This document shows, piece after piece, positions 1 to 64,000 of a stretch of DNA of 64,000 bases. Position numbers and translations under genes: made by a program. The stretch comes from Emticicia sp. CRIBPO (lineage in GTDB: Bacteria > Bacteroidota > Bacteroidia > Cytophagales > Spirosomataceae): positions 62,001 through 126,000 of the forward strand of contig NZ_JAAAKV010000014.1 of the NCBI RefSeq assembly GCF_009905725.1. The letters are read 5' to 3'. The notes beneath the pieces were generated by a model. The model searched no databases, had not been told where the DNA came from, and saw only the letters and a list, made by a program, of their open reading frames with translations. How positions within the stretch are numbered: the first letter of the stretch is position 1; every line of letters begins with the position of its first letter.

Positions 1-412
1 GGCTGAATTTAAATGCCCGGGCTATTTCTGCCGGTAATGTTGCGGGTACCGTTTCCTGTTTCGGGAAGTCCAGGAAAATCATCCCGTCTTTTCTGAACAC
101 GGTTAATATCCCGCTTTTTGATTCAAAAAAGATTGTATCGGAAGTATAATTGAGCCGTTCAAAGATCACCAGCGAAGTGGCCAGTGTGGCATGTCCGCAA
201 AGGGCGACTTCCACAGCCGGCGTAAACCAGCGGATGTGAAATCCGTTTTCTGAAGGTACAAAAAAAGCAGTTTCAGAAAGATTGTTTTCTGCCGCAATTT
301 CCTGCATCAGTTCATCAGGAAGCCAGGTCTGCAAAGGGATAACGGCCGCAGGATTACCTCCGAACAAACGGTCTGTAAAAGCATCTACCTGGAAAATATC
401 TAATCTGATCAT
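1..412 (-). CDS. PhzF-family isomerase/epimerase, partial
   Basis: The gene starts at 412 and runs out of the window, so only the first 137 residues are present. The N-terminus reads MIRLDIFQVDAF, followed by GNPAAVI, ENNLSETAFF, RWFTPAVEVALCGHATLA. This is the standard N-terminal signature of PhzF-like proteins (diaminopimelate-epimerase fold), including the conserved Glu of the SETAF segment and the CGHATLA block. The family contains isomerases of mostly unknown substrate, so I do not assign a reaction. It begins 5 nt after the gldF stop and is probably co-transcribed with gldF. The missing C-terminal half prevents any check of completeness. Confidence 0.88.
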   Translation of the reverse strand, partial: MIRLDIFQVDAFTDRLFGGNPAAVIPLQTWLPDELMQEIAAENNLSETAFFVPSENGFHIRWFTPAVEVALCGHATLATSLVIFERLNYTSDTIFFESKSGILTVFRKDGMIFLDFPKQETVPATLPAEIARAFKFS

Positions 413-416
413 GGCC

Positions 417-1142
417 TTAGTTTTTCTTCTTGTCTAATACCAGGATAGTGCCCATGATAAAGAGGACGACAAAACTCAGCAGGAAAATTAGATTCCGGGA
501 ATCAATCACCCCGCGACCTAATGAAGAGTAATGAAAACTCAGGCTGAAATAGTCGGTATAATATTGAGCAGATCCCCTGAACAACTGAGCCAGCTGATGC
601 AATCCATCATAGAAAAAGTAAGACAGGGTAGCAGCCACGATAAACGCCACTACCTGGTTGGAAGTAAGCGAAGAGGTGAATAGTCCGATGGCCGAATAAG
701 CTGAAGCTAACAGGACCAGTCCGAAATAAGAACCCGCCACTGAGGCCGAGTCGATATTACCCACCGGGTTGCCCAGCTGATAAATAGAGAAATAATAAAT
801 TAAAGTAGGTATAAGAGCCAGCAAAAGGATGGACAGCGAAGCCAGGAATTTACCGGTGACGATGTCTGAAGTAGACAAAGGTTTTGTAAAAAGAAGCTCG
901 ATGGTACCGGTCCGGAACTCTTCCGAAAGCATCCTCATGGTGATGGCCGGAGAGATCAGGATCAGGATGTAAGGGCACAATTCAAAAAAAGAGGCCATAT
1001 CGGCATAGCCGTAATCCAGGACGTTGGAATCGGGATATATCCATACTACGAGACCGGTTAACAGCAAAAAAACGCCGATTACGATATACGCTATCAGGGA
1101 ATTGAGAAAAGCGGAAAATTCTTTTTTGAGAATAATTAACAT
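417..1142 (-). CDS. gldF: GldF, gliding-motility ABC transporter permease
   Basis: This 241-residue ABC-2 type permease has about six membrane segments. It begins MLIILKKEFSAFLNSLIAY and carries the block ISPAITMRMLSEEFRTGTIE followed by LLFTKPLSTSDIVTGKFLA, which is the typical signature of the NosY/GldF permease group. In Flavobacterium johnsoniae GldF is the membrane subunit of the GldAFG transporter needed for gliding. The start is directly after the DUF4199 gene stop (1 nt gap), and PhzF follows at 5 nt, so it lies within an operon. The usual partner gldG is not next to it in this window. Length matches the family. Confidence 0.87.
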   Translation of the reverse strand: MLIILKKEFSAFLNSLIAYIVIGVFLLLTGLVVWIYPDSNVLDYGYADMASFFELCPYILILISPAITMRMLSEEFRTGTIELLFTKPLSTSDIVTGKFLASLSILLLALIPTLIYYFSIYQLGNPVGNIDSASVAGSYFGLVLLASAYSAIGLFTSSLTSNQVVAFIVAATLSYFFYDGLHQLAQLFRGSAQYYTDYFSLSFHYSSLGRGVIDSRNLIFLLSFVVLFIMGTILVLDKKKN

Positions 1143-1143
1143 G

Positions 1144-1659
1144 TTATGAGAATACCGGTTTGTCCTTTTTTAATACGGCAGAAACGATCAGAGCTATGAT
1201 AAAACCAATCAGAACAGCCATTATGATACCAACGAGAAACGAAAGCCCTGAATTGCTCCAGTTCTCCACTCTTTGAACGGCTTCTGCGATCTGTTCTTCC
1301 GGCATGCCTATTTTTTCGTATTGTTCTTCAGTCATTTCCAGGGTTCTTTTCATGATACCCGGATCAATAAACTTTTTGTAAACAGAATCATAAATCAGTG
1401 AAACCACCGAACTGGTAGCTACGGCCAGTGTGCCCAGTCCAAGGCCTTCACCGTAGGTCATAAACCCTCCGTTGAGTTTTTTGTACTCAGACATGGACAG
1501 GTATTGCATTAAAACAGTGACTACGATGCTGAAAATAAAGATAAGCCAGTAATTGGTCCACAAATCAGTGGTATAAAAAATGGTAGTAGAAGCAATAGAA
1601 ATGATGGCGAAAATAAGTCCAAATTTCAAAGCAATACGGGCTGATGAAGGTTTTTCCAT
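1144..1659 (-). CDS. DUF4199 family membrane protein (copy 2)
   Basis: This 171-residue protein has four predicted membrane helices: two near the N-terminus (about 10-55), one around 75-95 with the conserved block GGFMTYGEGLGLG, and one at the C-terminus (about 140-165). The arrangement and the GGF-x-Y-x-E-G-x-x-x-G block are characteristic of DUF4199 proteins, common in Bacteroidota and of unknown function. It lies between a second DUF4199 gene upstream (18 nt gap) and gldF downstream (1 nt gap), so it is almost certainly co-transcribed with both. A soluble segment, about residues 100-135, is rich in Glu and Met. Confidence 0.8.
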   Translation of the reverse strand: MEKPSSARIALKFGLIFAIISIASTTIFYTTDLWTNYWLIFIFSIVVTVLMQYLSMSEYKKLNGGFMTYGEGLGLGTLAVATSSVVSLIYDSVYKKFIDPGIMKRTLEMTEEQYEKIGMPEEQIAEAVQRVENWSNSGLSFLVGIIMAVLIGFIIALIVSAVLKKDKPVFS

Positions 1660-1677
1660 TGGTTTTCAGGTTTGGGT

Positions 1678-2196
1678 TTATGATATAGCGTCTCCTTGTT
1701 TTCTCATGATCATGCTCAGCAAGCTGATGAAAATGATGGCCAGCTGTTTGAACATCAGTTCATCTAAAAAGAGCTGATAAGGCTTGGCATTGTCGAATGA
1801 CAATAATTGTCTTCTGAAAGACTCGTCGTTCAGAATTTTGCCAAAAGTATCTTTTTGTCTGATCAGAAGCATTTTGCCTTCGACGATCCAGGTGGTAAAA
1901 GGCTTGATGTCAATGAATTCGACAAACAAATATATTAAAATTCCAGAAATAAATGCTCCGATAATGTTGGTAAGAAAACCGATGGAAAAGCCTTCATAAA
2001 AGTGAAGGAATCCCCCCATTTGTTTTTTGTAATACCAGATGGCAAAAAAGATGAAGATCACATTGATACCCAGGTCAGGCCTTCTGAGGCTGAGCGGGTT
2101 GTCAAACGCAAAATACATAGCCAGGAAGAACAGGAAACAGGAAACTCCGGCCAGGGTTCCAAAAATAATTGAATTTTTCAGTATCAGTTTTCTCAT
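1678..2196 (-). CDS. DUF4199 family membrane protein (copy 1)
   Basis: This 172-residue paralogue of the next gene has the same plan: two N-terminal membrane helices, the block GGFLHFYEGFSIGFLTN, a third helix, a soluble segment rich in charged residues, and a C-terminal helix ending in LLSMIMRKQGDAIS. Its start codon overlaps the stop of the dihydroorotase-like gene in an ATGA arrangement, which indicates translational coupling. The function of DUF4199 is unknown. Two divergent copies in a row may form a hetero-oligomeric membrane pair. Confidence 0.8.
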   Translation of the reverse strand: MRKLILKNSIIFGTLAGVSCFLFFLAMYFAFDNPLSLRRPDLGINVIFIFFAIWYYKKQMGGFLHFYEGFSIGFLTNIIGAFISGILIYLFVEFIDIKPFTTWIVEGKMLLIRQKDTFGKILNDESFRRQLLSFDNAKPYQLFLDELMFKQLAIIFISLLSMIMRKQGDAIS

Positions 2197-3464
2197 GATT
2201 CGGATAACCGGCCCTGGTTATACACAGCCAGCACTTTGCCTTTCAGTGGTTTGTCAATAAAAGGACTATTTTTACTTAAAGATACGATATTTTCTGCCGT
2301 CAGAACAAACTCTGCAGCGGGATCAAAAACGGTAAGGTTGGCAACACTGCCTTTTTCAATGACAGGGTTACTTAATCTTAGCAGTTTCCTGGGCTGAGCA
2401 GTGATTTTTCCGATGGTGGCGGTAATGTCCTGACCTCCGTAAGTGTTGAGGGTGGCAAAGGCCGTTTGAAGTCCTGTGATTCCGAATTCGGCAAGATCAA
2501 ATTCCAGGTTTTTCACCTCTTCGTCCAAAGGATTGTGGTCAGAAACCACCGCATCTATGGTGCCGTCTGCCAGTCCTTTTTTCAAGGCAGCAATGTCTTC
2601 CTTAGACCTGAACGGAGGGTTGACTTTAAGGTGAGTATCGAAGTTTTTCAGGTCGTCGTCAATGAATGCCAGCTGATGGGCTGCGATGTCACAGCTTACC
2701 GGTAGTCCTTTTTTCTTGGCTTCACGGATCAGTCTGACCGACTGGGCCGTTGAAATCGTCGCGAAGTGCAGCACGGGCTTGTCAGACTGTATGCCTGAAT
2801 ATTCAAGTAACTTAAGGTCCCTCATGATCATGATCTCTTCAGCTGCTGAAGGAATGCCCTTTGTGCCCATCAGCGTGCTGGCAAGACCCTCGTGCATCTG
2901 CCCGAAAATACTCAGGGTGGGCTCTTCGGGCTTGTTGATCAGCAAAGCTCCGAGAGGATATAAATACTGAAGTGATTTAAGTAAAATGTCGGCATTCCAG
3001 ATGGGTTTAACCCCGTCCGAAAAAGCGGCTGCCCCTGAATGGAACAGGTCGATCATTTCCGTAAAATCTTTACCTTCGCAGTTTTTGGTCACTGCCGCGA
3101 TATTATAAATGCGGACAAGTCCGGATTGCGAAAAATTCCTGAAATATGACAGTGATTCTTTGGTCTGAACAGTAGGGTGGGTGTTAGGCAAACCCACAAT
3201 TTCGGTAAATCCTCCTTTCATGGCCGCCTGGCTCATCGACTCCAGGTTTTCCATGAGTTCGTGGCCCGGATCTTTTAAATGTACCCTCATGTCAAGCCAT
3301 CCGGCTGAGACGTGGAGGTTGTCGCCGCTGATAACTTTATCGGCTTTTGATTTGATCTGGCCTGTTTCTATGATTTTTCCATCCTCAATCAACAAATCTG
3401 TAATGGTGTCATGTAAGGATGATTCCGGGGATATTATTCTGGCTTGTTGTATTAAAACTTTCAT
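2193..3464 (-). CDS. pyrC: Dihydroorotase-like protein, probably lacking metal ligands
   Basis: This 423-residue amidohydrolase aligns throughout with type I dihydroorotases: N-terminal beta-sandwich, FSDGVKP, GIPSAAEEIMIMRDLKLLE, KVNPPFRSKED, DGTIDAVVSDHNP and a C-terminal composite domain. Dihydroorotase closes carbamoyl-aspartate to dihydroorotate in pyrimidine synthesis. However, the first His of the DxHxH metal motif is Arg60 (DMRVH), the His of the usual HcED block is Asn177 (INKPEE), and PHHL is AHQL. H62, H233 and D309 remain. This pattern resembles the inactive PyrC-prime proteins that act as structural partners of aspartate transcarbamoylase. It could also be a divergent active enzyme. 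It starts 10 nt beyond the gcvH terminator and overlaps DUF4199 by 4 nt. Confidence 0.82.
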   Translation of the reverse strand: MKVLIQQARIISPESSLHDTITDLLIEDGKIIETGQIKSKADKVISGDNLHVSAGWLDMRVHLKDPGHELMENLESMSQAAMKGGFTEIVGLPNTHPTVQTKESLSYFRNFSQSGLVRIYNIAAVTKNCEGKDFTEMIDLFHSGAAAFSDGVKPIWNADILLKSLQYLYPLGALLINKPEEPTLSIFGQMHEGLASTLMGTKGIPSAAEEIMIMRDLKLLEYSGIQSDKPVLHFATISTAQSVRLIREAKKKGLPVSCDIAAHQLAFIDDDLKNFDTHLKVNPPFRSKEDIAALKKGLADGTIDAVVSDHNPLDEEVKNLEFDLAEFGITGLQTAFATLNTYGGQDITATIGKITAQPRKLLRLSNPVIEKGSVANLTVFDPAAEFVLTAENIVSLSKNSPFIDKPLKGKVLAVYNQGRLSES

Positions 3465-3473
3465 GTATTTTTC

Positions 3474-3500
3474 AAAAAAAAAGCCCTCTTTTGGGCTTTT
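3474..3500 (-). terminator. Intrinsic terminator of gcvH
   Basis: An 8-bp perfect stem (AAAAGCCC at 3479-3486 with GGGCTTTT at 3493-3500) encloses a 6-nt loop. On the minus strand it is followed by a U-run from the A-tract beginning at 3474. It lies 11 nt past the gcvH stop and only 10 nt before the dihydroorotase-like start codon. Confidence 0.85.
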
Positions 3501-3511
3501 CTATAATTGAA

Positions 3512-3895
3512 TTAATGTCCGATAACAGATTTATAAGCATCTACATCTAATAACTTCTCAATGTCTCCGGGGTTCTGGACCTCTATTTTGACCAGCCATC
3601 CGTCTCCGTAAGGATCGGTGTTGACCGTTTCAGGAGCGTCGGCAAGCAAAGGATTTACTTCAATGATTTTGCCGGTTACAGGGATAAACAAGTCAGAAAC
3701 GGTTTTAACTGCCTCTATAGTTCCGAAGATATCGTTTTCAGCCAGTTCCTGTCCCAAGGTTTCGATTTCAACAAATACGATGTCTCCAAGCTCGCCTTGT
3801 GCAAAATCAGTAATACCAATGGTGGCTATATTGCCTTCTTCCAGTTTAATCCACTCATGTTCTTGCGTGTACCTCAATGCTGCCGGGAAATTCAT
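3512..3895 (-). CDS. gcvH: Glycine cleavage system H protein
   Basis: This is a 127-residue lipoyl carrier protein. It shuttles the methylamine intermediate between the P, T and L proteins of the glycine cleavage system in the cytoplasm. The N-terminal block RYTQEHEWIKLEEG, the ITDFAQGELGDIVFVE strand, the lipoylation site at Lys64 in IEAVKTVSDL and the NPYGDGW-like end (NTDPYGDGWLVKI) are all intact. Length is normal for GcvH. It is preceded by the sprA stop (80 nt away) and ends in a strong terminator. No gcvP or gcvT is in the window. Confidence 0.96.
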   Translation of the reverse strand: MNFPAALRYTQEHEWIKLEEGNIATIGITDFAQGELGDIVFVEIETLGQELAENDIFGTIEAVKTVSDLFIPVTGKIIEVNPLLADAPETVNTDPYGDGWLVKIEVQNPGDIEKLLDVDAYKSVIGH

Positions 3896-3975
3896 CGTGT
3901 TGCTATTTTAAAGTTTGTTAATTAAATCGGACGCAATTTAATGCAAATCCTTTAAATCTCAAAAGGCTCCTTTCC

Positions 3976-6900
3976 TTAATCCGATAAATTAAATCTGGCA
4001 TTGATACCTCCGATGGTCGAGCTCGTTTGATTTGAAATGGTGGTAAACGGCGTGTTGTTCAACCATTCTATGTAAAAACTCATGCTCAGCCTCCTGTTGA
4101 CCTGGTACTGAACCTGCGGCCTCAGCTGGAAATAGTAGTTACCACGGATCGGGGTAGCGTCTCCATCCAGTTTTCTTTGTATTTCTTTCAGGTCTTTTAC
4201 CGTAAAATCAAGACGGAAATTCAGGTCGTTTTTCAGAATGATAAAATTGCCGTCGCGTCCACGCATCGGTAGTTTTACATTGTTCTTCCTGAAACCTACG
4301 CCAAAGACGATGTCATAACTCATGAGCTCAGCCACCTGTGCGTTCGAAAGGTTCAGAATCGCTTTTCTTTCCCTGTTATAATCTATCCTTCCTGTGAAGT
4401 TCCTCTTGGTCGTAAACTGGACACCGATGACGGGCAAAAATTTCTCTTCCATAGAGATCGTACTCATGATAAACACCGGCACCAGGCCGCCGCCCATGCT
4501 TTCATCGATCTTATTCCCCAGGCTATACCCTCTCCTGGAAAGGTTAATGGTTTCCGCATCATACAGAAGTGAGGAGGTAAAGTTACCTACACTATAACTC
4601 GATGAATAACTGTGACTCAAGGTAATCGAGTTGAAGAACCTGTTAAAGAGGGGATATTTTTCAAGCCCCGCATAATCGATTCTCCAGTTTGGAAGCGGGA
4701 AGCCCAGGAACGGGTTGAAAGTCTTGGAATCCTTGTTTTTCTTTTGTGCCTTGGCATACAGTTTATCTACTGTAGTACCACTGTAGGCTGCAAAAAACGC
4801 CGGAATCAACACATCCTGAGAGTTTTTATCATATCCTTTTTCTATGCCTTCAATCGCATTGAGTTTTTCAATGACCTTGTCTCGGTTAGCCACCATGTTG
4901 TCAAATATCTCATACTTATAAGAAGACAGGGAGTCATTCTGTATTTTTTTGAATGCAGTCTTGAACGACCAGAAAGACATACTAAAGCTGCCGTTCCTCA
5001 GTGGATTCATAGAAGTAAAGCTGCCTCCTGTTTTGTCAGGTCTGTACAATTCCTGGTAACTGTCTGCCCTCATCAGGTTACCCCTGATCTGCATCCTGAA
5101 TCCTTTGAACGGCTCCAGTGAGGTGCTGTAATCGAATTTCGTTCCCCGGGTTTGGGTAAAAGGATTGTTCTGGATTATACTTTCTGACAACCATCCGTTG
5201 GCCGCTGCTGTTTTATGAATGTCCCTGTTCTGGTTTCCGAGTACAAAAGGCAAGCCCGGAGCCACCTGCGTACTTCTGAAATCCAGACCGAAATACTGAG
5301 GAGAGAGCAAAAAGCCCGGTAGCAAAGTGGTTTCTACCCTGCTCCAGTTGAAGTTAATGCCCCTGACAGTCATCAGCACCCTGGTAAATGACTTGGCAAT
5401 ATTGTTCTGACTCACCACCACCTCTTCGTCGTCGCCCGGAGCCCTGGTAAACCTGGCTTTCGGAGCATTCGGTGAGTTGGCAAATTTCAGGTATTTGACT
5501 TTGTTGTACAGTTTAACCAGGTCAATCCTGCCCTGTACACCAAGTTCGCGTCCGTTTTCAAGGAGATTACCGAACAGGACCCCGTTTTCATCCTGGAGAT
5601 TGAAAGATCCAGCCGTAAATCCGTAATTGTTATTGTACCTGGCATCAGCCTGCATCCAGTCCAGGATAAATATTTTATCCAGAGGCAAACGGTAAGTAGC
5701 CTGCATTTTCTGAACGTAATTTTTGGCCCTGCCGAGTGTTTTGAACCCTTCTCCGAACGATACCGGATCTTGTCCGAAATCATCAATGATAGAGTTCATT
5801 TGAGCGTTGTAAGAGAATATTACAGACTTGGTCAGGTTCCACTGAAGGTCATAATACCTGTTGGTCAGGTAATATTTGATGATATTCGGACTGATGCCCT
5901 GGGTATTGAGGTCTGAATTTCTGAACTGCGTTTTGGTGAAACTCCTGTTATAATCCGTTCTGAACTGTATCATGTTCGGAACCGGGGAAAGATTGAAGTC
6001 TTTAAGCCAGTAGAAAAGGGGCCTGTCAAGTGATTTACTTTTCTTAAACGGCTCCCACATAAAACCCTTAGGCTGGAACAGGTAGCTCATAGCCGCCCGG
6101 TTCTGTGTGCTGATGTATTGGTCAATCAGGATATTACTTCTCTCAATACGGTTCTGGGCATAAGTAAACGACAGGTTTTCCAGGTCGTAAAAATGACTTT
6201 TACCGCCCGTGTTGGTTTTGACTTTTCTTACATTGGAGAAGTTAAAGCCCCTGGTGATGGACTGATCAACGACCATTTTGCGGTATCTGTCTCTTTCTGC
6301 GTCACTTGAGAGGTTATTTAAAGCCGCTTCCAGCACGATGTCAGGATTCAGCGGGTCAAAATGCGGCTTGATAATCTGCTTGTCGAAATTACCGAAGAAA
6401 GGTATGCTCAGCCCCCAGTTCTGAGGAAGAAGCTTATCCACTTCCACGTTGGTGGCAAATCCGTAACCGAACGATTCGTCTCTTGATCTCAGTGAAATCC
6501 TGTCCTGTACCGCACCGAAACCATAAGTCTTGAAGTTTCCGTTCAGCATGATCGTGGCAAAATCTGCCAGTTTGATGTCTGCCGACAAAATACCCGCTTC
6601 ACCACTCTGGTCATCAAAATCATTGGCTCTCAGTTCGTTCATCCAGACGGTAAAAGACTTTCCTATGTTTTTATTGGTTGTATCCGCATTTTTGACACCG
6701 AGCATGATCGTTTGTACGGAGCTCAGATCAGGATTACCGACTACTGTAATTTTATAAGTTCTCGTGATCTCTCTTTGCTGATCCGTTCCGCTGACAAAAC
6801 CTCTGACAGCCACCGTTTTTGAATAAGGAACACTGATTTGTGTCGAATTGCGGTTTCTTTCCAGTTTTACATTTCTGAGTTCATCCAGCGGAATATCTAT

Positions 6901-9900
6901 TTCATTTTCTTCAGGCCAGATTTCACTCTGATCCCTGGAGCCGTTCTGAGTCACTTTCAGCTTGGGAATCTCAATCTGGTAGTAGTTGTTCTGGGTATCT
7001 GTTCCTAATCTTATAAATGCTCCGGCAATGTCATTTTCGTTGTTTTCGTTTTGAGTGTGGATAAACATTTGCAGCCTTTTGTACATGTTCATATCGAGAC
7101 GTGTATTTTTAAACACAGCCCTTGAATCACCACCACGCAGGTCGCCTACGCCCAGGCTCAGTGATTGCTCATTGAATTGAATGATGGCCTGCTGTGTATA
7201 ATCCCTGTCTCTGATAAATCCGGGAGGTACGACATAACCGGTAGTTCCGGCTTTCAGTTTACAGTCAGCGTCATCACCGCAGCCGTTTTCTTCAATATTA
7301 ACAGTAGCCAGTTTGAATTTGGCATCATAAGCTTCAGGCTTAAGCGAGTCTCCGGGAGTGGTTGAGCTCAGGTCATTTTTATAAACCCTGTATTGATTGG
7401 ATACGAGTTGCATTGTGGCAAATCTCAGCACGACGGGCTGTTTCCACTCACTCATCACAAGACGAACAAACCTCACCGATTTAAAGCTGATGGTATCTCC
7501 TTTGTTTTTAAGCGGAATACGGTGGAGGTACCAGGTGGCATTGCCGTTGGTTACTTTATCTACCACATAGCCGCGACCTACTTCAAACAAACCGCCCGTA
7601 CCCGACGGATCGGCTTTAAGGTCCACATCATACTGGTGAAACTGCTCAATATCATTGATGGTATTGTCCTGATTGATGTCTTCTTTATCCGCCGTGGCCG
7701 TAGAACCCTGGCTTCCAAGGTCATTTTCAGAAATAGGAGGGGAGTTGTTTTCCATCCCCAGGTAGTTCTTAAACCTTACCGTAAGACTGTTACTGGCATC
7801 AAATTTGGGGTCAAGGAAGAAATTGAAATCATCGTCCGAAGGGTCATTCTCGATTCTTGAATAGGCTTCGGCACTCACTTTTGTCCTGATCTGAGTCAGG
7901 AAATCCTTGATATGATTAAATCCTTTTTCCTCAAAATTAGAGAGTCCGTCCAGACCTACGTCCTGTTGCTTTCTGATGTCAAGGCTGGCATCAAAGGCAT
8001 CTGTCATAAACTGTATCTTGGGAGCATATCCCCAGGCGGTACTGTCCGGTTTGGAGTTGAGCGTAGAGGTCTTTTTGACTCCGTTCTCAAAGTTAAAGCG
8101 GTTGTCCGGAATCACGTCCTCTGATACATCGCCCAGCTGAATACTCAGTTTTCCCCCGGTTATATTTCTTTTGTTTCCATCCGGTGTGCCGTCACGAACG
8201 ACGTCTGCAAACGGATCGAGCAGCCAGAATTCCAGGTATTCTATATTTGAATTGTCAAAGTCAGCATCAAAAGTAAGCCCACGCATCACCGCCCCGAAGT
8301 TCTCTTCCGGTTTCTTTAAATTACCGCTGGCATCCAGGTCCGGGTTATAGTTATACATCCCGCGTTCTGACGGAAAATAAGAAATATCAAGAATAGAGGT
8401 CGGCAACTGCTGCCCGAAGGTCTGAAGAGACCTGCCCGGGAAGATGTCCTGGATCTGAAACGATCGTTCATATAGGTTGCTATTGGCGTTAGCTGTCAGT
8501 TCAGGCGGCACAATACCACTGGCTCCCAGGGCTCCGTCGCCCAGGTAAACGGTCGGGTCAACCGTGTAGGCAGAAATCTTGGCTCTTTTATAATTGTAAG
8601 CCCATGGTTTACCTGCCACCGGGGTATTGAACTTAGGAGGTGTAGAACCCAGTCTCCACCTGGTAGGCTGGCGGGTAAGATCATTGATGTTTCTGGCTCC
8701 TTCAAAATCATCGATCATCGCGTTCTTACTGACCTTTTTGTTATTGACACCAGGCAAAAGCTGGGCAAATTCCGCATTCAGGATAATGCTGGAAGGCTCT
8801 TTGGTCTGGATCAGAGGCAACTTGTCCAGTAGTCTGGTCAGTGTCTGTGATTCGTTTTTATAATTCAGGTCCAGTCCCCAGAGGGTGTTCTGAACCGGTT
8901 CATTGCCGATGGCCACACGGGTAAGGAAGCCCGGGGTATTTTCGCGGAGATTCATGAATGTACCCCCGATTCTCAGGTGTTCGCTGAAGGTATAGTCCAT
9001 TCTCAAACCAAAAAGCCTTCTGATCTGTGACTGGAACATATCCGGTTTTTCATAGTCAATCCTGATCTGGCGACCCGAGTTCAGGATACTCTGATTGGTT
9101 ATTTTTACCCTTCCCAGCTGGCTGTCAACGATATAGTCTGTTCCCGGCTGAAGCTGAACACCACCTGCATAAACCCGTACTGACTGTCCGGATGCTCCCA
9201 GAGGCAAGGGGATTTCCGAACTGCCGGATAACACACTACCCGAAAGGAAAAACTTGTTTTTGGTATTCACCTGCTGTGCATCAGTCATGGTAGACGAGTA
9301 CAATTCATCAAAGACGTACTTTCTTGCAAGGGCGGTTTCAGAAGGGGTAAACAGGCTTTTCAGGGTTGAACCAAATGGCTCCAGGTAAGGGAAAATGATC
9401 TTTCCGGCCTTCTCGTTGATGGTTACCCCCTGAACATAGTCAAAGTTGCCGTCTTTCTGGGCATCGTTATTATAGTTCAGACGGTCCAGCCCGAATGCTT
9501 CGATCAGCGGCTTGTTGACAAAATTCACACCTTCCTGAAGGTATGGGTTGTCAATACCGGTATTATCATCTTTATACAAAATTCTCAGTTGAAAACCTTC
9601 TCTGCTGATCTGTCCCTGGGCCAGTGAGTAGATGTTTTTCATCATCAGGTCCCACATCGGGTGGGTCAGACGGTTGCGGATGGTTGATGATTTCAAAAGC
9701 TTCAGCATGATGACCTCATTTTCAGGTCTTGCTGCATAGTCCTCTGTCATCTCACCGACTTTATATGAACGGCCGTTGAAGGTATATTCATAGGAAACGG
9801 CCAACACCTCATCATTACGGAGAGGTGTCAATAAGGAAATGTATCCTAATTCCTGGTGAAACTCAAACTCTCTGTCAGACAGCCTTTTAGCTCCTCTCAG

Positions 9901-11277
9901 GATCTCATAGTCCTGCTGTTCAATGTTTTCGGCAGTCAATACGTTTTTGGTATTATCAATAGAACGGAAACCTACGTTATCGGCCAGTTTCTTGTATAGT
10001 GCATTGACGGTATTGTAGGCGGGGTCATCGGCTTTGCCACCCAGGCTCGTATTCCTGGGTTTGGGTTCACCAAGGTCTGATAAACCGGCCAGGTTCCTCA
10101 TTGAGGTCACGTTGTTGGTCCGGTTGGTTACATAAACTTCCAGACGGGTGATCCTCACCTGAGAGGTAACCATCGGAAGGGTTTTCAGGGCTTTTTCATA
10201 TTTATCCCTGAAGAAATGGGACAGGAAAAAGTGCCTGTTTTCATCATAATTATCAACCCTGATCTCAAACGGACGGCTTTGGTTGCCCCCGTTGATGACG
10301 ATGGATTCGGTTCTGGACCTTTGCTGGGCAAAAACCGTCGTAACATCAAGTTTACCGAATCTCAACCCGGTTTTTAAGCCGAAAAGGTTCTGAACACCAG
10401 GGATCAGCTGGCTTCTTACAGGCATACTGATGTTTCCGAGTTCTACTTTCTGAAGAATATCTTCAGGCTCGTTTTTGAAATTGAGCTTAAACTGATTTTC
10501 AAAATTAAAGGCAGATTTGGTGTCAAAATTACCCAAAATCCCCATTTTTTCTTTGAGCTGGCTTACTTTATCCAGCAGTCCGCGGTTTTCACGCGTGGGG
10601 TCTTCCACGCTGTTTCCGTCAGCATTCTGATCACTGGCGGCCCCGTTAAACATGTTATTGAAATTGATCGCAATCTGCTGGTCGAAATCAAACACCGGCT
10701 GCCTTCGCAGGGCCAGGGCCGTGGTGGGGTTATTGTTAAACATAGTCCCTGCTTTCAGGTCTATGCTGACAAATCCGTTGGGTTTGAATTCAGGGATTTT
10801 ACCTCCGAAAAGCCGGTCAATGATCGGGTTTTTCTCCAGGAGAGGACTGAGCCCCCGCCCCGAAACCTTGCTGTTTCCGTCCTGCAACCTCTCGTAATCA
10901 CGGATAATACTCTGGCGGATAGCCGCATTCTGAATACTGGAATAATCATTGAAACTTAGCGACTGCGGAGTCTTGAAATCATATTCAGAATTCAGTTTTT
11001 CGTTAACAGAGATGTTCTCGGTTTTCGGATTGTAAATGACCCAGGTCTTTAAGCTGTCGGGATATAAGTTAAAAAAAGGCGTTTTAGGATAAGTAACATT
11101 AAATCTGCTTAGATAATTGTCTTTCCAGTTGAGCTTAGGTAAATGCGTGTTTTTTGTACTTATAGAGTCCTTCGGAACAGTTGTCTGGGCAATTGACATC
11201 TCTGAATCCAGCAAGCCGGCCCAGATGAAGACAATTTTTGAAATGTAAAATGTTTTTTGAGTAATAAGTTTTTGCAT
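3976..11277 (-). CDS. sprA: SprA, type IX secretion outer-membrane translocon
   Basis: A giant outer-membrane protein of about 2433 residues. SprA (Sov in Porphyromonas) forms the 36-stranded barrel through which type IX secretion substrates leave the cell; it was first found as a gliding protein. The sequence shows an N-terminal hydrophobic leader (MQKLITQKTFYISKIVF onward), SprA N-terminal-type repeats (for example LLTPLRNDEVLAVSYEYTFNGR and IDDFEGARNINDL), and alternating barrel strands to a C-terminus ending in NARFNLSD. I prefer the Met at 11277 over 11313 because it directly starts the leader. Length matches the family. Its natural partners here are GldF and the GH44 protein at 25.9 kb, which carries a type IX sorting tail. 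Confidence 0.95.
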   Translation of the reverse strand: MQKLITQKTFYISKIVFIWAGLLDSEMSIAQTTVPKDSISTKNTHLPKLNWKDNYLSRFNVTYPKTPFFNLYPDSLKTWVIYNPKTENISVNEKLNSEYDFKTPQSLSFNDYSSIQNAAIRQSIIRDYERLQDGNSKVSGRGLSPLLEKNPIIDRLFGGKIPEFKPNGFVSIDLKAGTMFNNNPTTALALRRQPVFDFDQQIAINFNNMFNGAASDQNADGNSVEDPTRENRGLLDKVSQLKEKMGILGNFDTKSAFNFENQFKLNFKNEPEDILQKVELGNISMPVRSQLIPGVQNLFGLKTGLRFGKLDVTTVFAQQRSRTESIVINGGNQSRPFEIRVDNYDENRHFFLSHFFRDKYEKALKTLPMVTSQVRITRLEVYVTNRTNNVTSMRNLAGLSDLGEPKPRNTSLGGKADDPAYNTVNALYKKLADNVGFRSIDNTKNVLTAENIEQQDYEILRGAKRLSDREFEFHQELGYISLLTPLRNDEVLAVSYEYTFNGRSYKVGEMTEDYAARPENEVIMLKLLKSSTIRNRLTHPMWDLMMKNIYSLAQGQISREGFQLRILYKDDNTGIDNPYLQEGVNFVNKPLIEAFGLDRLNYNNDAQKDGNFDYVQGVTINEKAGKIIFPYLEPFGSTLKSLFTPSETALARKYVFDELYSSTMTDAQQVNTKNKFFLSGSVLSGSSEIPLPLGASGQSVRVYAGGVQLQPGTDYIVDSQLGRVKITNQSILNSGRQIRIDYEKPDMFQSQIRRLFGLRMDYTFSEHLRIGGTFMNLRENTPGFLTRVAIGNEPVQNTLWGLDLNYKNESQTLTRLLDKLPLIQTKEPSSIILNAEFAQLLPGVNNKKVSKNAMIDDFEGARNINDLTRQPTRWRLGSTPPKFNTPVAGKPWAYNYKRAKISAYTVDPTVYLGDGALGASGIVPPELTANANSNLYERSFQIQDIFPGRSLQTFGQQLPTSILDISYFPSERGMYNYNPDLDASGNLKKPEENFGAVMRGLTFDADFDNSNIEYLEFWLLDPFADVVRDGTPDGNKRNITGGKLSIQLGDVSEDVIPDNRFNFENGVKKTSTLNSKPDSTAWGYAPKIQFMTDAFDASLDIRKQQDVGLDGLSNFEEKGFNHIKDFLTQIRTKVSAEAYSRIENDPSDDDFNFFLDPKFDASNSLTVRFKNYLGMENNSPPISENDLGSQGSTATADKEDINQDNTINDIEQFHQYDVDLKADPSGTGGLFEVGRGYVVDKVTNGNATWYLHRIPLKNKGDTISFKSVRFVRLVMSEWKQPVVLRFATMQLVSNQYRVYKNDLSSTTPGDSLKPEAYDAKFKLATVNIEENGCGDDADCKLKAGTTGYVVPPGFIRDRDYTQQAIIQFNEQSLSLGVGDLRGGDSRAVFKNTRLDMNMYKRLQMFIHTQNENNENDIAGAFIRLGTDTQNNYYQIEIPKLKVTQNGSRDQSEIWPEENEIDIPLDELRNVKLERNRNSTQISVPYSKTVAVRGFVSGTDQQREITRTYKITVVGNPDLSSVQTIMLGVKNADTTNKNIGKSFTVWMNELRANDFDDQSGEAGILSADIKLADFATIMLNGNFKTYGFGAVQDRISLRSRDESFGYGFATNVEVDKLLPQNWGLSIPFFGNFDKQIIKPHFDPLNPDIVLEAALNNLSSDAERDRYRKMVVDQSITRGFNFSNVRKVKTNTGGKSHFYDLENLSFTYAQNRIERSNILIDQYISTQNRAAMSYLFQPKGFMWEPFKKSKSLDRPLFYWLKDFNLSPVPNMIQFRTDYNRSFTKTQFRNSDLNTQGISPNIIKYYLTNRYYDLQWNLTKSVIFSYNAQMNSIIDDFGQDPVSFGEGFKTLGRAKNYVQKMQATYRLPLDKIFILDWMQADARYNNNYGFTAGSFNLQDENGVLFGNLLENGRELGVQGRIDLVKLYNKVKYLKFANSPNAPKARFTRAPGDDEEVVVSQNNIAKSFTRVLMTVRGINFNWSRVETTLLPGFLLSPQYFGLDFRSTQVAPGLPFVLGNQNRDIHKTAAANGWLSESIIQNNPFTQTRGTKFDYSTSLEPFKGFRMQIRGNLMRADSYQELYRPDKTGGSFTSMNPLRNGSFSMSFWSFKTAFKKIQNDSLSSYKYEIFDNMVANRDKVIEKLNAIEGIEKGYDKNSQDVLIPAFFAAYSGTTVDKLYAKAQKKNKDSKTFNPFLGFPLPNWRIDYAGLEKYPLFNRFFNSITLSHSYSSSYSVGNFTSSLLYDAETINLSRRGYSLGNKIDESMGGGLVPVFIMSTISMEEKFLPVIGVQFTTKRNFTGRIDYNRERKAILNLSNAQVAELMSYDIVFGVGFRKNNVKLPMRGRDGNFIILKNDLNFRLDFTVKDLKEIQRKLDGDATPIRGNYYFQLRPQVQYQVNRRLSMSFYIEWLNNTPFTTISNQTSSTIGGINARFNLSD

Positions 11278-11376
11278 AAAAAGTACCAATCGGATTCTGG
11301 AATTGGATCGCATTGGATAAAACGTCTAAAATCCCGCCAATATTCTAAATGATTTCATAATTTTATCTGTCCTTTA

Positions 11377-11970
11377 TTATCTGAGCGACAGCTTGATTAA
11401 TTCTTCGAGGGTGACATCCCCGCCGGTGCGTTTAAGAATCGTATCGACACTTTTCTCTGCAGTTGCCTTCTGGATTCCCAGCGTAACAAGAGCCGCCAGG
11501 GCTTCGGATCTCAGGGTCAGATTTTTCGATCCGAAAACCGTAGGATTGACCCCGTCGAGAATGATCTCTTTCTTTAATTTATCTTTCAGCTCAATGATTG
11601 CCCGCTGAGCGGTTTTGGCCCCGATCCCCTTGATGTTCTGTATCGTCCTGAGGTCTTCTGAAACGATCGCCTGCTTGATTTCCAGCGAACTGAGTGAAGA
11701 GAGCATGACAATAGCGATGCTCGGCCCGATACCTGAAACGCTGATGAGGTGCTCAAACAGGTCTTTTTCATCCATGGTCGAAAACCCGAACAAGGTATGT
11801 GAATCTTCCCGGACGATCAGTATCGTAAAGAGTTTACAGGCTTCATCTGTATTCTTGAGAGAAGCATAGGTCTGCAGGGAGATTTTTACAAAATATCCTA
11901 CTCCGGAAACGTCAATTATTACGTGTGTGGGTTCTTTATGTGACAATCTGCCATTTAAAAAAGCAATCAT
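11377..11970 (-). CDS. ruvA: Holliday junction helicase subunit RuvA
   Basis: A 197-residue RuvA, the junction-binding subunit that works with RuvB in branch migration and with RuvC in resolution. Domain I is an OB fold (MIAFLNGRLSHKEPTHVIID). Domain II carries two helix-hairpin-helix motifs, ISVSGIGPSIAI and IQNIKGIGAKTAQRAIIELK. Domain III (about 150-197) is the RuvB-contacting three-helix bundle, ending GGDVTLEELIKLSLR. It is preceded by the rhodanese-thioredoxin gene (56 nt) and followed by sprA, a common Cytophagales neighbourhood. ruvB and ruvC are not nearby. Confidence 0.96.
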   Translation of the reverse strand: MIAFLNGRLSHKEPTHVIIDVSGVGYFVKISLQTYASLKNTDEACKLFTILIVREDSHTLFGFSTMDEKDLFEHLISVSGIGPSIAIVMLSSLSSLEIKQAIVSEDLRTIQNIKGIGAKTAQRAIIELKDKLKKEIILDGVNPTVFGSKNLTLRSEALAALVTLGIQKATAEKSVDTILKRTGGDVTLEELIKLSLR

Positions 11971-12026
11971 ACCTGACTTTTTTGGTTTGTGTTTAATTCA
12001 AAATTAGAACTGATAAAGATATAATC

Positions 12027-12734
12027 TTATTTTTCTATGATTGTTTTCAGGTCTTTCTCAGAAATTGCCCCCGTGGTTCTCCAGACCTGTCTTCCATATT
12101 TATAGATGATCAGGGTGGGATTCTCCTCAATTTCAAATTTCTGCACCATCAGTTCATTATGATCGGTGTCAATTCTGAGCAGTTTTACATTCTTGTTTTC
12201 CGCCTTGATCTTTTCATAAAGAGGAGTGATCTTTTTACACGGCACACAGGATTCTGTATAAAAATCAATCAGGACGATGTTGTTGGTCTGGACCACCATG
12301 TTGAAATTCTCCTCCGTAAAAACCGCAAAAGGCTTCACCTGCGGAGAGCCGGATACATATGGTTTGGAAGAATAGGTCCATTTGGCAAAACCGCCTCCTA
12401 ACTCATAAATCTGCCTGTAACCCAGGTCTCTCAAAAACTGCGAGGCGTTTTTGCTGCGGATACCGGTGAAACAATAAAGGTATACGGGCTGATTTTTGTT
12501 GATATTCTTAAGAGCGGTTTTTTCAAAGTTATCGTCCAGGAAATCATAATTGACAGCTCTTTTGATATGTCCGGCTTCAAATTCTGAAGAAGGGCGGAGG
12601 TCTATCAACTGGATATTGGCAGATGATTTCAGGGCCTCTGCAAATGCATTGGGATCCAGAACAACAGAATTTTGAGCGTTCACCCCGGACAAATTCAGTG
12701 TCAGCAAACAAAAAAGCAGAATTCTAAAAGTCAT
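12027..12734 (-). CDS. Exported rhodanese-thioredoxin fusion protein
   Basis: A 235-residue protein. The Met at 12734 starts a clear signal peptide (MTFRILLFCLLTLNLSGVNAQ); the reading frame stays open further upstream but that extension has no signal-like features. Residues about 25-115 form a rhodanese domain with the catalytic Cys in YCFTGIRSKNA. Residues about 125-235 form a thioredoxin fold with the redox pair in ESCVPCKK and the cis-Pro region EENPTLIIY. A rhodanese transfers sulfane sulfur; a thioredoxin reduces disulfides. Fusion suggests the thioredoxin resolves the rhodanese persulfide, or that both handle periplasmic thiols. This is inferred, not shown. The gene stands alone between ruvA and eno. 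Confidence 0.88.
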   Translation of the reverse strand: MTFRILLFCLLTLNLSGVNAQNSVVLDPNAFAEALKSSANIQLIDLRPSSEFEAGHIKRAVNYDFLDDNFEKTALKNINKNQPVYLYCFTGIRSKNASQFLRDLGYRQIYELGGGFAKWTYSSKPYVSGSPQVKPFAVFTEENFNMVVQTNNIVLIDFYTESCVPCKKITPLYEKIKAENKNVKLLRIDTDHNELMVQKFEIEENPTLIIYKYGRQVWRTTGAISEKDLKTIIEK

Positions 12735-14351
<1,617 letters not shown>

Positions 14352-14374
14352 TTTTTCTGAATTGAAATACACGG

Positions 14375-14411
14375 AAAGCGTTGGTAAATTTAATTTTGCC
14401 AACGCTTTTTT
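14375..14411 (+). terminator. Intrinsic terminator of eno
   Basis: A 10-bp perfect stem (AAAGCGTTGG at 14375-14384 with CCAACGCTTT at 14399-14408), extended by further A/T pairs, is followed by T residues. It lies 23 nt past the eno stop. It also falls within the possible upstream extension of the next gene, which argues for that gene starting at 14458. Confidence 0.88.
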
Positions 14412-14457
14412 GTTCAAACCCCTTTTTTTACTTTTACTCATCAATTTCCTGGTAATC

Positions 14458-14781
14458 ATGAAAAAAGTGCTCCCTTCTTATTTCAAGCGTAATCAATTCT
14501 ATTTTTATACGGCCCTTGGTTTTTTGGTGTGGCTGACTTTTTTTGACAGAAGTAACCTCATTTCGCAGTTTAACCTGTGGATGGATCTCAATAAACTCGA
14601 AGAGCAAAAAGGATATTACGAAGAGCAGCTGAGGCTGGTGAAGATAGAAGAGAAGGAGATCATGGGCAACGCCAAGTCACTGGAGAAGTTTGCCAGGGAA
14701 AAATACCTCATGAAAAAAGAAGGGGAGACCGTCTTTGTATTGGTGGATAAAGACGGTAACCTGATCGAAGAAAAAGAATAA
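14458..14781 (+). CDS. FtsB/DivIC-like septum formation protein
   Basis: A 107-residue protein with a short cytoplasmic end (MKKVLPSYFKRNQFYFY), one membrane helix (about 17-35) and a coiled coil (about 40-85, EEQKGYYEEQLRLVKIEEKE) ending in the conserved FAREKYLMKKEGETVFVL. This is the FtsB/DivIC architecture. These bitopic proteins link early and late divisome components. An in-frame ATG at 14362 would place the eno terminator inside the coding region and gives an unlikely N-terminus, so 14458 is chosen. It probably forms an operon with the phosphatase gene that follows after 28 nt. Confidence 0.85.
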   Translation: MKKVLPSYFKRNQFYFYTALGFLVWLTFFDRSNLISQFNLWMDLNKLEEQKGYYEEQLRLVKIEEKEIMGNAKSLEKFAREKYLMKKEGETVFVLVDKDGNLIEEKE

Positions 14782-14809
14782 TTGATCTGCATTAATAAAA
14801 CTACAGTGT

Positions 14810-15319
14810 ATGGTAAAGGTATTGTTCGTTTGTCTCGGCAACATTTGCCGTTCTCCGGCAGGAGAAGCTACTTTTAATGAAATCGTCAAAGAAAGAGGGC
14901 TTCAGGAATATCTTCAGGCCGATTCTGCCGGCATAATGGGCTGGCACGTAGGTAAAAAGCCTGATCCCAGGACCATCAAAAATGCTGAAAAACACGGCAT
15001 TACCATTACGCACCTCGGTAAGAAACTCGCTAAAGCCGACCTTGATGATTTCGATCATATCGTGGTGATGGACGAGAAGAATTTCGAGGATGTCCACAAA
15101 TTTTACTACGACACCAAAGGCGTGCCGCCTCCGGCCGACAAGCTGTTTCTTATCCGTGACTTCGACCCGACCGTAAGGGGCGTGCATGAGGTCATTGATC
15201 CTTATTATGAGGGCGAAGAAGTGTTTGAGGAAGTATTCCAGATTCTCTGGAGAAGCAACGAGGCCCTTATCAACTTCCTGGTTGAAAAACACCATATCGT
15301 TTTGCCTGAAGAGGAATGA
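14810..15319 (+). CDS. Low-molecular-weight protein tyrosine phosphatase
   Basis: A 169-residue cytoplasmic phosphatase. The P-loop VLFVCLGNICRSP holds the catalytic Cys and the Cx5R motif right after the first strand. The general-acid Asp lies in VIDPYYEG near residue 128, and the DSAG and GWHVGKKPDPRT blocks are typical. In bacteria these enzymes often act on phosphotyrosine proteins tied to exopolysaccharide export, or on arginine phosphate; the substrate here cannot be told. The stop overlaps the next start (ATGA), so the two genes are translationally coupled. Confidence 0.94.
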   Translation: MVKVLFVCLGNICRSPAGEATFNEIVKERGLQEYLQADSAGIMGWHVGKKPDPRTIKNAEKHGITITHLGKKLAKADLDDFDHIVVMDEKNFEDVHKFYYDTKGVPPPADKLFLIRDFDPTVRGVHEVIDPYYEGEEVFEEVFQILWRSNEALINFLVEKHHIVLPEEE

Positions 15320-15843
15320 GTCTGCTGCAGCATTTCAGAGGTGATCTTTCAAAGGTAGCTGTCAATCGGATTTCGGCGTTAATCGGAGATGATGAAGACC
15401 TGGTGAAAGAGCTCATGGACATCATCAACGGACGGGAAATTCTTATGGTAAAGTACGCTTTATGGGTGATGCGGACCATCTGTGATAAAAAGCCGTACCT
15501 TTTCCAATCCTATTTTAAAGACCTTTTTGATCTTATTCATAAGTTTCCCAGCGAAGATGGTGTTTTAAGGAATGTCATTGGTGCCTGGCAGGTGCTGGAC
15601 ATCCCGGAAGAACTCGAAGGCGAAGTGTATGAATTATGCCTGAATTTCCTGACGGACCAGTCGCCGATAGCCGCCAAGGCTTTTTCGATGGAAGTATGTT
15701 TTAAGGTAGCTGCCAGGTATCCCGAACTGAAAAATGAGCTGAAAACAACCATTGAAGGGCTGAATCTGAAATATGGTGAAAGCTCACCCGGCATTGCTTC
15801 AAGGGCAAAGAAAACATTGAGGAAAATAAAGGAATTAAGGTAA
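15316..15843 (+). CDS. Helical-repeat (HEAT/ARM-like) protein, unknown function
   Basis: I do not recognise a named family. The 175-residue protein is all-alpha, with repeated amphipathic helix pairs such as VAVNRISALIGDDEDLVKEL, AKAFSMEVCFKVAARYPEL and ASRAKKTLRKIKELR, a pattern like HEAT or armadillo repeats. There is no signal peptide or membrane segment, so it is likely cytoplasmic. It is coupled by a 4-nt overlap to the tyrosine phosphatase gene, and so may be a partner or scaffold for that enzyme; this is inference from position only. Confidence 0.7.
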   Translation: MSLLQHFRGDLSKVAVNRISALIGDDEDLVKELMDIINGREILMVKYALWVMRTICDKKPYLFQSYFKDLFDLIHKFPSEDGVLRNVIGAWQVLDIPEELEGEVYELCLNFLTDQSPIAAKAFSMEVCFKVAARYPELKNELKTTIEGLNLKYGESSPGIASRAKKTLRKIKELR

Positions 15844-15931
15844 AATATTCTTGTTCCGTCTTTAGTATAAGTGTTGATAATCAGTTTCGTATGAAGAAAT
15901 GGATTTTTTCATATCTGCCAGGATCTGTATG

Positions 15932-16366
15932 CTATCCTTCTACATTCGCATAAATCGCGTCCATGATCCTGACCAGGTCTTCGTAGTCTTTGTCGCTTAA
16001 ATCGCCCCAGGATTTTTTCCTGATTTCGGCAATGACTCCGAAGGCTTTGGTGTGGAGGATTTCACCTTCCGGGGTCAGGAATAACCTGAATTTCCTTCTG
16101 TCGTTTTCGCCCATCTGGCGTTTGACAAAACCTTTGGTGACCAACAGGTCCAGAATCCTGGTGATAGTTGGGGCGTCTTTGGCGATGGCATTGGCCAGGT
16201 CATTCTGACTGATGCCAGCATTAGGTTTGATATGGTCAATCACCACCCATTGGTCTACTGTAAGGTCAAGACCAGCTTCAATGAGGCCTTTTTGCATAAA
16301 ACTGCGGATGCGTTTTATGGTGGTGTCTATCTTGAAAAAATACGCCCGTTGATCGGAGTGAGTCAT
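15932..16366 (-). CDS. MarR-family transcriptional regulator
   Basis: A 144-residue winged-helix regulator. The N-terminal helices (residues 1-45) form the dimer interface, the recognition region is ISQNDLANAIAKDAPTITRI with LDLLVTKGFVKRQ, and the wing carries the diagnostic NDRRKFRLFLTPEG motif (DxRxxxxxLT). MarR proteins usually repress nearby efflux or detoxification genes and respond to small aromatic ligands. The gene is monocistronic and no obvious target gene is adjacent. Confidence 0.93.
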   Translation of the reverse strand: MTHSDQRAYFFKIDTTIKRIRSFMQKGLIEAGLDLTVDQWVVIDHIKPNAGISQNDLANAIAKDAPTITRILDLLVTKGFVKRQMGENDRRKFRLFLTPEGEILHTKAFGVIAEIRKKSWGDLSDKDYEDLVRIMDAIYANVEG

Positions 16367-16484
16367 TAATTAATTGTAAGGTTTTTACAAATATAGTTAA
16401 TAAATGTTTATCAACACACTTCCGGATTATGCCGTTGGTTTCAGGGGAGGGGCATGATAAACGGGATTTGAGAATAGAGGAAAC

Positions 16485-16512
16485 AAAAAAGGGAAGCCTG
16501 TAAAGGCCTCCC
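16485..16512 (-). terminator. Intrinsic terminator of the Arg/Tyr-rich protein gene
   Basis: The stem is GGGAAGCC (16491-16498) with GGCCTCCC (16505-16512), one mismatch, and a 6-nt loop. On the minus strand it is followed by a U6 run from the A-tract at 16485-16490. It starts 8 nt beyond the stop codon of the gene at 16521-16898. Confidence 0.8.
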
Positions 16513-16520
16513 CGGTCATT

Positions 16521-16898
16521 TTAGTAATTACGTCTGTGGTCATCACGATCGTAGTCGCGGTCAGAGTCATTATATCTTCTGTTGTCATGGCGTCTGTCAT
16601 CATATCTTCTGTAATGACGGCCGCGGTTATGTCTGTAATAATCCCTTCTGTAGTTGTCCCTGTATCTGTAGTTATAATAACGGTCCCTGATCACAGGACG
16701 GTGTCTGTACACAAAAGGTGAATGAAGTCCAAGTATCAAAGGCGGCGAAAATACCCTTACATGTGGTCTCACGACATAAGCATGGCGTCGGTTGCGACGA
16801 TAGCGGTGACGCTGAGCATCAGCATCATAACCCGAAAACAATAATACTGCAAAAAACAGGATTAAGGCAGAACTGAATTTGATTTGATTCTTCTTCAT
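16521..16898 (-). CDS. Exported Arg/Tyr/His/Asp-rich low-complexity protein
   Basis: A 125-residue protein of unknown function. A signal peptide (MKKNQIKFSSALILFFAVLL, cleavage near ADAQ) is followed by about 96 residues in which roughly 29 are Arg and 15 are Tyr, with many His and Asp. Short units such as RYR, YYR and RRYDD recur. A small hydrophobic island (VFSPPLILGLHSPFVY) interrupts the charged region. I prefer the Met at 16898 because it begins the signal peptide. The strongly basic, aromatic exported tail could bind polyanions, extracellular DNA or the cell surface; no homologous function is known to me. It has its own terminator. Confidence 0.72.
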   Translation of the reverse strand: MKKNQIKFSSALILFFAVLLFSGYDADAQRHRYRRNRRHAYVVRPHVRVFSPPLILGLHSPFVYRHRPVIRDRYYNYRYRDNYRRDYYRHNRGRHYRRYDDRRHDNRRYNDSDRDYDRDDHRRNY

Positions 16899-17027
16899 GA
16901 TTAGTGTCATTTTTTCTTATTAGATGAGAAAAAAAAGAAAAGGTTGCATCCGAAGAAAATGAAATTGCGGGCTGTAACATTTTATTAACAATTTGGAAAG
17001 CCGGATAATAGCGGAATTTATCTGTAT

Positions 17028-17483
17028 TCAAATTTCTATCAAACCTTCAAATTCATTACCGTTAGGATCTCCGGCTAAGTAAAATACGCCTAAAATGTAT
17101 TCAATTCCATTGTAAAAAGATGTTTTTTCGCGATGAATAAAGGAATCTTTATTTTTACTTTTTTCATAACTGAATTTAAAAGCTTTAGACCTTTGCCGTT
17201 GTCTCATATCTCTATGTTCAATCACATAATAAACGGCACAATTGTTTTCCTGAATAAATTTTTCAAGAATGCTGCAGACAGTCTTCATCACTCTGGAATC
17301 AAAGGCGGGTTGCCCTGGTCGTGATTCTAAAAACACCATAAATGTATTCTCTCCATCTTTGGTGAAAGTAACGATGTACTCAACACCGGAGTCAGATTTA
17401 AATTGAAGTTCAAGTTGGCGATCAGTATCAGAAGTTACAAAAACGTGGTACTCTTTAGATATATCGTTTGACATCCCCGGCAT
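17028..17483 (-). CDS. Small protein, possibly DUF6169-like; second gene of an overlapping pair
   Basis: A 151-residue, probably cytoplasmic alpha/beta protein. It opens with strands (EYHVFVTSD, VEYIVTFTKD), then DSRVMKTVCSILEKFIQENN, VYYVIEHRDMRQRQRSKAFK and a final helix. The layout recalls DUF6169-type Bacteroidota proteins, but I cannot confirm it. Starts at 17483 or 17474 are both possible; either overlaps the end of the 49-residue gene upstream, in another frame. The tight pairing with a small charged protein resembles toxin-antitoxin modules, though nothing in the sequence proves such a role. Confidence 0.6.
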   Translation of the reverse strand: MPGMSNDISKEYHVFVTSDTDRQLELQFKSDSGVEYIVTFTKDGENTFMVFLESRPGQPAFDSRVMKTVCSILEKFIQENNCAVYYVIEHRDMRQRQRSKAFKFSYEKSKNKDSFIHREKTSFYNGIEYILGVFYLAGDPNGNEFEGLIEI

Positions 17484-17604
17484 TAAAAGTTATTTCTCCA
17501 GACTTATATTTTCTGGAAAATTCCTTTTTGTCATCCAACACTTTTTTTAATTTCTCCGGCAGGAGAGAATTTTTATCAGTTGTCTTTTCTTTTAAATTCT
17601 GCAT
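17455..17604 (-). CDS. 49-residue charged protein upstream of and overlapping the DUF6169-like gene
   Basis: A small reading frame begins MQNLKEKTTDKNSLLPEKL and ends FNAGDVKRYI. It is Lys/Asp/Glu-rich with a predicted amphipathic helix in LPEKLKKVLDDKKEFSRKY. Its last 29 nt (or 20 nt, with the later start) overlap the next gene in a different frame, which is typical of translational coupling. The A-rich sequence before its ATG is normal for Bacteroidota starts. Size, charge and order (small gene first) fit an antitoxin or regulatory partner; this is inference. Confidence 0.6.
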   Translation of the reverse strand: MQNLKEKTTDKNSLLPEKLKKVLDDKKEFSRKYKSGEITFNAGDVKRYI

Positions 17605-17789
17605 TTTTTTATTATTAATTGTTATGGTTATTGAATTGAAACGTATTAAACGTTAGTAATCAGGATAAAAGTCAGTAATTAAACAGGTAAATTTAACGAA
17701 AAGTGTCAATTACTTTCAAAAAAAGATAAACAAAATGAAAAGATATTGAAATGGTTTCATTCCTAAATGAGAAAAAACAAGGAGACATG

Positions 17790-17815
17790 AAAAAGCCCTC
17801 CGGTTGGGAGGGCTT
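17790..17815 (-). terminator. Intrinsic terminator of the amino-acid permease gene
   Basis: An 8-bp perfect stem (AGCCCTCC at 17794-17801 with GGAGGGCT at 17807-17814) has a 5-nt loop. On the minus strand it is followed by a short U-run from the A-tract at 17790-17793. It lies 18 nt past the permease stop. Confidence 0.85.
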
Positions 17816-17832
17816 CTTAAAATGTTTTTTGA

Positions 17833-19248
17833 TCAGGCTTCTTTCGGCTTGGTCAGGTAATAAACCGGGATACCGGCCAGCATAATGACCACCCCCCATC
17901 CGCAGGTACTGGTTCTGTCGATCAGCAGGGCTACGCAAATGGAAGTTGCCACGATGATGTACAGAGCCGGGATGACCGGGTATCCGAACGCTTTGTAAGG
18001 ACGCTCAGCATCGGGCATTTTTTTACGCAGGATAAAGATGCCGTAGATCGTCAGGATATAGAAAATGATCACGATGATCATCACAAAATCAAGGAGGTCG
18101 CCGTATTTTCCGGTCAGACACAGGGCGGAGGCCCAGATGCACTGAAACCACAATCCCCAACCCGGCACAGAGGCCTTGTTAAGTGTAGCGGCTTTTTTAA
18201 GGAACAGGCCGTCCTGGGCCATGGTGTAATAAACCCTGGCTCCGGCCATGATCAGGCCGTTGTTACAGCCGAAAGTAGACACCATGATCATCAATGCGAT
18301 GATGATAGTACCTGTATCTCCGAAAATGTATTTGGAGGCTTCCACAGCCACACGGTCAGATTTGGCAAAGGCGATTTCATTCAGAGGCATCACCGCGATG
18401 TACATAAGGTTGGCCGTGATGTAGATGATCGTCACAATCAGTGTTCCGAAGAACAAACTCAGGCCCACATTCTTTTTAGGGTTTTTCATTTCTCCGGCGA
18501 TGAACGTCACACCATTCCACGAATCGCTTGAAAACAAGGAACCTACCATGGAAGCTGCAAGGGCCGAGAACAGCACAGTGCCGCTGATAGGCACCCAGGT
18601 GTTGGTTGTTTTGTCAAAACTGAGGGCATCCCAGGCGTTTGACCAGTTGGCGTTCCATATTTCAGCTTTGGCGGTGAATATAAGCCCGAAAACAATCAGA
18701 CCGAACAGGGAAAGGATTTTGGCAATGGTAAAGGTGGTTTGAATGTACTTGCCGTTTTTGACGCCCCTGCTGTTGATAAAAGTCAGGAAAATAATGGTGA
18801 CAATAGAGACAAGCTGGGCTGCGTTGAGTTTGAAAGAGCCTATTTCGTATAAAATGTTCTGATCACTGAGAGGTTCATAAAGATAAGCGGCAAATTTGGA
18901 AAAGGCCACACCGACCGCGGCGATGGTCCCGGTCTGTATGACGGCAAAAAAGCTCCACCCGTATAAAAAAGCGATGAGTTTGTTGTACGCCTCTTTAAGA
19001 TAAACGTACTGTCCGCCGGCTTTGGGAAACATCGCACTGAGTTCACCATAACTGACAGCGGCAACGAGCGTGATAAGGCCTCCGAGTACCCAGGTGAAGA
19101 CTAACCAGCCTGCAGAGCCGACATTACGGGTGATATCGGCACTGACGATAAAAATACCAGAACCTATCATTGAACCGACGACGAGCATGGTGCCATCAAG
19201 AAGGCCCAGCTCCCGTTTCAATTCAGGTTCGCTCTCTGTTTGTTTCAT
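17833..19248 (-). CDS. APC-family amino-acid permease
   Basis: A 471-residue inner-membrane transporter with about 12 membrane helices. Helix 1 carries the substrate-binding signature GTMLVVGSMIGSGIFIVSAD, followed by YGELSAMFPKAGGQYVYLKE, both characteristic of amino acid-polyamine-organocation transporters of the LAT/YkfD type. ECF-like or regulatory extensions are absent. The substrate cannot be told from sequence; relatives move neutral amino acids or act as exchangers. The gene is monocistronic with a strong terminator. Confidence 0.92.
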   Translation of the reverse strand: MKQTESEPELKRELGLLDGTMLVVGSMIGSGIFIVSADITRNVGSAGWLVFTWVLGGLITLVAAVSYGELSAMFPKAGGQYVYLKEAYNKLIAFLYGWSFFAVIQTGTIAAVGVAFSKFAAYLYEPLSDQNILYEIGSFKLNAAQLVSIVTIIFLTFINSRGVKNGKYIQTTFTIAKILSLFGLIVFGLIFTAKAEIWNANWSNAWDALSFDKTTNTWVPISGTVLFSALAASMVGSLFSSDSWNGVTFIAGEMKNPKKNVGLSLFFGTLIVTIIYITANLMYIAVMPLNEIAFAKSDRVAVEASKYIFGDTGTIIIALMIMVSTFGCNNGLIMAGARVYYTMAQDGLFLKKAATLNKASVPGWGLWFQCIWASALCLTGKYGDLLDFVMIIVIIFYILTIYGIFILRKKMPDAERPYKAFGYPVIPALYIIVATSICVALLIDRTSTCGWGVVIMLAGIPVYYLTKPKEA

Positions 19249-19371
19249 TTTAGTTTAATTAATGTAGGGTTAAATATAAAATCTCTTACAATATAAGGGC
19301 AAATTTTTCAAAAATGATTTTTCTTTGAAATTATGGTTCAGATTCTGCTCAGAAAGTACGGAAAAATTATA

Positions 19372-20598
19372 CTAAATCTTCAATAAGGTTTCCAGATGAT
19401 GCTCTTTGATACCGAAATTGTTTTTCAGGATTTGTACTTCTTTCAGCTTTTCTTCGTCGGTTTTTTTATGATCCGCTTTTCTGACGGCTGAGATCATCAG
19501 GTTTTTGGGCGTGTGTTCTGTGGATATAAACTCAAAAATCTTGGTTTTGTATCCGTAAGCTTCCAGGATCAGGGCCCGGATGGTATCGGTGATGATCTCC
19601 GATTGTCTTTCTTCAATGATCCCGAATTTACCCAGGGTTTTCAGTTCTGCGGAGGGTTTATACTGTTTCCTGATTTGTTTGTGACAGCAAGGTGACACAA
19701 GGATGATCTCCGCGTGGTTGGTGATTCCCCTGAAAATAGCTTCGTCGGTGGCGGTGTCACAGGCATGCAGGGCAATCAGGATATTGAAATCAGGAAGTAC
19801 CGCAGTTTCAATGGTACCTTTTTCGAAAGTCAGGTTGTTGAATCCGACGGATTGAGCCATTTTGTTGCAGAGCATGACCATGTCTTCCCGGAATTCTACC
19901 CCGAGTACTTTCGACTCGTCTTCAAAAGTTTTGGTCAGGTAATCATACATCGCAAAGGTCAGGTAACCTTTTCCTGAACCCATGTCAACCACGCTGGCTT
20001 GTGAAGTAACAGCTGATTCTTTGAGGGCCTGGCTGAAAAATTCGATGTATTTATTGATCTGCCTGAATTTATCCTGTTTATCATTCCTGATTTTACCTTC
20101 TTCGGTCATGATTCCCAGGATCTTCAGATAGGCATTGTTCGTGTCGCCGATGAGCCTGGTTTTGGCTTTGTTATGGTCCAGGTTAAGGATCCGCTCCTCT
20201 GAAATCTCCTTTTTGGTGAGTTTGGAGTGCCCTTTTTTATTGGACAGGAAATGATAGGAAGCGTCCAGGGTGAACAGATCAGCCTGTAAAAATACTTTTC
20301 CGATCAGGTCATTTAGTATAACGACGGATTCTTCCAACGTATGATTTTTGGTGATGTCTTTGGTAGGGTAGCGGTACAGGAAAGAAAGCCTCAGCCCGTC
20401 TTTCAGCTGGATGGGTTTGATAAAAACTGTTTTAAATTCATTATTTTTAGAAATAACAGAACTTAAAGTAAGTTTAGAAAATTTAGTATTTTCAAAATAT
20501 TCTGAAAATATAGTAATTATATTTTGTTTATTATCCGGCATGTCTTTGCTCATTTCGGCTGTAAAATTAGGCATTAAGTCAGGTGATCGCAAAAGCAT
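19372..20598 (-). CDS. Class I SAM-dependent methyltransferase
   Basis: A 408-residue cytoplasmic protein. Residues about 1-190 are a helical N-terminal region specific to this group. The methyltransferase fold begins at about 203 with the SAM-binding strand and loop VVDMGSGKGYLTF, then VLGVEFREDMV, ALHACDTATDEAI and VSPCCHKQIRKQ. This HACDTA/SPCCHK pattern belongs to the Methyltransf_32-type family, often suggested to act on RNA or small thiols; the substrate is unknown. Several Met codons near the start (residues 9, 16, 20) could be the true start. Confidence 0.85.
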   Translation of the reverse strand: MLLRSPDLMPNFTAEMSKDMPDNKQNIITIFSEYFENTKFSKLTLSSVISKNNEFKTVFIKPIQLKDGLRLSFLYRYPTKDITKNHTLEESVVILNDLIGKVFLQADLFTLDASYHFLSNKKGHSKLTKKEISEERILNLDHNKAKTRLIGDTNNAYLKILGIMTEEGKIRNDKQDKFRQINKYIEFFSQALKESAVTSQASVVDMGSGKGYLTFAMYDYLTKTFEDESKVLGVEFREDMVMLCNKMAQSVGFNNLTFEKGTIETAVLPDFNILIALHACDTATDEAIFRGITNHAEIILVSPCCHKQIRKQYKPSAELKTLGKFGIIEERQSEIITDTIRALILEAYGYKTKIFEFISTEHTPKNLMISAVRKADHKKTDEEKLKEVQILKNNFGIKEHHLETLLKI

Positions 20599-20646
20599 GT
20601 TGTTTTATGTGGTCATGCTTCAGTCGTTTGTGGGGGATGAGATATG

Positions 20647-20672
20647 AAAAATGCCCCCGGGGAGGCATTTTT
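20647..20672 (-). terminator. Intrinsic terminator of the M1 aminopeptidase gene
   Basis: The stem is AAAAATGCC (20647-20655) with GGCATTTTT (20664-20672), 9 bp, around a C/G-rich 8-nt loop. It lies 20 nt past the aminopeptidase stop. The A/T-rich stem foot supplies the U-run on either strand. Confidence 0.8.
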
Positions 20673-20691
20673 CTGTTGTTTATGACGCTTT

Positions 20692-22308
20692 TCAGTTGAT
20701 ATAAAAATTCCTGTCGGCTTTCAGGGTTTTGCCGGAAACCGTCTTCCATTTCTCAGTCGGATAAACAAACGTTGCAGGTTTATCATCCACACTGACTTTT
20801 ACAGGCATGGCAAAACCGTCGACCACGTTGGTCCACCGGTAGGAAATTTTGTTGCCTTTGACTTCGGTTTCCAGTTTCGGAATACGGGTATCCCTCAGGT
20901 ACTGGTCAAAAACTTTGGAGAAATCTATACCTGATTTTTTAGAAATGTAAGTTTCGATCTGTCCGGTCGTCACCGTCTGGTGGTAGAAGTCTTTATTAAG
21001 CCCTCTCAGTATCTGTCTGAATTTCTCATCATCGTTGATCACCTGCCGGATGGTGTGGATCATGTTGCCTCCTTTATAATACATATCGCCCGAGCCGCTT
21101 TTATTGACGTTGTAAGTACCGATAATTTTGGATTTATTGGTAATAAGGGGTCTGGTGCCGATTACGTAATCTTCGCCGGCGGTTTTGCCGTAGTAGTATT
21201 CCGTAAACAGGGTTTCAGAATAGTTGGTAAAACTCTCATGGATCCACATGTCTGCCTGGTCTTTGTAAGTAATGTTGTTGGCAAACCACTCATGTCCGGA
21301 CTCATGCACAATGATAAAGTCCCATTTCAGGCCCCAGCCGGTATTAGACAAGTCACGGCCCAGGTAGCCGTTTTTGTAGCCGTTACCATAAGTGACCGAG
21401 CTCTGGTGTTCCATGCCCAGGTAAGGCACTTCTACCAGCTTAAAACCGTCTTCATAAAACGGATACGGCCCGAACCAGTGTTCAAAAGCCTTCATCATCC
21501 TTGTGGCGTCCTTAAACTGGACTTTGGCTTTTTCGAGGTTGTAAGGCAGCACAAAATAATCCATGCTTAATTTGCCTTTTTCTCCCTCATATTCTTCAGA
21601 AAAATGGACATAATTGCCCACATTCATATTCACACCGTAATTGTTGATGGGGTTGCTCACAAACCATTCCGTGGTCCGGCTGCCGTCGGCATTGAGGGTC
21701 ATTTTCTTTAATCTGCCGTTAGAAATATCCCAGAGACTGTCAGGTACGGTGACTTTGATCCTCATGCTGTCCGGTTCGTCATACATGTGGTCTTTGCATG
21801 GCCACCAGACGCTTGAGCCCAGTCCCTGGCAGGATGTGGCTACAAAAGCTTTGCCGTCTTTGTCTTTTGACCAGGATAGCCCACCGTCCCAGGGGGCTCT
21901 TTTGGCCACTTTGGGCTGCCCTTCGTAAGTAATTTTTACAGATTCGGTGTTCCCTGACGCTTGTTTTTTGGTCAGTGAGATGAAATAGGCATTGTTACCC
22001 ACTTTCTTAAAATCCAGTTTCTGTCCATCCTGGGTAACGGACGTGATTTTAAGGGGAGGCTGAAGGTCGATCTGCAGCGTTTGTGCCGGTTGCAGTACTT
22101 TATAGACCACTGAAGTTTGTCCGCCTATGAATTTTTCTGCAGGATTGACCCTGATATCCAGCTCATAAAATTTAAGGTCCCACCAGGCTCTTTCGGGCGT
22201 GATACTGCCTCTGAGGGTATCGTCAAGGGTAAAATGCTGGTGTGGAGGTTGAACCTGAGCGAAAGAAATACCTGAAATCAGGCAAAAAAACAGGGCGATT
22301 CTCTTCAT
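20692..22308 (-). CDS. Exported M1-family zinc aminopeptidase
   Basis: A 538-residue metallopeptidase with a signal peptide (MKRIALFFCLISGISFAQ). The N-terminal beta-saddle domain runs to about 240. The catalytic domain holds GMEHQS (299-304; the GxMEN exopeptidase motif in this subgroup has H instead of N) and the zinc motif HESGH (335-339) with the third ligand Glu358 in HESFTNYSE, exactly 18 residues later. It lacks the long C-terminal helical domain of PepN. Likely role: trimming peptides in the periplasm or outside the cell. It is followed by a terminator. Confidence 0.92.
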   Translation of the reverse strand: MKRIALFFCLISGISFAQVQPPHQHFTLDDTLRGSITPERAWWDLKFYELDIRVNPAEKFIGGQTSVVYKVLQPAQTLQIDLQPPLKITSVTQDGQKLDFKKVGNNAYFISLTKKQASGNTESVKITYEGQPKVAKRAPWDGGLSWSKDKDGKAFVATSCQGLGSSVWWPCKDHMYDEPDSMRIKVTVPDSLWDISNGRLKKMTLNADGSRTTEWFVSNPINNYGVNMNVGNYVHFSEEYEGEKGKLSMDYFVLPYNLEKAKVQFKDATRMMKAFEHWFGPYPFYEDGFKLVEVPYLGMEHQSSVTYGNGYKNGYLGRDLSNTGWGLKWDFIIVHESGHEWFANNITYKDQADMWIHESFTNYSETLFTEYYYGKTAGEDYVIGTRPLITNKSKIIGTYNVNKSGSGDMYYKGGNMIHTIRQVINDDEKFRQILRGLNKDFYHQTVTTGQIETYISKKSGIDFSKVFDQYLRDTRIPKLETEVKGNKISYRWTNVVDGFAMPVKVSVDDKPATFVYPTEKWKTVSGKTLKADRNFYIN

Positions 22309-22366
22309 TGTTGATTACTTAAGTGTTTAAGTTGTCAAATTACGAAAATCGCCCTGAAATTTTCTA

Positions 22367-23110
22367 TCACTCCTGATCTTTTTTGATCTTGCTGGCTCCT
22401 GTCAGCCTTGATTTGATAGACGGATCGCCTTTATAGGTCACAGTGCTGGCTCCGCTGGCTTCCACGTCCAGTAACTTGGCTACAGAGACCTTGGCTTTGC
22501 TGGCACCGGAAAGGTCAAGAAAGGCTTGCTGTGTATTGGCGTCAAAGGCATGGAGGGTGGAGGCTCCGGATATCTCAGCATCAATTTCCGGAACGCTTTG
22601 CAGTAAAGTCAGTTCTGAAGCTCCTGAAATATCAGCATCCAGTTTGCCGACTTTACCATTGATTTTAAGATGTGAGGCCCCTGACAGGTCGACATCCAGG
22701 CGGCTTAAATCAAAGAGTTCGGAGATGCTGGTGTGAGAGGCTCCTGACAGGTCCAGTTCTTTCAGCTTGTCGGTTTTGATGACCACTTCCATTTTATACC
22801 TTCTGATTTTTTTGAGCTGCAGCCCGATCTTTTTGTATTGAATGGAGAGTTCGCCGTTCCTGTTCTGTACCAGCAGGTCGTCAATGTCTCTTCTGTATCC
22901 TTTTACAGTTACACTTGATTCGGTAGAAGGAATGACGGTGATGACGAAGGTGCTGCCTGCTTCAATGTTGTCGAATGCATTCAGGTCAAAAGTTTTGGTT
23001 TCATAGCCACCCGGCGGCACATCTTCAGAATAAAGGAAGCCGTTGCAGGAGTTGAGAAAAATAAGGCCCGAAAGAAGGAGTAGACTTAAAAAGTGCTTTT
23101 TCATAATCAT
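22367..23110 (-). CDS. Head-GIN domain (DUF2807) lipoprotein
   Basis: A 247-residue lipoprotein; the lipobox ends in FLNSC, so Cys22 is the likely lipid anchor. The rest is a right-handed beta-helix of the DUF2807 (putative auto-transporter adhesin, head GIN) family. It opens with FDNIEAGSTFVITVIP. Seven copies of an SGAS-type turn follow at about 17-22 residue spacing (LDLSGAS, VDLSGAS, ADISGAS, AEISGAS, LDLSGAS, VEASGAS, SRLTGAS). The function is unknown, and these proteins are very common on Bacteroidota surfaces. A second Met two codons later may be the real start. Confidence 0.9.
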   Translation of the reverse strand: MIMKKHFLSLLLLSGLIFLNSCNGFLYSEDVPPGGYETKTFDLNAFDNIEAGSTFVITVIPSTESSVTVKGYRRDIDDLLVQNRNGELSIQYKKIGLQLKKIRRYKMEVVIKTDKLKELDLSGASHTSISELFDLSRLDVDLSGASHLKINGKVGKLDADISGASELTLLQSVPEIDAEISGASTLHAFDANTQQAFLDLSGASKAKVSVAKLLDVEASGASTVTYKGDPSIKSRLTGASKIKKDQE

Positions 23111-23380
23111 GATGTAAATTGTTAAATGAATACGTAAACCATATAAACCGATTAACAGATAAGCTCAGATCTGTTTGCCGCTTATGTGGAGATGACAACT
23201 GAGATGGGATTTACCCTGAATTTTTCCAGAAAAAAATCTGTGTTTTTTATTTTAAAATGGTAAAAGTGCTGATTTACAGTCTTAACGGACAAAGACCCGT
23301 CAAAAATATAAATCACCTGAGAGATTCATTTTAAGGAGTTGAGGTTGCATCTTTGTGATTATTTTTCATTGCTGCTTTTT

Positions 23381-24625
23381 ATGACAAAAGATCCTTACGC
23401 CGCCTTACGATACCCTGAATTCAGGTATTTTATTTCCGCCCAATTTCTGTTCACCATCGCGATTCTGATCCAGGAAGTGGTTATTTCTTTTTACCTGTAC
23501 GAAATCACCCACGATCCGTTTGCTCTTGGGCTGGTCGGACTTTTTGAAGCCATCCCTTTTATTTCGCTGGCTCTTTTCGGAGGCCATCTGGCGGATAAAT
23601 ATGACCGCAAACTGATCTATCAGATTTGTTTTGTAGTGGTTATTTTTGTGACCGTCCTGTTGATCATCAGTGTCAATCCGGGCTTTGGACTGCATCTTAA
23701 AACGAGTCAGCAGCCGCCTTTTATTTATTTGTGTGTTTTTATTTTTGGAGTGGCCAGGGGCTTTTATCATCCGGCCTGGAGTTCACTCAAGCCGTTCCTG
23801 GTAAAACCGGAACATTTCAGTAATTCAGCCACCTGGAGCAGCCAGTTCTGGCAGGCCGGCCTGATCATCGGGCCGACAACGGCCGGTTTTTTCTATGCTT
23901 ACCTGGGCCTGGTCAATACTTTATATGCGGTGCTGATCATGCTGGTGCTGACCCTCATTATTGCTTCCCTGATTGCCAGAAAGCCGGTAGAAAACCAACT
24001 TAAGGCCAAACTTTCTGAAAGTTTAAAAGAAGGGATAGGCTTTGTGATGAATAATAAAATCATGCTTTATGCGATTGTGTTGGATATGTTTTCGGTACTT
24101 TTTGGTGGGGTGATTGCCATCCTGCCGGTTTTTGCCAAAGATATCCTGTATGTTGGCCCTGAGGGACTGGGTATGCTGCGGGCCGCTCCCGGTGCAGGAG
24201 CCGTGCTTACCATGTTTGCGGCAGCCTATTTCCCGCCGACAGACAAGGCCTGGAGAAACATGCTGCTGGCTGTGGCGGGGTTCGGAGTAGCTACCCTGGT
24301 ATTTGCCTTGTCTTCTCATTTTATCATTTCTGTGGTGGCTTTGTTTTTTACCGGGGCTTTTGACAGCATCAGTGTCGTGATCCGGCAGACGATCCTGCAG
24401 GTTTTGCCTCCTGACAACATGCGTGGAAGGGTAAGCTCAGTAAACAGTATTTTCGTAAGTACCTCCAACGAACTCGGGGCTTTTGAATCGGGTGTGGCTG
24501 CCAAACTATTGGGCACGGTCAATTCCGTCGTTTTCGGCGGGGCTATGACGCTTCTGGTGGTTGGTTACATTTATTCCCAGTCTAAAGGCCTGTTTTCGAT
24601 TAAGCTGGTGAGGAAAGCCTCCTGA
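23381..24625 (+). CDS. MFS transporter, EntS-like
   Basis: A 414-residue inner-membrane transporter with 12 predicted helices. It starts MTKDPYAALRYPEFRYFISA and carries the MFS loop 2-3 signature GGHLADKYDRK. The second half has VRQTILQVLPPDNMRGRVSS, typical of the MFS_3 (DUF894/EntS) group whose best-known member exports enterobactin. The substrate here is unknown. The frame is open from 23339, but the Met at 23381 gives the family's usual N-terminus. It ends in a strong terminator shared with no other gene. Confidence 0.9.
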   Translation: MTKDPYAALRYPEFRYFISAQFLFTIAILIQEVVISFYLYEITHDPFALGLVGLFEAIPFISLALFGGHLADKYDRKLIYQICFVVVIFVTVLLIISVNPGFGLHLKTSQQPPFIYLCVFIFGVARGFYHPAWSSLKPFLVKPEHFSNSATWSSQFWQAGLIIGPTTAGFFYAYLGLVNTLYAVLIMLVLTLIIASLIARKPVENQLKAKLSESLKEGIGFVMNNKIMLYAIVLDMFSVLFGGVIAILPVFAKDILYVGPEGLGMLRAAPGAGAVLTMFAAAYFPPTDKAWRNMLLAVAGFGVATLVFALSSHFIISVVALFFTGAFDSISVVIRQTILQVLPPDNMRGRVSSVNSIFVSTSNELGAFESGVAAKLLGTVNSVVFGGAMTLLVVGYIYSQSKGLFSIKLVRKAS

Positions 24626-24639
24626 ATATTTTATGGAAT

Positions 24640-24678
24640 AATCCGGCTTTACCTTTTAAGGCAGAGCCGGATTTTTTT
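24640..24678 (+). terminator. Intrinsic terminator of the MFS gene
   Basis: A 9-bp perfect stem (AATCCGGCT at 24640-24648 with AGCCGGATT at 24665-24673) has a 16-nt loop and is followed by T residues to 24678. It reaches the stop codon of the convergent gene that ends at 24677. Confidence 0.9.
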
Positions 24679-25222
24679 ATGACAGGAATTCCGAACTGAT
24701 TTTCGTCAGCACATCAATCTTATGCTTCCACTGACGGTACGAAAAGAATATCATGATGATAAAAGTCAGGATGATACCCCCCAGGATCATGTATTTCTGA
24801 TCTGTAAAAACAATGGTGGAAGTGAAGAAAACGAGCAGCGAACTGCCATAAAACACCATCGAGAGCATTGAAAATACAGAAATTCCTTTTAAAAGACCCA
24901 GTTGCTTGAGTACTGATTCTTTCAGGTTTTGTTCTCTGACCGGGTTTTGGATGATGAGAAACGCAATCACGTCATTGAGTATAAATAAAAAGATGCTTGA
25001 AGCGATCAGGACGTTGACATACACCGGTTTGAGGTGGCCGTCGAAGCCATCATAATACATAAACAGGACAAAAGTCAGAAGAACGGACTCGATGATGAGC
25101 TGCAGCCTCAGTTTTCTGAGAACAGGATGGTGATTGATTTTTGTCATGACGGCCAGGTCGTTTTGTGAGTAACCGGCTTCGCCTGAATTTTTCCAATTTG
25201 ATTTTAACTGATTGATATCCAT
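24677..25222 (-). CDS. Four-helix membrane protein, possible anti-sigma partner
   Basis: A 181-residue protein of unknown family. The first about 35 residues are cytoplasmic and soluble (MDINQLKSNWKNSGEAGYSQ), followed by two membrane helices, a loop, and two more helices (about 110-170). It lies 4 nt after the ECF sigma factor stop and is surely co-transcribed. Position and layout fit a membrane anti-sigma factor or sensor, but no zinc-binding anti-sigma motif (HxxxCxxC) is visible, so the role is inferred. Confidence 0.72.
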   Translation of the reverse strand: MDINQLKSNWKNSGEAGYSQNDLAVMTKINHHPVLRKLRLQLIIESVLLTFVLFMYYDGFDGHLKPVYVNVLIASSIFLFILNDVIAFLIIQNPVREQNLKESVLKQLGLLKGISVFSMLSMVFYGSSLLVFFTSTIVFTDQKYMILGGIILTFIIMIFFSYRQWKHKIDVLTKISSEFLS

Positions 25223-25226
25223 GGTT

Positions 25227-25694
25227 TTATTTGATTAAAATGGTTTTTAGTTTTTCTTTTATCCTGCTGATTTTGACTCCTACATAATTTTCCGTGATGC
25301 CTGTGATCGCCGCGATTTCCTGGTAAGAATAATCCTCGAGAAAAAGAGCGATCAGGGCCCTTTCTGATTCGGAGAGTTTTTTGAGGGCCACAAACATGGC
25401 TTCTTCCTGGTCCTTGCTGACTTCGTTTTCGGAGTAATCCGGCAGACTTTCGGTATAGTTGATCAAAGGCCCGGGTTTTCTGAAAACGGAAATAGCCGTG
25501 TTCAGGGCTATCCTGTAAATCCACGAACTGACTTTTGATTCGCCTTTGAATCCCGGATAAGACCTCCAGAGCTGAAAGACGATTTCCTGGAAAAGGTCTT
25601 TGCGGTCTTCGTCAGTATTGCGGTACATCCGGCAGACTTTGTGGATGATTTTCTGATGATCACTGATTGTTTTCAAAAAGGCTGTTTGTTCCAT
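25227..25694 (-). CDS. ECF-type RNA polymerase sigma factor
   Basis: A 155-residue sigma-70 family protein. Region 2 covers about residues 10-75 (RKDLFQEIVFQLWRSYPGF, then SSWIYRIALNTAIS). Region 4 covers about 100-150 with the helix-turn-helix LEDYSYQEIAAITGITENYV followed by KISRIKEKLK. Regions 1.1 and 3 are missing, as in all ECF factors. It would direct RNA polymerase to a small regulon, most likely including its own operon. The membrane protein encoded right after it is the natural candidate for its regulator. Confidence 0.93.
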   Translation of the reverse strand: MEQTAFLKTISDHQKIIHKVCRMYRNTDEDRKDLFQEIVFQLWRSYPGFKGESKVSSWIYRIALNTAISVFRKPGPLINYTESLPDYSENEVSKDQEEAMFVALKKLSESERALIALFLEDYSYQEIAAITGITENYVGVKISRIKEKLKTILIK

Positions 25695-25893
25695 ACGGGT
25701 TTTGTTCTTTTGAAAATCAGGGGCTTGGTTAATTTGAAAGATAAGTTAAGCACCGACTTACATTATTTTATCTATAAGTTGTACAATCGTCTAAAATCTT
25801 ACAGTTTTTATGGAATTTATTTAAAAGGGCGTTAATTTGAAGCTTGTTCAAAAAAATCCGTGAACCGCCCCCGCCTTAAACACTTAAGTTCTG

Positions 25894-27789
25894 ATGATGA
25901 AAAGAAGCATTATACTTGGCACAATTTTATTGTTTACCGGCGTTTTGAATGCCCAGGTAACGATCAGTATTGATGTCTTATCTGAGAAGACCAAAGTTTC
26001 ACCTTATATCTACGGAAGAAACAATTCGCTTTCGTCGACGAATCCCACAGAGACGATTTCGCAGCAGGATATCCTCAGGATTAAGGATGCCGGGGTTACT
26101 TTTTTCAGGGAAAGCGGAGGGAATAACAGCACCAAATATAACTGGAGAAGGAAGTTATCCAGTCATCCGGATTGGTATAACAATGTGTACACCAACGATT
26201 GGGACAAGGCTGCAAAAGCAGTTCAGGACAATTTTCCCAATGCACAGGGCATGTGGTCTTTCCAGCTCATCGGGAAAGCGGCCAAAACGAATCAGTATAA
26301 TTTTAATGACTGGGGATACAATCAGTCGCAGTGGTGGGATGGTGTGAATCAGAATCTTGCCGGAAACGGTGTTTTGAATACCACAGGAACGAAAGCCAAA
26401 ACAGAAGGTAACCCCGACTTGTACCTCGAAAACTGGCCTGCTGATTCGACCGTGGGTATTCTTAATCATTGGTTCGGGTCCGGTGGGCTTGGTCTGGATA
26501 AATCAAAAATCAGGTATTGGAGCATGGATAATGAGGCAGAGATCTGGGGAGGGACCCACGATGATGTGATGCCTGTTATGATAGAAGCGGAGGCTTTTAT
26601 GCAGAAATACTTTGAGGTGGCTAAAAAGGCCCGTAAAATCTATCCGGATATCAAATTACTCGGGCCTGTCACCGCCAATGAATGGCAATGGTACCACTGG
26701 AATAACAAACTGGTGGAATCAGAAGGAAAAAAGTATACCTGGCTTGAGTATTTCATTAAACGCATTGCTGAAGAGCAAAAGGCCACCGGAATAAGGTTAC
26801 TGGATGTTTTGGATGTGCATTTTTATCCGGGAGAAAAAGCACCGGAAGATATTGTGCAGTTGCACCGGGTTTTCTTTGATAAGAATTATGTTTATCCAGG
26901 AGCCAACGGTGTTAAGAATATCAGCGGCAACTGGGACAACACCCAGAATAAGGAATACATTTTCGGCAGGGTAAATGAATGGCTGCTCAAATACCTGGGG
27001 GAAGGGCACGGCGTTACCCTGGCCCTGACAGAAAGCGGCATAGAAACCGAAGAGTCCAATGTGGCGGCGGTCTGGTATGCATCAGTCCTGGGCGAATTTA
27101 TGAGAAATAAAGTAGAGATTTTTACGCCCTGGAGCTGGAAAAAAGGCATGTGGGAAGTCATGCATCTTTTTACAAAGTACAACCACGATCAGTTACTGAA
27201 AGCAACGTCAACCGACGAAACGCTGGTCTCCGCTTATCCCACCATCAATAAAACCGGAGACTCCGTTTCTGTCGTTCTGATCAACAGATCGCCCACATTG
27301 GCGAAGACCGTAAGTATAAAGCACAATGATTTTGTTTTGAGCGGAACAAGTGTCCGGGTTTTTACGATCAACGCTTTGCCGGCTTCGGAATCTTTTGTTT
27401 CAGACAAGAGCAATGCTCTGAAAAGCACAACGGCAACGATTAACAACAATTCAGTAAGTCTCAGTCTGCCTGCTATGTCTGTTTCTACGGTTTTGTTGAC
27501 AGGTAAGACAGGAAAACCTGAAGTGGTTACCGCATTGGAAGAGTCGTCGGCTGATAAAATAGAAGTATTTCCCAATCCTTCGGATGATTATTTTACCATC
27601 CGGTTTCATGATAAAGGATTTGAATCATTGAAGATTTTTGATCTGAACGGGAAGGAGGTTTACGCAGACAAAATCAATCAGGCCCGTGATGAAGTACAAA
27701 TCAGAACCCGGAGCCTTAGAGGGAAATATATACTTTTGCTTGAAGGGAAGGGTAAATTGTCTAAAAAACAGATCCTGATCAATCCGTAA
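25894..27789 (+). CDS. GH44-type glycoside hydrolase with type IX secretion tail
   Basis: A 631-residue secreted enzyme. A signal peptide (ending VLNAQ, about residue 21) is followed by a GH44-like TIM barrel. The probable acid/base is Glu214 in the motif MDNEAEIW and the probable nucleophile is Glu380 in LALTESGI. A small beta-sandwich domain follows (about 430-530). The last 74 residues (from VFPNPSDDYF to KKQILINP) are a type A C-terminal sorting domain, so export should go through SprA. Family members cleave beta-1,4 glucans such as cellulose and xyloglucan; the substrate here is not certain. The last 11 nt overlap the convergent rfbD-like gene. Confidence 0.88.
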   Translation: MMKRSIILGTILLFTGVLNAQVTISIDVLSEKTKVSPYIYGRNNSLSSTNPTETISQQDILRIKDAGVTFFRESGGNNSTKYNWRRKLSSHPDWYNNVYTNDWDKAAKAVQDNFPNAQGMWSFQLIGKAAKTNQYNFNDWGYNQSQWWDGVNQNLAGNGVLNTTGTKAKTEGNPDLYLENWPADSTVGILNHWFGSGGLGLDKSKIRYWSMDNEAEIWGGTHDDVMPVMIEAEAFMQKYFEVAKKARKIYPDIKLLGPVTANEWQWYHWNNKLVESEGKKYTWLEYFIKRIAEEQKATGIRLLDVLDVHFYPGEKAPEDIVQLHRVFFDKNYVYPGANGVKNISGNWDNTQNKEYIFGRVNEWLLKYLGEGHGVTLALTESGIETEESNVAAVWYASVLGEFMRNKVEIFTPWSWKKGMWEVMHLFTKYNHDQLLKATSTDETLVSAYPTINKTGDSVSVVLINRSPTLAKTVSIKHNDFVLSGTSVRVFTINALPASESFVSDKSNALKSTTATINNNSVSLSLPAMSVSTVLLTGKTGKPEVVTALEESSADKIEVFPNPSDDYFTIRFHDKGFESLKIFDLNGKEVYADKINQARDEVQIRTRSLRGKYILLLEGKGKLSKKQILINP

Positions 27790-28681
27790 TCTGTCCGGCC
27801 AGAATAGCAATCCCCTCATCAAAACTCACCGGGTCATAACCCAGCACTGAAACAGCTTTGTCAAGTATAAAACCTGTTCTGGCAGGTCTTTTGGCGGTTT
27901 GTGTAAAAGTGGAGGCGTCGACAGGTTCCATCAGCGACTGGTCTAATCCGAAGTAAGCCGCCGCTTTCTGTGCCATTTCAAAAGGCGTAAGGAAGTCTTT
28001 GCCCGAAATATTGAATATCCCTTCCGCTTCTTTTTCTGCGATAAGAATGCAGCCTTTGGCCAGGTCTTCCGCCAGGGTAGGGGTTCGCCACTGATCAGTG
28101 ACCACCTTTATATTTTTACCGTTTTCAAGCGAGCTTTTGACCCACAGAATAACGTTGGAGCGGCTCATGTCATGGGCGATTCCGTAAACCAGTACAGTGC
28201 GGGCAATGGCCCATCTTACCTTGGAATGCAACAATATTTTCTCTGCGGCATATTTGCTCCATCCGTAAAAGCTGACCGGATTGGGCTCTGCAGTTTCATC
28301 ATAAGGGCCATCAGCTCCATCAAAAATAAAATCTGTAGATAGATGAAGCAGAAAAACATCATGTTTCTGACAGGCCTCTGCCAGGTATTCCACTGATTTC
28401 ACGTTCTGAGCCCAGCAATCTTCTTTTTCCACTTCACACTGGTCGACGTTGGTCATGGCCGCCGTATGAATAATAATATGTGGTTTTATGGTCTCAATGG
28501 CTTCCCTGATTTCCTGTTCTGAGGTAATATCCAGTGAGTGATAAGTGTAACCCATCGAAAAAGGCAGGCGGTTAAACCCTCTTGAAGAAGCAATGATCTC
28601 AAATTCAGGCCGGTTAGCCAGCATTTCAACGAGTTTCTGGCCCAAAAGACCATTGGATCCGGTGATGAGTATCTTTTTCAA
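27779..28681 (-). CDS. RfbD-like SDR sugar-nucleotide reductase
   Basis: A 300-residue short-chain dehydrogenase of the extended type. The NAD(P)-binding motif GSNGLLGQKLVE is at residues 8-19, the Tyr-Lys catalytic pair is in YGWSKYAAEK, and the STDFIFDG block is typical of RmlD/RfbD (dTDP-4-dehydrorhamnose reductase) relatives. No rmlA, B or C lie nearby, so the true sugar substrate is open. The stop overlaps the GH44 gene end by 11 nt, tail to tail. The cyclophilin gene is 3 nt upstream. Confidence 0.84.
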   Translation of the reverse strand: MKKILITGSNGLLGQKLVEMLANRPEFEIIASSRGFNRLPFSMGYTYHSLDITSEQEIREAIETIKPHIIIHTAAMTNVDQCEVEKEDCWAQNVKSVEYLAEACQKHDVFLLHLSTDFIFDGADGPYDETAEPNPVSFYGWSKYAAEKILLHSKVRWAIARTVLVYGIAHDMSRSNVILWVKSSLENGKNIKVVTDQWRTPTLAEDLAKGCILIAEKEAEGIFNISGKDFLTPFEMAQKAAAYFGLDQSLMEPVDASTFTQTAKRPARTGFILDKAVSVLGYDPVSFDEGIAILAGQITD

Positions 28682-28684
28682 GTC

Positions 28685-29386
28685 TCAGTTAAATTTATAT
28701 CCGTAAAGCTTCGTGATCTTCTTTTTCTTCATTTTTTTAACGGTCATCGCCATCCTGATGTCTTTTAACGGACGGTCGGCTTCGTCTTTTGCCTGGGCAG
28801 CAATGTCGTCTATCAGTTTGAAGTTGTCAATTACCTCTCCGAAAACCGTATAGTTGTTGTCCAGGCGGGGAGTGCCGCCAACGGTCATGTAATCAGCCCG
28901 TTGAGCAGGGGTGTACTCCATAAAGTTCCTTTTTGCCACAGCTGTGATTTCTTCATCGCTCATCTTTTTGCCCTGAACGATATAGAACTGGCAGGCACTT
29001 GATTTCTTCTCGGGATTGCTGTCTCTTGCCGCAGCCAGGGCTCCTTTCCGGTGAACATGACTGGATTTGAATTCATAAGGGATTTTTTCCATATCACCAC
29101 CGCCCATGCCCAGTCTTTCTCCTGACGGGGCTTTTTTAGAGTTGGGATCGCCGCCTTGTATCATGAATCCCTGGATGATGCGGTGAAACATCAGGCTGTC
29201 ATAAAATTTCTTCTGAACCAGGTTGATGAAATTCTTTTTATGAAGAGGTGTTTCGTCAAACAGGACCATGTGGGTTTCTCCAAAACGGGTTTTTAGCGTT
29301 ACCACATAGTCTTTTTTTGATTTTTTCTGGGCAAAACCCTGAAGGGTTGCAATGAGAAGAAACGTAAGAAGAATTACTTTTTTCAT
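28685..29386 (-). CDS. Periplasmic cyclophilin-type peptidylprolyl isomerase
   Basis: A 233-residue exported isomerase with a signal peptide (MKKVILLTFLLIATLQGFAQ). The cyclophilin core shows the catalytic Arg in FHRIIQGFMIQGGDP, then GALAAARDSNPEKKSSACQF, YTVFGEVIDN. An insertion of about 30 residues (KMSDEEITAVAKRNFMEYTP) between strands is common in Bacteroidota members. It ends in a Lys-rich tail. It catalyses proline cis-trans isomerisation during folding of exported proteins. It lies in a row with the SDR gene downstream (3 nt gap). Confidence 0.93.
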   Translation of the reverse strand: MKKVILLTFLLIATLQGFAQKKSKKDYVVTLKTRFGETHMVLFDETPLHKKNFINLVQKKFYDSLMFHRIIQGFMIQGGDPNSKKAPSGERLGMGGGDMEKIPYEFKSSHVHRKGALAAARDSNPEKKSSACQFYIVQGKKMSDEEITAVAKRNFMEYTPAQRADYMTVGGTPRLDNNYTVFGEVIDNFKLIDDIAAQAKDEADRPLKDIRMAMTVKKMKKKKITKLYGYKFN

Positions 29387-29461
29387 AAATGGCCTTGTTT
29401 GTTACGATGAAATGAAACGAGGTTTGCTTTGGTTTGTTTTGAAAAAAACAGGTTTTAAAAT

Positions 29462-30385
29462 TTACAACTGACTTTTGATTTTCTCCAGGATTTTGTCTCC
29501 TCCTTTGGACAGTACCAGCTCGGCAGTACTGATGCCCAGTGCTTCCGGGCTTTCCGCCGGACCGCTGAGGGTTTCCCTGATGATTTCAGTACCATCAAGG
29601 CTGATGATTCCGGCAGAGAAAACGATGGTGTTTTCTTCTGTCCTGGCATTTCCGAAAACAGGGATCGAACAGCCGCCCTGGAGTTTTTTAAGAAACGCCC
29701 TTTCCGTCAGCAGGCAGGTTTCTGTCAAAGGGTGATTACAGGCATTCCTGATAATTTCAGCCTTTTCCGGATCAATATTAACGGAAGATTCAACCGCCAC
29801 AGTACCCTGGCCAACAGCCGGAGTAAACTGGTTTTCGTCGAAATAGTGTACAATAAGGCTTTCCTGCTCCATTCTGTGTATTCCGGCATAAGCCAGCAGT
29901 AAAGCATCGCAGACCCCATCTTCCATTTTTTTGATCCTCGTCTGAAGGTTGCCCCGCATGTCCACAATGTTGACATTGGGATAATAAGCCCTGAGCATTG
30001 CCACACGGCGGGTAGAGGAGGTGCCTACCGTAAATTTATCCTTCGTATTGACTTTCAGATTGCTGATCAGACTGACCAGCACATCGTTTACTTTTTCACG
30101 CTCGGTAAAAGCGAGTATTTTAAAATTTTCGCCCAGGTCTGACTGGAGATCTTTGGCACTGTGCACGGCAATGTCGATTTTACCGGAGAGCAACTGCTCC
30201 TCCAGTTCTTCGGTAAATACGCCCTTGCTCCCGATTTTTGAAAGCGAGCGGTCAAGTATTTTGTCGCCTTTGGTTTCGATTATCACGATCTCGGTACCCA
30301 GTCCGGCAGATCTTAGTTTTTGTTCAATGAAATAAGCCTGCCATAAAGCCAGTTTACTTCCCCGCGTTCCTATTTTTACAGTCAT
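29462..30385 (-). CDS. hemC: Hydroxymethylbilane synthase
   Basis: A 307-residue porphobilinogen deaminase. It polymerises four porphobilinogen units into hydroxymethylbilane in heme synthesis. Visible blocks are KIGTRGSKLALWQA at the start, GSKGVFTEELEEQLL, AVHSAKDLQSD, GTSSTRRVAMLR, DMRGNLQTRIKKM, AVGQGTVAVE and the dipyrromethane cofactor Cys in LQGGCSIPVFG. Length is normal. It starts 12 nt after the PAP2-like gene stop. Confidence 0.97.
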   Translation of the reverse strand: MTVKIGTRGSKLALWQAYFIEQKLRSAGLGTEIVIIETKGDKILDRSLSKIGSKGVFTEELEEQLLSGKIDIAVHSAKDLQSDLGENFKILAFTEREKVNDVLVSLISNLKVNTKDKFTVGTSSTRRVAMLRAYYPNVNIVDMRGNLQTRIKKMEDGVCDALLLAYAGIHRMEQESLIVHYFDENQFTPAVGQGTVAVESSVNIDPEKAEIIRNACNHPLTETCLLTERAFLKKLQGGCSIPVFGNARTEENTIVFSAGIISLDGTEIIRETLSGPAESPEALGISTAELVLSKGGDKILEKIKSQL

Positions 30386-30397
30386 CAGCTGATAGAT

Positions 30398-31024
30398 TTA
30401 AATGAAATTCCAGATACCCGCACAACTCACCACCAGTCCCAGTAAAAAACCCGCACTGACCTGTGAAAGGGTGTGGGCGTTTTGCCGGAGTCTGGCCGAA
30501 CCCAGAAGCCCGCTTGTGATCAGCAACAGGAGTATCGGGATGAAAAGATTATATGCTCCGTACTTAATAAAAAACACAATAAATGTCCCTAAAACGCCCC
30601 CGATTCCGGCCATATGGGCACTTATCTGCCATTTGAGACTGATCAGGCCGATCATCGAAATAATAATGGCCATGCCCAGCAGCAGAATAGAAACGGGAAT
30701 CAGGATACCCCCCTGGGAATACATAAAATAAAACAGGGTGGCATAGAGAATGACGCTGAACAGGAAAGGTATTTTTCTGTCATGAAGCCTGGAAAGTTCC
30801 ATGTCATACACGTAATTCTTCTTGAAAAGATAATAAACCAGCAAAGACGGAAAAACCGCCGTATAAATAAAAATAAATCCCAGGATGAATAAAAAGCCCT
30901 TGAAAGACAGCTGAACCAGCAATAAAGGTTCAGGCGACAAAACATAAAGTGCTCCTATCAACAGCGTTGGCATCAGCAAAGGATGCAGCAAATAGGAAAG
31001 TAATTTTGCAAATTTTAAATTCAC
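30398..31024 (-). CDS. PAP2-like membrane protein, divergent
   Basis: A 208-residue membrane protein with about six helices. Three degenerate phosphatase motifs can be seen in the right order: RLHDRKIP (for KX6RP), ISAHMAGIGG (for PSGH) and ARLRQNAHTLSQVSAG (for SRX5HX3D). The final Asp and the canonical Ser-Arg are not preserved, so activity is uncertain. Related proteins in Bacteroidota sit next to heme or cell-envelope genes and may act on lipid phosphates. It lies directly before hemC, 12 nt apart, probably in one operon. Confidence 0.7.
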   Translation of the reverse strand: MNLKFAKLLSYLLHPLLMPTLLIGALYVLSPEPLLLVQLSFKGFLFILGFIFIYTAVFPSLLVYYLFKKNYVYDMELSRLHDRKIPFLFSVILYATLFYFMYSQGGILIPVSILLLGMAIIISMIGLISLKWQISAHMAGIGGVLGTFIVFFIKYGAYNLFIPILLLLITSGLLGSARLRQNAHTLSQVSAGFLLGLVVSCAGIWNFI

Positions 31025-31157
31025 CAGGAATAATCTGTATTTGAAATGTAGCCGGCACTAAATAAAACACAAATATAGTTCTTATCCTTTGAATTTTATA
31101 CAGCGTTTCGTGGTCTGAGAATGATTTACAAAAGTAAGTGTATCTGCATAAAATAAA

Positions 31158-32636
31158 TTAAAGTTGTTTTCTCAGCCTGGCCACCGGGATGTTCAGTTGT
31201 TCGCGGTATTTTGCCACGGTTCTCCTTGCAATATTATAACCTCTTTTGTTAAGGAGTTTTTCAAGCTTATCGTCAGAAAGAGGCGAATTTTTAGGCTCAT
31301 GGTCAATCAGTTCTTTCAGGATATTCTTGACTTCACGGCTCGAGGCATCTTCGCCTGAGTCGGTGGCAATGCCTTCAGAGAAGAAATATTTCAGGGGATA
31401 AATTCCGAAGTCGGTTTGTACAGATTTGCTGTTGGCTACCCTCGAAACCGTCGAAATATCCATCTCTATTTTTTCAGCTATGTCTTTCAGGATCATCGGC
31501 TTAAGTTTATTCTCATCGCCTTCCCAGAAAAACTCCTGCTGATATAAAACAATGGCTTCCATGGTGCGTAGCAAAGTCTGCTGTCTTTGTTTGATGGCAT
31601 CAATAAACCACTTGGCAGCATCCAGTTTCTGTTTTACAAAAGTGACGGTTTCTTTGATGTGCTTGTTTTGTTTATCGCCTTTATCATAAGTGTCGAGCAT
31701 CTCCGAAAAAGACTTGCTCACTTTCAGGTCCGGGGCATTTTTGGAATTGAGGATAATCTCCAGCTTGCTGTTTTGGGTAGTCACGATAAAGTCGGCCATC
31801 AGGTAGGCTGCAGACCCGTCGCCATGGCCCATATTACCTGGTTTGGGGTTCAGTCTGGTGATCAGGCTGAGTGATTTCTTCAGGACGTCATCTTCTATGT
31901 TCAGCCTTTTTTTGATCTTGTCAAAATGCTTCTTGATAAACTCATCAAAGTGGTCTTCTATGATCAGCGTGGCGATGTCGTTTTCCATGGAGTAGCTGTT
32001 CCTCTCCAGTTGGAGCAACAGGCATTCTCTCAGATCACGGGCTGCAATTCCTGCAGGTTCAAATTTTTGTATTTTTTTGAGAACTGACACTACCTCGTCT
32101 TCGGTAGCATATATGTTTTGTCCAAAAGCCAGGTCGTTGCATATAGATCTTACAGGACGTCTGATGTAGCCGTCGTCTTCAATAGAACCGATGAGTTGTT
32201 CTCCGATCTGGGTTTGTCTTTCATTCAGCTTGATGTAGCCCAATTGCTGGTTAAGTGATTCGGATAACGTGGAAGTGGAAACAACGGGCATGGCTTCCTT
32301 TTCTTCTTCGCCCCAGCCGTCGCTGTACATTTTATATCCGGAGTAGTCGTCCTGGTTCAGGTAGTCCTTGATGTCAATTCTTTCGTTGCTCTCAAATGAG
32401 TCAGAGCCTTCATAATCCCCGAATTCGTCGTACTCATTGTCATAGCTGTCTCCGAAATCCTCATCTTTTTGTTTTTCTGCAAGATCCGTCCCTTCTTCCA
32501 GAGCAGGATTGATTTCCAGCTCTTCTTCGATTCTCTGGCTGAGTTCTGCCGTAGGAATCTGTAACAGTTTAATGAATTGTATCTGTTGTGGCGATAGTCG
32601 CTGTTGTTGTGATTGACTTAAACTAAGCTTCTGCAT
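31158..32636 (-). CDS. rpoN: RNA polymerase sigma-54 factor
   Basis: A 492-residue RpoN. Region I is Gln-rich (SLSQSQQQRLSPQQIQFIKL) and binds activator; an acidic linker (about 50-110) follows; the core-binding domain leads to a helix-turn-helix (DISTVSRVANSKSVQTDFG) and the RpoN box ARRTVAKYRE near the C-terminus, which reads the -24 GG element. Sigma-54 transcription needs AAA+ activators, none of which is in the window. It is monocistronic with a clear ATG start. Confidence 0.97.
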   Translation of the reverse strand: MQKLSLSQSQQQRLSPQQIQFIKLLQIPTAELSQRIEEELEINPALEEGTDLAEKQKDEDFGDSYDNEYDEFGDYEGSDSFESNERIDIKDYLNQDDYSGYKMYSDGWGEEEKEAMPVVSTSTLSESLNQQLGYIKLNERQTQIGEQLIGSIEDDGYIRRPVRSICNDLAFGQNIYATEDEVVSVLKKIQKFEPAGIAARDLRECLLLQLERNSYSMENDIATLIIEDHFDEFIKKHFDKIKKRLNIEDDVLKKSLSLITRLNPKPGNMGHGDGSAAYLMADFIVTTQNSKLEIILNSKNAPDLKVSKSFSEMLDTYDKGDKQNKHIKETVTFVKQKLDAAKWFIDAIKQRQQTLLRTMEAIVLYQQEFFWEGDENKLKPMILKDIAEKIEMDISTVSRVANSKSVQTDFGIYPLKYFFSEGIATDSGEDASSREVKNILKELIDHEPKNSPLSDDKLEKLLNKRGYNIARRTVAKYREQLNIPVARLRKQL

Positions 32637-32871
32637 TCTAATGAAGTTTTCACAATTTATAATTAGGCTATTCTACTTTTTGCGAATTTTACACCATGAA
32701 GTATGGTATAACAACCCGAAACTATAAAAAAAATGATTTAAACAAAAATATATTTAATAAAAAAAACAGATGTTCTGTGTAGTGTATTGATATTCAGACA
32801 GTTCTGTGTGGATCAAAATTCATGCCTATTTTGATTTTGGGAAAGAAAAAGAAGAAAAAGCCTTAGGAGGG

Positions 32872-34065
32872 TCAATCAAATGACTTCAGAATGGTTTGGA
32901 GTTTGAGTTCAGTTTCTTTCCATTCCTTCTCAGGGTCTGAGTGGGTGGTGATGCCGCCGCCCGCATAGCAATAGACTTCTCCGGCTTCTATTTTCATGGT
33001 TCTGAGGTTGACAAAAAGGTGTGAGCTGCCTTCAATGTTGATGGGTCCCAGAAAACCGCTGTAAAATTCCCGGTCGTAATTTTCATGACTTTCAATAAAG
33101 TCTAGTGAAGCTTCTTTAGGCATGCCGCACACGGCAGAAGTAGGGTGTAAAAGTTCGAGCATAACAGAGCTTAGTTGCGGAAAACTGATCTCTTTGGTAT
33201 CGATGCTGTAGAGTGTGCTCAGGTGTAAAAGATTGCCTGCTTTTAAAGTACGCGGACCTTCTTCTTTAAACTCCCGGACCCTTATTTTCTTCAGGCAATT
33301 GATGATATACCGGCTTACAAGGGCTTGTTCTTCAATCTCTTTTTGAGTCCACAGGGCATCAATCGGCTTGATTTCCTGTCCGTCTTTATCAAAAGCGTAT
33401 TGTGTTCCGGCCAGGGCCATGGTTTTAAAAAAGCCATCGGGGGTTTGCTCCACAAGGGTCTCAGGCGTGGCTCCGAGCCAAAGCTGATTGAGCCAGGGCA
33501 GCCAGGTCATCGAAATAAAAGCGGAGGGATAAGCTTTGTCCAATTTTTCGAAAGCTTCGAAAAATCCATTTCCGGAAATTTTGCCCACATGCTTTTTTCT
33601 GGACAAAACCACTTTTTCAACACCGGCATTCTGAATGGCACTGATGGCCGCCGATACTTTTTCCTGGTAAACTTTCTTCTCGTTCTCGAGGGTTTCGAGG
33701 CTGAGTTCAAGCAAAAGATGCGTTTCTGAAGAGTGACCGGCCTGCTGCAGGTGATCTTTGAGGTCATCCGGGACAGTGTCCCAGTTTTCAACAATGTCTG
33801 AGCCGTCCAGTCTGGAAATAAAGTCGCCTTCGATAAACAAAGGGCCTGCACCTGATTTTGAAAACGGTGCCATGACAAACCCGGAGTCAAGCTCCTGGAA
33901 GTCAATCTGTTTGTATACCGGTGTCCTGGTTTTGGAAAACAGGAAGAAAGTTTCTGATTGATTGGGCTTACGCCAAAGGGCAAAAGGGTAAGATTTTTCG
34001 ATACATCCTGAAATAATATCGGAAATGTCAGTCAAGCGTTTATTCACAGAAACTTCAATACTCAT
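32872..34065 (-). CDS. menF: Isochorismate synthase
   Basis: A 397-residue chorismate-binding enzyme. It converts chorismate to isochorismate, the first step to menaquinone or to catechol siderophores. The C-terminal domain shows KVVLSRKKH, FISMTWLPWLNQLWLGATPE, the block LHPTSAVCGMPKEA, FIESHENYDREFYSGFLG and YCYAGGGITTHSDPEKEWKE, all diagnostic. Since the organism class respires with menaquinone, a menaquinone role is likely. It starts 1 nt after the ccmE stop and so appears to be the last gene of the cytochrome maturation operon. Confidence 0.93.
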   Translation of the reverse strand: MSIEVSVNKRLTDISDIISGCIEKSYPFALWRKPNQSETFFLFSKTRTPVYKQIDFQELDSGFVMAPFSKSGAGPLFIEGDFISRLDGSDIVENWDTVPDDLKDHLQQAGHSSETHLLLELSLETLENEKKVYQEKVSAAISAIQNAGVEKVVLSRKKHVGKISGNGFFEAFEKLDKAYPSAFISMTWLPWLNQLWLGATPETLVEQTPDGFFKTMALAGTQYAFDKDGQEIKPIDALWTQKEIEEQALVSRYIINCLKKIRVREFKEEGPRTLKAGNLLHLSTLYSIDTKEISFPQLSSVMLELLHPTSAVCGMPKEASLDFIESHENYDREFYSGFLGPINIEGSSHLFVNLRTMKIEAGEVYCYAGGGITTHSDPEKEWKETELKLQTILKSFD

Positions 34066-34066
34066 T

Positions 34067-34507
34067 TTATTTGTTCATACTCACAGCTCCTTCCACCTGA
34101 AGCTCTCCGTTATTGTATTTCGAAGGACATTTCAACAGGATCTGATCGGCTGTAAACTGGTTGTTGGCTACGTCCATTTTTCCTACCACCACTACTTTCT
34201 CTGACTTATCGATGTCCTGTGGCTTAGGCTGGTTGTAAATGACCAGTGAGACGTTGTCTAGGGAATCCCTCATCATGAATTCAAAGCGGTTGGGATCAAC
34301 AGAAGGTTCATATTTCATGCCCATAGGTTTGCCTTCTCCGTCTTTCATCAGTTCACCCACTACGTGGATCGATTTACTCTCTCCGCTCTCAGCCAGTTCT
34401 TTAGCCTCCTTAAAAGTAACATAGACGCTGGCGTCACCTATCGTGGAAATGATCATGGCCACTGCCACAGCGATTACCACCAAAACTATTATACTGGTCC
34501 TTTTCAT
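34067..34507 (-). CDS. ccmE: CcmE heme chaperone, CxxxY type
   Basis: A 146-residue periplasmic heme carrier: one N-terminal membrane anchor (MKRTSIIVLVVIAVAVAMII), then an OB-fold domain with IHVVGELMKDGEG and VVVVGKMDVANNQF. In most bacteria heme binds covalently to a His in the HxxxY motif near the C-terminus. Here the site reads LLKCPSKYNN, so Cys127 with Tyr131 replaces it. This CxxxY form is known from some other bacteria (for example Desulfovibrio). The gene is in the ccmB-C-D-E order. Confidence 0.9.
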   Translation of the reverse strand: MKRTSIIVLVVIAVAVAMIISTIGDASVYVTFKEAKELAESGESKSIHVVGELMKDGEGKPMGMKYEPSVDPNRFEFMMRDSLDNVSLVIYNQPKPQDIDKSEKVVVVGKMDVANNQFTADQILLKCPSKYNNGELQVEGAVSMNK

Positions 34508-34520
34508 TGTTGTTGTACTG

Positions 34521-34712
34521 TTATTGATTCTTAATTTCCTTTTCCAGTTTGCTGATTTTGCGATCCAGCGTCCACAGGTAGATAAACAAGCCTGCCAATA
34601 CTATAGAGATAACGATCACTACTACATAAATCTTACCGTCAGATCTGAAAGTATCTGCCATTTCAACGTCCTGAAGGAAAAGAAGGTTTAGAAATAAGTT
34701 GAATATTGTCAT
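34521..34712 (-). CDS. CcmD-like small membrane protein
   Basis: A 63-residue protein with a hydrophobic N-terminus, then MADTFRSDGKIYVVVIVISI, one membrane helix and a charged tail LDRKISKLEKEIKN. The block F/L-R-S-x-G-K-I-Y-V-V-V and the tail are typical of Bacteroidota CcmD-family proteins, which stabilise the heme-release complex CcmABC-CcmE. A later Met (at 34661) is an alternative start that would remove the N-terminal hydrophobic part. It lies between ccmC (7 nt) and ccmE (13 nt). Confidence 0.8.
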   Translation of the reverse strand: MTIFNLFLNLLFLQDVEMADTFRSDGKIYVVVIVISIVLAGLFIYLWTLDRKISKLEKEIKNQ

Positions 34713-34719
34713 TTTGATG

Positions 34720-35385
34720 TTAATTTTTTTCGTTTAGTTGATTTTGAACAAGTCTGATGCGGATGACCAGGGAACTGACCCATACACCCATCAGTATCCA
34801 TCCGATATTGGCAGCGTAAAATACAATTTTCATGGCATTGTCCATGTCGTATTTACCAAAAGCCGGGTTGCCGCCGTTTCCAGGATGCAGCGAGTCTGTC
34901 AGACGCGGAAGAATCCACACCAGAGGCATGAAAGTGGCAAAGGCAAATATATTGTAAACTGCAGCCAGTCTGGCTTTCTTTTGTTCGTCTTCAAAAGATC
35001 CACGTAAGACAAAATAAGCCGAATAAATCAGCATACCCACTTCCACAGCGATCAGTTTCGGGTCTCTCGGCAGCGGATCTCCCCAGGTGAAATTACCCCA
35101 GGCCGACCCGGTTACAAAACCGATGATACCGAGAACAATAGCCACGCTGGCAAAGCCGAGGGCGTAAGTATCGTCATTAATGCGGCCTTTTCTCAGGTAT
35201 TTTATAGAGTAAACAAGGGACGTAACCATGAGTGTCATCATTGAAAACCACATCGGCACATGGAAGTACACATTTCTGATGGTTTCATTCAGGATGGGCT
35301 GACGGGGCACCGGGCCCAGAAGTCCCCAGATGACTACATAAAATAACAGTATAACAGTAAGGATTTTCCACCAGGTTTTTTTCAT
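34720..35385 (-). CDS. ccmC: CcmC/CcsA-type heme handling protein
   Basis: A 221-residue inner-membrane protein with six predicted helices. The tryptophan-rich WWD domain is seen in SAWGNFTWGDPLPRDPKL, and a His in NVYFHVPMWFSMM is the likely axial ligand. CcmC presents heme to CcmE. I start at 35385 (MKKTWWKILTV) because that Met comes 5 nt after the ccmB stop; an in-frame Met at 35403 would overlap ccmB. CcmA and CcmF are not found nearby. Confidence 0.92.
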   Translation of the reverse strand: MKKTWWKILTVILLFYVVIWGLLGPVPRQPILNETIRNVYFHVPMWFSMMTLMVTSLVYSIKYLRKGRINDDTYALGFASVAIVLGIIGFVTGSAWGNFTWGDPLPRDPKLIAVEVGMLIYSAYFVLRGSFEDEQKKARLAAVYNIFAFATFMPLVWILPRLTDSLHPGNGGNPAFGKYDMDNAMKIVFYAANIGWILMGVWVSSLVIRIRLVQNQLNEKN

Positions 35386-35390
35386 AAAAA

Positions 35391-36053
35391 TCAACTTTTC
35401 CAAAGATAAGGGAACAATACATAACTTAACGCAATCACAATTAAATCAATTCCCATCAACGTGATAATTTCGTCGTAGGAACTGCTGAATGCGAGGCCGT
35501 CCATTGCGTTTTTGGAGAGCCTGATCAGCATCGTCAGAATGGGTAGAATGACCGGGAAACTAAGGACGGCCATCAACCCGCTGGAGTTATCAGCCTTAGA
35601 GGCTATTCCTGCAATGAGGGTCAGAGAACTTGAAAATCCGAGAGCCCCCAGTACAATAGAGAGGAGGAACATGGGGACGTTTTCAGCCTGGTTGCCCATC
35701 AGGGCAAAGTAAACCACAAATCCCAGGAATCCCAGGAAGAGCATCAGTCCTATATTATAAATGATCTTGGAAATGATGACCGACTGAGGGTTGGCCAGCG
35801 TAAAATAATAAATCTGCCGGCCGGCCTTTTCCTGGATAAAACTTTTGGTGATGGAATTAACCGCAGAAAACAGTAGGATGATCCAGAAAAGTGTATTCCA
35901 GGTGATTTTTTCGATAGAACTGACTTTCAGTTTAAAACTGATATAGCATACAAAAACAGTGCTTATAACGTACAGAATCATCCCGTTGAGGGCATATTTC
36001 TGCCGCCATTCGAGGATAAAGTCTTTTTTTATAAGATGAATTATTTCTTTCAT
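35391..36053 (-). CDS. ccmB: CcmB heme exporter membrane subunit
   Basis: A 220-residue ABC-2 type permease with six helices, the CcmB subunit of the CcmABCD complex that powers release of heme-loaded CcmE. It begins MKEIIHLIKKDFILEWRQKY and has NSITKSFIQEKAGRQIYYF and the terminal helix, both typical. The frame is open for four more codons to 36065, but the Met at 36053 gives the usual N-terminus. It leads the ccmB-C-D-E-menF row. Confidence 0.9.
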   Translation of the reverse strand: MKEIIHLIKKDFILEWRQKYALNGMILYVISTVFVCYISFKLKVSSIEKITWNTLFWIILLFSAVNSITKSFIQEKAGRQIYYFTLANPQSVIISKIIYNIGLMLFLGFLGFVVYFALMGNQAENVPMFLLSIVLGALGFSSSLTLIAGIASKADNSSGLMAVLSFPVILPILTMLIRLSKNAMDGLAFSSSYDEIITLMGIDLIVIALSYVLFPYLWKS

Positions 36054-36222
36054 TTCCGGCGACAAATGTAGTGAAAAAAGTAATTGTTAGGTATGATCAT
36101 GGTCATTATTTGCCCGGTTCGTATTTGAACAGTCCGGCACTTTGAAGGAAGAAGTGGCAAATCAATAAATACGTATATTTGTATAGGTTATTTTAATTTT
36201 CGAAATCAAAACCAGTCAAAAT

Positions 36223-36260
36223 ATTATCCATTAATCTGAGTCTCCAGATTAATGGATAAT
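36223..36260 (-). terminator. Perfect 16-bp hairpin ending the LacI-family gene
   Basis: The arm 36223-36238 is a perfect complement of 36245-36260 with a 6-nt loop. The stop codon of the regulator (36249-36251) is inside the right arm. On the minus strand it is followed by UUUUGA, a weak U-run. It separates the regulator from ccmB. Confidence 0.75.
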
Positions 36261-37256
36261 GAGTTCTGTTTTGATAATAACTTCCTGATATTCAGTGTAT
36301 TCTCTTGTATCGTTGATGCAATTAAGGAGAAGCTTGGCTGACTGACTGCCAATCAGCACCGGAAATTGCTCCACTGAGGCCAGGGGAGGGTTTTCCATCA
36401 GGCCGGTGATGGGCAGGTTGGCAAAACTGACAAACTGAATGTCCTTATTGGGAATAACTCCCTGCTCTTTACAGGCCCTCATGGCGTATAAAGCCACATA
36501 GTCATTGAAAGTAATGATGGCCTCCGGAATATCGTCCTGGGCCAGGAATTCCTTCATTTTAAGAGCCGTGTCTTCCTTTGAAAGATTGGTGGTCTTTATA
36601 TATTGAGGCGAGGTTTTGAGGTCATATTTCTTGATGCCTTCCAGGTATCCGTTCAACCGCTCATCGGAGGCTTCAAGGTTTGAAGGGCCGTTCAGTAAGC
36701 CTATTCTCGTTTTTTTGTTTTCAGAAAGAAAACGTATAGCTTCAAGGGCACCATCAATGATCCTCGATTTTACTTTATTAGCCTGGAAATTACGCGGAAC
36801 CCTGTCAAAAAACACCACAGGGATGCCATATTTCTCAAGTTCCTTGAAATGTTGGTAGGTGTTGGTTTCAGCTGAAACAGATACGAGAACGCCATCTACC
36901 CTCATTTTAAGGAATGATTCCACGGCTTTCTTTTCCCGCTCCATATTGTCTCTGGACTGGCTGATAATAGGATGGAAGCCTTCTTCGAAGATGACGTCTT
37001 CAATCCCGGTGACCACCTGTGAAAAGAACTCCTCCTGTAAGAAAGGAACAATGATGCCGATAGTGTAGGTTTTGTTGTTTTGCAAAAACAATGCAGCAGG
37101 GTTCGGGATATAGTTTAACCGCTTGGCAACCTCCCAAACCTTCTCACGGGTTTTAAGACCAATTCTTGTATTATTTTTCAATGCCCTCGAAACTGTTGAA
37201 ATAGATACTCCAAGTTCAGAGGCGATCTTTTTAATGGTAATTTGATTCTTTATCAT
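36249..37256 (-). CDS. LacI-family transcriptional regulator
   Basis: A 335-residue regulator. The N-terminal helix-turn-helix ITIKKIASELGVSISTVSRA with a hinge helix (NYIPNPAA) is followed by a periplasmic-binding-protein-like effector domain (about 60-335; for example TIGIIVPFLQEEFFSQVV). It likely binds a sugar or sugar phosphate. It is divergent from susC, and two palindromes of the LacI type lie between them, so it probably controls the SusC/SusD locus and itself. Its stop lies inside a perfect hairpin. Confidence 0.93.
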   Translation of the reverse strand: MIKNQITIKKIASELGVSISTVSRALKNNTRIGLKTREKVWEVAKRLNYIPNPAALFLQNNKTYTIGIIVPFLQEEFFSQVVTGIEDVIFEEGFHPIISQSRDNMEREKKAVESFLKMRVDGVLVSVSAETNTYQHFKELEKYGIPVVFFDRVPRNFQANKVKSRIIDGALEAIRFLSENKKTRIGLLNGPSNLEASDERLNGYLEGIKKYDLKTSPQYIKTTNLSKEDTALKMKEFLAQDDIPEAIITFNDYVALYAMRACKEQGVIPNKDIQFVSFANLPITGLMENPPLASVEQFPVLIGSQSAKLLLNCINDTREYTEYQEVIIKTELIIH

Positions 37257-37288
37257 ACTATTTTGTCATTCACGGCATTGCTTGCCAA

Positions 37289-37321
37289 CAAAAATACATC
37301 TAATTTGTTGATTTGTGCAAA
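37289..37321 (-). promoter_or_regulatory. Predicted promoter of the LacI-family gene
   Basis: On the minus strand TATTTTTG (37296-37289) fits the -7 consensus TAnnTTTG and TTTG (37321-37318) fits the -33 box, with a 21-nt spacer. The -33 box lies within the first operator, which suggests negative autoregulation. Confidence 0.6.
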
Positions 37322-37329
37322 TGTTTGCA
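37316..37329. promoter_or_regulatory. LacI-type operator O1
   Basis: TGCAAATGTTTGCA is a palindrome apart from the central pair (12 of 14 positions). It shares the core of LacI-family operators (AAACGTTT-like) and overlaps the predicted -33 box of the regulator gene. It is 43 bp, about four helical turns, from the second site centre to centre. Confidence 0.65.
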
Positions 37330-37358
37330 AAAACGGTTTAGCGGTGTTTTCTTCTATA

Positions 37359-37372
37359 GACAAACGTTTGCA
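37359..37372. promoter_or_regulatory. LacI-type operator O2
   Basis: The core CAAACGTTTG (37361-37370) is a perfect 10-bp palindrome, flanked on the right by CA as in O1. Matching sequence and phasing with O1 suggest that two regulator dimers bind, possibly cooperatively. Confidence 0.65.
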
Positions 37373-37429
37373 CAGTTTTATTTCACTATTTCTATAAAAA
37401 ACAGAACTATATAAAGGGTATATTTTCTT

Positions 37430-37437
37430 TAATTTTG
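37430..37437 (+). promoter_or_regulatory. Possible -7 element for susC
   Basis: TAATTTTG fits TAnnTTTG and would give a leader of about 120 nt before susC. No clear -33 TTTG is found about 20 nt upstream, so the promoter may need an activator or be elsewhere. Confidence 0.4.
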
Positions 37438-37562
37438 TAAGAATAAATATAATAATTTTCAGAAATGTATAATTGTTATCCTTTATTAATTTAAACTATT
37501 TTTTCATTTACTAATCATTTAAACCTTATCATTTATTCAACTAATTTTTTAACAAATCATTT

Positions 37563-40500
37563 ATGAGCAAAAGAATTACATTTAAAATCCTGTTTGCGTT
37601 TTTGCTTTGTGCTGTTTGGGCTGTATCTGGTACAGATGCCTGGGCGGGCAACAAAATAGCTGAACAGAAGGTTACTGGTAGAGTAACCGAAGGTGACAAA
37701 AATGAGGGATTGCCGGGTGTGAGCATCTTGATCAAGGGTACTTCTCAGGGTACTACTACAGATGTGGACGGTAATTACAGCATCACTGTGCAAAACTCTA
37801 ATGCGGTACTTGTATTCAGTATCGTTGGTTACGAGGCTCAGGAAATCACTGTAGGTAACAAAAGCCAGATTAATGTTGCTTTGAAAACCGACGTGAAGTC
37901 TCTGGGCGAGGTAGTTGTGGTTGGTTATGGTGTTCAGAAAAAAGAAACCATTACAGGTTCGGTTGTATCTGTGAAAGGTACAGATCTTGTTAAATCACCG
38001 GCTGTGAACTTAAGTAACTCCCTGGCAGGTAGACTTCCGGGTGTTGTAGCGGTAAACAGAAGTGGTGAGCCGGGTTTTGATGGTTCATCAATCAGAATCA
38101 GGGGTGCCAACTCTTTAGGTAATAATGATGCCTTGATCGTAATTGACGGTATACCTGACAGAGCGGGTGGACTTCAGCGTCTGAACCCTGCTGATATTGA
38201 GAGTATCTCGGTATTGAAAGATGCTTCTGCGGCTATCTACGGTTCACGTGCTGCCAACGGTGTAATCCTTATCACTACCAAGAAAGGTAAAACAGGTAAG
38301 CCTGAACTTTCTTACTCTTTCAACCAGGGTTATGCTCAGCCGACTGTTGTGCCTAAATTGGCTGATGCGGCTCAGTATGTAGAAATGTTGAACGACCTTG
38401 ATATTTATCAGTTGCCGACTGCTCAGTGGAAAGCTGCCAATGATGCCTACAAAGCAACAGGTATTTACACAGGTCCTAACGGTCAGCAAAGAAAAGCCCC
38501 TTATTCTCCTGCAGAAATTCAGAAATACAAGGATGGATCTGATCCATGGTTGTACCCGAATACTGACTGGTATGATGCTACTTTGAAAAACTGGTCTCCT
38601 CAGGTACGTCACAATGTACAGATCAACGGTGGTACTGATGCTATCAGATATCTTGCTTCTTTGGGATACCAGGATCAGGATGGTTACTACAAAAATTCGG
38701 CTACAGGTTATCAGCAATATGACCTTAGATTGAACCTTGATGCTAAAATCAATAAATATGTGAATGTAAATATTGGTTTGGTAGGTAGAGAAGAAGCTCG
38801 TCGTTACCCAACAAGAGGTGCAGGTGCGATCTTCCGTATGCAAATGCGTGGAAAACCAAACCAACCGGCTTTCTGGCCAAACGGTTTGCCTGGTCCTGAT
38901 ATCGAAAACGGTGAAAACCCTGTGGTAATCACTACGAACCAGACAGGTTATGACCGTCAGAAAACAGATTTCGTTCAGACCAACGGTCAGCTTGATATCA
39001 AAATACCAGGTGTGGAAGGTTTGAAGTTCACAGGAACAGCTGCTATTGATAAAAGAATGTATAACAGGAAATTATGGCAGACTCCTTGGACTCTTTATGA
39101 AAAAGGTGTTGGATTTGAAGCAGATGGAACTACGCCTAAGCTGACCGCCAGTAAGCGTGGACCGGCTGAGCCTAACCTTAACCTTTACAATGAAACACAG
39201 TTGAACATCCTTTTGGGTGGTGTGCTTTCATATGAGAAGAAGTTTGGTGTTCACGGTTTGACAGCTCTTGCAGGTACTAACAAAGAGACGATTTCAGGTG
39301 ATAACTTCAACGCTTATCGTCGTTACTTCATATCTCCTGCTATTGACCAGATGTTTGCCGGTGGTGACGCTGAGAAAAACAATGGTGGCGGAGCTTATGA
39401 AATTGCCCGTATCAACTACTTTGGTCGTGTGGCTTATAACTACAAAGAAAAATATCTTGCTGAATTCCTTTGGAGATATGACGGTTCGGATATCTTCCCT
39501 GCGGCTAAGAGATATGGTTTCTTCCCTGGTGTGATGTTGGGATGGTTAATGTCTGAAGAGAAATTCATGAAAGAGATTCCGGTAATCAATTACCTGAAGC
39601 TTCGTGGATCATGGGGACAATTGGGTAGTGACCAGGTATATCTTCCGGGAACTAGTACTGTGGCCAGATATCAGTATTTGTCTACTTACGGTTTCAGATC
39701 TTATATCATCAACAATACAGAGACCAAAACTTTGTATGAAACCCGTATCCCTAACAATAATATTACCTGGGAGATTGCCAATAACTCTAACTTAGGTTTG
39801 GAAGGTCAGTTGCTGAATGGTAAGATATCGTTCGAATTTGATGTGTTCTCTAACATCCGTTCAAACATCCTTTACTTCAGAAATGCATCGGTTCCGCAAT
39901 CTACAGGTTTGACGCTTCCGGCTGAAAACATCGGTAAAGTTGGTAACAAAGGTTGGGAATTCAACATCGGATACCGTAACCAGGCAGGAGATTTCAAATA
40001 CAGCTTCGGTATAAACGGTGGATACTCGAAAAACAGAATCATTTTCTGGGATGAGGCACCTGGTGCTCCTGAGTGGCAAAGAACTACAGGTAAACCAATG
40101 AACACTTACCAGGCTTATCTGTATGACGGTGTGTTTAAAGATCAGGCTGAGATTGATGCCAACCCTATCAACTACTCTGCTATCGTAGGTACACTACGTC
40201 CTGGTGATATGAAATATGTGGATTATAACAAAGATGGTAAAATTACTCCTGACGACCAGGTAAGAACAGACAATACTACATTGCCTTTGTTCCAGGGTGG
40301 TGCCAACATCTCTGCTTCATACAAAAACTTTGATCTTTCTGTCCTTTTCCAGGGAGCAGCAGGTGCTAAAGTTTATGTAAGTGCAGGTGAATCAGGTAAC
40401 ATCGGTAACTTCCTTCTTGATATCTACAAAAACAGATGGACAATCGATAACCCGAGCAGCGAGCATCCGAGAATTGCTAACCGTAGTGACCAGTATTTCT

Positions 40501-40748
40501 CAAATGGTAACACTTACTGGTTAAGAAGTTCTGATTATATCCGTTTGAAAAACGTTGAGATTGGCTACAATGTACCTTCTACTATCATCAAAAAAGTAGG
40601 TCTGAATGGTTTCAGAGTATATGCCAACGGTCTTAACCTTTTAACATGGGATAAATTGAAAGTGTATGATCCTGAATCGGATAACACAACTGGTCAGTAT
40701 TATCCTCAGTCTAGAGTAATCAACTTCGGATTAACTGCAACATTTTAA
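37563..40748 (+). CDS. SusC/RagA-family TonB-dependent outer-membrane transporter
   Basis: A 1061-residue outer-membrane importer. After the signal peptide (ending DAWAG, about residue 29) come a CarboxypepD_reg-like domain (VTGRVTEGDKNEGLPGVSI, about 37-115), a plug domain containing the SusC signature SVLKDASAAIYGSRAANGVI, and a large beta-barrel ending GLTATF with a terminal Phe. It imports oligomeric nutrients with its SusD lid. Codon use is strongly biased, suggesting high expression. It is followed by susD after 19 nt, then a terminator. The LacI-type regulator and operators sit upstream. The substrate is unknown. Confidence 0.97.
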   Translation: MSKRITFKILFAFLLCAVWAVSGTDAWAGNKIAEQKVTGRVTEGDKNEGLPGVSILIKGTSQGTTTDVDGNYSITVQNSNAVLVFSIVGYEAQEITVGNKSQINVALKTDVKSLGEVVVVGYGVQKKETITGSVVSVKGTDLVKSPAVNLSNSLAGRLPGVVAVNRSGEPGFDGSSIRIRGANSLGNNDALIVIDGIPDRAGGLQRLNPADIESISVLKDASAAIYGSRAANGVILITTKKGKTGKPELSYSFNQGYAQPTVVPKLADAAQYVEMLNDLDIYQLPTAQWKAANDAYKATGIYTGPNGQQRKAPYSPAEIQKYKDGSDPWLYPNTDWYDATLKNWSPQVRHNVQINGGTDAIRYLASLGYQDQDGYYKNSATGYQQYDLRLNLDAKINKYVNVNIGLVGREEARRYPTRGAGAIFRMQMRGKPNQPAFWPNGLPGPDIENGENPVVITTNQTGYDRQKTDFVQTNGQLDIKIPGVEGLKFTGTAAIDKRMYNRKLWQTPWTLYEKGVGFEADGTTPKLTASKRGPAEPNLNLYNETQLNILLGGVLSYEKKFGVHGLTALAGTNKETISGDNFNAYRRYFISPAIDQMFAGGDAEKNNGGGAYEIARINYFGRVAYNYKEKYLAEFLWRYDGSDIFPAAKRYGFFPGVMLGWLMSEEKFMKEIPVINYLKLRGSWGQLGSDQVYLPGTSTVARYQYLSTYGFRSYIINNTETKTLYETRIPNNNITWEIANNSNLGLEGQLLNGKISFEFDVFSNIRSNILYFRNASVPQSTGLTLPAENIGKVGNKGWEFNIGYRNQAGDFKYSFGINGGYSKNRIIFWDEAPGAPEWQRTTGKPMNTYQAYLYDGVFKDQAEIDANPINYSAIVGTLRPGDMKYVDYNKDGKITPDDQVRTDNTTLPLFQGGANISASYKNFDLSVLFQGAAGAKVYVSAGESGNIGNFLLDIYKNRWTIDNPSSEHPRIANRSDQYFSNGNTYWLRSSDYIRLKNVEIGYNVPSTIIKKVGLNGFRVYANGLNLLTWDKLKVYDPESDNTTGQYYPQSRVINFGLTATF

Positions 40749-40767
40749 AAATTCAAATTGAAGAACA

Positions 40768-42624
40768 ATGAATAAATTTAGAAATATTTTACTTTCGGCC
40801 GTTGCAGCTTCATTTGTTGTCACGGGTTGTAATGACGACTTTGTTGATACCAAACCTTTGGATCAGGTTTCTGAATCTGCGGTATGGACTGATGCAGCCC
40901 TCGCTGAAGCTTTTGTAACAGAAATCTATGCCGGTTTAGGTATGGGAGGATTTAACGAGCAGATGTTGGCGTCATTGACCGATGAAACTGCCTTCACTCA
41001 CCCTGGTCGTGATATTACCACGATCACTGAGTCAAGATCAAATCCGGCGTCTCCGGGTTGGATCAACGGAACGCTTTCATGGGTAAACATGTATCAGCGT
41101 ATCAGAGCCGCTAACATCGCGATCAAAAACCTTTCTGCCCCGCAGTTTGTGAATACAAACGGTACTGTGGAAAGACTGATGGGTGAGGCTAAGCTGATGA
41201 GAGCTTACTATTATCATCAATTGGTGCGTTACTTTGGTGGTGTGCCTATTATTGATCGTCCTTACGATCTTGGTGAAGCAGATTATCTTGCTCCGAGAAA
41301 TACAATGGAACAATGTATCACTTTCATCGTGAAGGATTGTGATGATGCAGCTACTTTGCTTAACGGCAAAACGCTCGCTTCAGGCCGCGGTTCTAAAGCT
41401 GCTGCCCTGGCTCTTAAGGCCAGAGTACTTCTTTATGCTGCCAGTGATATGTACGATGCTACTACAGCTAAAGCGAAATCAACTGAAATGGCTGCTTTCT
41501 CTAAGCCTGAACTTTTAACTTATGTATCCGGAAGCAGGGCTGAAAGATGGCAGAAAGCTAAAGACGCGGCTAAAGCTGTTCTTGATCTGCCTGGTTATGG
41601 TTATGAATTAGGTCTTTCTGCTCCGGTATCGGCTGCTCAGGGATCTACCAACTATAACAACCTTGCGATGTCAAGAAATGGTGGTGAAAAGGATTTGATC
41701 CTTGCCCGTTATTTCATCAATGCAAAACAGGAAGATGGTGGTCGTCAGGGTTTGTTTAACGGACCGAACGGATACCACAACTGGGCTGGGAATACCCCGA
41801 TCCAGAACTTTGTAGATGACTATGAAATGATGGATGGTACCAAGTTTGACTGGAGTAAGCCGGCTCATGCCAGCAGTCCTTATACCAACAGAGACCCTCG
41901 TTTCTATGCTTCTGTTCTCTACGATGGTGCTCCCTGGAAGCCACGTACTGCTGACGTAGCGGCTAAAGATCCTGCTAACCAGATCCAGACAGGTCAGTAT
42001 GAACTGACTTCCGGTTCAGGAAAAGTAAACTACTTCGGTTTGGATACCCGTAAGAGTACTGTAGAAGACTGGAACGGTAGCTACACCGGATATTATATGC
42101 GTAAATTTATCGATCCAAATCCTGGAATCGTTGATCAGAATACATGGCAGCAAGTGCCTTGGCCTACTCTGAGATACACTGAAGCGATCCTTAACTATGT
42201 TGAAGCTTGTATTGAGTTAGGTCAGGATGCTGAAGCACGTACATGGTTGAACAAAATCCGTTTCCGTTCGGGTATGCCTGCCATCACAGAATCAGGCGAT
42301 GCTTTACGTCAGAGATACAGAAACGAAAGAAGAATTGAGCTTGCCTTTGAAGAGCATCGTTATCATGATGCCCGCAGATGGATGATCGCTAAAACGACTT
42401 TGGGTCGTAAGGCTAACATCATCAGCATCGTGGGTACTCTTAAACCTGGTAAAACAGTAACACTTTACAAATATGATACGGATTCTTATGACTACAACTA
42501 CAAAGTAGTGGACATGGATCCGGGTAAAGAAAACCGTACCTGGTTGGATAAGCAGTATTACCTGCCGATTCACAGAGACGAAATGAACCGTAACAAGAAT
42601 TTAGTTCAAAATCCTGGTTACTAA
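40768..42624 (+). CDS. SusD/RagB-family nutrient-binding lipoprotein
   Basis: A 618-residue outer-membrane lipoprotein. The lipobox gives Cys21, followed by NDDF, an acidic surface-export signal seen in Bacteroidota lipoproteins. The SusD TPR-like helices show the motif RLMGEAKLMRAYYYHQLVRY followed by FGGVPIID, and the C-terminal part has YRNERRIELAFEEHRYHDAR, typical for RagB. It forms the lid of the SusC transporter. It is the second gene of the susCD operon and is followed at once by a strong terminator. Confidence 0.97.
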   Translation: MNKFRNILLSAVAASFVVTGCNDDFVDTKPLDQVSESAVWTDAALAEAFVTEIYAGLGMGGFNEQMLASLTDETAFTHPGRDITTITESRSNPASPGWINGTLSWVNMYQRIRAANIAIKNLSAPQFVNTNGTVERLMGEAKLMRAYYYHQLVRYFGGVPIIDRPYDLGEADYLAPRNTMEQCITFIVKDCDDAATLLNGKTLASGRGSKAAALALKARVLLYAASDMYDATTAKAKSTEMAAFSKPELLTYVSGSRAERWQKAKDAAKAVLDLPGYGYELGLSAPVSAAQGSTNYNNLAMSRNGGEKDLILARYFINAKQEDGGRQGLFNGPNGYHNWAGNTPIQNFVDDYEMMDGTKFDWSKPAHASSPYTNRDPRFYASVLYDGAPWKPRTADVAAKDPANQIQTGQYELTSGSGKVNYFGLDTRKSTVEDWNGSYTGYYMRKFIDPNPGIVDQNTWQQVPWPTLRYTEAILNYVEACIELGQDAEARTWLNKIRFRSGMPAITESGDALRQRYRNERRIELAFEEHRYHDARRWMIAKTTLGRKANIISIVGTLKPGKTVTLYKYDTDSYDYNYKVVDMDPGKENRTWLDKQYYLPIHRDEMNRNKNLVQNPGY

Positions 42625-42641
42625 TGAATTGAGTTTTTAAT

Positions 42642-42688
42642 ATTGGGTAGATGAGTAGGTGTTATCACTCGTCTACCCAATTTTTTTT
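42642..42688 (+). terminator. Strong intrinsic terminator after susD
   Basis: A 15-bp stem (42642-42656 with 42667-42681, one G-U pair) has a 10-nt loop and runs into eight T residues. It lies 17 nt past the susD stop and before the FG-GAP lipoprotein gene. Partial read-through would set lower expression for the downstream genes. It also rules out a start of the next gene at 42651, which would be inside the stem. Confidence 0.92.
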
Positions 42689-42707
42689 GACCCCATTACC
42701 ATTACTT

Positions 42708-45700
42708 ATGAAATTACCTTTATACCTGTTTTCAGGATTGTTTGTTTTCTTAATACTCACTATGTCAGGTTGTAAAACGGCTGACAAAGGGACTGAAAGT
42801 TCAGATGCTTCAGATGAACCTGCTGTGTTTACACTTTTGGGAGCAGATAAAACCAAGATTGATTTTCAGAACATCATCAATGAGGGCCTCAATACCAACG
42901 TTCTGATGTATGAGTATTTCTACAATGGGGGTGGAGTGGCAGTAGGGGACGTCAACAATGACGGCCTGGAGGATATATATTTTACAAGTAACATGCAATC
43001 AAACCGCCTGTATCTCAATAAGGGCAATATGACTTTTGAGGATGTTACCGCAGCAGCAGGAGTTAGCGGGAGAGAAGGCCCCTGGAAAACAGGTGTGACC
43101 ATGGCCGATGTCAACGGCGACGGCTTACTGGATATTTATGTTTGTTATTCAGGTAACCTGAGCCCTGAAAAAAGGAAGAATCAACTTTTTATAAACAAAG
43201 GAAACGGTCAGGCAGGGGTACCCGTTTTTGAAGAGAAAGCAGAAGCTTACGGACTCGACAGCCCTGCTACCAGCACACAAGCCTCGTTTTTTGACTATGA
43301 TAAAGACGGTGACCTGGATATGTTCTTACTGAATCATAATCCTAAATCACTGCCTGTACTTGATGAAGCTACTACCGCAGAAATGTTAAAGACTGAAGAC
43401 CCGTCCAATGGCATGAGGTTTTACAGACATGATAAAAATACTAACGGAGAACCTGTTTTTAAAGACATCACCCGCCAGGCCGGATTTCAAAGCTCAGCTT
43501 TATCTTACGGACTGGGCATTGGTGTAGCTGATCTCAACGGAGACGGCTGGCAGGATCTTTATGTTTCGAATGATTACACCATTCCGGATTTCTTGTATCT
43601 CAACGACAAAAAAGGCGGGTTCATTAACCAGATCACTAAAAGCGTAGGGCACACCTCTCACTTTTCTATGGGGAGTGATGTTTCCGATATTAATAATGAT
43701 GGTTTTTCTGATGTGTTTACCCTGGACATGCTTCCGGAAGACAATCGCCGTCAGAAACTGCTGATGTCGCCGGACAACTATGAAAAATTTGATTTTAACC
43801 TCAAAGTAGGTTTTGGCCACCAGTATATGAGGAATATGCTCCAGATTAACCAGGGCGTTGATAAAGACGATGCTTCCAATACCCAGCTGAGATTTTCGGA
43901 AGTAGGGCAGCTGGCAGGAATCTCCAATACAGACTGGAGCTGGAGTGCTTTATTTGCTGACTATGACAACGATGGATGGAAGGATCTTTTTGTAACCAAC
44001 GGTTACCTGAGAGATTACACCAACCTGGATTTTCTTAAATACATGAGCGATTTTATGGCGAATAACCAGGCCAATATCCAGCGTCAGAATGTGCTGGACC
44101 TGGTTTTGAAAATCCCGTCATCCAACCTGACTAATTATGTATTCAAAAATAACGGTAATCTGACCTTTAAAAATGTAACCACTAACTGGGGGATCAGCCA
44201 GCCGGCCAACAGCAATGGTGCGGCCTATGCCGACCTTGACAATGACGGGGATCTTGACATGGTGGTTAACAATATCAATCTTCCGGCTTTCATTTATCAG
44301 AATGATACCGAAAAGCAATCAAAGAACACTTATCTGAAGGTTAAATTAAGTGGCGAAAAACAGAATAAGCTGGGTATCGGTGCAAAAGTGACTTTATATA
44401 GCGGAGGTAAGTTACAATACCTCGAGCAGATGCCGACACGCGGATACCAATCAAGCGTTTCCCCGGTTTTACATTTTGGATTGGGTAAAGTCATCACTAT
44501 AGACTCTCTGAAGGTAGTCTGGCTGAGTGGTAAATCCGAGACGATCAAAGGCATCAAGGCCAATCAGCAGCTTACCTTTGAAGAAAAAAATGCTAAAGAA
44601 ACGGCAGTTAAGCCTGGGGCAGTTAAGCCTTTTTATGCCAAAATAGCCTCACCGCTGGCCTATCAGCAAACTAAAAATACACTGAATGATTTCAAAAGGC
44701 AACCATTGCTGGTTAATCCTATTTCGTTTTCGGGGCCGTGTATGGTCAAGGGGGACGTGAATGGAGATGGCCTGGAAGATGTTTTTGTAGGTGGTGGTTT
44801 CGGACAGACCGGGGCTGTTTACCTGCAAAGTAAAAGCGGTTCATTCAGCCTGAAAGCCCAGCCTTCGTTTGAAGCTGATAAAGAAAGTGTGGACACCGAT
44901 GCCTTGTTTTTTGACGCCAATCATGACGGATTTACTGATTTGTATGTAGCGAGCGGGGGATATCATAATTTCACGCCTGACGACGCCAGACTTCAGGACA
45001 GACTTTATCTGAACGACGGAAAAGGTACTTTTACCAAAAGCCCGAAAGCATTGCCGGCCATGCTGGTGAGTAAAAGTTGCGTCAGAGCAACAGACATCAA
45101 CGGCGACGGTCATCAGGATTTATTTGTGGGGGGCAGGGTGATTCCGGGAAGGTATCCGGAAAGCCCTCAAAGCTATATCCTGATTAACAACGGCAAAGGC
45201 GAGTTTAAGGACGAAACAGCCAGAATTGCCCCGCAGCTTAAGAATGCGGGTATGATCACTGACGCGGCCTGGCATGATCTGAACAATGATAAAAAGACTG
45301 AATTGATCCTGGTCGGTGAGTGGATGCCGGTGACGGTACTTACCCTGAATGCCGGTAAGCTGAGTGATGTAACCAAAGATTACTTCGACAAAAGTTATAA
45401 AGGTTTATATAACAAATTGCTGCTGGAAGACCTGAACGGCGACGGCAAAGCAGATCTTGTGTTGGGTAATCTCGGATTGAATGCCCAGATAAAAGCCAGC
45501 GAGAAGGAGCCAGCTGAAATGATTTTTAAGGATTTTGATGACAACGGGGCCATTGACCCTATCCTGACTTTCTATATCCAGGGTAAAAGTTATCCTTACG
45601 TAACCCGTGATGAAATGCTGGATCAGATGAGTATCATGCGGACCCGTTTCCCTGACTACAAGTCTTATGCAGATGCGACAATCAACGACATTTTTACGAA

Positions 45701-46094
45701 AGAAGAGCTGGACGGTTCTACAAGGCTTGAAGCAAACTTTATGAAAACGGCCTTGTTTATTTCCGGTACAAACGGGAAATTTGCAGAAGTAAACCTTCCG
45801 GCAGAGGCACAGTTCTCGCCTGTTTTTACAATCACTTCCCTGGATTATAACAAGGACGGTAAAAAAGACCTTTTACTTTGCGGCAATATCGACCGTGCCA
45901 GGCTTAAGTTCGGAAAATACGACGCCAATTTCGGGTTGTTGCTGAAAGGTGACGGCAAGGGAACGTTTACCGCCATTCCGAAACTGGAGAGTGGTTTCAG
46001 CATAGAAGGAGATGTCAGAAGCGTTATTCCGCTGGGTGATTTATTGTTGTTGGGTATAAATCAGAAACCGTTGCAGGCTTATAAGCTGCAGTAA
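42708..46094 (+). CDS. FG-GAP/VCBS repeat lipoprotein with UnbV (ASPIC) domain
   Basis: A 1128-residue exported lipoprotein (lipobox around Cys22, LTMSGCKT). At least 14 FG-GAP-type calcium-binding loops are seen, such as DVNNDGLEDIYF, DVNGDGLLDIYV, DYDKDGDLDMFL, DLNGDGWQDLYV and DYNKDGKKDLLL, in two sets that flank an UnbV/ASPIC domain (GIGAKVTLYSGGKLQYLEQM, about 560-625). Such proteins form beta-propellers on the cell surface. They often accompany SusC/D pairs and vanadium haloperoxidase-like genes in Bacteroidota; their role is not established. The gene follows the susD terminator and precedes the haloperoxidase gene by 18 nt. Confidence 0.9.
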   Translation: MKLPLYLFSGLFVFLILTMSGCKTADKGTESSDASDEPAVFTLLGADKTKIDFQNIINEGLNTNVLMYEYFYNGGGVAVGDVNNDGLEDIYFTSNMQSNRLYLNKGNMTFEDVTAAAGVSGREGPWKTGVTMADVNGDGLLDIYVCYSGNLSPEKRKNQLFINKGNGQAGVPVFEEKAEAYGLDSPATSTQASFFDYDKDGDLDMFLLNHNPKSLPVLDEATTAEMLKTEDPSNGMRFYRHDKNTNGEPVFKDITRQAGFQSSALSYGLGIGVADLNGDGWQDLYVSNDYTIPDFLYLNDKKGGFINQITKSVGHTSHFSMGSDVSDINNDGFSDVFTLDMLPEDNRRQKLLMSPDNYEKFDFNLKVGFGHQYMRNMLQINQGVDKDDASNTQLRFSEVGQLAGISNTDWSWSALFADYDNDGWKDLFVTNGYLRDYTNLDFLKYMSDFMANNQANIQRQNVLDLVLKIPSSNLTNYVFKNNGNLTFKNVTTNWGISQPANSNGAAYADLDNDGDLDMVVNNINLPAFIYQNDTEKQSKNTYLKVKLSGEKQNKLGIGAKVTLYSGGKLQYLEQMPTRGYQSSVSPVLHFGLGKVITIDSLKVVWLSGKSETIKGIKANQQLTFEEKNAKETAVKPGAVKPFYAKIASPLAYQQTKNTLNDFKRQPLLVNPISFSGPCMVKGDVNGDGLEDVFVGGGFGQTGAVYLQSKSGSFSLKAQPSFEADKESVDTDALFFDANHDGFTDLYVASGGYHNFTPDDARLQDRLYLNDGKGTFTKSPKALPAMLVSKSCVRATDINGDGHQDLFVGGRVIPGRYPESPQSYILINNGKGEFKDETARIAPQLKNAGMITDAAWHDLNNDKKTELILVGEWMPVTVLTLNAGKLSDVTKDYFDKSYKGLYNKLLLEDLNGDGKADLVLGNLGLNAQIKASEKEPAEMIFKDFDDNGAIDPILTFYIQGKSYPYVTRDEMLDQMSIMRTRFPDYKSYADATINDIFTKEELDGSTRLEANFMKTALFISGTNGKFAEVNLPAEAQFSPVFTITSLDYNKDGKKDLLLCGNIDRARLKFGKYDANFGLLLKGDGKGTFTAIPKLESGFSIEGDVRSVIPLGDLLLLGINQKPLQAYKLQ

Positions 46095-46112
46095 TCAAAT
46101 TGGTAAATTGAA

Positions 46113-47456
46113 ATGAGGTCATTATTCTTATATATTTTATTGGGTGTGGCTGGCTTCGGTTGTCAGAAAAGCCAGGAAAAGATGCCCGAACTGGGTAGCC
46201 ACGAAATCAGCAAGGTGGTTTCCCAGATGACAGATGTTATGCTGCATGATGTGTCGAATCCTCCTTTGGCTACCCGTTTTTTCTCCTATGCCAGTCTGGC
46301 AGGTTATGAGGTGATCGTACAGAACGATCCCAGATTTTCCTCATTCAAAGGGAAAGTAAATGCTTATCCGGACATCACGAAACCTAAAGTTGAGGGGCCG
46401 TATTCTTACCAGATGAGTGCTGTACTGGCCATGATCGAAACGGCCAAGAAAATGCAGCCTTCAGGTAAGTTACTGGACGGTTATGAAAAAAAATGGCTGG
46501 ATTCGTGTCAGAAAGCCGGGTTTTCAGAAGAAGTTATCAGGAATTCTCTGGAGTATGCCGTTCAGATCAGCAAGCAGATCCTGCCTTACGGAAAAGGGGA
46601 TAAATACAATAAGATCAGTAATTTTCCGCGTTATACACCCAAAATGAAGGAAGGGTACTGGTATCCGACACCTCCGGGGTATTTTGCGGCGGTTGAGCCG
46701 TATTTCTTTACTGTACGATCGTTTAACCTCGATTCATCATCACAGTTTAAACCGGTTCCGCCTGTACCGTTCTCGAATCAGAAGGGCTCAGCTTTTTATA
46801 AGCTGGTAGAAGAAGTTTATCATCAGAAATTGCCACAGGAACACCGCGAAATCGCGGCTTTCTGGGATTGCAATCCTTTTGCCCTGCAGGACAACGGCCA
46901 CCTGATGGTCGGTATGAAGAAGATTTCTCCGGGTGCCCACTGGATGGGTATTGCGGGCATTGCCTGTGACCAGGCCAAATTCAGTCTGGAGCAATCCATG
47001 CAGGTTTATGCCACTCTGTCTATGAGCCTGATGGATGCTTTTATCATTTGCTGGGATGAAAAATACCGCAGCGACAGGGTCAGACCCGAAACGGCTATCA
47101 GAAAATTCATTGACCCGAAATGGCGTCCTATGCTTCAGACACCCCCTTTCCCGGAATACCTGAGTGGACATTCGACCATTTCATCGACTGCTTCCGTTAT
47201 TCTGACTCATTTTTTTGGTGAAAATTTTAAATATACAGATATTGTGGAGGTTCGTTTCGGATTGAAAGCACGCAGCTTTTCATCATTCAGACATGCAGCT
47301 GAAGAGGCGGCGATATCAAGACTTTACGGAGGGATACATTTTACAGATGCGATAGATAACGGGATGAAACAAGGGTTTATTTTGGGAGACCATATTGTCG
47401 GCCGCTTGTTTAAAGATAACAGTAAGAACACGGTGGCCATGAAGACACCGAATTAA
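46113..47456 (+). CDS. Vanadium-dependent haloperoxidase/PAP2-type lipoprotein
   Basis: A 447-residue protein with a lipobox-like leader (GVAGFGCQ, Cys17). The vanadate/phosphate-binding motifs are intact: KYRSDRVRP (Lys317, Arg324), LSGHST (353 His) and SRLYGGIHFTD (Arg403, His409, Asp412), in PAP2/vanadium haloperoxidase order. Members oxidise halides or act as acid phosphatases; the two cannot be told apart from these residues alone. It lies after the FG-GAP lipoprotein and before galK, and so belongs to the Sus-like locus. Confidence 0.9.
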   Translation: MRSLFLYILLGVAGFGCQKSQEKMPELGSHEISKVVSQMTDVMLHDVSNPPLATRFFSYASLAGYEVIVQNDPRFSSFKGKVNAYPDITKPKVEGPYSYQMSAVLAMIETAKKMQPSGKLLDGYEKKWLDSCQKAGFSEEVIRNSLEYAVQISKQILPYGKGDKYNKISNFPRYTPKMKEGYWYPTPPGYFAAVEPYFFTVRSFNLDSSSQFKPVPPVPFSNQKGSAFYKLVEEVYHQKLPQEHREIAAFWDCNPFALQDNGHLMVGMKKISPGAHWMGIAGIACDQAKFSLEQSMQVYATLSMSLMDAFIICWDEKYRSDRVRPETAIRKFIDPKWRPMLQTPPFPEYLSGHSTISSTASVILTHFFGENFKYTDIVEVRFGLKARSFSSFRHAAEEAAISRLYGGIHFTDAIDNGMKQGFILGDHIVGRLFKDNSKNTVAMKTPN

Positions 47457-47520
47457 ACTTTACCTCTATAATTTAATATAATTAGTAATTAATTCAAAAT
47501 ATACCCGATTTTGAATTTAA

Positions 47521-48708
47521 ATGGAATGTGAAATGTGGAACGCAGAATTGATTAGCTCGAAGTTTGAGTCAATTTACAATCAAAATCCAACAACCGTCAT
47601 CAAGTCGCCGGGAAGAATCAATTTAATCGGAGAACACACTGATTATAACGATGGCTTTGTATTGCCAGCGGCCATTGATAAAGCTATTTATTTTGCTTTG
47701 AGAGAACGGGAAGACAGATTATGTAGGTTTTATTCAGTAGATCTGGATGACTACCATGAGATAAATTTAGACGATTACGCCAAATCTCCGAAACAATGGG
47801 CTAACTATCTTATCGGAGTCATTAATGAAATTCAGGAAGAGGGACACCAGATACCCACAGGTTTTGAACTGGCTTTTGGCGGTGATATCCCATTGGGAGC
47901 CGGACTGTCTTCTTCTGCCGCTGTCGAAACAGGCATGGGCTATGGTTTGAGCCAGCTCTTCGGATTGTCGGTTGACAGGCTCACGCTGGCCAAGGTGGCA
48001 CAAAGGGCAGAACGGAAGTTTGCGGGACTGAATTGCGGCATCATGGATATGTATGCTTCCCTGTTCGGAAAAAGGGACGCTGTGATCAAACTCGACTGCA
48101 GGGCCCTGACACACCAGTATTTTGACCTTCCGACCAAAAATCATTCGATTGTTTTGTGCAACACCGGCGTCAAACACAATTTGTCGGAAACCGCTTATAA
48201 CAAACGCCGTGAAGAATGTGAAGAGGGTGTGGCCATCATTCAGACGCAATTTCCTGCTGTGGTTTCACTCAGGGATATTTCGCTGTCTCAGCTGACCTCC
48301 ATTGAGAGCCTTTTCCCGCCCGTAGTTTATCGCAGATGCCACTTTGTTGTGGCAGAGATAGAAAGGGTAGGCAGGGCCTGCAGTGCCCTTACAGGTGGCC
48401 GTTTTAAGGAATTCGGCGATTTTATGTATGAAACCCACGAAGGTCTGAGAGATGACTATGAAGTGAGCTGTCCAGAACTTGATTTTCTGGTAGAGCAAGC
48501 CAAGCTGAATCAAGATGTACTAGGCTCAAGAATGATGGGCGGCGGTTTTGGAGGCTGTACCATCAACCTGATCAAAAATGATGGGATTGAAGACTTTATC
48601 GCTTCTGCCACCAAGGCCTATGAAGCAGCGTTTAACATCGAATTGAAAAGTTATACGGTGGTTTTGAACAACGGCGTAGAAGAGGTGTCTCTTGTGCCGG
48701 GCGAATAA
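47521..48708 (+). CDS. galK: Galactokinase
   Basis: A 395-residue GHMP kinase. It phosphorylates galactose at C1 in the Leloir pathway. The galactokinase signature GRINLIGEHTDYNDGFVLP, the ATP loop GGDIPLGAGLSSSAAVE and the motif SRMMGGGFGGCTINLI are all present. Start: the first Met at 47521, with another four codons later. galT and galM are not in the window. Its place after the Sus-like genes (64 nt gap) suggests that the locus supplies galactose, or a galactose-containing compound; this is inference. Confidence 0.95.
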   Translation: MECEMWNAELISSKFESIYNQNPTTVIKSPGRINLIGEHTDYNDGFVLPAAIDKAIYFALREREDRLCRFYSVDLDDYHEINLDDYAKSPKQWANYLIGVINEIQEEGHQIPTGFELAFGGDIPLGAGLSSSAAVETGMGYGLSQLFGLSVDRLTLAKVAQRAERKFAGLNCGIMDMYASLFGKRDAVIKLDCRALTHQYFDLPTKNHSIVLCNTGVKHNLSETAYNKRREECEEGVAIIQTQFPAVVSLRDISLSQLTSIESLFPPVVYRRCHFVVAEIERVGRACSALTGGRFKEFGDFMYETHEGLRDDYEVSCPELDFLVEQAKLNQDVLGSRMMGGGFGGCTINLIKNDGIEDFIASATKAYEAAFNIELKSYTVVLNNGVEEVSLVPGE

Positions 48709-48719
48709 ACCTGATATGA

Positions 48720-48747
48720 GCCATCAATGTTTTAACCCATTGATGGC
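48720..48747 (+). terminator. Hairpin after galK
   Basis: A 10-bp perfect stem (GCCATCAATG with CATTGATGGC) has an 8-nt loop and lies 11 nt past the galK stop. There is no U-run, so it may stabilise the 3' end rather than terminate alone. Confidence 0.6.
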
Positions 48748-48861
48748 GGAATTTCAATGCCTGTACCTCGTTCTGAAATAAAAATATAAATCCGTTGGCT
48801 TTGGGCTGATAGGGATATTCATTAACTTGTCGGCATATTAACCAGAAGCTCACTTAGCCTA

Positions 48862-50493
48862 ATGAACAGGGGAAAAAATCTGCAAAAACTCAGGGAAGAA
48901 ACTTTTGATATTTGTGTTATCGGGGCCGGGGCTACCGGGGCCGGAGTGGCTCTTGATGCTGCTTTGAGAGGCTTCAGGGTAGCCTTGATCGAAAAAGAAG
49001 ACTTTGCCTCTGAGACCTCTTCCAAATCTACGAAATTGATTCACGGCGGGGTCAGATACCTGGAGCAGGCCTTCAAAAACCTTGATTTCGGGCAATTGAA
49101 ACAAGTCAGGCACGGTCTGGCTGAAAGGCACTTCGTACTGTCGAATGCTCCGCACCTGGCACGCCCTCTCGGCATTATTACCCCTGTTTTTTCCTGGTTT
49201 GAAGGACTTTATTTTTCGATAGGTCTCGTGATGTACGGCTGGTTTGCCAAAAATGACACCCTTCCGAAAGCCAGGTGGCTCAGTAAAAAAGAGACCCTGG
49301 ACAGGATAAAAAATATGTCTTCCCGCATACACAGCGGTGTTTTATATTATGACGGCCAGCTGGATGATGCCCGGTATTGTCTTGCTTTGGTTCAAAGTGC
49401 AGATAAAGCCGGTGCTGCAGTAGCCAACTATACCGAAGTTCTCGGATTTGAAAAAGAAGCCTCCGGTCAGCTTACTGCGGTTAAGGTCAGAGAGAGAAAT
49501 TCCGGCGATGTTTTTTCAATCAAAAGCAGGTTATTTATCAATTGTACCGGCGTATTTTCCGATAAAATACGCCTGATGGCTAATCCGCAGGAGGTACCGC
49601 GTATCAGACCAAGCAAGGGCGTCCACATTATTCTCAAAAAAGAATATCTTAACGGCAGCGAGGCTATCCTGATTCCGAAAACAAAAGACGGTCGTGTGGT
49701 GTTTGTGATTCCTTTTGAGGGTATCGTAATGGTCGGTACCACCGATACGCCCGACAACCGCACAGATGCTGAACCTGTGCTGGAAAGTGCGGAAGTTGAT
49801 TATTTGCTGGAAACCATCAGTCCGTTTCTGAATAAGGTTCCTGCCAAAAGTGAAGTACAGGCAGGTTTCGGTGGGCTAAGGCCTTTGCTGGCAGCTAACC
49901 GGAAGGATACCAAGAGCTTGCTCCGTGACCATGAAATTGAACATGACCATGCCAGCAACCTGCTGAGTGTTTTGGGCGGGAAATGGACCACTTTCCGTCT
50001 CATGGCCCAGGACGCGGTAGATGAGGCCTGCAGGATTCTGGAAACAGAGCGAACCTGTAAAACCCCGGATCATAAGCTTCACGGGGCTGATAAAGCCGGT
50101 GACGGGCAGTCTGAACTGGAAGAACTGACCACAAAATCCGGCATCAGCGAGGAATCTGTTATCCATCTGAAATCCAAATACGGAGATCAGGCAGGTGCGG
50201 TTTTAGCTTTGTGTGAAGACAATACCGGACTGGCAGCTCTGATCCATAAAGACTATCCTTATATAAAAGCAGAGGCTTTGTATGCAGCCAGATATGAGAT
50301 GGCTGTTACCCTCCGTGATTTTTTCGCCAGGCGAATCAGGTTTGAACTGACGGACTGGCAAGCTACCATTGATTCTGTAGAGACTGTAGCTCTGATCATG
50401 GCCGGCGAACTCCTTTGGGACGAATCTTTTACAAAGAATCAGATAGAAGATTACAGAAAACAACTCGGAAATTTCATCTCTGAGGCATCCTGA
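48862..50493 (+). CDS. glpD: Aerobic glycerol-3-phosphate dehydrogenase
   Basis: A 543-residue FAD enzyme. It oxidises glycerol-3-phosphate to dihydroxyacetone phosphate and passes electrons to the quinone pool at the inner face of the membrane. The FAD motif DICVIGAGATGAGVALDAA, the stretch KSTKLIHGGVRYLEQAF, the substrate region SKGVHIILKKEY and IVMVGTTDTPD, and GFGGLRPLL are typical. The C-terminal DAO_C domain (about 400-520) is complete. No glpK or glpF lies nearby; the gene stands alone before feoAB. Confidence 0.95.
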   Translation: MNRGKNLQKLREETFDICVIGAGATGAGVALDAALRGFRVALIEKEDFASETSSKSTKLIHGGVRYLEQAFKNLDFGQLKQVRHGLAERHFVLSNAPHLARPLGIITPVFSWFEGLYFSIGLVMYGWFAKNDTLPKARWLSKKETLDRIKNMSSRIHSGVLYYDGQLDDARYCLALVQSADKAGAAVANYTEVLGFEKEASGQLTAVKVRERNSGDVFSIKSRLFINCTGVFSDKIRLMANPQEVPRIRPSKGVHIILKKEYLNGSEAILIPKTKDGRVVFVIPFEGIVMVGTTDTPDNRTDAEPVLESAEVDYLLETISPFLNKVPAKSEVQAGFGGLRPLLAANRKDTKSLLRDHEIEHDHASNLLSVLGGKWTTFRLMAQDAVDEACRILETERTCKTPDHKLHGADKAGDGQSELEELTTKSGISEESVIHLKSKYGDQAGAVLALCEDNTGLAALIHKDYPYIKAEALYAARYEMAVTLRDFFARRIRFELTDWQATIDSVETVALIMAGELLWDESFTKNQIEDYRKQLGNFISEAS

Positions 50494-50516
50494 TTTATGA
50501 TTTTTGTCAGTAAGTC

Positions 50517-50547
50517 GTTGAGGTAAGAACAAAATTGCTTATGTTTG
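50517..50547 (+). promoter_or_regulatory. Predicted feoAB promoter
   Basis: TATGTTTG (50540-50547) is a clean Bacteroidota -7 element. GTTG (50517-50520) sits as a near-match -33 box with a 19-nt spacer. The transcript would start around 50554, giving a leader of about 25 nt before feoA. Confidence 0.6.
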
Positions 50548-50555
50548 TGTTCTTA
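50524..50555. promoter_or_regulatory. Interrupted palindrome over the feoAB promoter
   Basis: TAAGAACA (50524-50531) is matched exactly, inverted, by TGTTCTTA (50548-50555) with 16 nt between. The -7 element lies between the arms and the right arm covers the predicted transcript start, so a bound protein would block transcription. An iron-responsive repressor (Fur or DtxR/MntR type) is the natural candidate. Confidence 0.55.
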
Positions 50556-50578
50556 TTTATAATGAATCTAATTATGTT

Positions 50579-50815
50579 ATGCAGATGACGGTAGCTGATT
50601 TAAAGCTGGGGGAGATTGGGGTTATCAATTCGTTTTCAGATAGTAAATTATCTTTGAAATTGCTGGAAATGGGTTGTTTGCCGGGTACTGAAGTAAAGCT
50701 AGACTTTATCGCACCTCTGGGCTGTCCGTTTTGTATTTCTGTGGGTGAAAACTACCAGTTGTCTCTCAGGAAATCAGAAGCTGCCACGATCAATATCTCT
50801 TTTCCCTTAAACTGA
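50579..50815 (+). CDS. feoA: FeoA iron transport accessory protein
   Basis: A 78-residue SH3-like protein. The core shows LKLGEIGVINSFSD, LKLLEMGCLPGTEVKLD and SLRKSEAATINI, all typical of FeoA. It is thought to bind FeoB and to aid ferrous iron uptake. It is a separate gene here and not fused to FeoB, as it is in some Bacteroidota. FeoB follows after 19 nt. Confidence 0.94.
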   Translation: MQMTVADLKLGEIGVINSFSDSKLSLKLLEMGCLPGTEVKLDFIAPLGCPFCISVGENYQLSLRKSEAATINISFPLN

Positions 50816-50834
50816 ATTTGCCCGTCCCGTCCTT

Positions 50835-52937
50835 ATGAAAGTAGCATTAATTGGCAATCCAAATTCTGGAAAATCATCTCTATTTAACCAGCTCACCGGA
50901 CTCAGACAAAAGATCGGAAATTTTCCGGGAGTGACGGTTGATAAGAAAATTGGCTTCTGCCGGTTAAACAATCAGACTGAAATTGAAATCATTGATCTTC
51001 CGGGTACATACAGTATATATCCCAATTCCCTCGATGAGCAGGTAGTGCTTGAAATTCTGGCCAATCCTGCCAACAAAGACTATCCTGACCTGATTGTAGT
51101 GGTGGCTGATGCTTCCAACCTGAAGCGTAATATGCTGCTTTTTGAACAGGTTAATGACCTGGGAATACCTACCATACTGGCCTTGAATATGCTTGATGCC
51201 GCCAATGAAGTGGGAGTTTCGGTAGATTCTGTTAAACTTGAGAAACTGCTTGGGGTCTCGGTAGTAGAGATCAATGCCCGCGAAGGCATCGGAATGCAGG
51301 GATTGAAAATGGTGATCGCCAGAAACCTTGAATCACCGAAAGTACATCTGAATCCCGCTGTGATTGATGAAAAAGACAAGGCCATTGTCAGTCAGGTAAC
51401 AGAGAAATTTGGAATAAAGAATGAATACCTCGCTGCTCAATACCTGGCACAAACTCCCAAGCTATCTTTCCTGAGCTTTGATCAGCAGAAGGATTTGCAG
51501 GCACTGGTTGAAAAATCGGGTTTTGATGCAGACCGTTTTCAATCTGACGAAGTCATTAACAGGTATGCTGACATTGCTCACAACCTGGATCAGGTCATCA
51601 GCATTCAGAAGGAAGAAAAAATAAAAGAGACATTCTCGACACGACTGGATAAGATATTGCTCCACAAGTTCTGGGGTTACTTCATTTTTCTTACGATTTT
51701 GTTTGTGATATTCCAGTCGGTATTTACACTGGCCAGCTATCCGATGGACTGGATTGACGAGAATATGGGAGCCTTAACGGATTGGCTCAAGGCCATACTG
51801 CCTGAAAGCAAGCTGACGGATTTATTAACCGACGGTCTGATTGCCGGCATTGGTGGTGTGGTGATTTTCATTCCCCAGATCGCCTTTTTATTTGCCTTTA
51901 TTTCGCTGCTCGAAGAATCGGGTTATATGGCCCGTGTGGTGGTTTTGATGGATAAACTGATCCGGAAATTCGGTCTGAGCGGCAAGAGTGTGGTACCATT
52001 GATTTCAAGCATGGCCTGTGCTGTTCCTGCGATTATGTCTGCCCGGACGATAGGCAACTGGAAAGACCGTCTGATTACGATCATGGTGACACCTCTGATG
52101 AGTTGTTCGGCCAGGTTACCGATTTATACGATTTTAATTGCCCTTGTGATTCCTCAGAATACGGTTTTCGGTATTTTTGGTTTACAAGGACTGGCTCTGA
52201 TGTCACTGTACCTGCTCGGTTTCTTTTCAGCTCTTATCGCAGGCTGGCTGATGAAACGTTTTATGAAGTCCAAAGAGAGGAGTTATTTTGTGATGGAGCT
52301 GCCTACCTATAAAATGCCCCGCTGGAGCCAGGTCGGTTTTACTATTTTTGAAAAGGCCAAGACTTTCGTTTTTGAAGCCGGGAAGGTGATCATTGCCATT
52401 TCCATTGTACTTTGGGTGCTTTCTACTTATGGTCCGGGTGATAGCCTTGACAAGGCCGAAGCACGTGTGATCGCCGAAAATCCGGAAGCTGAGCAAACAG
52501 ACCTTGATAATAAAATAGCAGGAGCAAGGCTGCAGTCTTCTTATGCCGGGATGTTCGGCAAGGTGATAGAGCCTGTCATCAAACCTCTGGGCTATGACTG
52601 GAAAATCGGTATTGCCCTGATTGCGTCATTTGCTGCCCGTGAGGTTTTTGTAGGTACCATGTCGACGATCTACAGTATCGGAGGAGACAACGCCGACGAA
52701 AACACCATTAAGGCCCGCCTGAGGAATGAAAAGAATCCGGTGACGGGTGAGCAGGTATTTTCGGTAGCGACTTCTTATTCCCTGCTGATTTTCTACGTAT
52801 TTGCCATGATGTGTATGAGTACGATCGCCGTAGTTTACAGGGAAACGAAGAGCTGGAAATGGCCGATGATTCAGCTGGTTTATATGAGTGTGTTGGCTTA
52901 TGTATCTGCGTTGGTGGTTTATCAGTTGCTGAAATAA
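50835..52937 (+). CDS. feoB: FeoB ferrous iron transporter
   Basis: A 700-residue inner-membrane protein. The N-terminal G-protein domain has G1 (GNPNSGKSSLFN), G3 (DLPGTYS) and G4 (LNMLD). A GDI-like helical domain (about 170-270) is followed by two Gate domains and about eight membrane helices, with the conserved GLSGKSVVPLISSMACAVP and SCSARLPIY that contain conserved Cys residues. It takes up Fe2+ into the cytoplasm. It is about 70 residues shorter than E. coli FeoB. feoC is absent. Confidence 0.96.
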   Translation: MKVALIGNPNSGKSSLFNQLTGLRQKIGNFPGVTVDKKIGFCRLNNQTEIEIIDLPGTYSIYPNSLDEQVVLEILANPANKDYPDLIVVVADASNLKRNMLLFEQVNDLGIPTILALNMLDAANEVGVSVDSVKLEKLLGVSVVEINAREGIGMQGLKMVIARNLESPKVHLNPAVIDEKDKAIVSQVTEKFGIKNEYLAAQYLAQTPKLSFLSFDQQKDLQALVEKSGFDADRFQSDEVINRYADIAHNLDQVISIQKEEKIKETFSTRLDKILLHKFWGYFIFLTILFVIFQSVFTLASYPMDWIDENMGALTDWLKAILPESKLTDLLTDGLIAGIGGVVIFIPQIAFLFAFISLLEESGYMARVVVLMDKLIRKFGLSGKSVVPLISSMACAVPAIMSARTIGNWKDRLITIMVTPLMSCSARLPIYTILIALVIPQNTVFGIFGLQGLALMSLYLLGFFSALIAGWLMKRFMKSKERSYFVMELPTYKMPRWSQVGFTIFEKAKTFVFEAGKVIIAISIVLWVLSTYGPGDSLDKAEARVIAENPEAEQTDLDNKIAGARLQSSYAGMFGKVIEPVIKPLGYDWKIGIALIASFAAREVFVGTMSTIYSIGGDNADENTIKARLRNEKNPVTGEQVFSVATSYSLLIFYVFAMMCMSTIAVVYRETKSWKWPMIQLVYMSVLAYVSALVVYQLLK

Positions 52938-53269
52938 GCTTTTTAGCTGTAAGCTATAGGGTTTAAGCTTTATTCTTCACCTGTCAAATAATAAACGCCC
53001 TCAGACGTAAACCCCCCATTATCTGCCCGGTGTCTTCAGGCCCGGGCACGATGTGAAATTTTAATATTGAAGAGATGAACCCGAGGGATTCACATAGGTG
53101 TAAAAAGTTAGTAGCAATTCTAAAAAGTTATTCAGATACTCTTTTCTATATTCGAAACTTTTGATAGATTTAGGGATAATTCCGGAATCGTTTAAATATT
53201 CGGAGATGACCATTAATTATCCCTTAACCCATGCTTTTCCGGATGCCGGAAAGTATTAATCTTTCGCGT
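52938..53269. other. Non-coding gap after feoB
   Basis: About 330 nt without a gene. It contains a 7-bp hairpin (TGCCCGG at 53024-53030 with CCGGGCA at 53042-53048) and otherwise A/T-rich sequence. I see no reading frame or known element; it may hold the promoter of the small membrane-protein gene or a remnant of something lost. Confidence 0.4.
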
Positions 53270-53626
53270 ATGTTTGAAGCTAAAACTCTCAAAATCCTTT
53301 CTATTGTTGCTATTGTTATTTGTGTCCTAGGTTCAATTCTGAGTCTTGGCCTTGGTTTTCTCAGCGGGAAATTACTGGGGTATCTTCCTGTACTTTCCTG
53401 GGCCGTTCTTGCGTATGCGTCCTATTGTGCCATGAAACTGACAGGGTATGATATTTATGAAGAAGATCTGAAAAAGATCGGCTGGAGTATTTATGTTTTA
53501 TTTGCCGTTTTTGTGTTGTTCATTTTTGTGGGCTTGTCTATAGGGCCTGTTCTCGCTATTGTGATGGCGGCAAGGTTACATTTTCAGAAGTCTACTATTG
53601 AAGAATGGATGAGTAATAATGCATAA
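53270..53626 (+). CDS. Small membrane protein, unknown function
   Basis: A 118-residue protein with three or four membrane helices: about 7-30, 35-55 and 80-105. A soluble loop (MKLTGYDIYEEDLKKIGWSI) lies between them. I do not recognise a family. The frame is open from 53231, but the Met at 53270 places the first helix close to the N-terminus. It stands alone, with a strong hairpin following. Confidence 0.6.
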   Translation: MFEAKTLKILSIVAIVICVLGSILSLGLGFLSGKLLGYLPVLSWAVLAYASYCAMKLTGYDIYEEDLKKIGWSIYVLFAVFVLFIFVGLSIGPVLAIVMAARLHFQKSTIEEWMSNNA

Positions 53627-53632
53627 TTAACA

Positions 53633-53665
53633 GTAACAGCGACGTTTACATTACGTCGCTGTTAC
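53633..53665. terminator. 13-bp hairpin between convergent genes
   Basis: GTAACAGCGACGT (53633-53645) pairs perfectly with ACGTCGCTGTTAC (53653-53665) around a 7-nt loop. It lies between the small membrane-protein gene and the convergent PatB gene. No U-run follows on either strand, so termination is probable but not certain. Confidence 0.65.
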
Positions 53666-53679
53666 CGCTGTTATAAAGG

Positions 53680-54813
53680 TCAACTCAAACTATTTTTAAT
53701 CCGTTTCACAGCTTCTTCCAGCACTGCTCTCTGGGTACCGAAGTTGAGTCTGAAGTGTTTTTCTCCTCCGAATATCTTAGCGTCCATGACCCCAACGCCG
53801 TTTTTCTCCAGCACTTCCGTGAAATTCTCAATACCTGTTTTTTCGTAATTGATCCAGGCCAGGTAGGTGGCTTCTGCGGCGATCATACTCAGGCCGGGAA
53901 TGCTGTTCATTTCCTTTAGCAGATAATCATGGTTTTGTTTGAGATAGGCTACCAGCTCGACTCTCCAGTCTTCACAACTTTTGTAGGCGGCCAAAGCGGC
54001 TTCATAAGAAAACCCGGTAGGCCTCGGCATGATACCATAAATCGTTTTTTCGAAGTTCTGACGTAATTCTTTGTTGGGAATAATGGCTATGGAACAACCC
54101 AGTCCGGCAATGTTAAAGGTTTTACTCGGAGCCAGCAGAGTAATGGACTGGTTTTCAATCTCTTTGCTGATCGTCGCTATACTCAGGTGTTGTTTGGTGT
54201 CGTCAAGGATCAGGTCGCAGTGTATTTCATCAGAACACAGTACCAGGTTATTTTCAAGACAGAAAGCGACCAGTTGTTCCAGTTCAGACCTGTCAAATAC
54301 CCTGCCTGTCGGATTGTGCGGATTGCACAGCATATACAACCTGGTACTTGGGTTGACGGTCCTCTTCATTTCTTCGAAATCCATTTCCCAGCGGTCGTTC
54401 TGCCAGATGAAGGGGATATTCTGTAGTCTCCTTTTGCCTATTTCGGCAGCTTCCAGGAACGGTTTATATACCGGGCTGGAGGTCATCACCGCATAATAGT
54501 CGTCGCTGATGCACCTGGCGGCAGTATGCAGGCCTGGTACGAGCCCCGGAAGCCACACAATCCACTCTTTTTGGATCTCCCAGCCATGCCGGGTTTTAAG
54601 TCTCTCTATGACGACTTCCGTGAGTTCATCGGGGGTATGGTTATATCCTACTATCGCGTGGGTTGAAATGTCAATCAAAGCTTGTTTGATTGGAGGAGCC
54701 ACTTCAAAGTCCATGTCGGCAATCCACATCGGGATCACTTCCGGAGCATACCTGTCCCATTTATAGCTGTTTGAATTTTTCCTGTCGGTCGGTTTATCGA
54801 AGTCGTAAAGCAT
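53680..54813 (-). CDS. PatB/MalY-type PLP-dependent C-S lyase
   Basis: A 377-residue fold-type I PLP enzyme. It begins YDFDKPTDRKNSNSYKWD with IPMWIADMDFEVAPPI, a strong PatB/MalY signature. The PLP Lys is in LLAPSKTFNIAGLG, and CNPHNPTGRVF and CSDEIHCDLIL are present. Such enzymes cleave cystathionine and other thioethers to a thiol, pyruvate and ammonia. Length matches. It is followed by a strong hairpin and stands apart from the SDR genes (28 nt upstream). Confidence 0.92.
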   Translation of the reverse strand: MLYDFDKPTDRKNSNSYKWDRYAPEVIPMWIADMDFEVAPPIKQALIDISTHAIVGYNHTPDELTEVVIERLKTRHGWEIQKEWIVWLPGLVPGLHTAARCISDDYYAVMTSSPVYKPFLEAAEIGKRRLQNIPFIWQNDRWEMDFEEMKRTVNPSTRLYMLCNPHNPTGRVFDRSELEQLVAFCLENNLVLCSDEIHCDLILDDTKQHLSIATISKEIENQSITLLAPSKTFNIAGLGCSIAIIPNKELRQNFEKTIYGIMPRPTGFSYEAALAAYKSCEDWRVELVAYLKQNHDYLLKEMNSIPGLSMIAAEATYLAWINYEKTGIENFTEVLEKNGVGVMDAKIFGGEKHFRLNFGTQRAVLEEAVKRIKNSLS

Positions 54814-54840
54814 GAATACTGAATTAAATGAAAAACTAAA

Positions 54841-55611
54841 TTAGATAACTGTTCCGCCGTCAACAGAGAAAATGCCACCGGTGGTATAGCTTGACGCGTC
54901 AGAAGATAGATAAAGCACTAAGGCAGCCACTTCTTCCACAGAGCCCATTCTCGCAATCGGCAGGCGTTTGGTGAAATGCTCCAGGATCTTGTCGTTTTCC
55001 CACAGGGCCTGGCTGAACTTGGTCTTGATCAGGCCGGGACAAACGGAATTGACCCTGATGTGGTCAGGCCCCCATTCTTTTGCAAGTACTTTGGTGAGCA
55101 TATTCAATGAGGCTTTGCTGACACTGTAGATGCCTAATCCCGGATCAGGGGTAATGCCCGCGATACTGCTGATGTTCACGATACTTCCGCCACCCCTGCT
55201 TTTCATGACGGGATGCACCATTTTGGAGAACTCGAACGGGGCTCTCACATTGACCCCCATGATCTTGTCAAAGGCCGCTGCGTCGCAATCCAGGGCAGGC
55301 CCGAAAACAGGGTTGGTAGCGGCATTATTGACCAGGATATCTACCCCGCCGAAAACCTCTGTGGTTTTGTCGAGCAGTTTTTTTAACTGGTTTATGTCTC
55401 CTGAATGGGCCGCAAAAGGCAACACTTCCGAGCCGGATTGCTTACGGATATCTTCCGCCAGAACTTCCAGGTCGGCTTGTTTACGGCTGCTGATGACTAC
55501 TTTGGCCCCATAAGCCGCAAAGAACCTTGCGATCGATTCACCAATGCCTTTGCTGGCACCGGTGATGATGGCCACTTTATCTTTTAATGAAAATGCTTCT
55601 GTGTAATTCAT
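54841..55611 (-). CDS. SDR family oxidoreductase A
   Basis: A 256-residue classical short-chain dehydrogenase. The cofactor motif GASKGIGES (residues 18-26), NNAAT, the catalytic Ser in IVNISSIAGI and YSVSKASL (YxxxK) are all present, and it ends SYTTGGIFSVDGGTVI. The substrate is not predictable. The SDR gene B upstream ends 7 nt away, so the two are co-transcribed. Such pairs often act in sequential oxidation of alcohols or sugars. Confidence 0.9.
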   Translation of the reverse strand: MNYTEAFSLKDKVAIITGASKGIGESIARFFAAYGAKVVISSRKQADLEVLAEDIRKQSGSEVLPFAAHSGDINQLKKLLDKTTEVFGGVDILVNNAATNPVFGPALDCDAAAFDKIMGVNVRAPFEFSKMVHPVMKSRGGGSIVNISSIAGITPDPGLGIYSVSKASLNMLTKVLAKEWGPDHIRVNSVCPGLIKTKFSQALWENDKILEHFTKRLPIARMGSVEEVAALVLYLSSDASSYTTGGIFSVDGGTVI

Positions 55612-55618
55612 AATGATG

Positions 55619-56371
55619 CTATTGTACTGATAGTCCTCCGTCTAAAATAATGCCTTGGCCGGTGATAAAAGTCGAGCGGTCTGAAGCCAGGAATAAAATG
55701 GCGTCAGCGATTTCACCGGCTTCTCCGAAACGTTTCATCGGAGTCGAGTACCTGATCATTTCCTTGTATTGAGGATCTGCATCGGCATGGTCGAGCATCG
55801 AAGTCTGAGTAAAACCGGGGCAAACGGCATTGATCCTGATGCCCAGTTTGGCGTATTCAATGGCTGCGGTTTTGGTCATGCCCATCACAGCATGCTTGCT
55901 GGCTGAATAGGCGATGTGCCCCGCCATGCCCAGGCTGCCTGCCACGGAGGCAGTATTCACAATGACGCCTTGTTTTCTTTCCGAAAAATGAGCCAGGGCT
56001 ACTTTCATGAAATAATAAACCCCTTTGATATTGACATCTACTATTTTGTCGAAATCATCTTCGGGATAGTCCTCTGTTTTTTGCCTGGGTCCTAAAATTC
56101 CTGCGTTGTTCACCAGTATATCAAGGTGACCGAATTGTTGTAATATTTTACCAAACACTTCTTTTACCTGCGAAAAATCAGAAACATCGCAGGAGAAATA
56201 GGAGTACTGGGCATTTAAAGAAGAAAGTTTTTTTGCCAGTTCGGGGTTGATTTCTGCTGATAGGTCGAGGGCGATGACCTTTGATTTTTGTTTGGCAAAC
56301 TGCAGACTGGCAGCAAACCCAATGCCGGAGTTCGCACCGGTGACCAGTACGACTTTATTATTTAGCTTCAT
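55619..56371 (-). CDS. SDR family oxidoreductase B
   Basis: A 250-residue classical short-chain dehydrogenase with GANSGIGFA (residues 13-21), NNAGILG, VNTASVAGSLG and YSASKHAVMG (YxxxK). It ends STFITGQGIILDGGLSVQ. The substrate is unknown. It is preceded by the zinc-ribbon methyltransferase gene (13 nt) and followed by SDR gene A (7 nt). Confidence 0.9.
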   Translation of the reverse strand: MKLNNKVVLVTGANSGIGFAASLQFAKQKSKVIALDLSAEINPELAKKLSSLNAQYSYFSCDVSDFSQVKEVFGKILQQFGHLDILVNNAGILGPRQKTEDYPEDDFDKIVDVNIKGVYYFMKVALAHFSERKQGVIVNTASVAGSLGMAGHIAYSASKHAVMGMTKTAAIEYAKLGIRINAVCPGFTQTSMLDHADADPQYKEMIRYSTPMKRFGEAGEIADAILFLASDRSTFITGQGIILDGGLSVQ

Positions 56372-56384
56372 TTCTTAAGGTTGA

Positions 56385-57149
56385 TTACTTTTGACAAAAG
56401 TAAACAATTTCTTCCATCGGCAAGGCATAACGTTTGGCTAATTCAACGGGCATTTCCGTCACAAACTGATCTTCAGTAACCTGAAAACCAGCTCTTGACA
56501 ATTCCTGGCCGTAATTTCTGCCGAAAAGCCTCAGGTGATCCGACTGCAGAAATACCCTTTCACGCTCACGCGGGTCTGTAATGGTGGGGTCTTCCAGGGT
56601 AACGGCCATTTTCATGTCCTGGGGCGATTGCATGATGGCCCAGCCTCCTGGTCTTAATACCCTGAAGAGCTCTTTGGTAGCCACATCAAAATGCTCCACG
56701 TGTTCGAGTACGTGATTACAGAAAATAACATCGAAACTGTTGTCCGGAAACCGGATGTCTTCAATGTCCATTTTGACTTTGGCCAGGGGAGATTCGATGT
56801 CGGCGGTGATATATTCCAGGTTTGACATCTTTTCAAACCGGTCGATAAAGCAATATTCGGGAGCTACGTGCAGTACCTTGAGGTTGTCTTTGAAGAAATT
56901 CGTTTTTTCTTTCAGGTACAGATACATGAGGCGGTGTCTTTCAAGAGCCAGGCAGTTGGGGCAAAGGGCGTTTTCCCTGGGGTGTAAACGGCCGTAAGGA
57001 AGGAATTTGGTAAACTTCTGACTGCAAACGGTACATTCCACATTATCCCCTTTCATGAAAAAAGAGTAGACTTTTAATGGAAAATGACTGAACAATTGCA
57101 GATATTTGCGTGGAACAAAACGAATTAAAAAACTTATCAGGTATTTCAT
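56385..57149 (-). CDS. Zinc-ribbon class I methyltransferase
   Basis: A 254-residue methyltransferase. An N-terminal hydrophobic stretch is followed by a probable zinc ribbon (VECTVCSQKF with ALCPNCLALERHR, CxxC...CxxC). The SAM-binding core begins at about residue 98 (KVLHVAPE), then ITADIESPLAK, FDVIFCNHVLEHVEHFD and RVLRPGGWAIMQSP, typical of Methyltransf_11. The substrate is unknown. It heads an operon with the two SDR genes and is divergent from the small membrane-protein gene at 57219. Confidence 0.88.
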   Translation of the reverse strand: MKYLISFLIRFVPRKYLQLFSHFPLKVYSFFMKGDNVECTVCSQKFTKFLPYGRLHPRENALCPNCLALERHRLMYLYLKEKTNFFKDNLKVLHVAPEYCFIDRFEKMSNLEYITADIESPLAKVKMDIEDIRFPDNSFDVIFCNHVLEHVEHFDVATKELFRVLRPGGWAIMQSPQDMKMAVTLEDPTITDPRERERVFLQSDHLRLFGRNYGQELSRAGFQVTEDQFVTEMPVELAKRYALPMEEIVYFCQK

Positions 57150-57218
57150 TTATTATTTTTATTGAATATCTTTAATTTTACTGAGTTCAAAAGAATCTCC
57201 AAAAATACAAATCAAAAA

Positions 57219-57605
57219 ATGATTATAAAAGACAAGAAGGCTCCCGGACAGAAACTAATTGACAATTTGTCGTTAAAAAGTAAATGGCTGCTTTGTTCGG
57301 TGGGCGGTTTGCTTATGGTATCGCTGGGACTCATTTTGTTTAGCGAGGCAGCTTTTTTGCGAATGAAAAGTATGCATACAGCCACCTGGATCTTCCTGGG
57401 GGTGCTTGGCCTGGCGGTGGTCAACGCCGGCATCGTGTTTTTCGGAAAGGGGATAGCTTACAAAGCCGAGATCAAAAGCAAAAAGTTGTTCAAAGAGCGG
57501 CAAAAGCAGTTCCGGAAGCAGAATGCCATGAAGAAGAAAGCTGCCAGGTCAGAAAAGCCGGCAGATAAAAAACCAGCAGATAACAAGACACAAAAAAACT
57601 CCTGA
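57219..57605 (+). CDS. Two-helix membrane protein with Lys-rich tail
   Basis: A 128-residue protein of unknown function. Two membrane helices (about 27-45 and 58-80) are followed by a long Lys/Arg/Gln-rich cytoplasmic tail (KKLFKERQKQFRKQNAMKKK, then KPADKKPADNK repeats). The frame is open from 57162, but the Met at 57219 gives a compact protein. The basic tail could bind nucleic acid or acidic membrane lipids. Its stop lies inside the terminator stem. Confidence 0.65.
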   Translation: MIIKDKKAPGQKLIDNLSLKSKWLLCSVGGLLMVSLGLILFSEAAFLRMKSMHTATWIFLGVLGLAVVNAGIVFFGKGIAYKAEIKSKKLFKERQKQFRKQNAMKKKAARSEKPADKKPADNKTQKNS

Positions 57606-57627
57606 ATTGATTTTCAGGAGTTTTTTT
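57592..57627. terminator. Bidirectional terminator
   Basis: The 9-bp stem (AACTCCTGA at 57597-57605 with TCAGGAGTT at 57614-57622) is flanked by A7 at 57592-57598 and T7 to 57627. It serves the two-helix membrane-protein gene (plus strand) and the 47-residue gene (minus strand). The plus-strand stop codon lies within the stem. Confidence 0.92.
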
Positions 57628-57644
57628 ATAAAAAAATATCTTGC

Positions 57645-57788
57645 TTATTTAGCAAAGCTGGCCTTTAATTCTTCCACATCCACTTTAGTGATCGTCGGTT
57701 TCAAAGTCAATCTTTTAACTTCAGAAACTTTATTAATTGCTACCGCTCTGTTTTTTCTACCTTTTCTTTTTAACTGAGTAACTGCCAT
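57645..57788 (-). CDS. 47-residue basic protein, possible ribosomal protein
   Basis: A short reading frame begins MAVTQLKRKGRKNRAVAINK and ends VDVEELKASFAK. The N-terminus is strongly basic and the C-terminus is an acidic-basic helix. This size and charge pattern resembles small Bacteroidota proteins that may belong to the ribosome (a candidate is the bL38-type protein described in Flavobacterium ribosomes), but I cannot confirm that link. It has its own terminator and an A-rich leader as in strongly translated Bacteroidota genes. Confidence 0.6.
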   Translation of the reverse strand: MAVTQLKRKGRKNRAVAINKVSEVKRLTLKPTITKVDVEELKASFAK

Positions 57789-58009
57789 CTCTTTATATGT
57801 TTAATTTTTTATTAATCTATTTTGAGGGGGCAAAGGTATGAAAATATTTGTAAAAGAGTACCATGCAGTTAAGAAAAATTTACAATAAATGCTGATTAAG
57901 AAGTATTGACAATGTTTGAAGGGTAGGTGTAGTGTCGTATATTGATTTTGCGTTCAGAAAATGATTTACCGTATAATAAGTTTTAGGAGAAAAAGAAGAT
58001 TATATTTTC

Positions 58010-58017
58010 TAGTTTTG
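58010..58017 (+). promoter_or_regulatory. Possible -7 element of the SGNH-like gene 1
   Basis: TAGTTTTG fits TAnnTTTG and would give a short leader of about 23 nt before the ATG at 58047. No good -33 box is found upstream. Confidence 0.35.
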
Positions 58018-58046
58018 TGTCGCCAACTTTTAAAAGTAAACTTAAT

Positions 58047-59573
58047 ATGAGTAAAATCAGAATTCCCGCAGTTTTGTCTTTCTGTTGTGTTAGCAGCCTC
58101 TTGCTTTCTTGTCGATCAAATGATCTTATTCCCAAATCAGAATATCCGGAATTCTCCATTGTCGAGGGGAACACCGTCAAGACCCGGGTGGACGAATACA
58201 ACAAAAAAGTAGAGGATGTGGACATCCTGAGTCCCAAATACCTTATTATCGGTGATACGGTAGTGACTTACCGGCAATCGAAGCCACATACTCCCCCTTC
58301 GGTAACTCCAGACTTATCAAATATCAAAAACAATGACAACCCCGAATTGAAAGGAAAGCCACTCAGGTACATTGCAGTAGGCGGAAGTCTGACTGCAGGA
58401 GTACGGGATGGAGGGTATTTTAATGAAGGTATTCAGACTTCTTATCCAAACCTTGTGGCCAGGCAGATGGGTTTACAGAAATTCGAGCAACCTTTGTTTG
58501 ATGCAGCAGACTATAACGGATTTGGAAGAAAAGTGCCAACTTCTGTAAATTATACAGGTGGTCCGGTCCCTAAGTTTAAGGAGGTGAAGAATAATAGTGG
58601 GGTATTACAAATTGAAAAAGATAATGTTACACTGAAAAAATACCTCGGTAAGCCGGATAATCTTGCAGTAAAAAATTTCCATTCAGGTAATCGGTCTCTT
58701 CTTGATTACCAATTCAGTGACGGGAATTTAGCTTTTGATGGGTCGTTATCAGGACAAGTTCTATCAAGAATTTACGGAGGAGATTTAAAATCAATTTCAA
58801 GAAAAGTTTTTGATGGCAATTTTGACCTTATCTCTTTTGAAACTGGTTGGCAGGAAATAATTACGTGGTTTGTATTTAAAATTACGTCTGCACCTGGTAC
58901 CCAAATATATCCTGAAGGAATCAATAATCTCAATTATGACAATGCTTCTAATCTTGGGGATGTGATTAGAAATCATGGGAAAATGACTTTTATGAAAGAT
59001 TTACATTCAAGTGGTAAAGCAAAATATGGCTATTTCTTGAATTTACCTTTGATTACGGATTTACCCTATTTTAATATTATTAGTAAAGATGAAGTCAACA
59101 AGGTCATTGAGACAGTCAACAAAAACATGGTTTTCAAAGAAAATGTCAAAATATTACCTACATCAGAAATTGATTCTTTGTTAGGAACCAAGGTTCACAT
59201 CTCGATGAAAAAAGGGCTTTCATATGATAAACCATTAAGTAAATATAGCTATCTGACAGACGAAGAACAAAAGTTAATAACTGTTAGCGTTGAAGGTTTT
59301 AATAAAGAAACTGAAAGTCTTTCAAAGTCTTTTAATTTTCCTGTAATAGACATCAATAGCCTTTACAAGCAGATAATCAAAGGTACTTATATCACGGATG
59401 ATGGAGTTAAAGTAGATGGCTCATACCCTAAAGGCAATTTCTTTTCTTCGGATGCCATTTATCCCACAGCGTTTGGGCAGGCAGTGATTGCCAATGAGGT
59501 GATCAAGACGCTGAACAATTTTTATAAAATGCAGATTCCTTTGATTAGCACTAGGGAGTACCTCGATAATTGA
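58047..59573 (+). CDS. SGNH-hydrolase-like lipoprotein 1, catalytic motifs altered
   Basis: A 508-residue lipoprotein (lipobox SLLLSC, Cys22). The SGNH scaffold begins near residue 105. Block I reads VGGSLTAG instead of GDSLTAG (Ser114 kept, Asp lost) and is followed by VRDGGYFNEGIQTSYPNL, as in Bacteroidota GDSL hydrolases. Block III (ISFETGWQE) lacks the GxND Asn. Block V reads SDAIYPTAFGQAVIANE, where Tyr472 replaces the catalytic His of DxxHP. It also has a region (about 190-330) not shared with its two paralogues. A binding role rather than hydrolysis is inferred. Paralogue 2 follows after 24 nt. Confidence 0.78.
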   Translation: MSKIRIPAVLSFCCVSSLLLSCRSNDLIPKSEYPEFSIVEGNTVKTRVDEYNKKVEDVDILSPKYLIIGDTVVTYRQSKPHTPPSVTPDLSNIKNNDNPELKGKPLRYIAVGGSLTAGVRDGGYFNEGIQTSYPNLVARQMGLQKFEQPLFDAADYNGFGRKVPTSVNYTGGPVPKFKEVKNNSGVLQIEKDNVTLKKYLGKPDNLAVKNFHSGNRSLLDYQFSDGNLAFDGSLSGQVLSRIYGGDLKSISRKVFDGNFDLISFETGWQEIITWFVFKITSAPGTQIYPEGINNLNYDNASNLGDVIRNHGKMTFMKDLHSSGKAKYGYFLNLPLITDLPYFNIISKDEVNKVIETVNKNMVFKENVKILPTSEIDSLLGTKVHISMKKGLSYDKPLSKYSYLTDEEQKLITVSVEGFNKETESLSKSFNFPVIDINSLYKQIIKGTYITDDGVKVDGSYPKGNFFSSDAIYPTAFGQAVIANEVIKTLNNFYKMQIPLISTREYLDN

Positions 59574-59597
59574 TAAATCTTAAACAACAAATTGAAA

Positions 59598-60989
59598 ATG
59601 AAACACGCAAAAAACATCCCATCATTGTTTCTGGCTGCTTTGGCGGTAAGCTGTGGGCCAAAAGACCCGGCTCCGATTGCTGAAATTAATACAGAGTATT
59701 CTGTTTTTAATGGGGATACCATTTTTACAAGGATTGACTATATGTATCTGAAAAGTAGTTCCATTGCTGTAGGCGATACTGTGAAGATGTACGGAGATAT
59801 TAAATTGCATGACAGGCCTTTGGTAAATCCGGATTTAAGTACAATGAAAAATAATTCAGATCCGGAATTGACGGAGAAATCTTTAAAGTACCTGGCTATC
59901 GGAAGTGGTATCTCTGCCGGTTACCGGGATGGTGGCTATTTTAATGAGGGCATCATGACTTCGTTTCCCAACCTGATTGCCAGACAATTGGGGATTGAAA
60001 AGTTTGAACAACCCTTATTTGATAAATCAGATTATAACGGTTTTGGCCGCAATCTTCCGACAGAACGAAATCCCGGGGGAGGGCCGGCCCCAAAGTTCAA
60101 AAGGGTGAGCAATAATACCGGATTTAAAGGTATTGTCAATGGGAGGTTGATTCCGAGAGAAATAACCAAAAACATGAAGGAAATTGACAACTGGGCCAGG
60201 CCAGGTGCCACAATGAACGCTTTGAATTATGGAGTCAATTACTCGGGAGATCCTTTTTTCGCACGCATGAAGTTAGGGCTTGTGCCAATGTTGTATACTT
60301 ACCACGCACAAAAGTCGGACCTGTTTACCATCGAGTTCTGTGATGATGTTTTCATGGGGGCTGCTAATACCTCTTCAAACTTTTTCAACGCAGGAGGACC
60401 TAACGGAGAACATGGGTTATATACATTGTTAAAACTGTTCGCCGCTGAAGGGCGTAAAGGCTGCATTGCGAATATCCCGGATCCGTCAGACTTTCCATAC
60501 TTTAAGTTCATTACCATGAAACAGTTAAAATCTGGTCTGGGGAAAAATTATATGGAAGGAATTTCTGAAAATATTTCAAAAGGGGGATTCCTGGTAAGGC
60601 CAAGCAAAGGAATGGACTCATTGGCCAGCACGAAGATTCCTTTTGGCATCAAAGTCAAACCAAACAATCCCTTCAATGATTTAAACCGTACCCGAATGAG
60701 TGTGGAAGACAATAATGTAAACATAACCGCTTTTGCAAAAGAAAATGGATACCCGGTTGTTGATTTGAAGTTATTATATGACAGGATCATACAGGGTAAA
60801 TATTTTACTGTCGACGGAGTTAGGGTAGATCCGTCTTATCCAAACGGGAACTTCTTCTCTAATGACGGCATTTATCCTACAGCGTTCGGTCAGGCAGTTA
60901 TAGCCAACGAGTTCATTAAGACCCTGAATAACTTTTATAAAGTAAACATCCCGCTGATTAAAACCAAAGCTTATTTGGATGTCAGATAA
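59598..60989 (+). CDS. SGNH-hydrolase-like lipoprotein 2, Ser and His both lost
   Basis: A 463-residue lipoprotein (LAVSC, Cys19). Block I reads IGSGISAGYRDGGYFNEG: Gly104 stands where the nucleophile Ser would be. Block III is FTIEFCDDVF, with no Asn, and block V is NDGIYPTAFGQAVIANE with Tyr426 for His. With Ser and His both absent, hydrolase activity is very unlikely. It is closest to paralogue 3. A TTG two codons upstream of the ATG is an alternative start, but the ATG gives a clean lipobox leader. A 241-nt gap follows. Confidence 0.78.
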   Translation: MKHAKNIPSLFLAALAVSCGPKDPAPIAEINTEYSVFNGDTIFTRIDYMYLKSSSIAVGDTVKMYGDIKLHDRPLVNPDLSTMKNNSDPELTEKSLKYLAIGSGISAGYRDGGYFNEGIMTSFPNLIARQLGIEKFEQPLFDKSDYNGFGRNLPTERNPGGGPAPKFKRVSNNTGFKGIVNGRLIPREITKNMKEIDNWARPGATMNALNYGVNYSGDPFFARMKLGLVPMLYTYHAQKSDLFTIEFCDDVFMGAANTSSNFFNAGGPNGEHGLYTLLKLFAAEGRKGCIANIPDPSDFPYFKFITMKQLKSGLGKNYMEGISENISKGGFLVRPSKGMDSLASTKIPFGIKVKPNNPFNDLNRTRMSVEDNNVNITAFAKENGYPVVDLKLLYDRIIQGKYFTVDGVRVDPSYPNGNFFSNDGIYPTAFGQAVIANEFIKTLNNFYKVNIPLIKTKAYLDVR

Positions 60990-61230
60990 CTTGCAAATAA
61001 TTTAATCAAAATGAAAGTAGGAAAGAGTCATCCTTGTTAACATATGAAGTTCGAAATTGTTTAAAATAAAATGTCATTAATATATTGTGTTGATATATAA
61101 TATATTATGATTTTAAATTATAAAGTAAAGATAAAAATAATCTAAAATTCCTATAAATATTTATACGTTATTAGTTTTTGTGCATACCTTTACACGAAGT
61201 TTTACATACCAACTTTAATACGCAACCAAA
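60990..61230. other. A/T-rich gap between SGNH-like genes 2 and 3
   Basis: The 241 nt are rich in A and T and have no reading frame. The right end may hold a promoter for gene 3: TACCTTTA at 61185-61192 is one mismatch from the -7 consensus. I see no other element. Confidence 0.35.
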
Positions 61231-62652
61231 ATGAAAAATAAATATAAAATGACTACACTCTTTTTAGCTACCGCACTGGCTTTGAGTTGCGGAACAAAGG
61301 ATATTATTCCTGTTGTAGATCTTAATACAGAATATTCCATCGTAGATGGAGATACTGTTAAAACCAGGATTGAAAAAGATTTCAACAAAGTAAAAAACTA
61401 CAAATATCTTAAAAGCAATTCTATTGTTTTGGGGGATACGTTGGTAATGTACAAAGAGATTAAACTTCATGACCGTCCTTTAAAAAAGCCAGATCTCAGT
61501 AAATTGAAGAACGACTTAATTCCGGAATTGAACGGGAAATCGTTAAGGTACGTCGCCATAGGTGGTAGTATATCTGCGGGATACAGGGATGGGGGATATT
61601 TTAATGAAGGGATCATGACTTCATTTCCTAACTTGGTTGCCCGGCAAATGGGCATCGAAAAATTTGAACAGCCACTTTTTGAGCCATCCGATTACAACGG
61701 TTTTGGAAGAATTGTAAGGACTGAGTTTAATCCAAGCGGTGGACCTGCTCCAAAATTTAAGAGGTCAACTAATAACCTGGGAATTCTTGGAGTATCAGGA
61801 GATAAATTGATCCCAAAAAAAATAAAGAAAAGCCGGTTTGAAATTGATAACTGGGCATCACCAAACATTAGTCTTCATGGCTTTAATTTTCCTATGACGG
61901 AAATAGGCTCCTATCATGATCGCATGGACTTTGAAGTTGACATGATTATGCTTGATGAGTATACTAAACAAAAAATGGACATCTTCACTATGGAATTTTG
62001 TGATAATGTTTTTTACAACGCATCTGTTTCCGGCATCTCACCATTCGATAATGGAAGACCGGGTGGAACAGAACCTCCTTTGTTGACTTTATTGAAAATA
62101 TATGAAAAAGAAGGACGTAAAGGATGCATTGCCAATATACCGGATCCGGGAGGGTTTCCATATTTTAACTTTATTACAAAATCTCAATTAAAAAAAGGAT
62201 TAGGTGGGCTATATCTTGATTGGATTTCAGATAGAATTAATGAAGAAGAATATCGGGTATTGCCAAGTGCAAGAATGGATTCAATTGCAAGTCCAAAGGT
62301 CCACATGAGTATGAAAAAAGCACCAAATTACGCTCTGACAAGTTTGACAAATTTAACCTATTATACTGATCAATATAATTCTAACATAGTTTCTTTTGCC
62401 AAAGCTACGAGGTACCCGGTGGTAGATTTGAAGTCTCTTTATGCTAAGATACTTGGTGGTAAATACATTACCGAAGATGGTGTGAGAATAGACCCTTCTT
62501 ACCCTAATGGAAATTTCTTTTCGGTCGACGGCATTTATCCAACTGCTTTGGGTCAGGCGGTGATCGCCAATGAGTTTATTAAAACATTAAATGCGTACTA
62601 CCAACTTGAAGTCCCTTTAGTCCCAACCAAGGCCTATCTCAACCAAAAGTAA
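61231..62652 (+). CDS. SGNH-hydrolase-like lipoprotein 3, catalytic motifs altered
   Basis: A 473-residue lipoprotein (LALSC, Cys20). Block I reads IGGSISAGYRDGGYFNEG (Ser113 kept, GDS changed to GGS). Block III is FTMEFCDNVF and block V is VDGIYPTALGQAVIANE with Tyr436 for His. It shares with paralogue 2 the stretches SFPNL-ARQ-GIEKFEQPLF and GRKGCIANIPDP. It ends with the same tail (PL-PTKAYL) as the other two. Activity is unlikely; a polysaccharide- or ester-binding role is inferred. The SASA-type esterase gene follows after 22 nt. Confidence 0.78.
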   Translation: MKNKYKMTTLFLATALALSCGTKDIIPVVDLNTEYSIVDGDTVKTRIEKDFNKVKNYKYLKSNSIVLGDTLVMYKEIKLHDRPLKKPDLSKLKNDLIPELNGKSLRYVAIGGSISAGYRDGGYFNEGIMTSFPNLVARQMGIEKFEQPLFEPSDYNGFGRIVRTEFNPSGGPAPKFKRSTNNLGILGVSGDKLIPKKIKKSRFEIDNWASPNISLHGFNFPMTEIGSYHDRMDFEVDMIMLDEYTKQKMDIFTMEFCDNVFYNASVSGISPFDNGRPGGTEPPLLTLLKIYEKEGRKGCIANIPDPGGFPYFNFITKSQLKKGLGGLYLDWISDRINEEEYRVLPSARMDSIASPKVHMSMKKAPNYALTSLTNLTYYTDQYNSNIVSFAKATRYPVVDLKSLYAKILGGKYITEDGVRIDPSYPNGNFFSVDGIYPTALGQAVIANEFIKTLNAYYQLEVPLVPTKAYLNQK

Positions 62653-62674
62653 ATTCCCAAATACAAACATTACG

Positions 62675-64000
62675 ATGAAAAAATATACAAACCTTTTGAC
62701 AAGGGTGGCCTTGCTTTGTACGATCTTTATGGTCAATTCTTTCGGGCAGGCAGTCAATATTACTTATCCAGTTAATGGAAGTGTAATTCAACGACAAAGT
62801 GATAACAGAGCAAATGTGAGCTTTTGCGGCACAATTGGATACGGACTAGACAGTACATCTCTTTACAATTATAAATTGGTATTAATCGGCCTTGATTTAA
62901 ACACGGGCGAACCTAATAATATAAATAATGCATATTGGAATATTGACCTTGTCAAGATTACAGGAGTTAACTATGGTGTTTTTAGGTTGTATATTAATAT
63001 ACCGTCCGGTTGGTACTCTGCCCATATTGCTATTTCTGACAAGAATGGCACGGCAATTGGAAATTATACACAGAGAAATTTTAAAATTGGTGTTGGCGAT
63101 ACCTTTGTTATTGCAGGTCAGTCGAACGCCCGCGGATTTCCCTATGTATGGGATAAAGGCCTTATTGGGTATGACAATACATTAAATGATTCTCAATTAC
63201 CAGATGCTGTGAGAGTGATTGGAATTGGAGAAAAAGATATGATAAAGTCTTCAGATGCTCTTACTGAACAGGAAACTATGAAGCCAGGAGGAGGAATTTC
63301 CTTTTTGCGTGGCTTTGAAAAGTTAACTCTAAAAAAAGAACTAAATACTGTAAATCTTTCTTACCCAGACGAATTTGGAAATCAGAAGCCAATATACAGC
63401 CGCCCTATTTTTCCTGTAGGTACCGATTCGTGGTGTTGGGCCCCCTTAGGCAAAAAATACGTTGCCGCTCAGAATGTACCCGTTCAATTTTTTAATGTAG
63501 CCATTGATGGCTCTTCTATTACCAACTGGCAAGCAGGTACTCCTAACTATAATCGTCTCTTGAATTTATTGAAGAGACAAGCAAACATTGTAGGCCACAG
63601 GGGAATACTCTGGCATCAGGGAGAAGCGGATGCGAGTCAAAGCATGAGCGAATCTACTTATCAAAGTTATCTGAAAAGTATGGTAGATAATATTCAGTCA
63701 GCTTTTGATCCAAGTGGCTCTACCTGGGGGCCATTAACCTGGAATATTTCGAAGGTTTCTTATCATACAAAATATAATCCTCCCAATTTTGACGTTTTTG
63801 ACAACAGCACTGTTAACCCTAATTTTGGAATTAGAAATGCCCAGTCTAATGTTTCTTTTGCTTCTTCTATTAAAAAAACAGGAATTGATACGGATGGTAT
63901 ACTACCTCCAGGAAGAGGTCCTTTTCAAAAGATACATTTTCATGGAGCGACGCACAATACTGTAGGCGAAATGTGGAAAAACGCCGGACTATGGAATAAC
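62675..64000 (+). CDS. SGNH-type carbohydrate acetyl-esterase (SASA family), partial
   Basis: The first 442 residues of an exported protein; the gene runs off the window. A signal peptide (ending NSFGQA, about residue 24) is followed by a beta-domain (about 25-145), then the esterase: VIAGQSNARGFP (nucleophile Ser), ILWHQGEADA and FQKIHFHGATHNTVGEMW (likely catalytic His). This pattern is typical of sialate O-acetylesterase (SASA/DUF303) relatives. Unlike the three genes before it, its catalytic motifs look complete. It starts 22 nt after paralogue 3 and is probably co-transcribed. A type IX sorting tail, if present, would be outside the window. Confidence 0.8.
   Translation, partial: MKKYTNLLTRVALLCTIFMVNSFGQAVNITYPVNGSVIQRQSDNRANVSFCGTIGYGLDSTSLYNYKLVLIGLDLNTGEPNNINNAYWNIDLVKITGVNYGVFRLYINIPSGWYSAHIAISDKNGTAIGNYTQRNFKIGVGDTFVIAGQSNARGFPYVWDKGLIGYDNTLNDSQLPDAVRVIGIGEKDMIKSSDALTEQETMKPGGGISFLRGFEKLTLKKELNTVNLSYPDEFGNQKPIYSRPIFPVGTDSWCWAPLGKKYVAAQNVPVQFFNVAIDGSSITNWQAGTPNYNRLLNLLKRQANIVGHRGILWHQGEADASQSMSESTYQSYLKSMVDNIQSAFDPSGSTWGPLTWNISKVSYHTKYNPPNFDVFDNSTVNPNFGIRNAQSNVSFASSIKKTGIDTDGILPPGRGPFQKIHFHGATHNTVGEMWKNAGLWNN

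Follow-up and report, generated by a model that had tools for sequence, protein, structure and literature searches.

The window analyzed here is the whole 64,000-nt stretch of Emticicia sp. CRIBPO DNA, and its last part holds three tandem genes for predicted lipoproteins, followed by the start of a putative esterase gene. The genes and the codons discussed below are as follows.

58047..59573, + strand: P0001, predicted lipoprotein of 508 aa, SGNH-like, with Ser114 kept, Ala207 (block II), Gln269 (block III), Asp469, and Tyr472
59460..59462, + strand: codon of Tyr472 of P0001 (block V His column)
59598..60989, + strand: P0002, predicted lipoprotein of 463 aa, SGNH-like, with Gly104 in the Ser column, Ala200 (block II), Asp250 (block III), Asp423, and Tyr426
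60873..60875, + strand: codon of Tyr426 of P0002 (block V His column)
61231..62652, + strand: P0003, predicted lipoprotein of 473 aa, SGNH-like, with Ser113 kept, Ala209 (block II), Cys257 in place of the block III Gly, Asn259, Asp433, and Tyr436
62536..62538, + strand: codon of Tyr436 of P0003 (block V His column)
62675..64000, + strand: P0004, start of a SASA-domain (PF03629) esterase gene, 441 aa in the window, beginning 22 bases past P0003

P0001, P0002, and P0003 are consecutive + strand open reading frames in the window's ORF list, and each has a lipobox Cys recognized by eye after a hydrophobic stretch (LLSC, AVSC, and ALSC, respectively); a simple lipobox pattern scan flags P0001 and P0003, while the lipobox of P0002 is a by-eye reading. 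An earlier note, made from the sequence of this DNA, described three consecutive lipoprotein paralogues of 508, 463, and 473 residues that keep a common scaffold, and both points are borne out: the RDGGYFNEG, SFPNL (or SYPNL), and GQAVIANE motifs are found in all three proteins. Its central observation, that Tyr replaces the catalytic His of block V, is also correct, since all three proteins carry Tyr (472, 426, and 436) in that alignment column, and the block V Asp is kept three residues ahead of it (469, 423, and 433). The block II Gly is changed to Ala in P0001, P0002, and P0003. The further claim that all three lack the block III Asn applies to P0001 (Gln269) and P0002 (Asp250) but not to P0003, which retains Asn259. 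The nucleophile column contains Ser in P0001 and P0003 and Gly104 in P0002, where a Ser lies one residue earlier. Because P0003 keeps its Asn and P0002 has lost its Ser, the losses differ among the three lipoproteins. Two new acidic residues, Glu255 and Asp259, were considered as a putative metal site, an idea that was dropped, as an acidic residue ahead of block III is also found in ordinary SGNH enzymes. The region contains 26 promoter-like sites, compared to 17.4 (sd 4.2) in shuffled sequences, and five terminator-like sites, compared to 4.3 in shuffles.

With an alignment of 54 rows as input, the AlphaFold2 model of P0003 reaches a pLDDT of 81.7 and a pTM of 0.86. Its best Foldseek matches in the PDB are SGNH esterases and acylhydrolases (4rsh, 7ddy, Axe2, and others), with a best E value of 1.5e-3, none at or below 0.001, and TM-scores by target of 0.51-0.70 among the first 16 matches. 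The predicted structure of P0003 supports an SGNH fold for the lipoproteins, in agreement with the scaffold proposed in the earlier note. The curated cutoff of PF00657 (Lipase_GDSL, 23.6 bits) is not reached by P0001 (18.1 bits) or P0003 (18.5 bits), and P0002 shows no match to it; at an E value of 0.01, PF00657 matches 31 of the 54 members of one family alignment (A2). NCBIfam gives no match for P0001-P0004, PHROGs gives none for P0001 and P0003, and a phmmer search of P0001 against PDB sequences finds none. With the family profile, the SGNH matches in the PDB are weak and mixed with unrelated chains.

Homologues were sought in 119 relatives, in sets of 222, 295, and 296 genomes from the same family, class, and phylum, respectively, and in one scan of named genomes. 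After 10 short fragments were left out, 167 proteins were aligned; loci from the 296-genome phylum search lie outside this alignment. The tree was built from 165 rows (L126 and L033 left out) with the Ser, Asn, and His columns masked, using LG+G4, a short search, and SH-aLRT support. The window's three genes fall in a clade of 104 members with a support of 100, whose genera include Lacihabitans, Emticicia, Leadbetterella, Dyadobacter, Runella, Arcicella, and Flectobacillus. Genomes sharing the window's family code (f1) contribute 58 of the clade rows and named records 46, of which 43 belong to the NCBI families Spirosomataceae, Leadbetterellaceae, Flectobacillaceae, or Cytophagaceae. The His column of the clade contains Tyr in 76 members, His in 16, Phe in four, Ser in three, Asn in three, and Thr in two, and the Ser column contains Gly in 55, Ser in 39, Ala in seven, and other residues in three. 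The block V Asp is kept in all 104 members and the block III Asn in three, and Ser is also lost in 60 of the 76 Tyr forms. A second set, gathered by genome profile search (112 distinct full-length proteins from 72 genomes, with profile matches in 100 of 222 genomes), has Tyr in 69 of its 96 clade members, which come from 57 genomes. In both counts, Tyr occurs in the clade at more than chance frequency.

The wider family includes 41 members that keep Ser, Asn, Asp, and His, which we call canonical by this definition, and Tyr occupies the His column in five rows outside the clade. On the tree, the His/Tyr/other column changes at least 20 times, the Ser column 14 times, and the Asn column 10 times, indicating that the losses are repeated. 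The joint loss of Ser and His on independent branches goes in the expected direction and is not significant (8 pairs, median p 0.25). Six family members are present in the source genome (G000): P0001-P0003, a Tyr form on contig C39, a His form on C34 (DGIHPT), and a Thr form on C38 (DGLTPT). The suggestion that the Tyr form makes up a conserved clade is therefore upheld as to the spread of Tyr, but His persists in 16 members and the column is labile. Another block V residue, Phe429, is invariant across the 104 clade rows of the alignment and absent from all 41 canonical rows; it was set aside as a clade-exclusive mark, as F at the simple string position in the genome-sampled set is found in 95 of 96 clade rows but also in 6 of 16 non-clade rows.

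We compared the selection acting on these genes with that on their intact homologues. By the Nei-Gojobori method, dN/dS is about 0.03-0.11 in close Gly/Tyr pairs (from the 25 closest of 114 clade pairs) and about 0.04-0.11 in all 14 canonical pairs; these pairs are non-independent and some have saturated dS, and the divergence among P0001-P0003 is too great for a dN/dS estimate. In the 61 members without Ser and His, the columns of block V have a mean identity of 0.84, compared to 0.70 for block I, 0.51 for block III, and 0.50 elsewhere, whereas canonical members show 0.74, 0.73, 0.79, and 0.47, respectively. Because the patterns of the named-genome scan lie in block V, one of them including Phe429, the identities were recounted on genome-sampled rows, which gives 0.83, 0.68, 0.48, and 0.47 for blocks V, I, III, and elsewhere in 55 members without Ser and His, and 0.74, 0.77, 0.82, and 0.51 in 30 canonical members. 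Judged by these column identities, the presumed sides of the pocket (blocks I and V) are retained and the oxyanion block is released in Ser/His-less members. The low dN/dS of close pairs, together with the conservation of blocks I and V without Ser and His, indicates that the clade is not decaying. No column supplies a substitute His in half of the non-His members, the most His-rich one reaching 38 of 88, so that no other conserved His takes the active-site place. The earlier view of the Tyr change as functional rather than decay gains from the purifying selection on close relatives and the wide occurrence of Tyr, but loses from the lability of the column, in which Tyr is not universal.

The clade and the canonical members differ in their gene neighborhoods. 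A SASA gene lies directly downstream of 61 of 103 clade members and of none of 39 canonical members, and the gap to it is less than 100 bases in 60 of the 61 cases; within two genes, a SASA gene is found in 73 of 102 clade members. A FadL-type gene (cluster c1, one member of which was identified as PF03349) lies directly upstream of 25 of 39 canonical members and of none of 98 clade members; two family members could not be placed in this analysis. The pairing with SASA is not obligatory, as 20 clade members (15 Tyr forms) lack a SASA gene up to three genes away on a complete stretch, with 10 more stretches being incomplete. Nor did it arise with the loss of catalysis, because a SASA gene also lies within three genes of 11 of the 13 clade members in which Ser and His are both intact. 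In a reverse search from the SASA side (222 genomes), the best 49 matches all lie beside a family member, as do 52 of the best 70; its profile was made from 12 partners and favors their like, and at most five candidates were scored per genome. The distances of the lipoproteins and of their SASA partners are correlated (r = 0.91 over 56 pairs), which is reached by none of 2000 permutations, and shared species ancestry explains part of this co-divergence. For 36 of 56 pairs, the lipoprotein and its SASA partner point to one and the same nearest pair in another genome, and this also holds for 17 of the 24 pairs that come from multi-pair genomes.

The SASA neighbor in the window, P0004, runs past the window, with 921 aa to the contig end and an NPCBM domain further on. 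It matches PF03629 with an E value of 1.6e-17 and keeps Ser150 (QSN), WHQGE, and His421, and on these sequence features (SASA domain, QSN Ser, WHQGE, and block V His) we assign it as a predicted CE20/SASA-type esterase. The QSN Ser, WHQGE, and the block V His are kept in all 62 partners of at least 430 aa, the eight shorter ones among the 70 cluster-0 partners having been left out of this check. The block V Asp is kept in 49 of the 62 and absent in 13, including P0004, which has Gln418 where most partners have Asp; dyads without the block V Asp are described as active in related enzymes in the accessible parts of two papers (PMC10779480, PMC12313940). At an E value of 0.01, a T9SS sorting-tail match is found in 7 of the 12 partners scanned. 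Among five long partners, including P0004, the Pfam cutoff is reached by NPCBM in all five, a T9SS tail in three, BACON in two, and a ricin-type domain in one. The partner model (pLDDT 74.6) has the sialic acid esterase SIAE and XAC1771 as its closest structures, with E values of about 2e-13 and TM-scores of 0.37-0.47.

We propose, with a probability of about one half, that the three proteins are pseudoenzymes that bind an acetylated glycan and assist the neighboring SASA esterase. They would be lipoproteins with a probable outer-membrane location, in which the SGNH scaffold and a conserved pocket (blocks I and V) persist but the hydrolytic machinery has been given up, namely the block II Gly, mostly the block III Asn, and the His, to which P0002 and numerous relatives add the Ser. 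The ligand of the former active-site cleft would most likely be an O-acetylated polysaccharide, which the lipoproteins would retain at the cell surface for the SASA (CE20/SIAE-like) deacetylase of the adjacent gene. This proposal builds on the residue losses, the clade, the purifying selection on close Gly/Tyr relatives, the exchange of FadL for SASA as neighbor, and the retained Ser and His in the partner. The SGNH lipase SrL lost its activity when any one of Ser, Asn, or His was replaced by Ala, according to the part of the report available (PMC10779480), so by analogy P0002 almost surely lacks activity, and P0001 and P0003 very likely lack it too. A precedent for carbohydrate binding is CtCE2, which, in the accessible text of PMC2661963, binds cellulose across its SGNH active site, and whose S612A mutant has an about 8-fold higher affinity. 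Since an SGNH cleft can thus bind carbohydrate, the lipoproteins may do the same with an acetylated glycan for the neighboring deacetylase; the H791A mutant of CtCE2 binds about 20-fold more weakly (PMC2661963), and because CtCE2 depends on its His to bind strongly, it is an imperfect parallel. The neighborhood narrows the putative ligand towards acetylated carbohydrate, and to judge from the FadL genes beside canonical members, the ancestral role may have been related to lipids. Counting against the proposal are the Ser kept in P0001 and P0003, the Asn kept in P0003, and the block V Asp missing from P0004 and the other 12 partners. The broader idea of a family of non-catalytic surface lipoproteins, put forward in the earlier note, fits the loss of His without a substitute, the predicted SGNH fold, and the selection, but does not extend to the clade members that keep His or to the intact members of the wider family.

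The frequent pairing and co-divergence of lipoprotein and partner could also reflect a non-catalytic anchor or chaperone, which would hold the SASA esterase at the outer membrane or help export it through a protein-protein surface, the old pocket having no substrate. The T9SS sorting tails of the partners and the lipobox pattern in 57 of 76 Tyr forms are in line with this idea, but the pocket sides are conserved above the rest of the protein, as measured by column identity with surfaces unmapped, and 9 of 16 His forms, many of them paired, go unflagged by the simple lipobox scan, a method that overlooks some cases (e.g., L017). We regard it as a possible but doubtful alternative. A distinct arrangement is a dedicated enzyme-pseudoenzyme pair whose lipoprotein works in trans: as a subunit docked on the SASA deacetylase, it would contribute to the substrate cleft of that enzyme, a task that in CE20 falls to the ancillary domain in cis. 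The dead and live SGNH members would then make up one surface deacetylation complex, and the lineage would have switched from a FadL importer to a carbohydrate deacetylase, with catalysis lost afterwards; this we hold to be unlikely.

Rebuilt chemistry, in which Ser, Tyr, and Asp or another nucleophile would give a weak or unusual esterase or acyltransferase, is consistent with the Ser of P0001 and P0003, the invariant block V Asp (104/104), and the purifying selection in relatives. It is at odds with the additional loss of Ser from most Tyr forms (60/76), the lost conservation of block III, and the inactivity of each SrL Ala mutant (PMC10779480, in the part available), and seems to us rather improbable. 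That the genes are decaying or functionless is very improbable: dN/dS is at most 0.11 in 23 of the 25 closest clade pairs, the pocket blocks are conserved, and several genomes have more than one lipoprotein-SASA pair. Some copies do look degraded, as a same-genus genome (G007) has the gene only as two open pieces, split copies occur also in L234 (G199) and L097, L254 is shorter, and two tandem pairs show raised dN/dS of 0.18 and 0.41.

Compared to SGNH/GDSL hydrolases (PF00657, PF13472), including the FadL-linked canonical homologues, the lipoproteins are alike in predicted fold, block I and V surroundings, block V Asp, and length, but all three lack the His and the block II Gly and two of them the Asn; unlike the canonical homologues, they adjoin SASA and have no FadL neighbor. 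With the CtCE2 module of CtCel5C-CE2 they would share an SGNH cleft that serves as a non-catalytic carbohydrate site, which is only proposed here, and they share an aromatic residue inserted in block V, but CtCE2 is still an active esterase with its Ser-His and forms part of a fusion with a cellulase, whereas these are separate lipoproteins (PMC2661963, accessible text). GDSL pseudoenzymes are already known in plants, such as At1g54030, which has the SGNH scaffold and no lipase activity and is retained in the genome; these are plant proteins, some of them without a whole block, and no esterase partner is named in the part of the paper available (PMC4757993). His-to-Tyr pseudoenzymes are likewise known in bacteria, as pseudo-orthocaspases, which belong to an unrelated protease family (PMC6426788, available part). 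The partner contains the SASA domain used to find CE20 esterases, in which an ancillary domain helps to form the cleft; according to the accessible part of PMC12313940, that domain acts in cis and is a beta-sandwich rather than a pseudo-SGNH protein. In the titles and abstracts searched, mainly of the open literature, neither a pseudo-SGNH family in Bacteroidota nor its SASA gene pair is described.

Such proteins are likely annotated as lipases or hydrolases from homology alone. The retention of the clade, often beside a gene for a predicted esterase with intact catalytic residues, suggests a non-cutting helper role. Within one bacterial group, the clade forms a graded series from members that keep Ser and His to members that have lost both, and one genome alone holds His, Thr, and Tyr paralogues. 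Because this series often stands beside an esterase that keeps Ser and His, the steps by which an enzyme might turn into a binding partner are directly testable. Partial loss is also seen in two other lineages: class relatives with a GGNYLAG-type block I, GMEDI, and DGYHPN, and two proteins from Acidobacteriota-type records with GEGLAAG and NGYYPG.

Changes in the catalytic columns of the SGNH-like family are also found outside the 104-member clade that holds the window's three genes. In the tree, seven rows (L140, L142, L145, L150, L153, L154 and L156) form a separate class-level lineage, in which the Ser column is Asn, Asp or Gly and the Asn column is Glu, while His is retained in six of the seven and is Tyr in L142. 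In 6/7 of these rows, a gene belonging to a single cluster lies no more than two genes upstream, and the cluster's member adjoining L142 is ParA/Mrp-like. Two same-family rows outside the clade, L036 and L037, carry GNALTAG together with Tyr, and they apparently lost both Ser and His in a separate event. In records that bear the titles Terriglobia and Candidatus Angelobacter, two further loci have long frames with an SGNH-like part:

L107, 3053-6295, long frame of 1081 aa
L111, 2831-6286, long frame of 1152 aa

The SGNH-like part of both has Gly in place of Ser and a block V of NGYYPG, and a Pfam search of the frames gave no match at E 0.001.

In the window's own genome, the His paralogue (L012, contig C34) and the Thr paralogue (L013, contig C38) show no lipobox in a simple pattern scan, which misses some. 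Both stand in a three-gene set, in the order SGNH-like gene, SASA gene (PF03629-domain esterase) and cluster c3 protein; one c3 member matches leucine-rich repeats. Two other SASA genes of this genome are cut by the ends of contigs C6 and C39 (L010, L011), at these coordinates:

L010, 8746-9440, SASA gene
L011, 10961-11655, SASA gene

They are 90% identical over the last 696 aligned positions, and the assembly probably breaks at a SASA repeat common to both contigs. The genome search of a same-genus genome (G007) found a split gene:

L162, 4827-6012, SGNH-like gene in two open pieces

The adjoining SASA gene is open. Elsewhere in the window, the domain search identified:

37563-47456, SusC/SusD-like pair, then two proteins, one FG-GAP/ASPIC-UnbV and one PAP2-type
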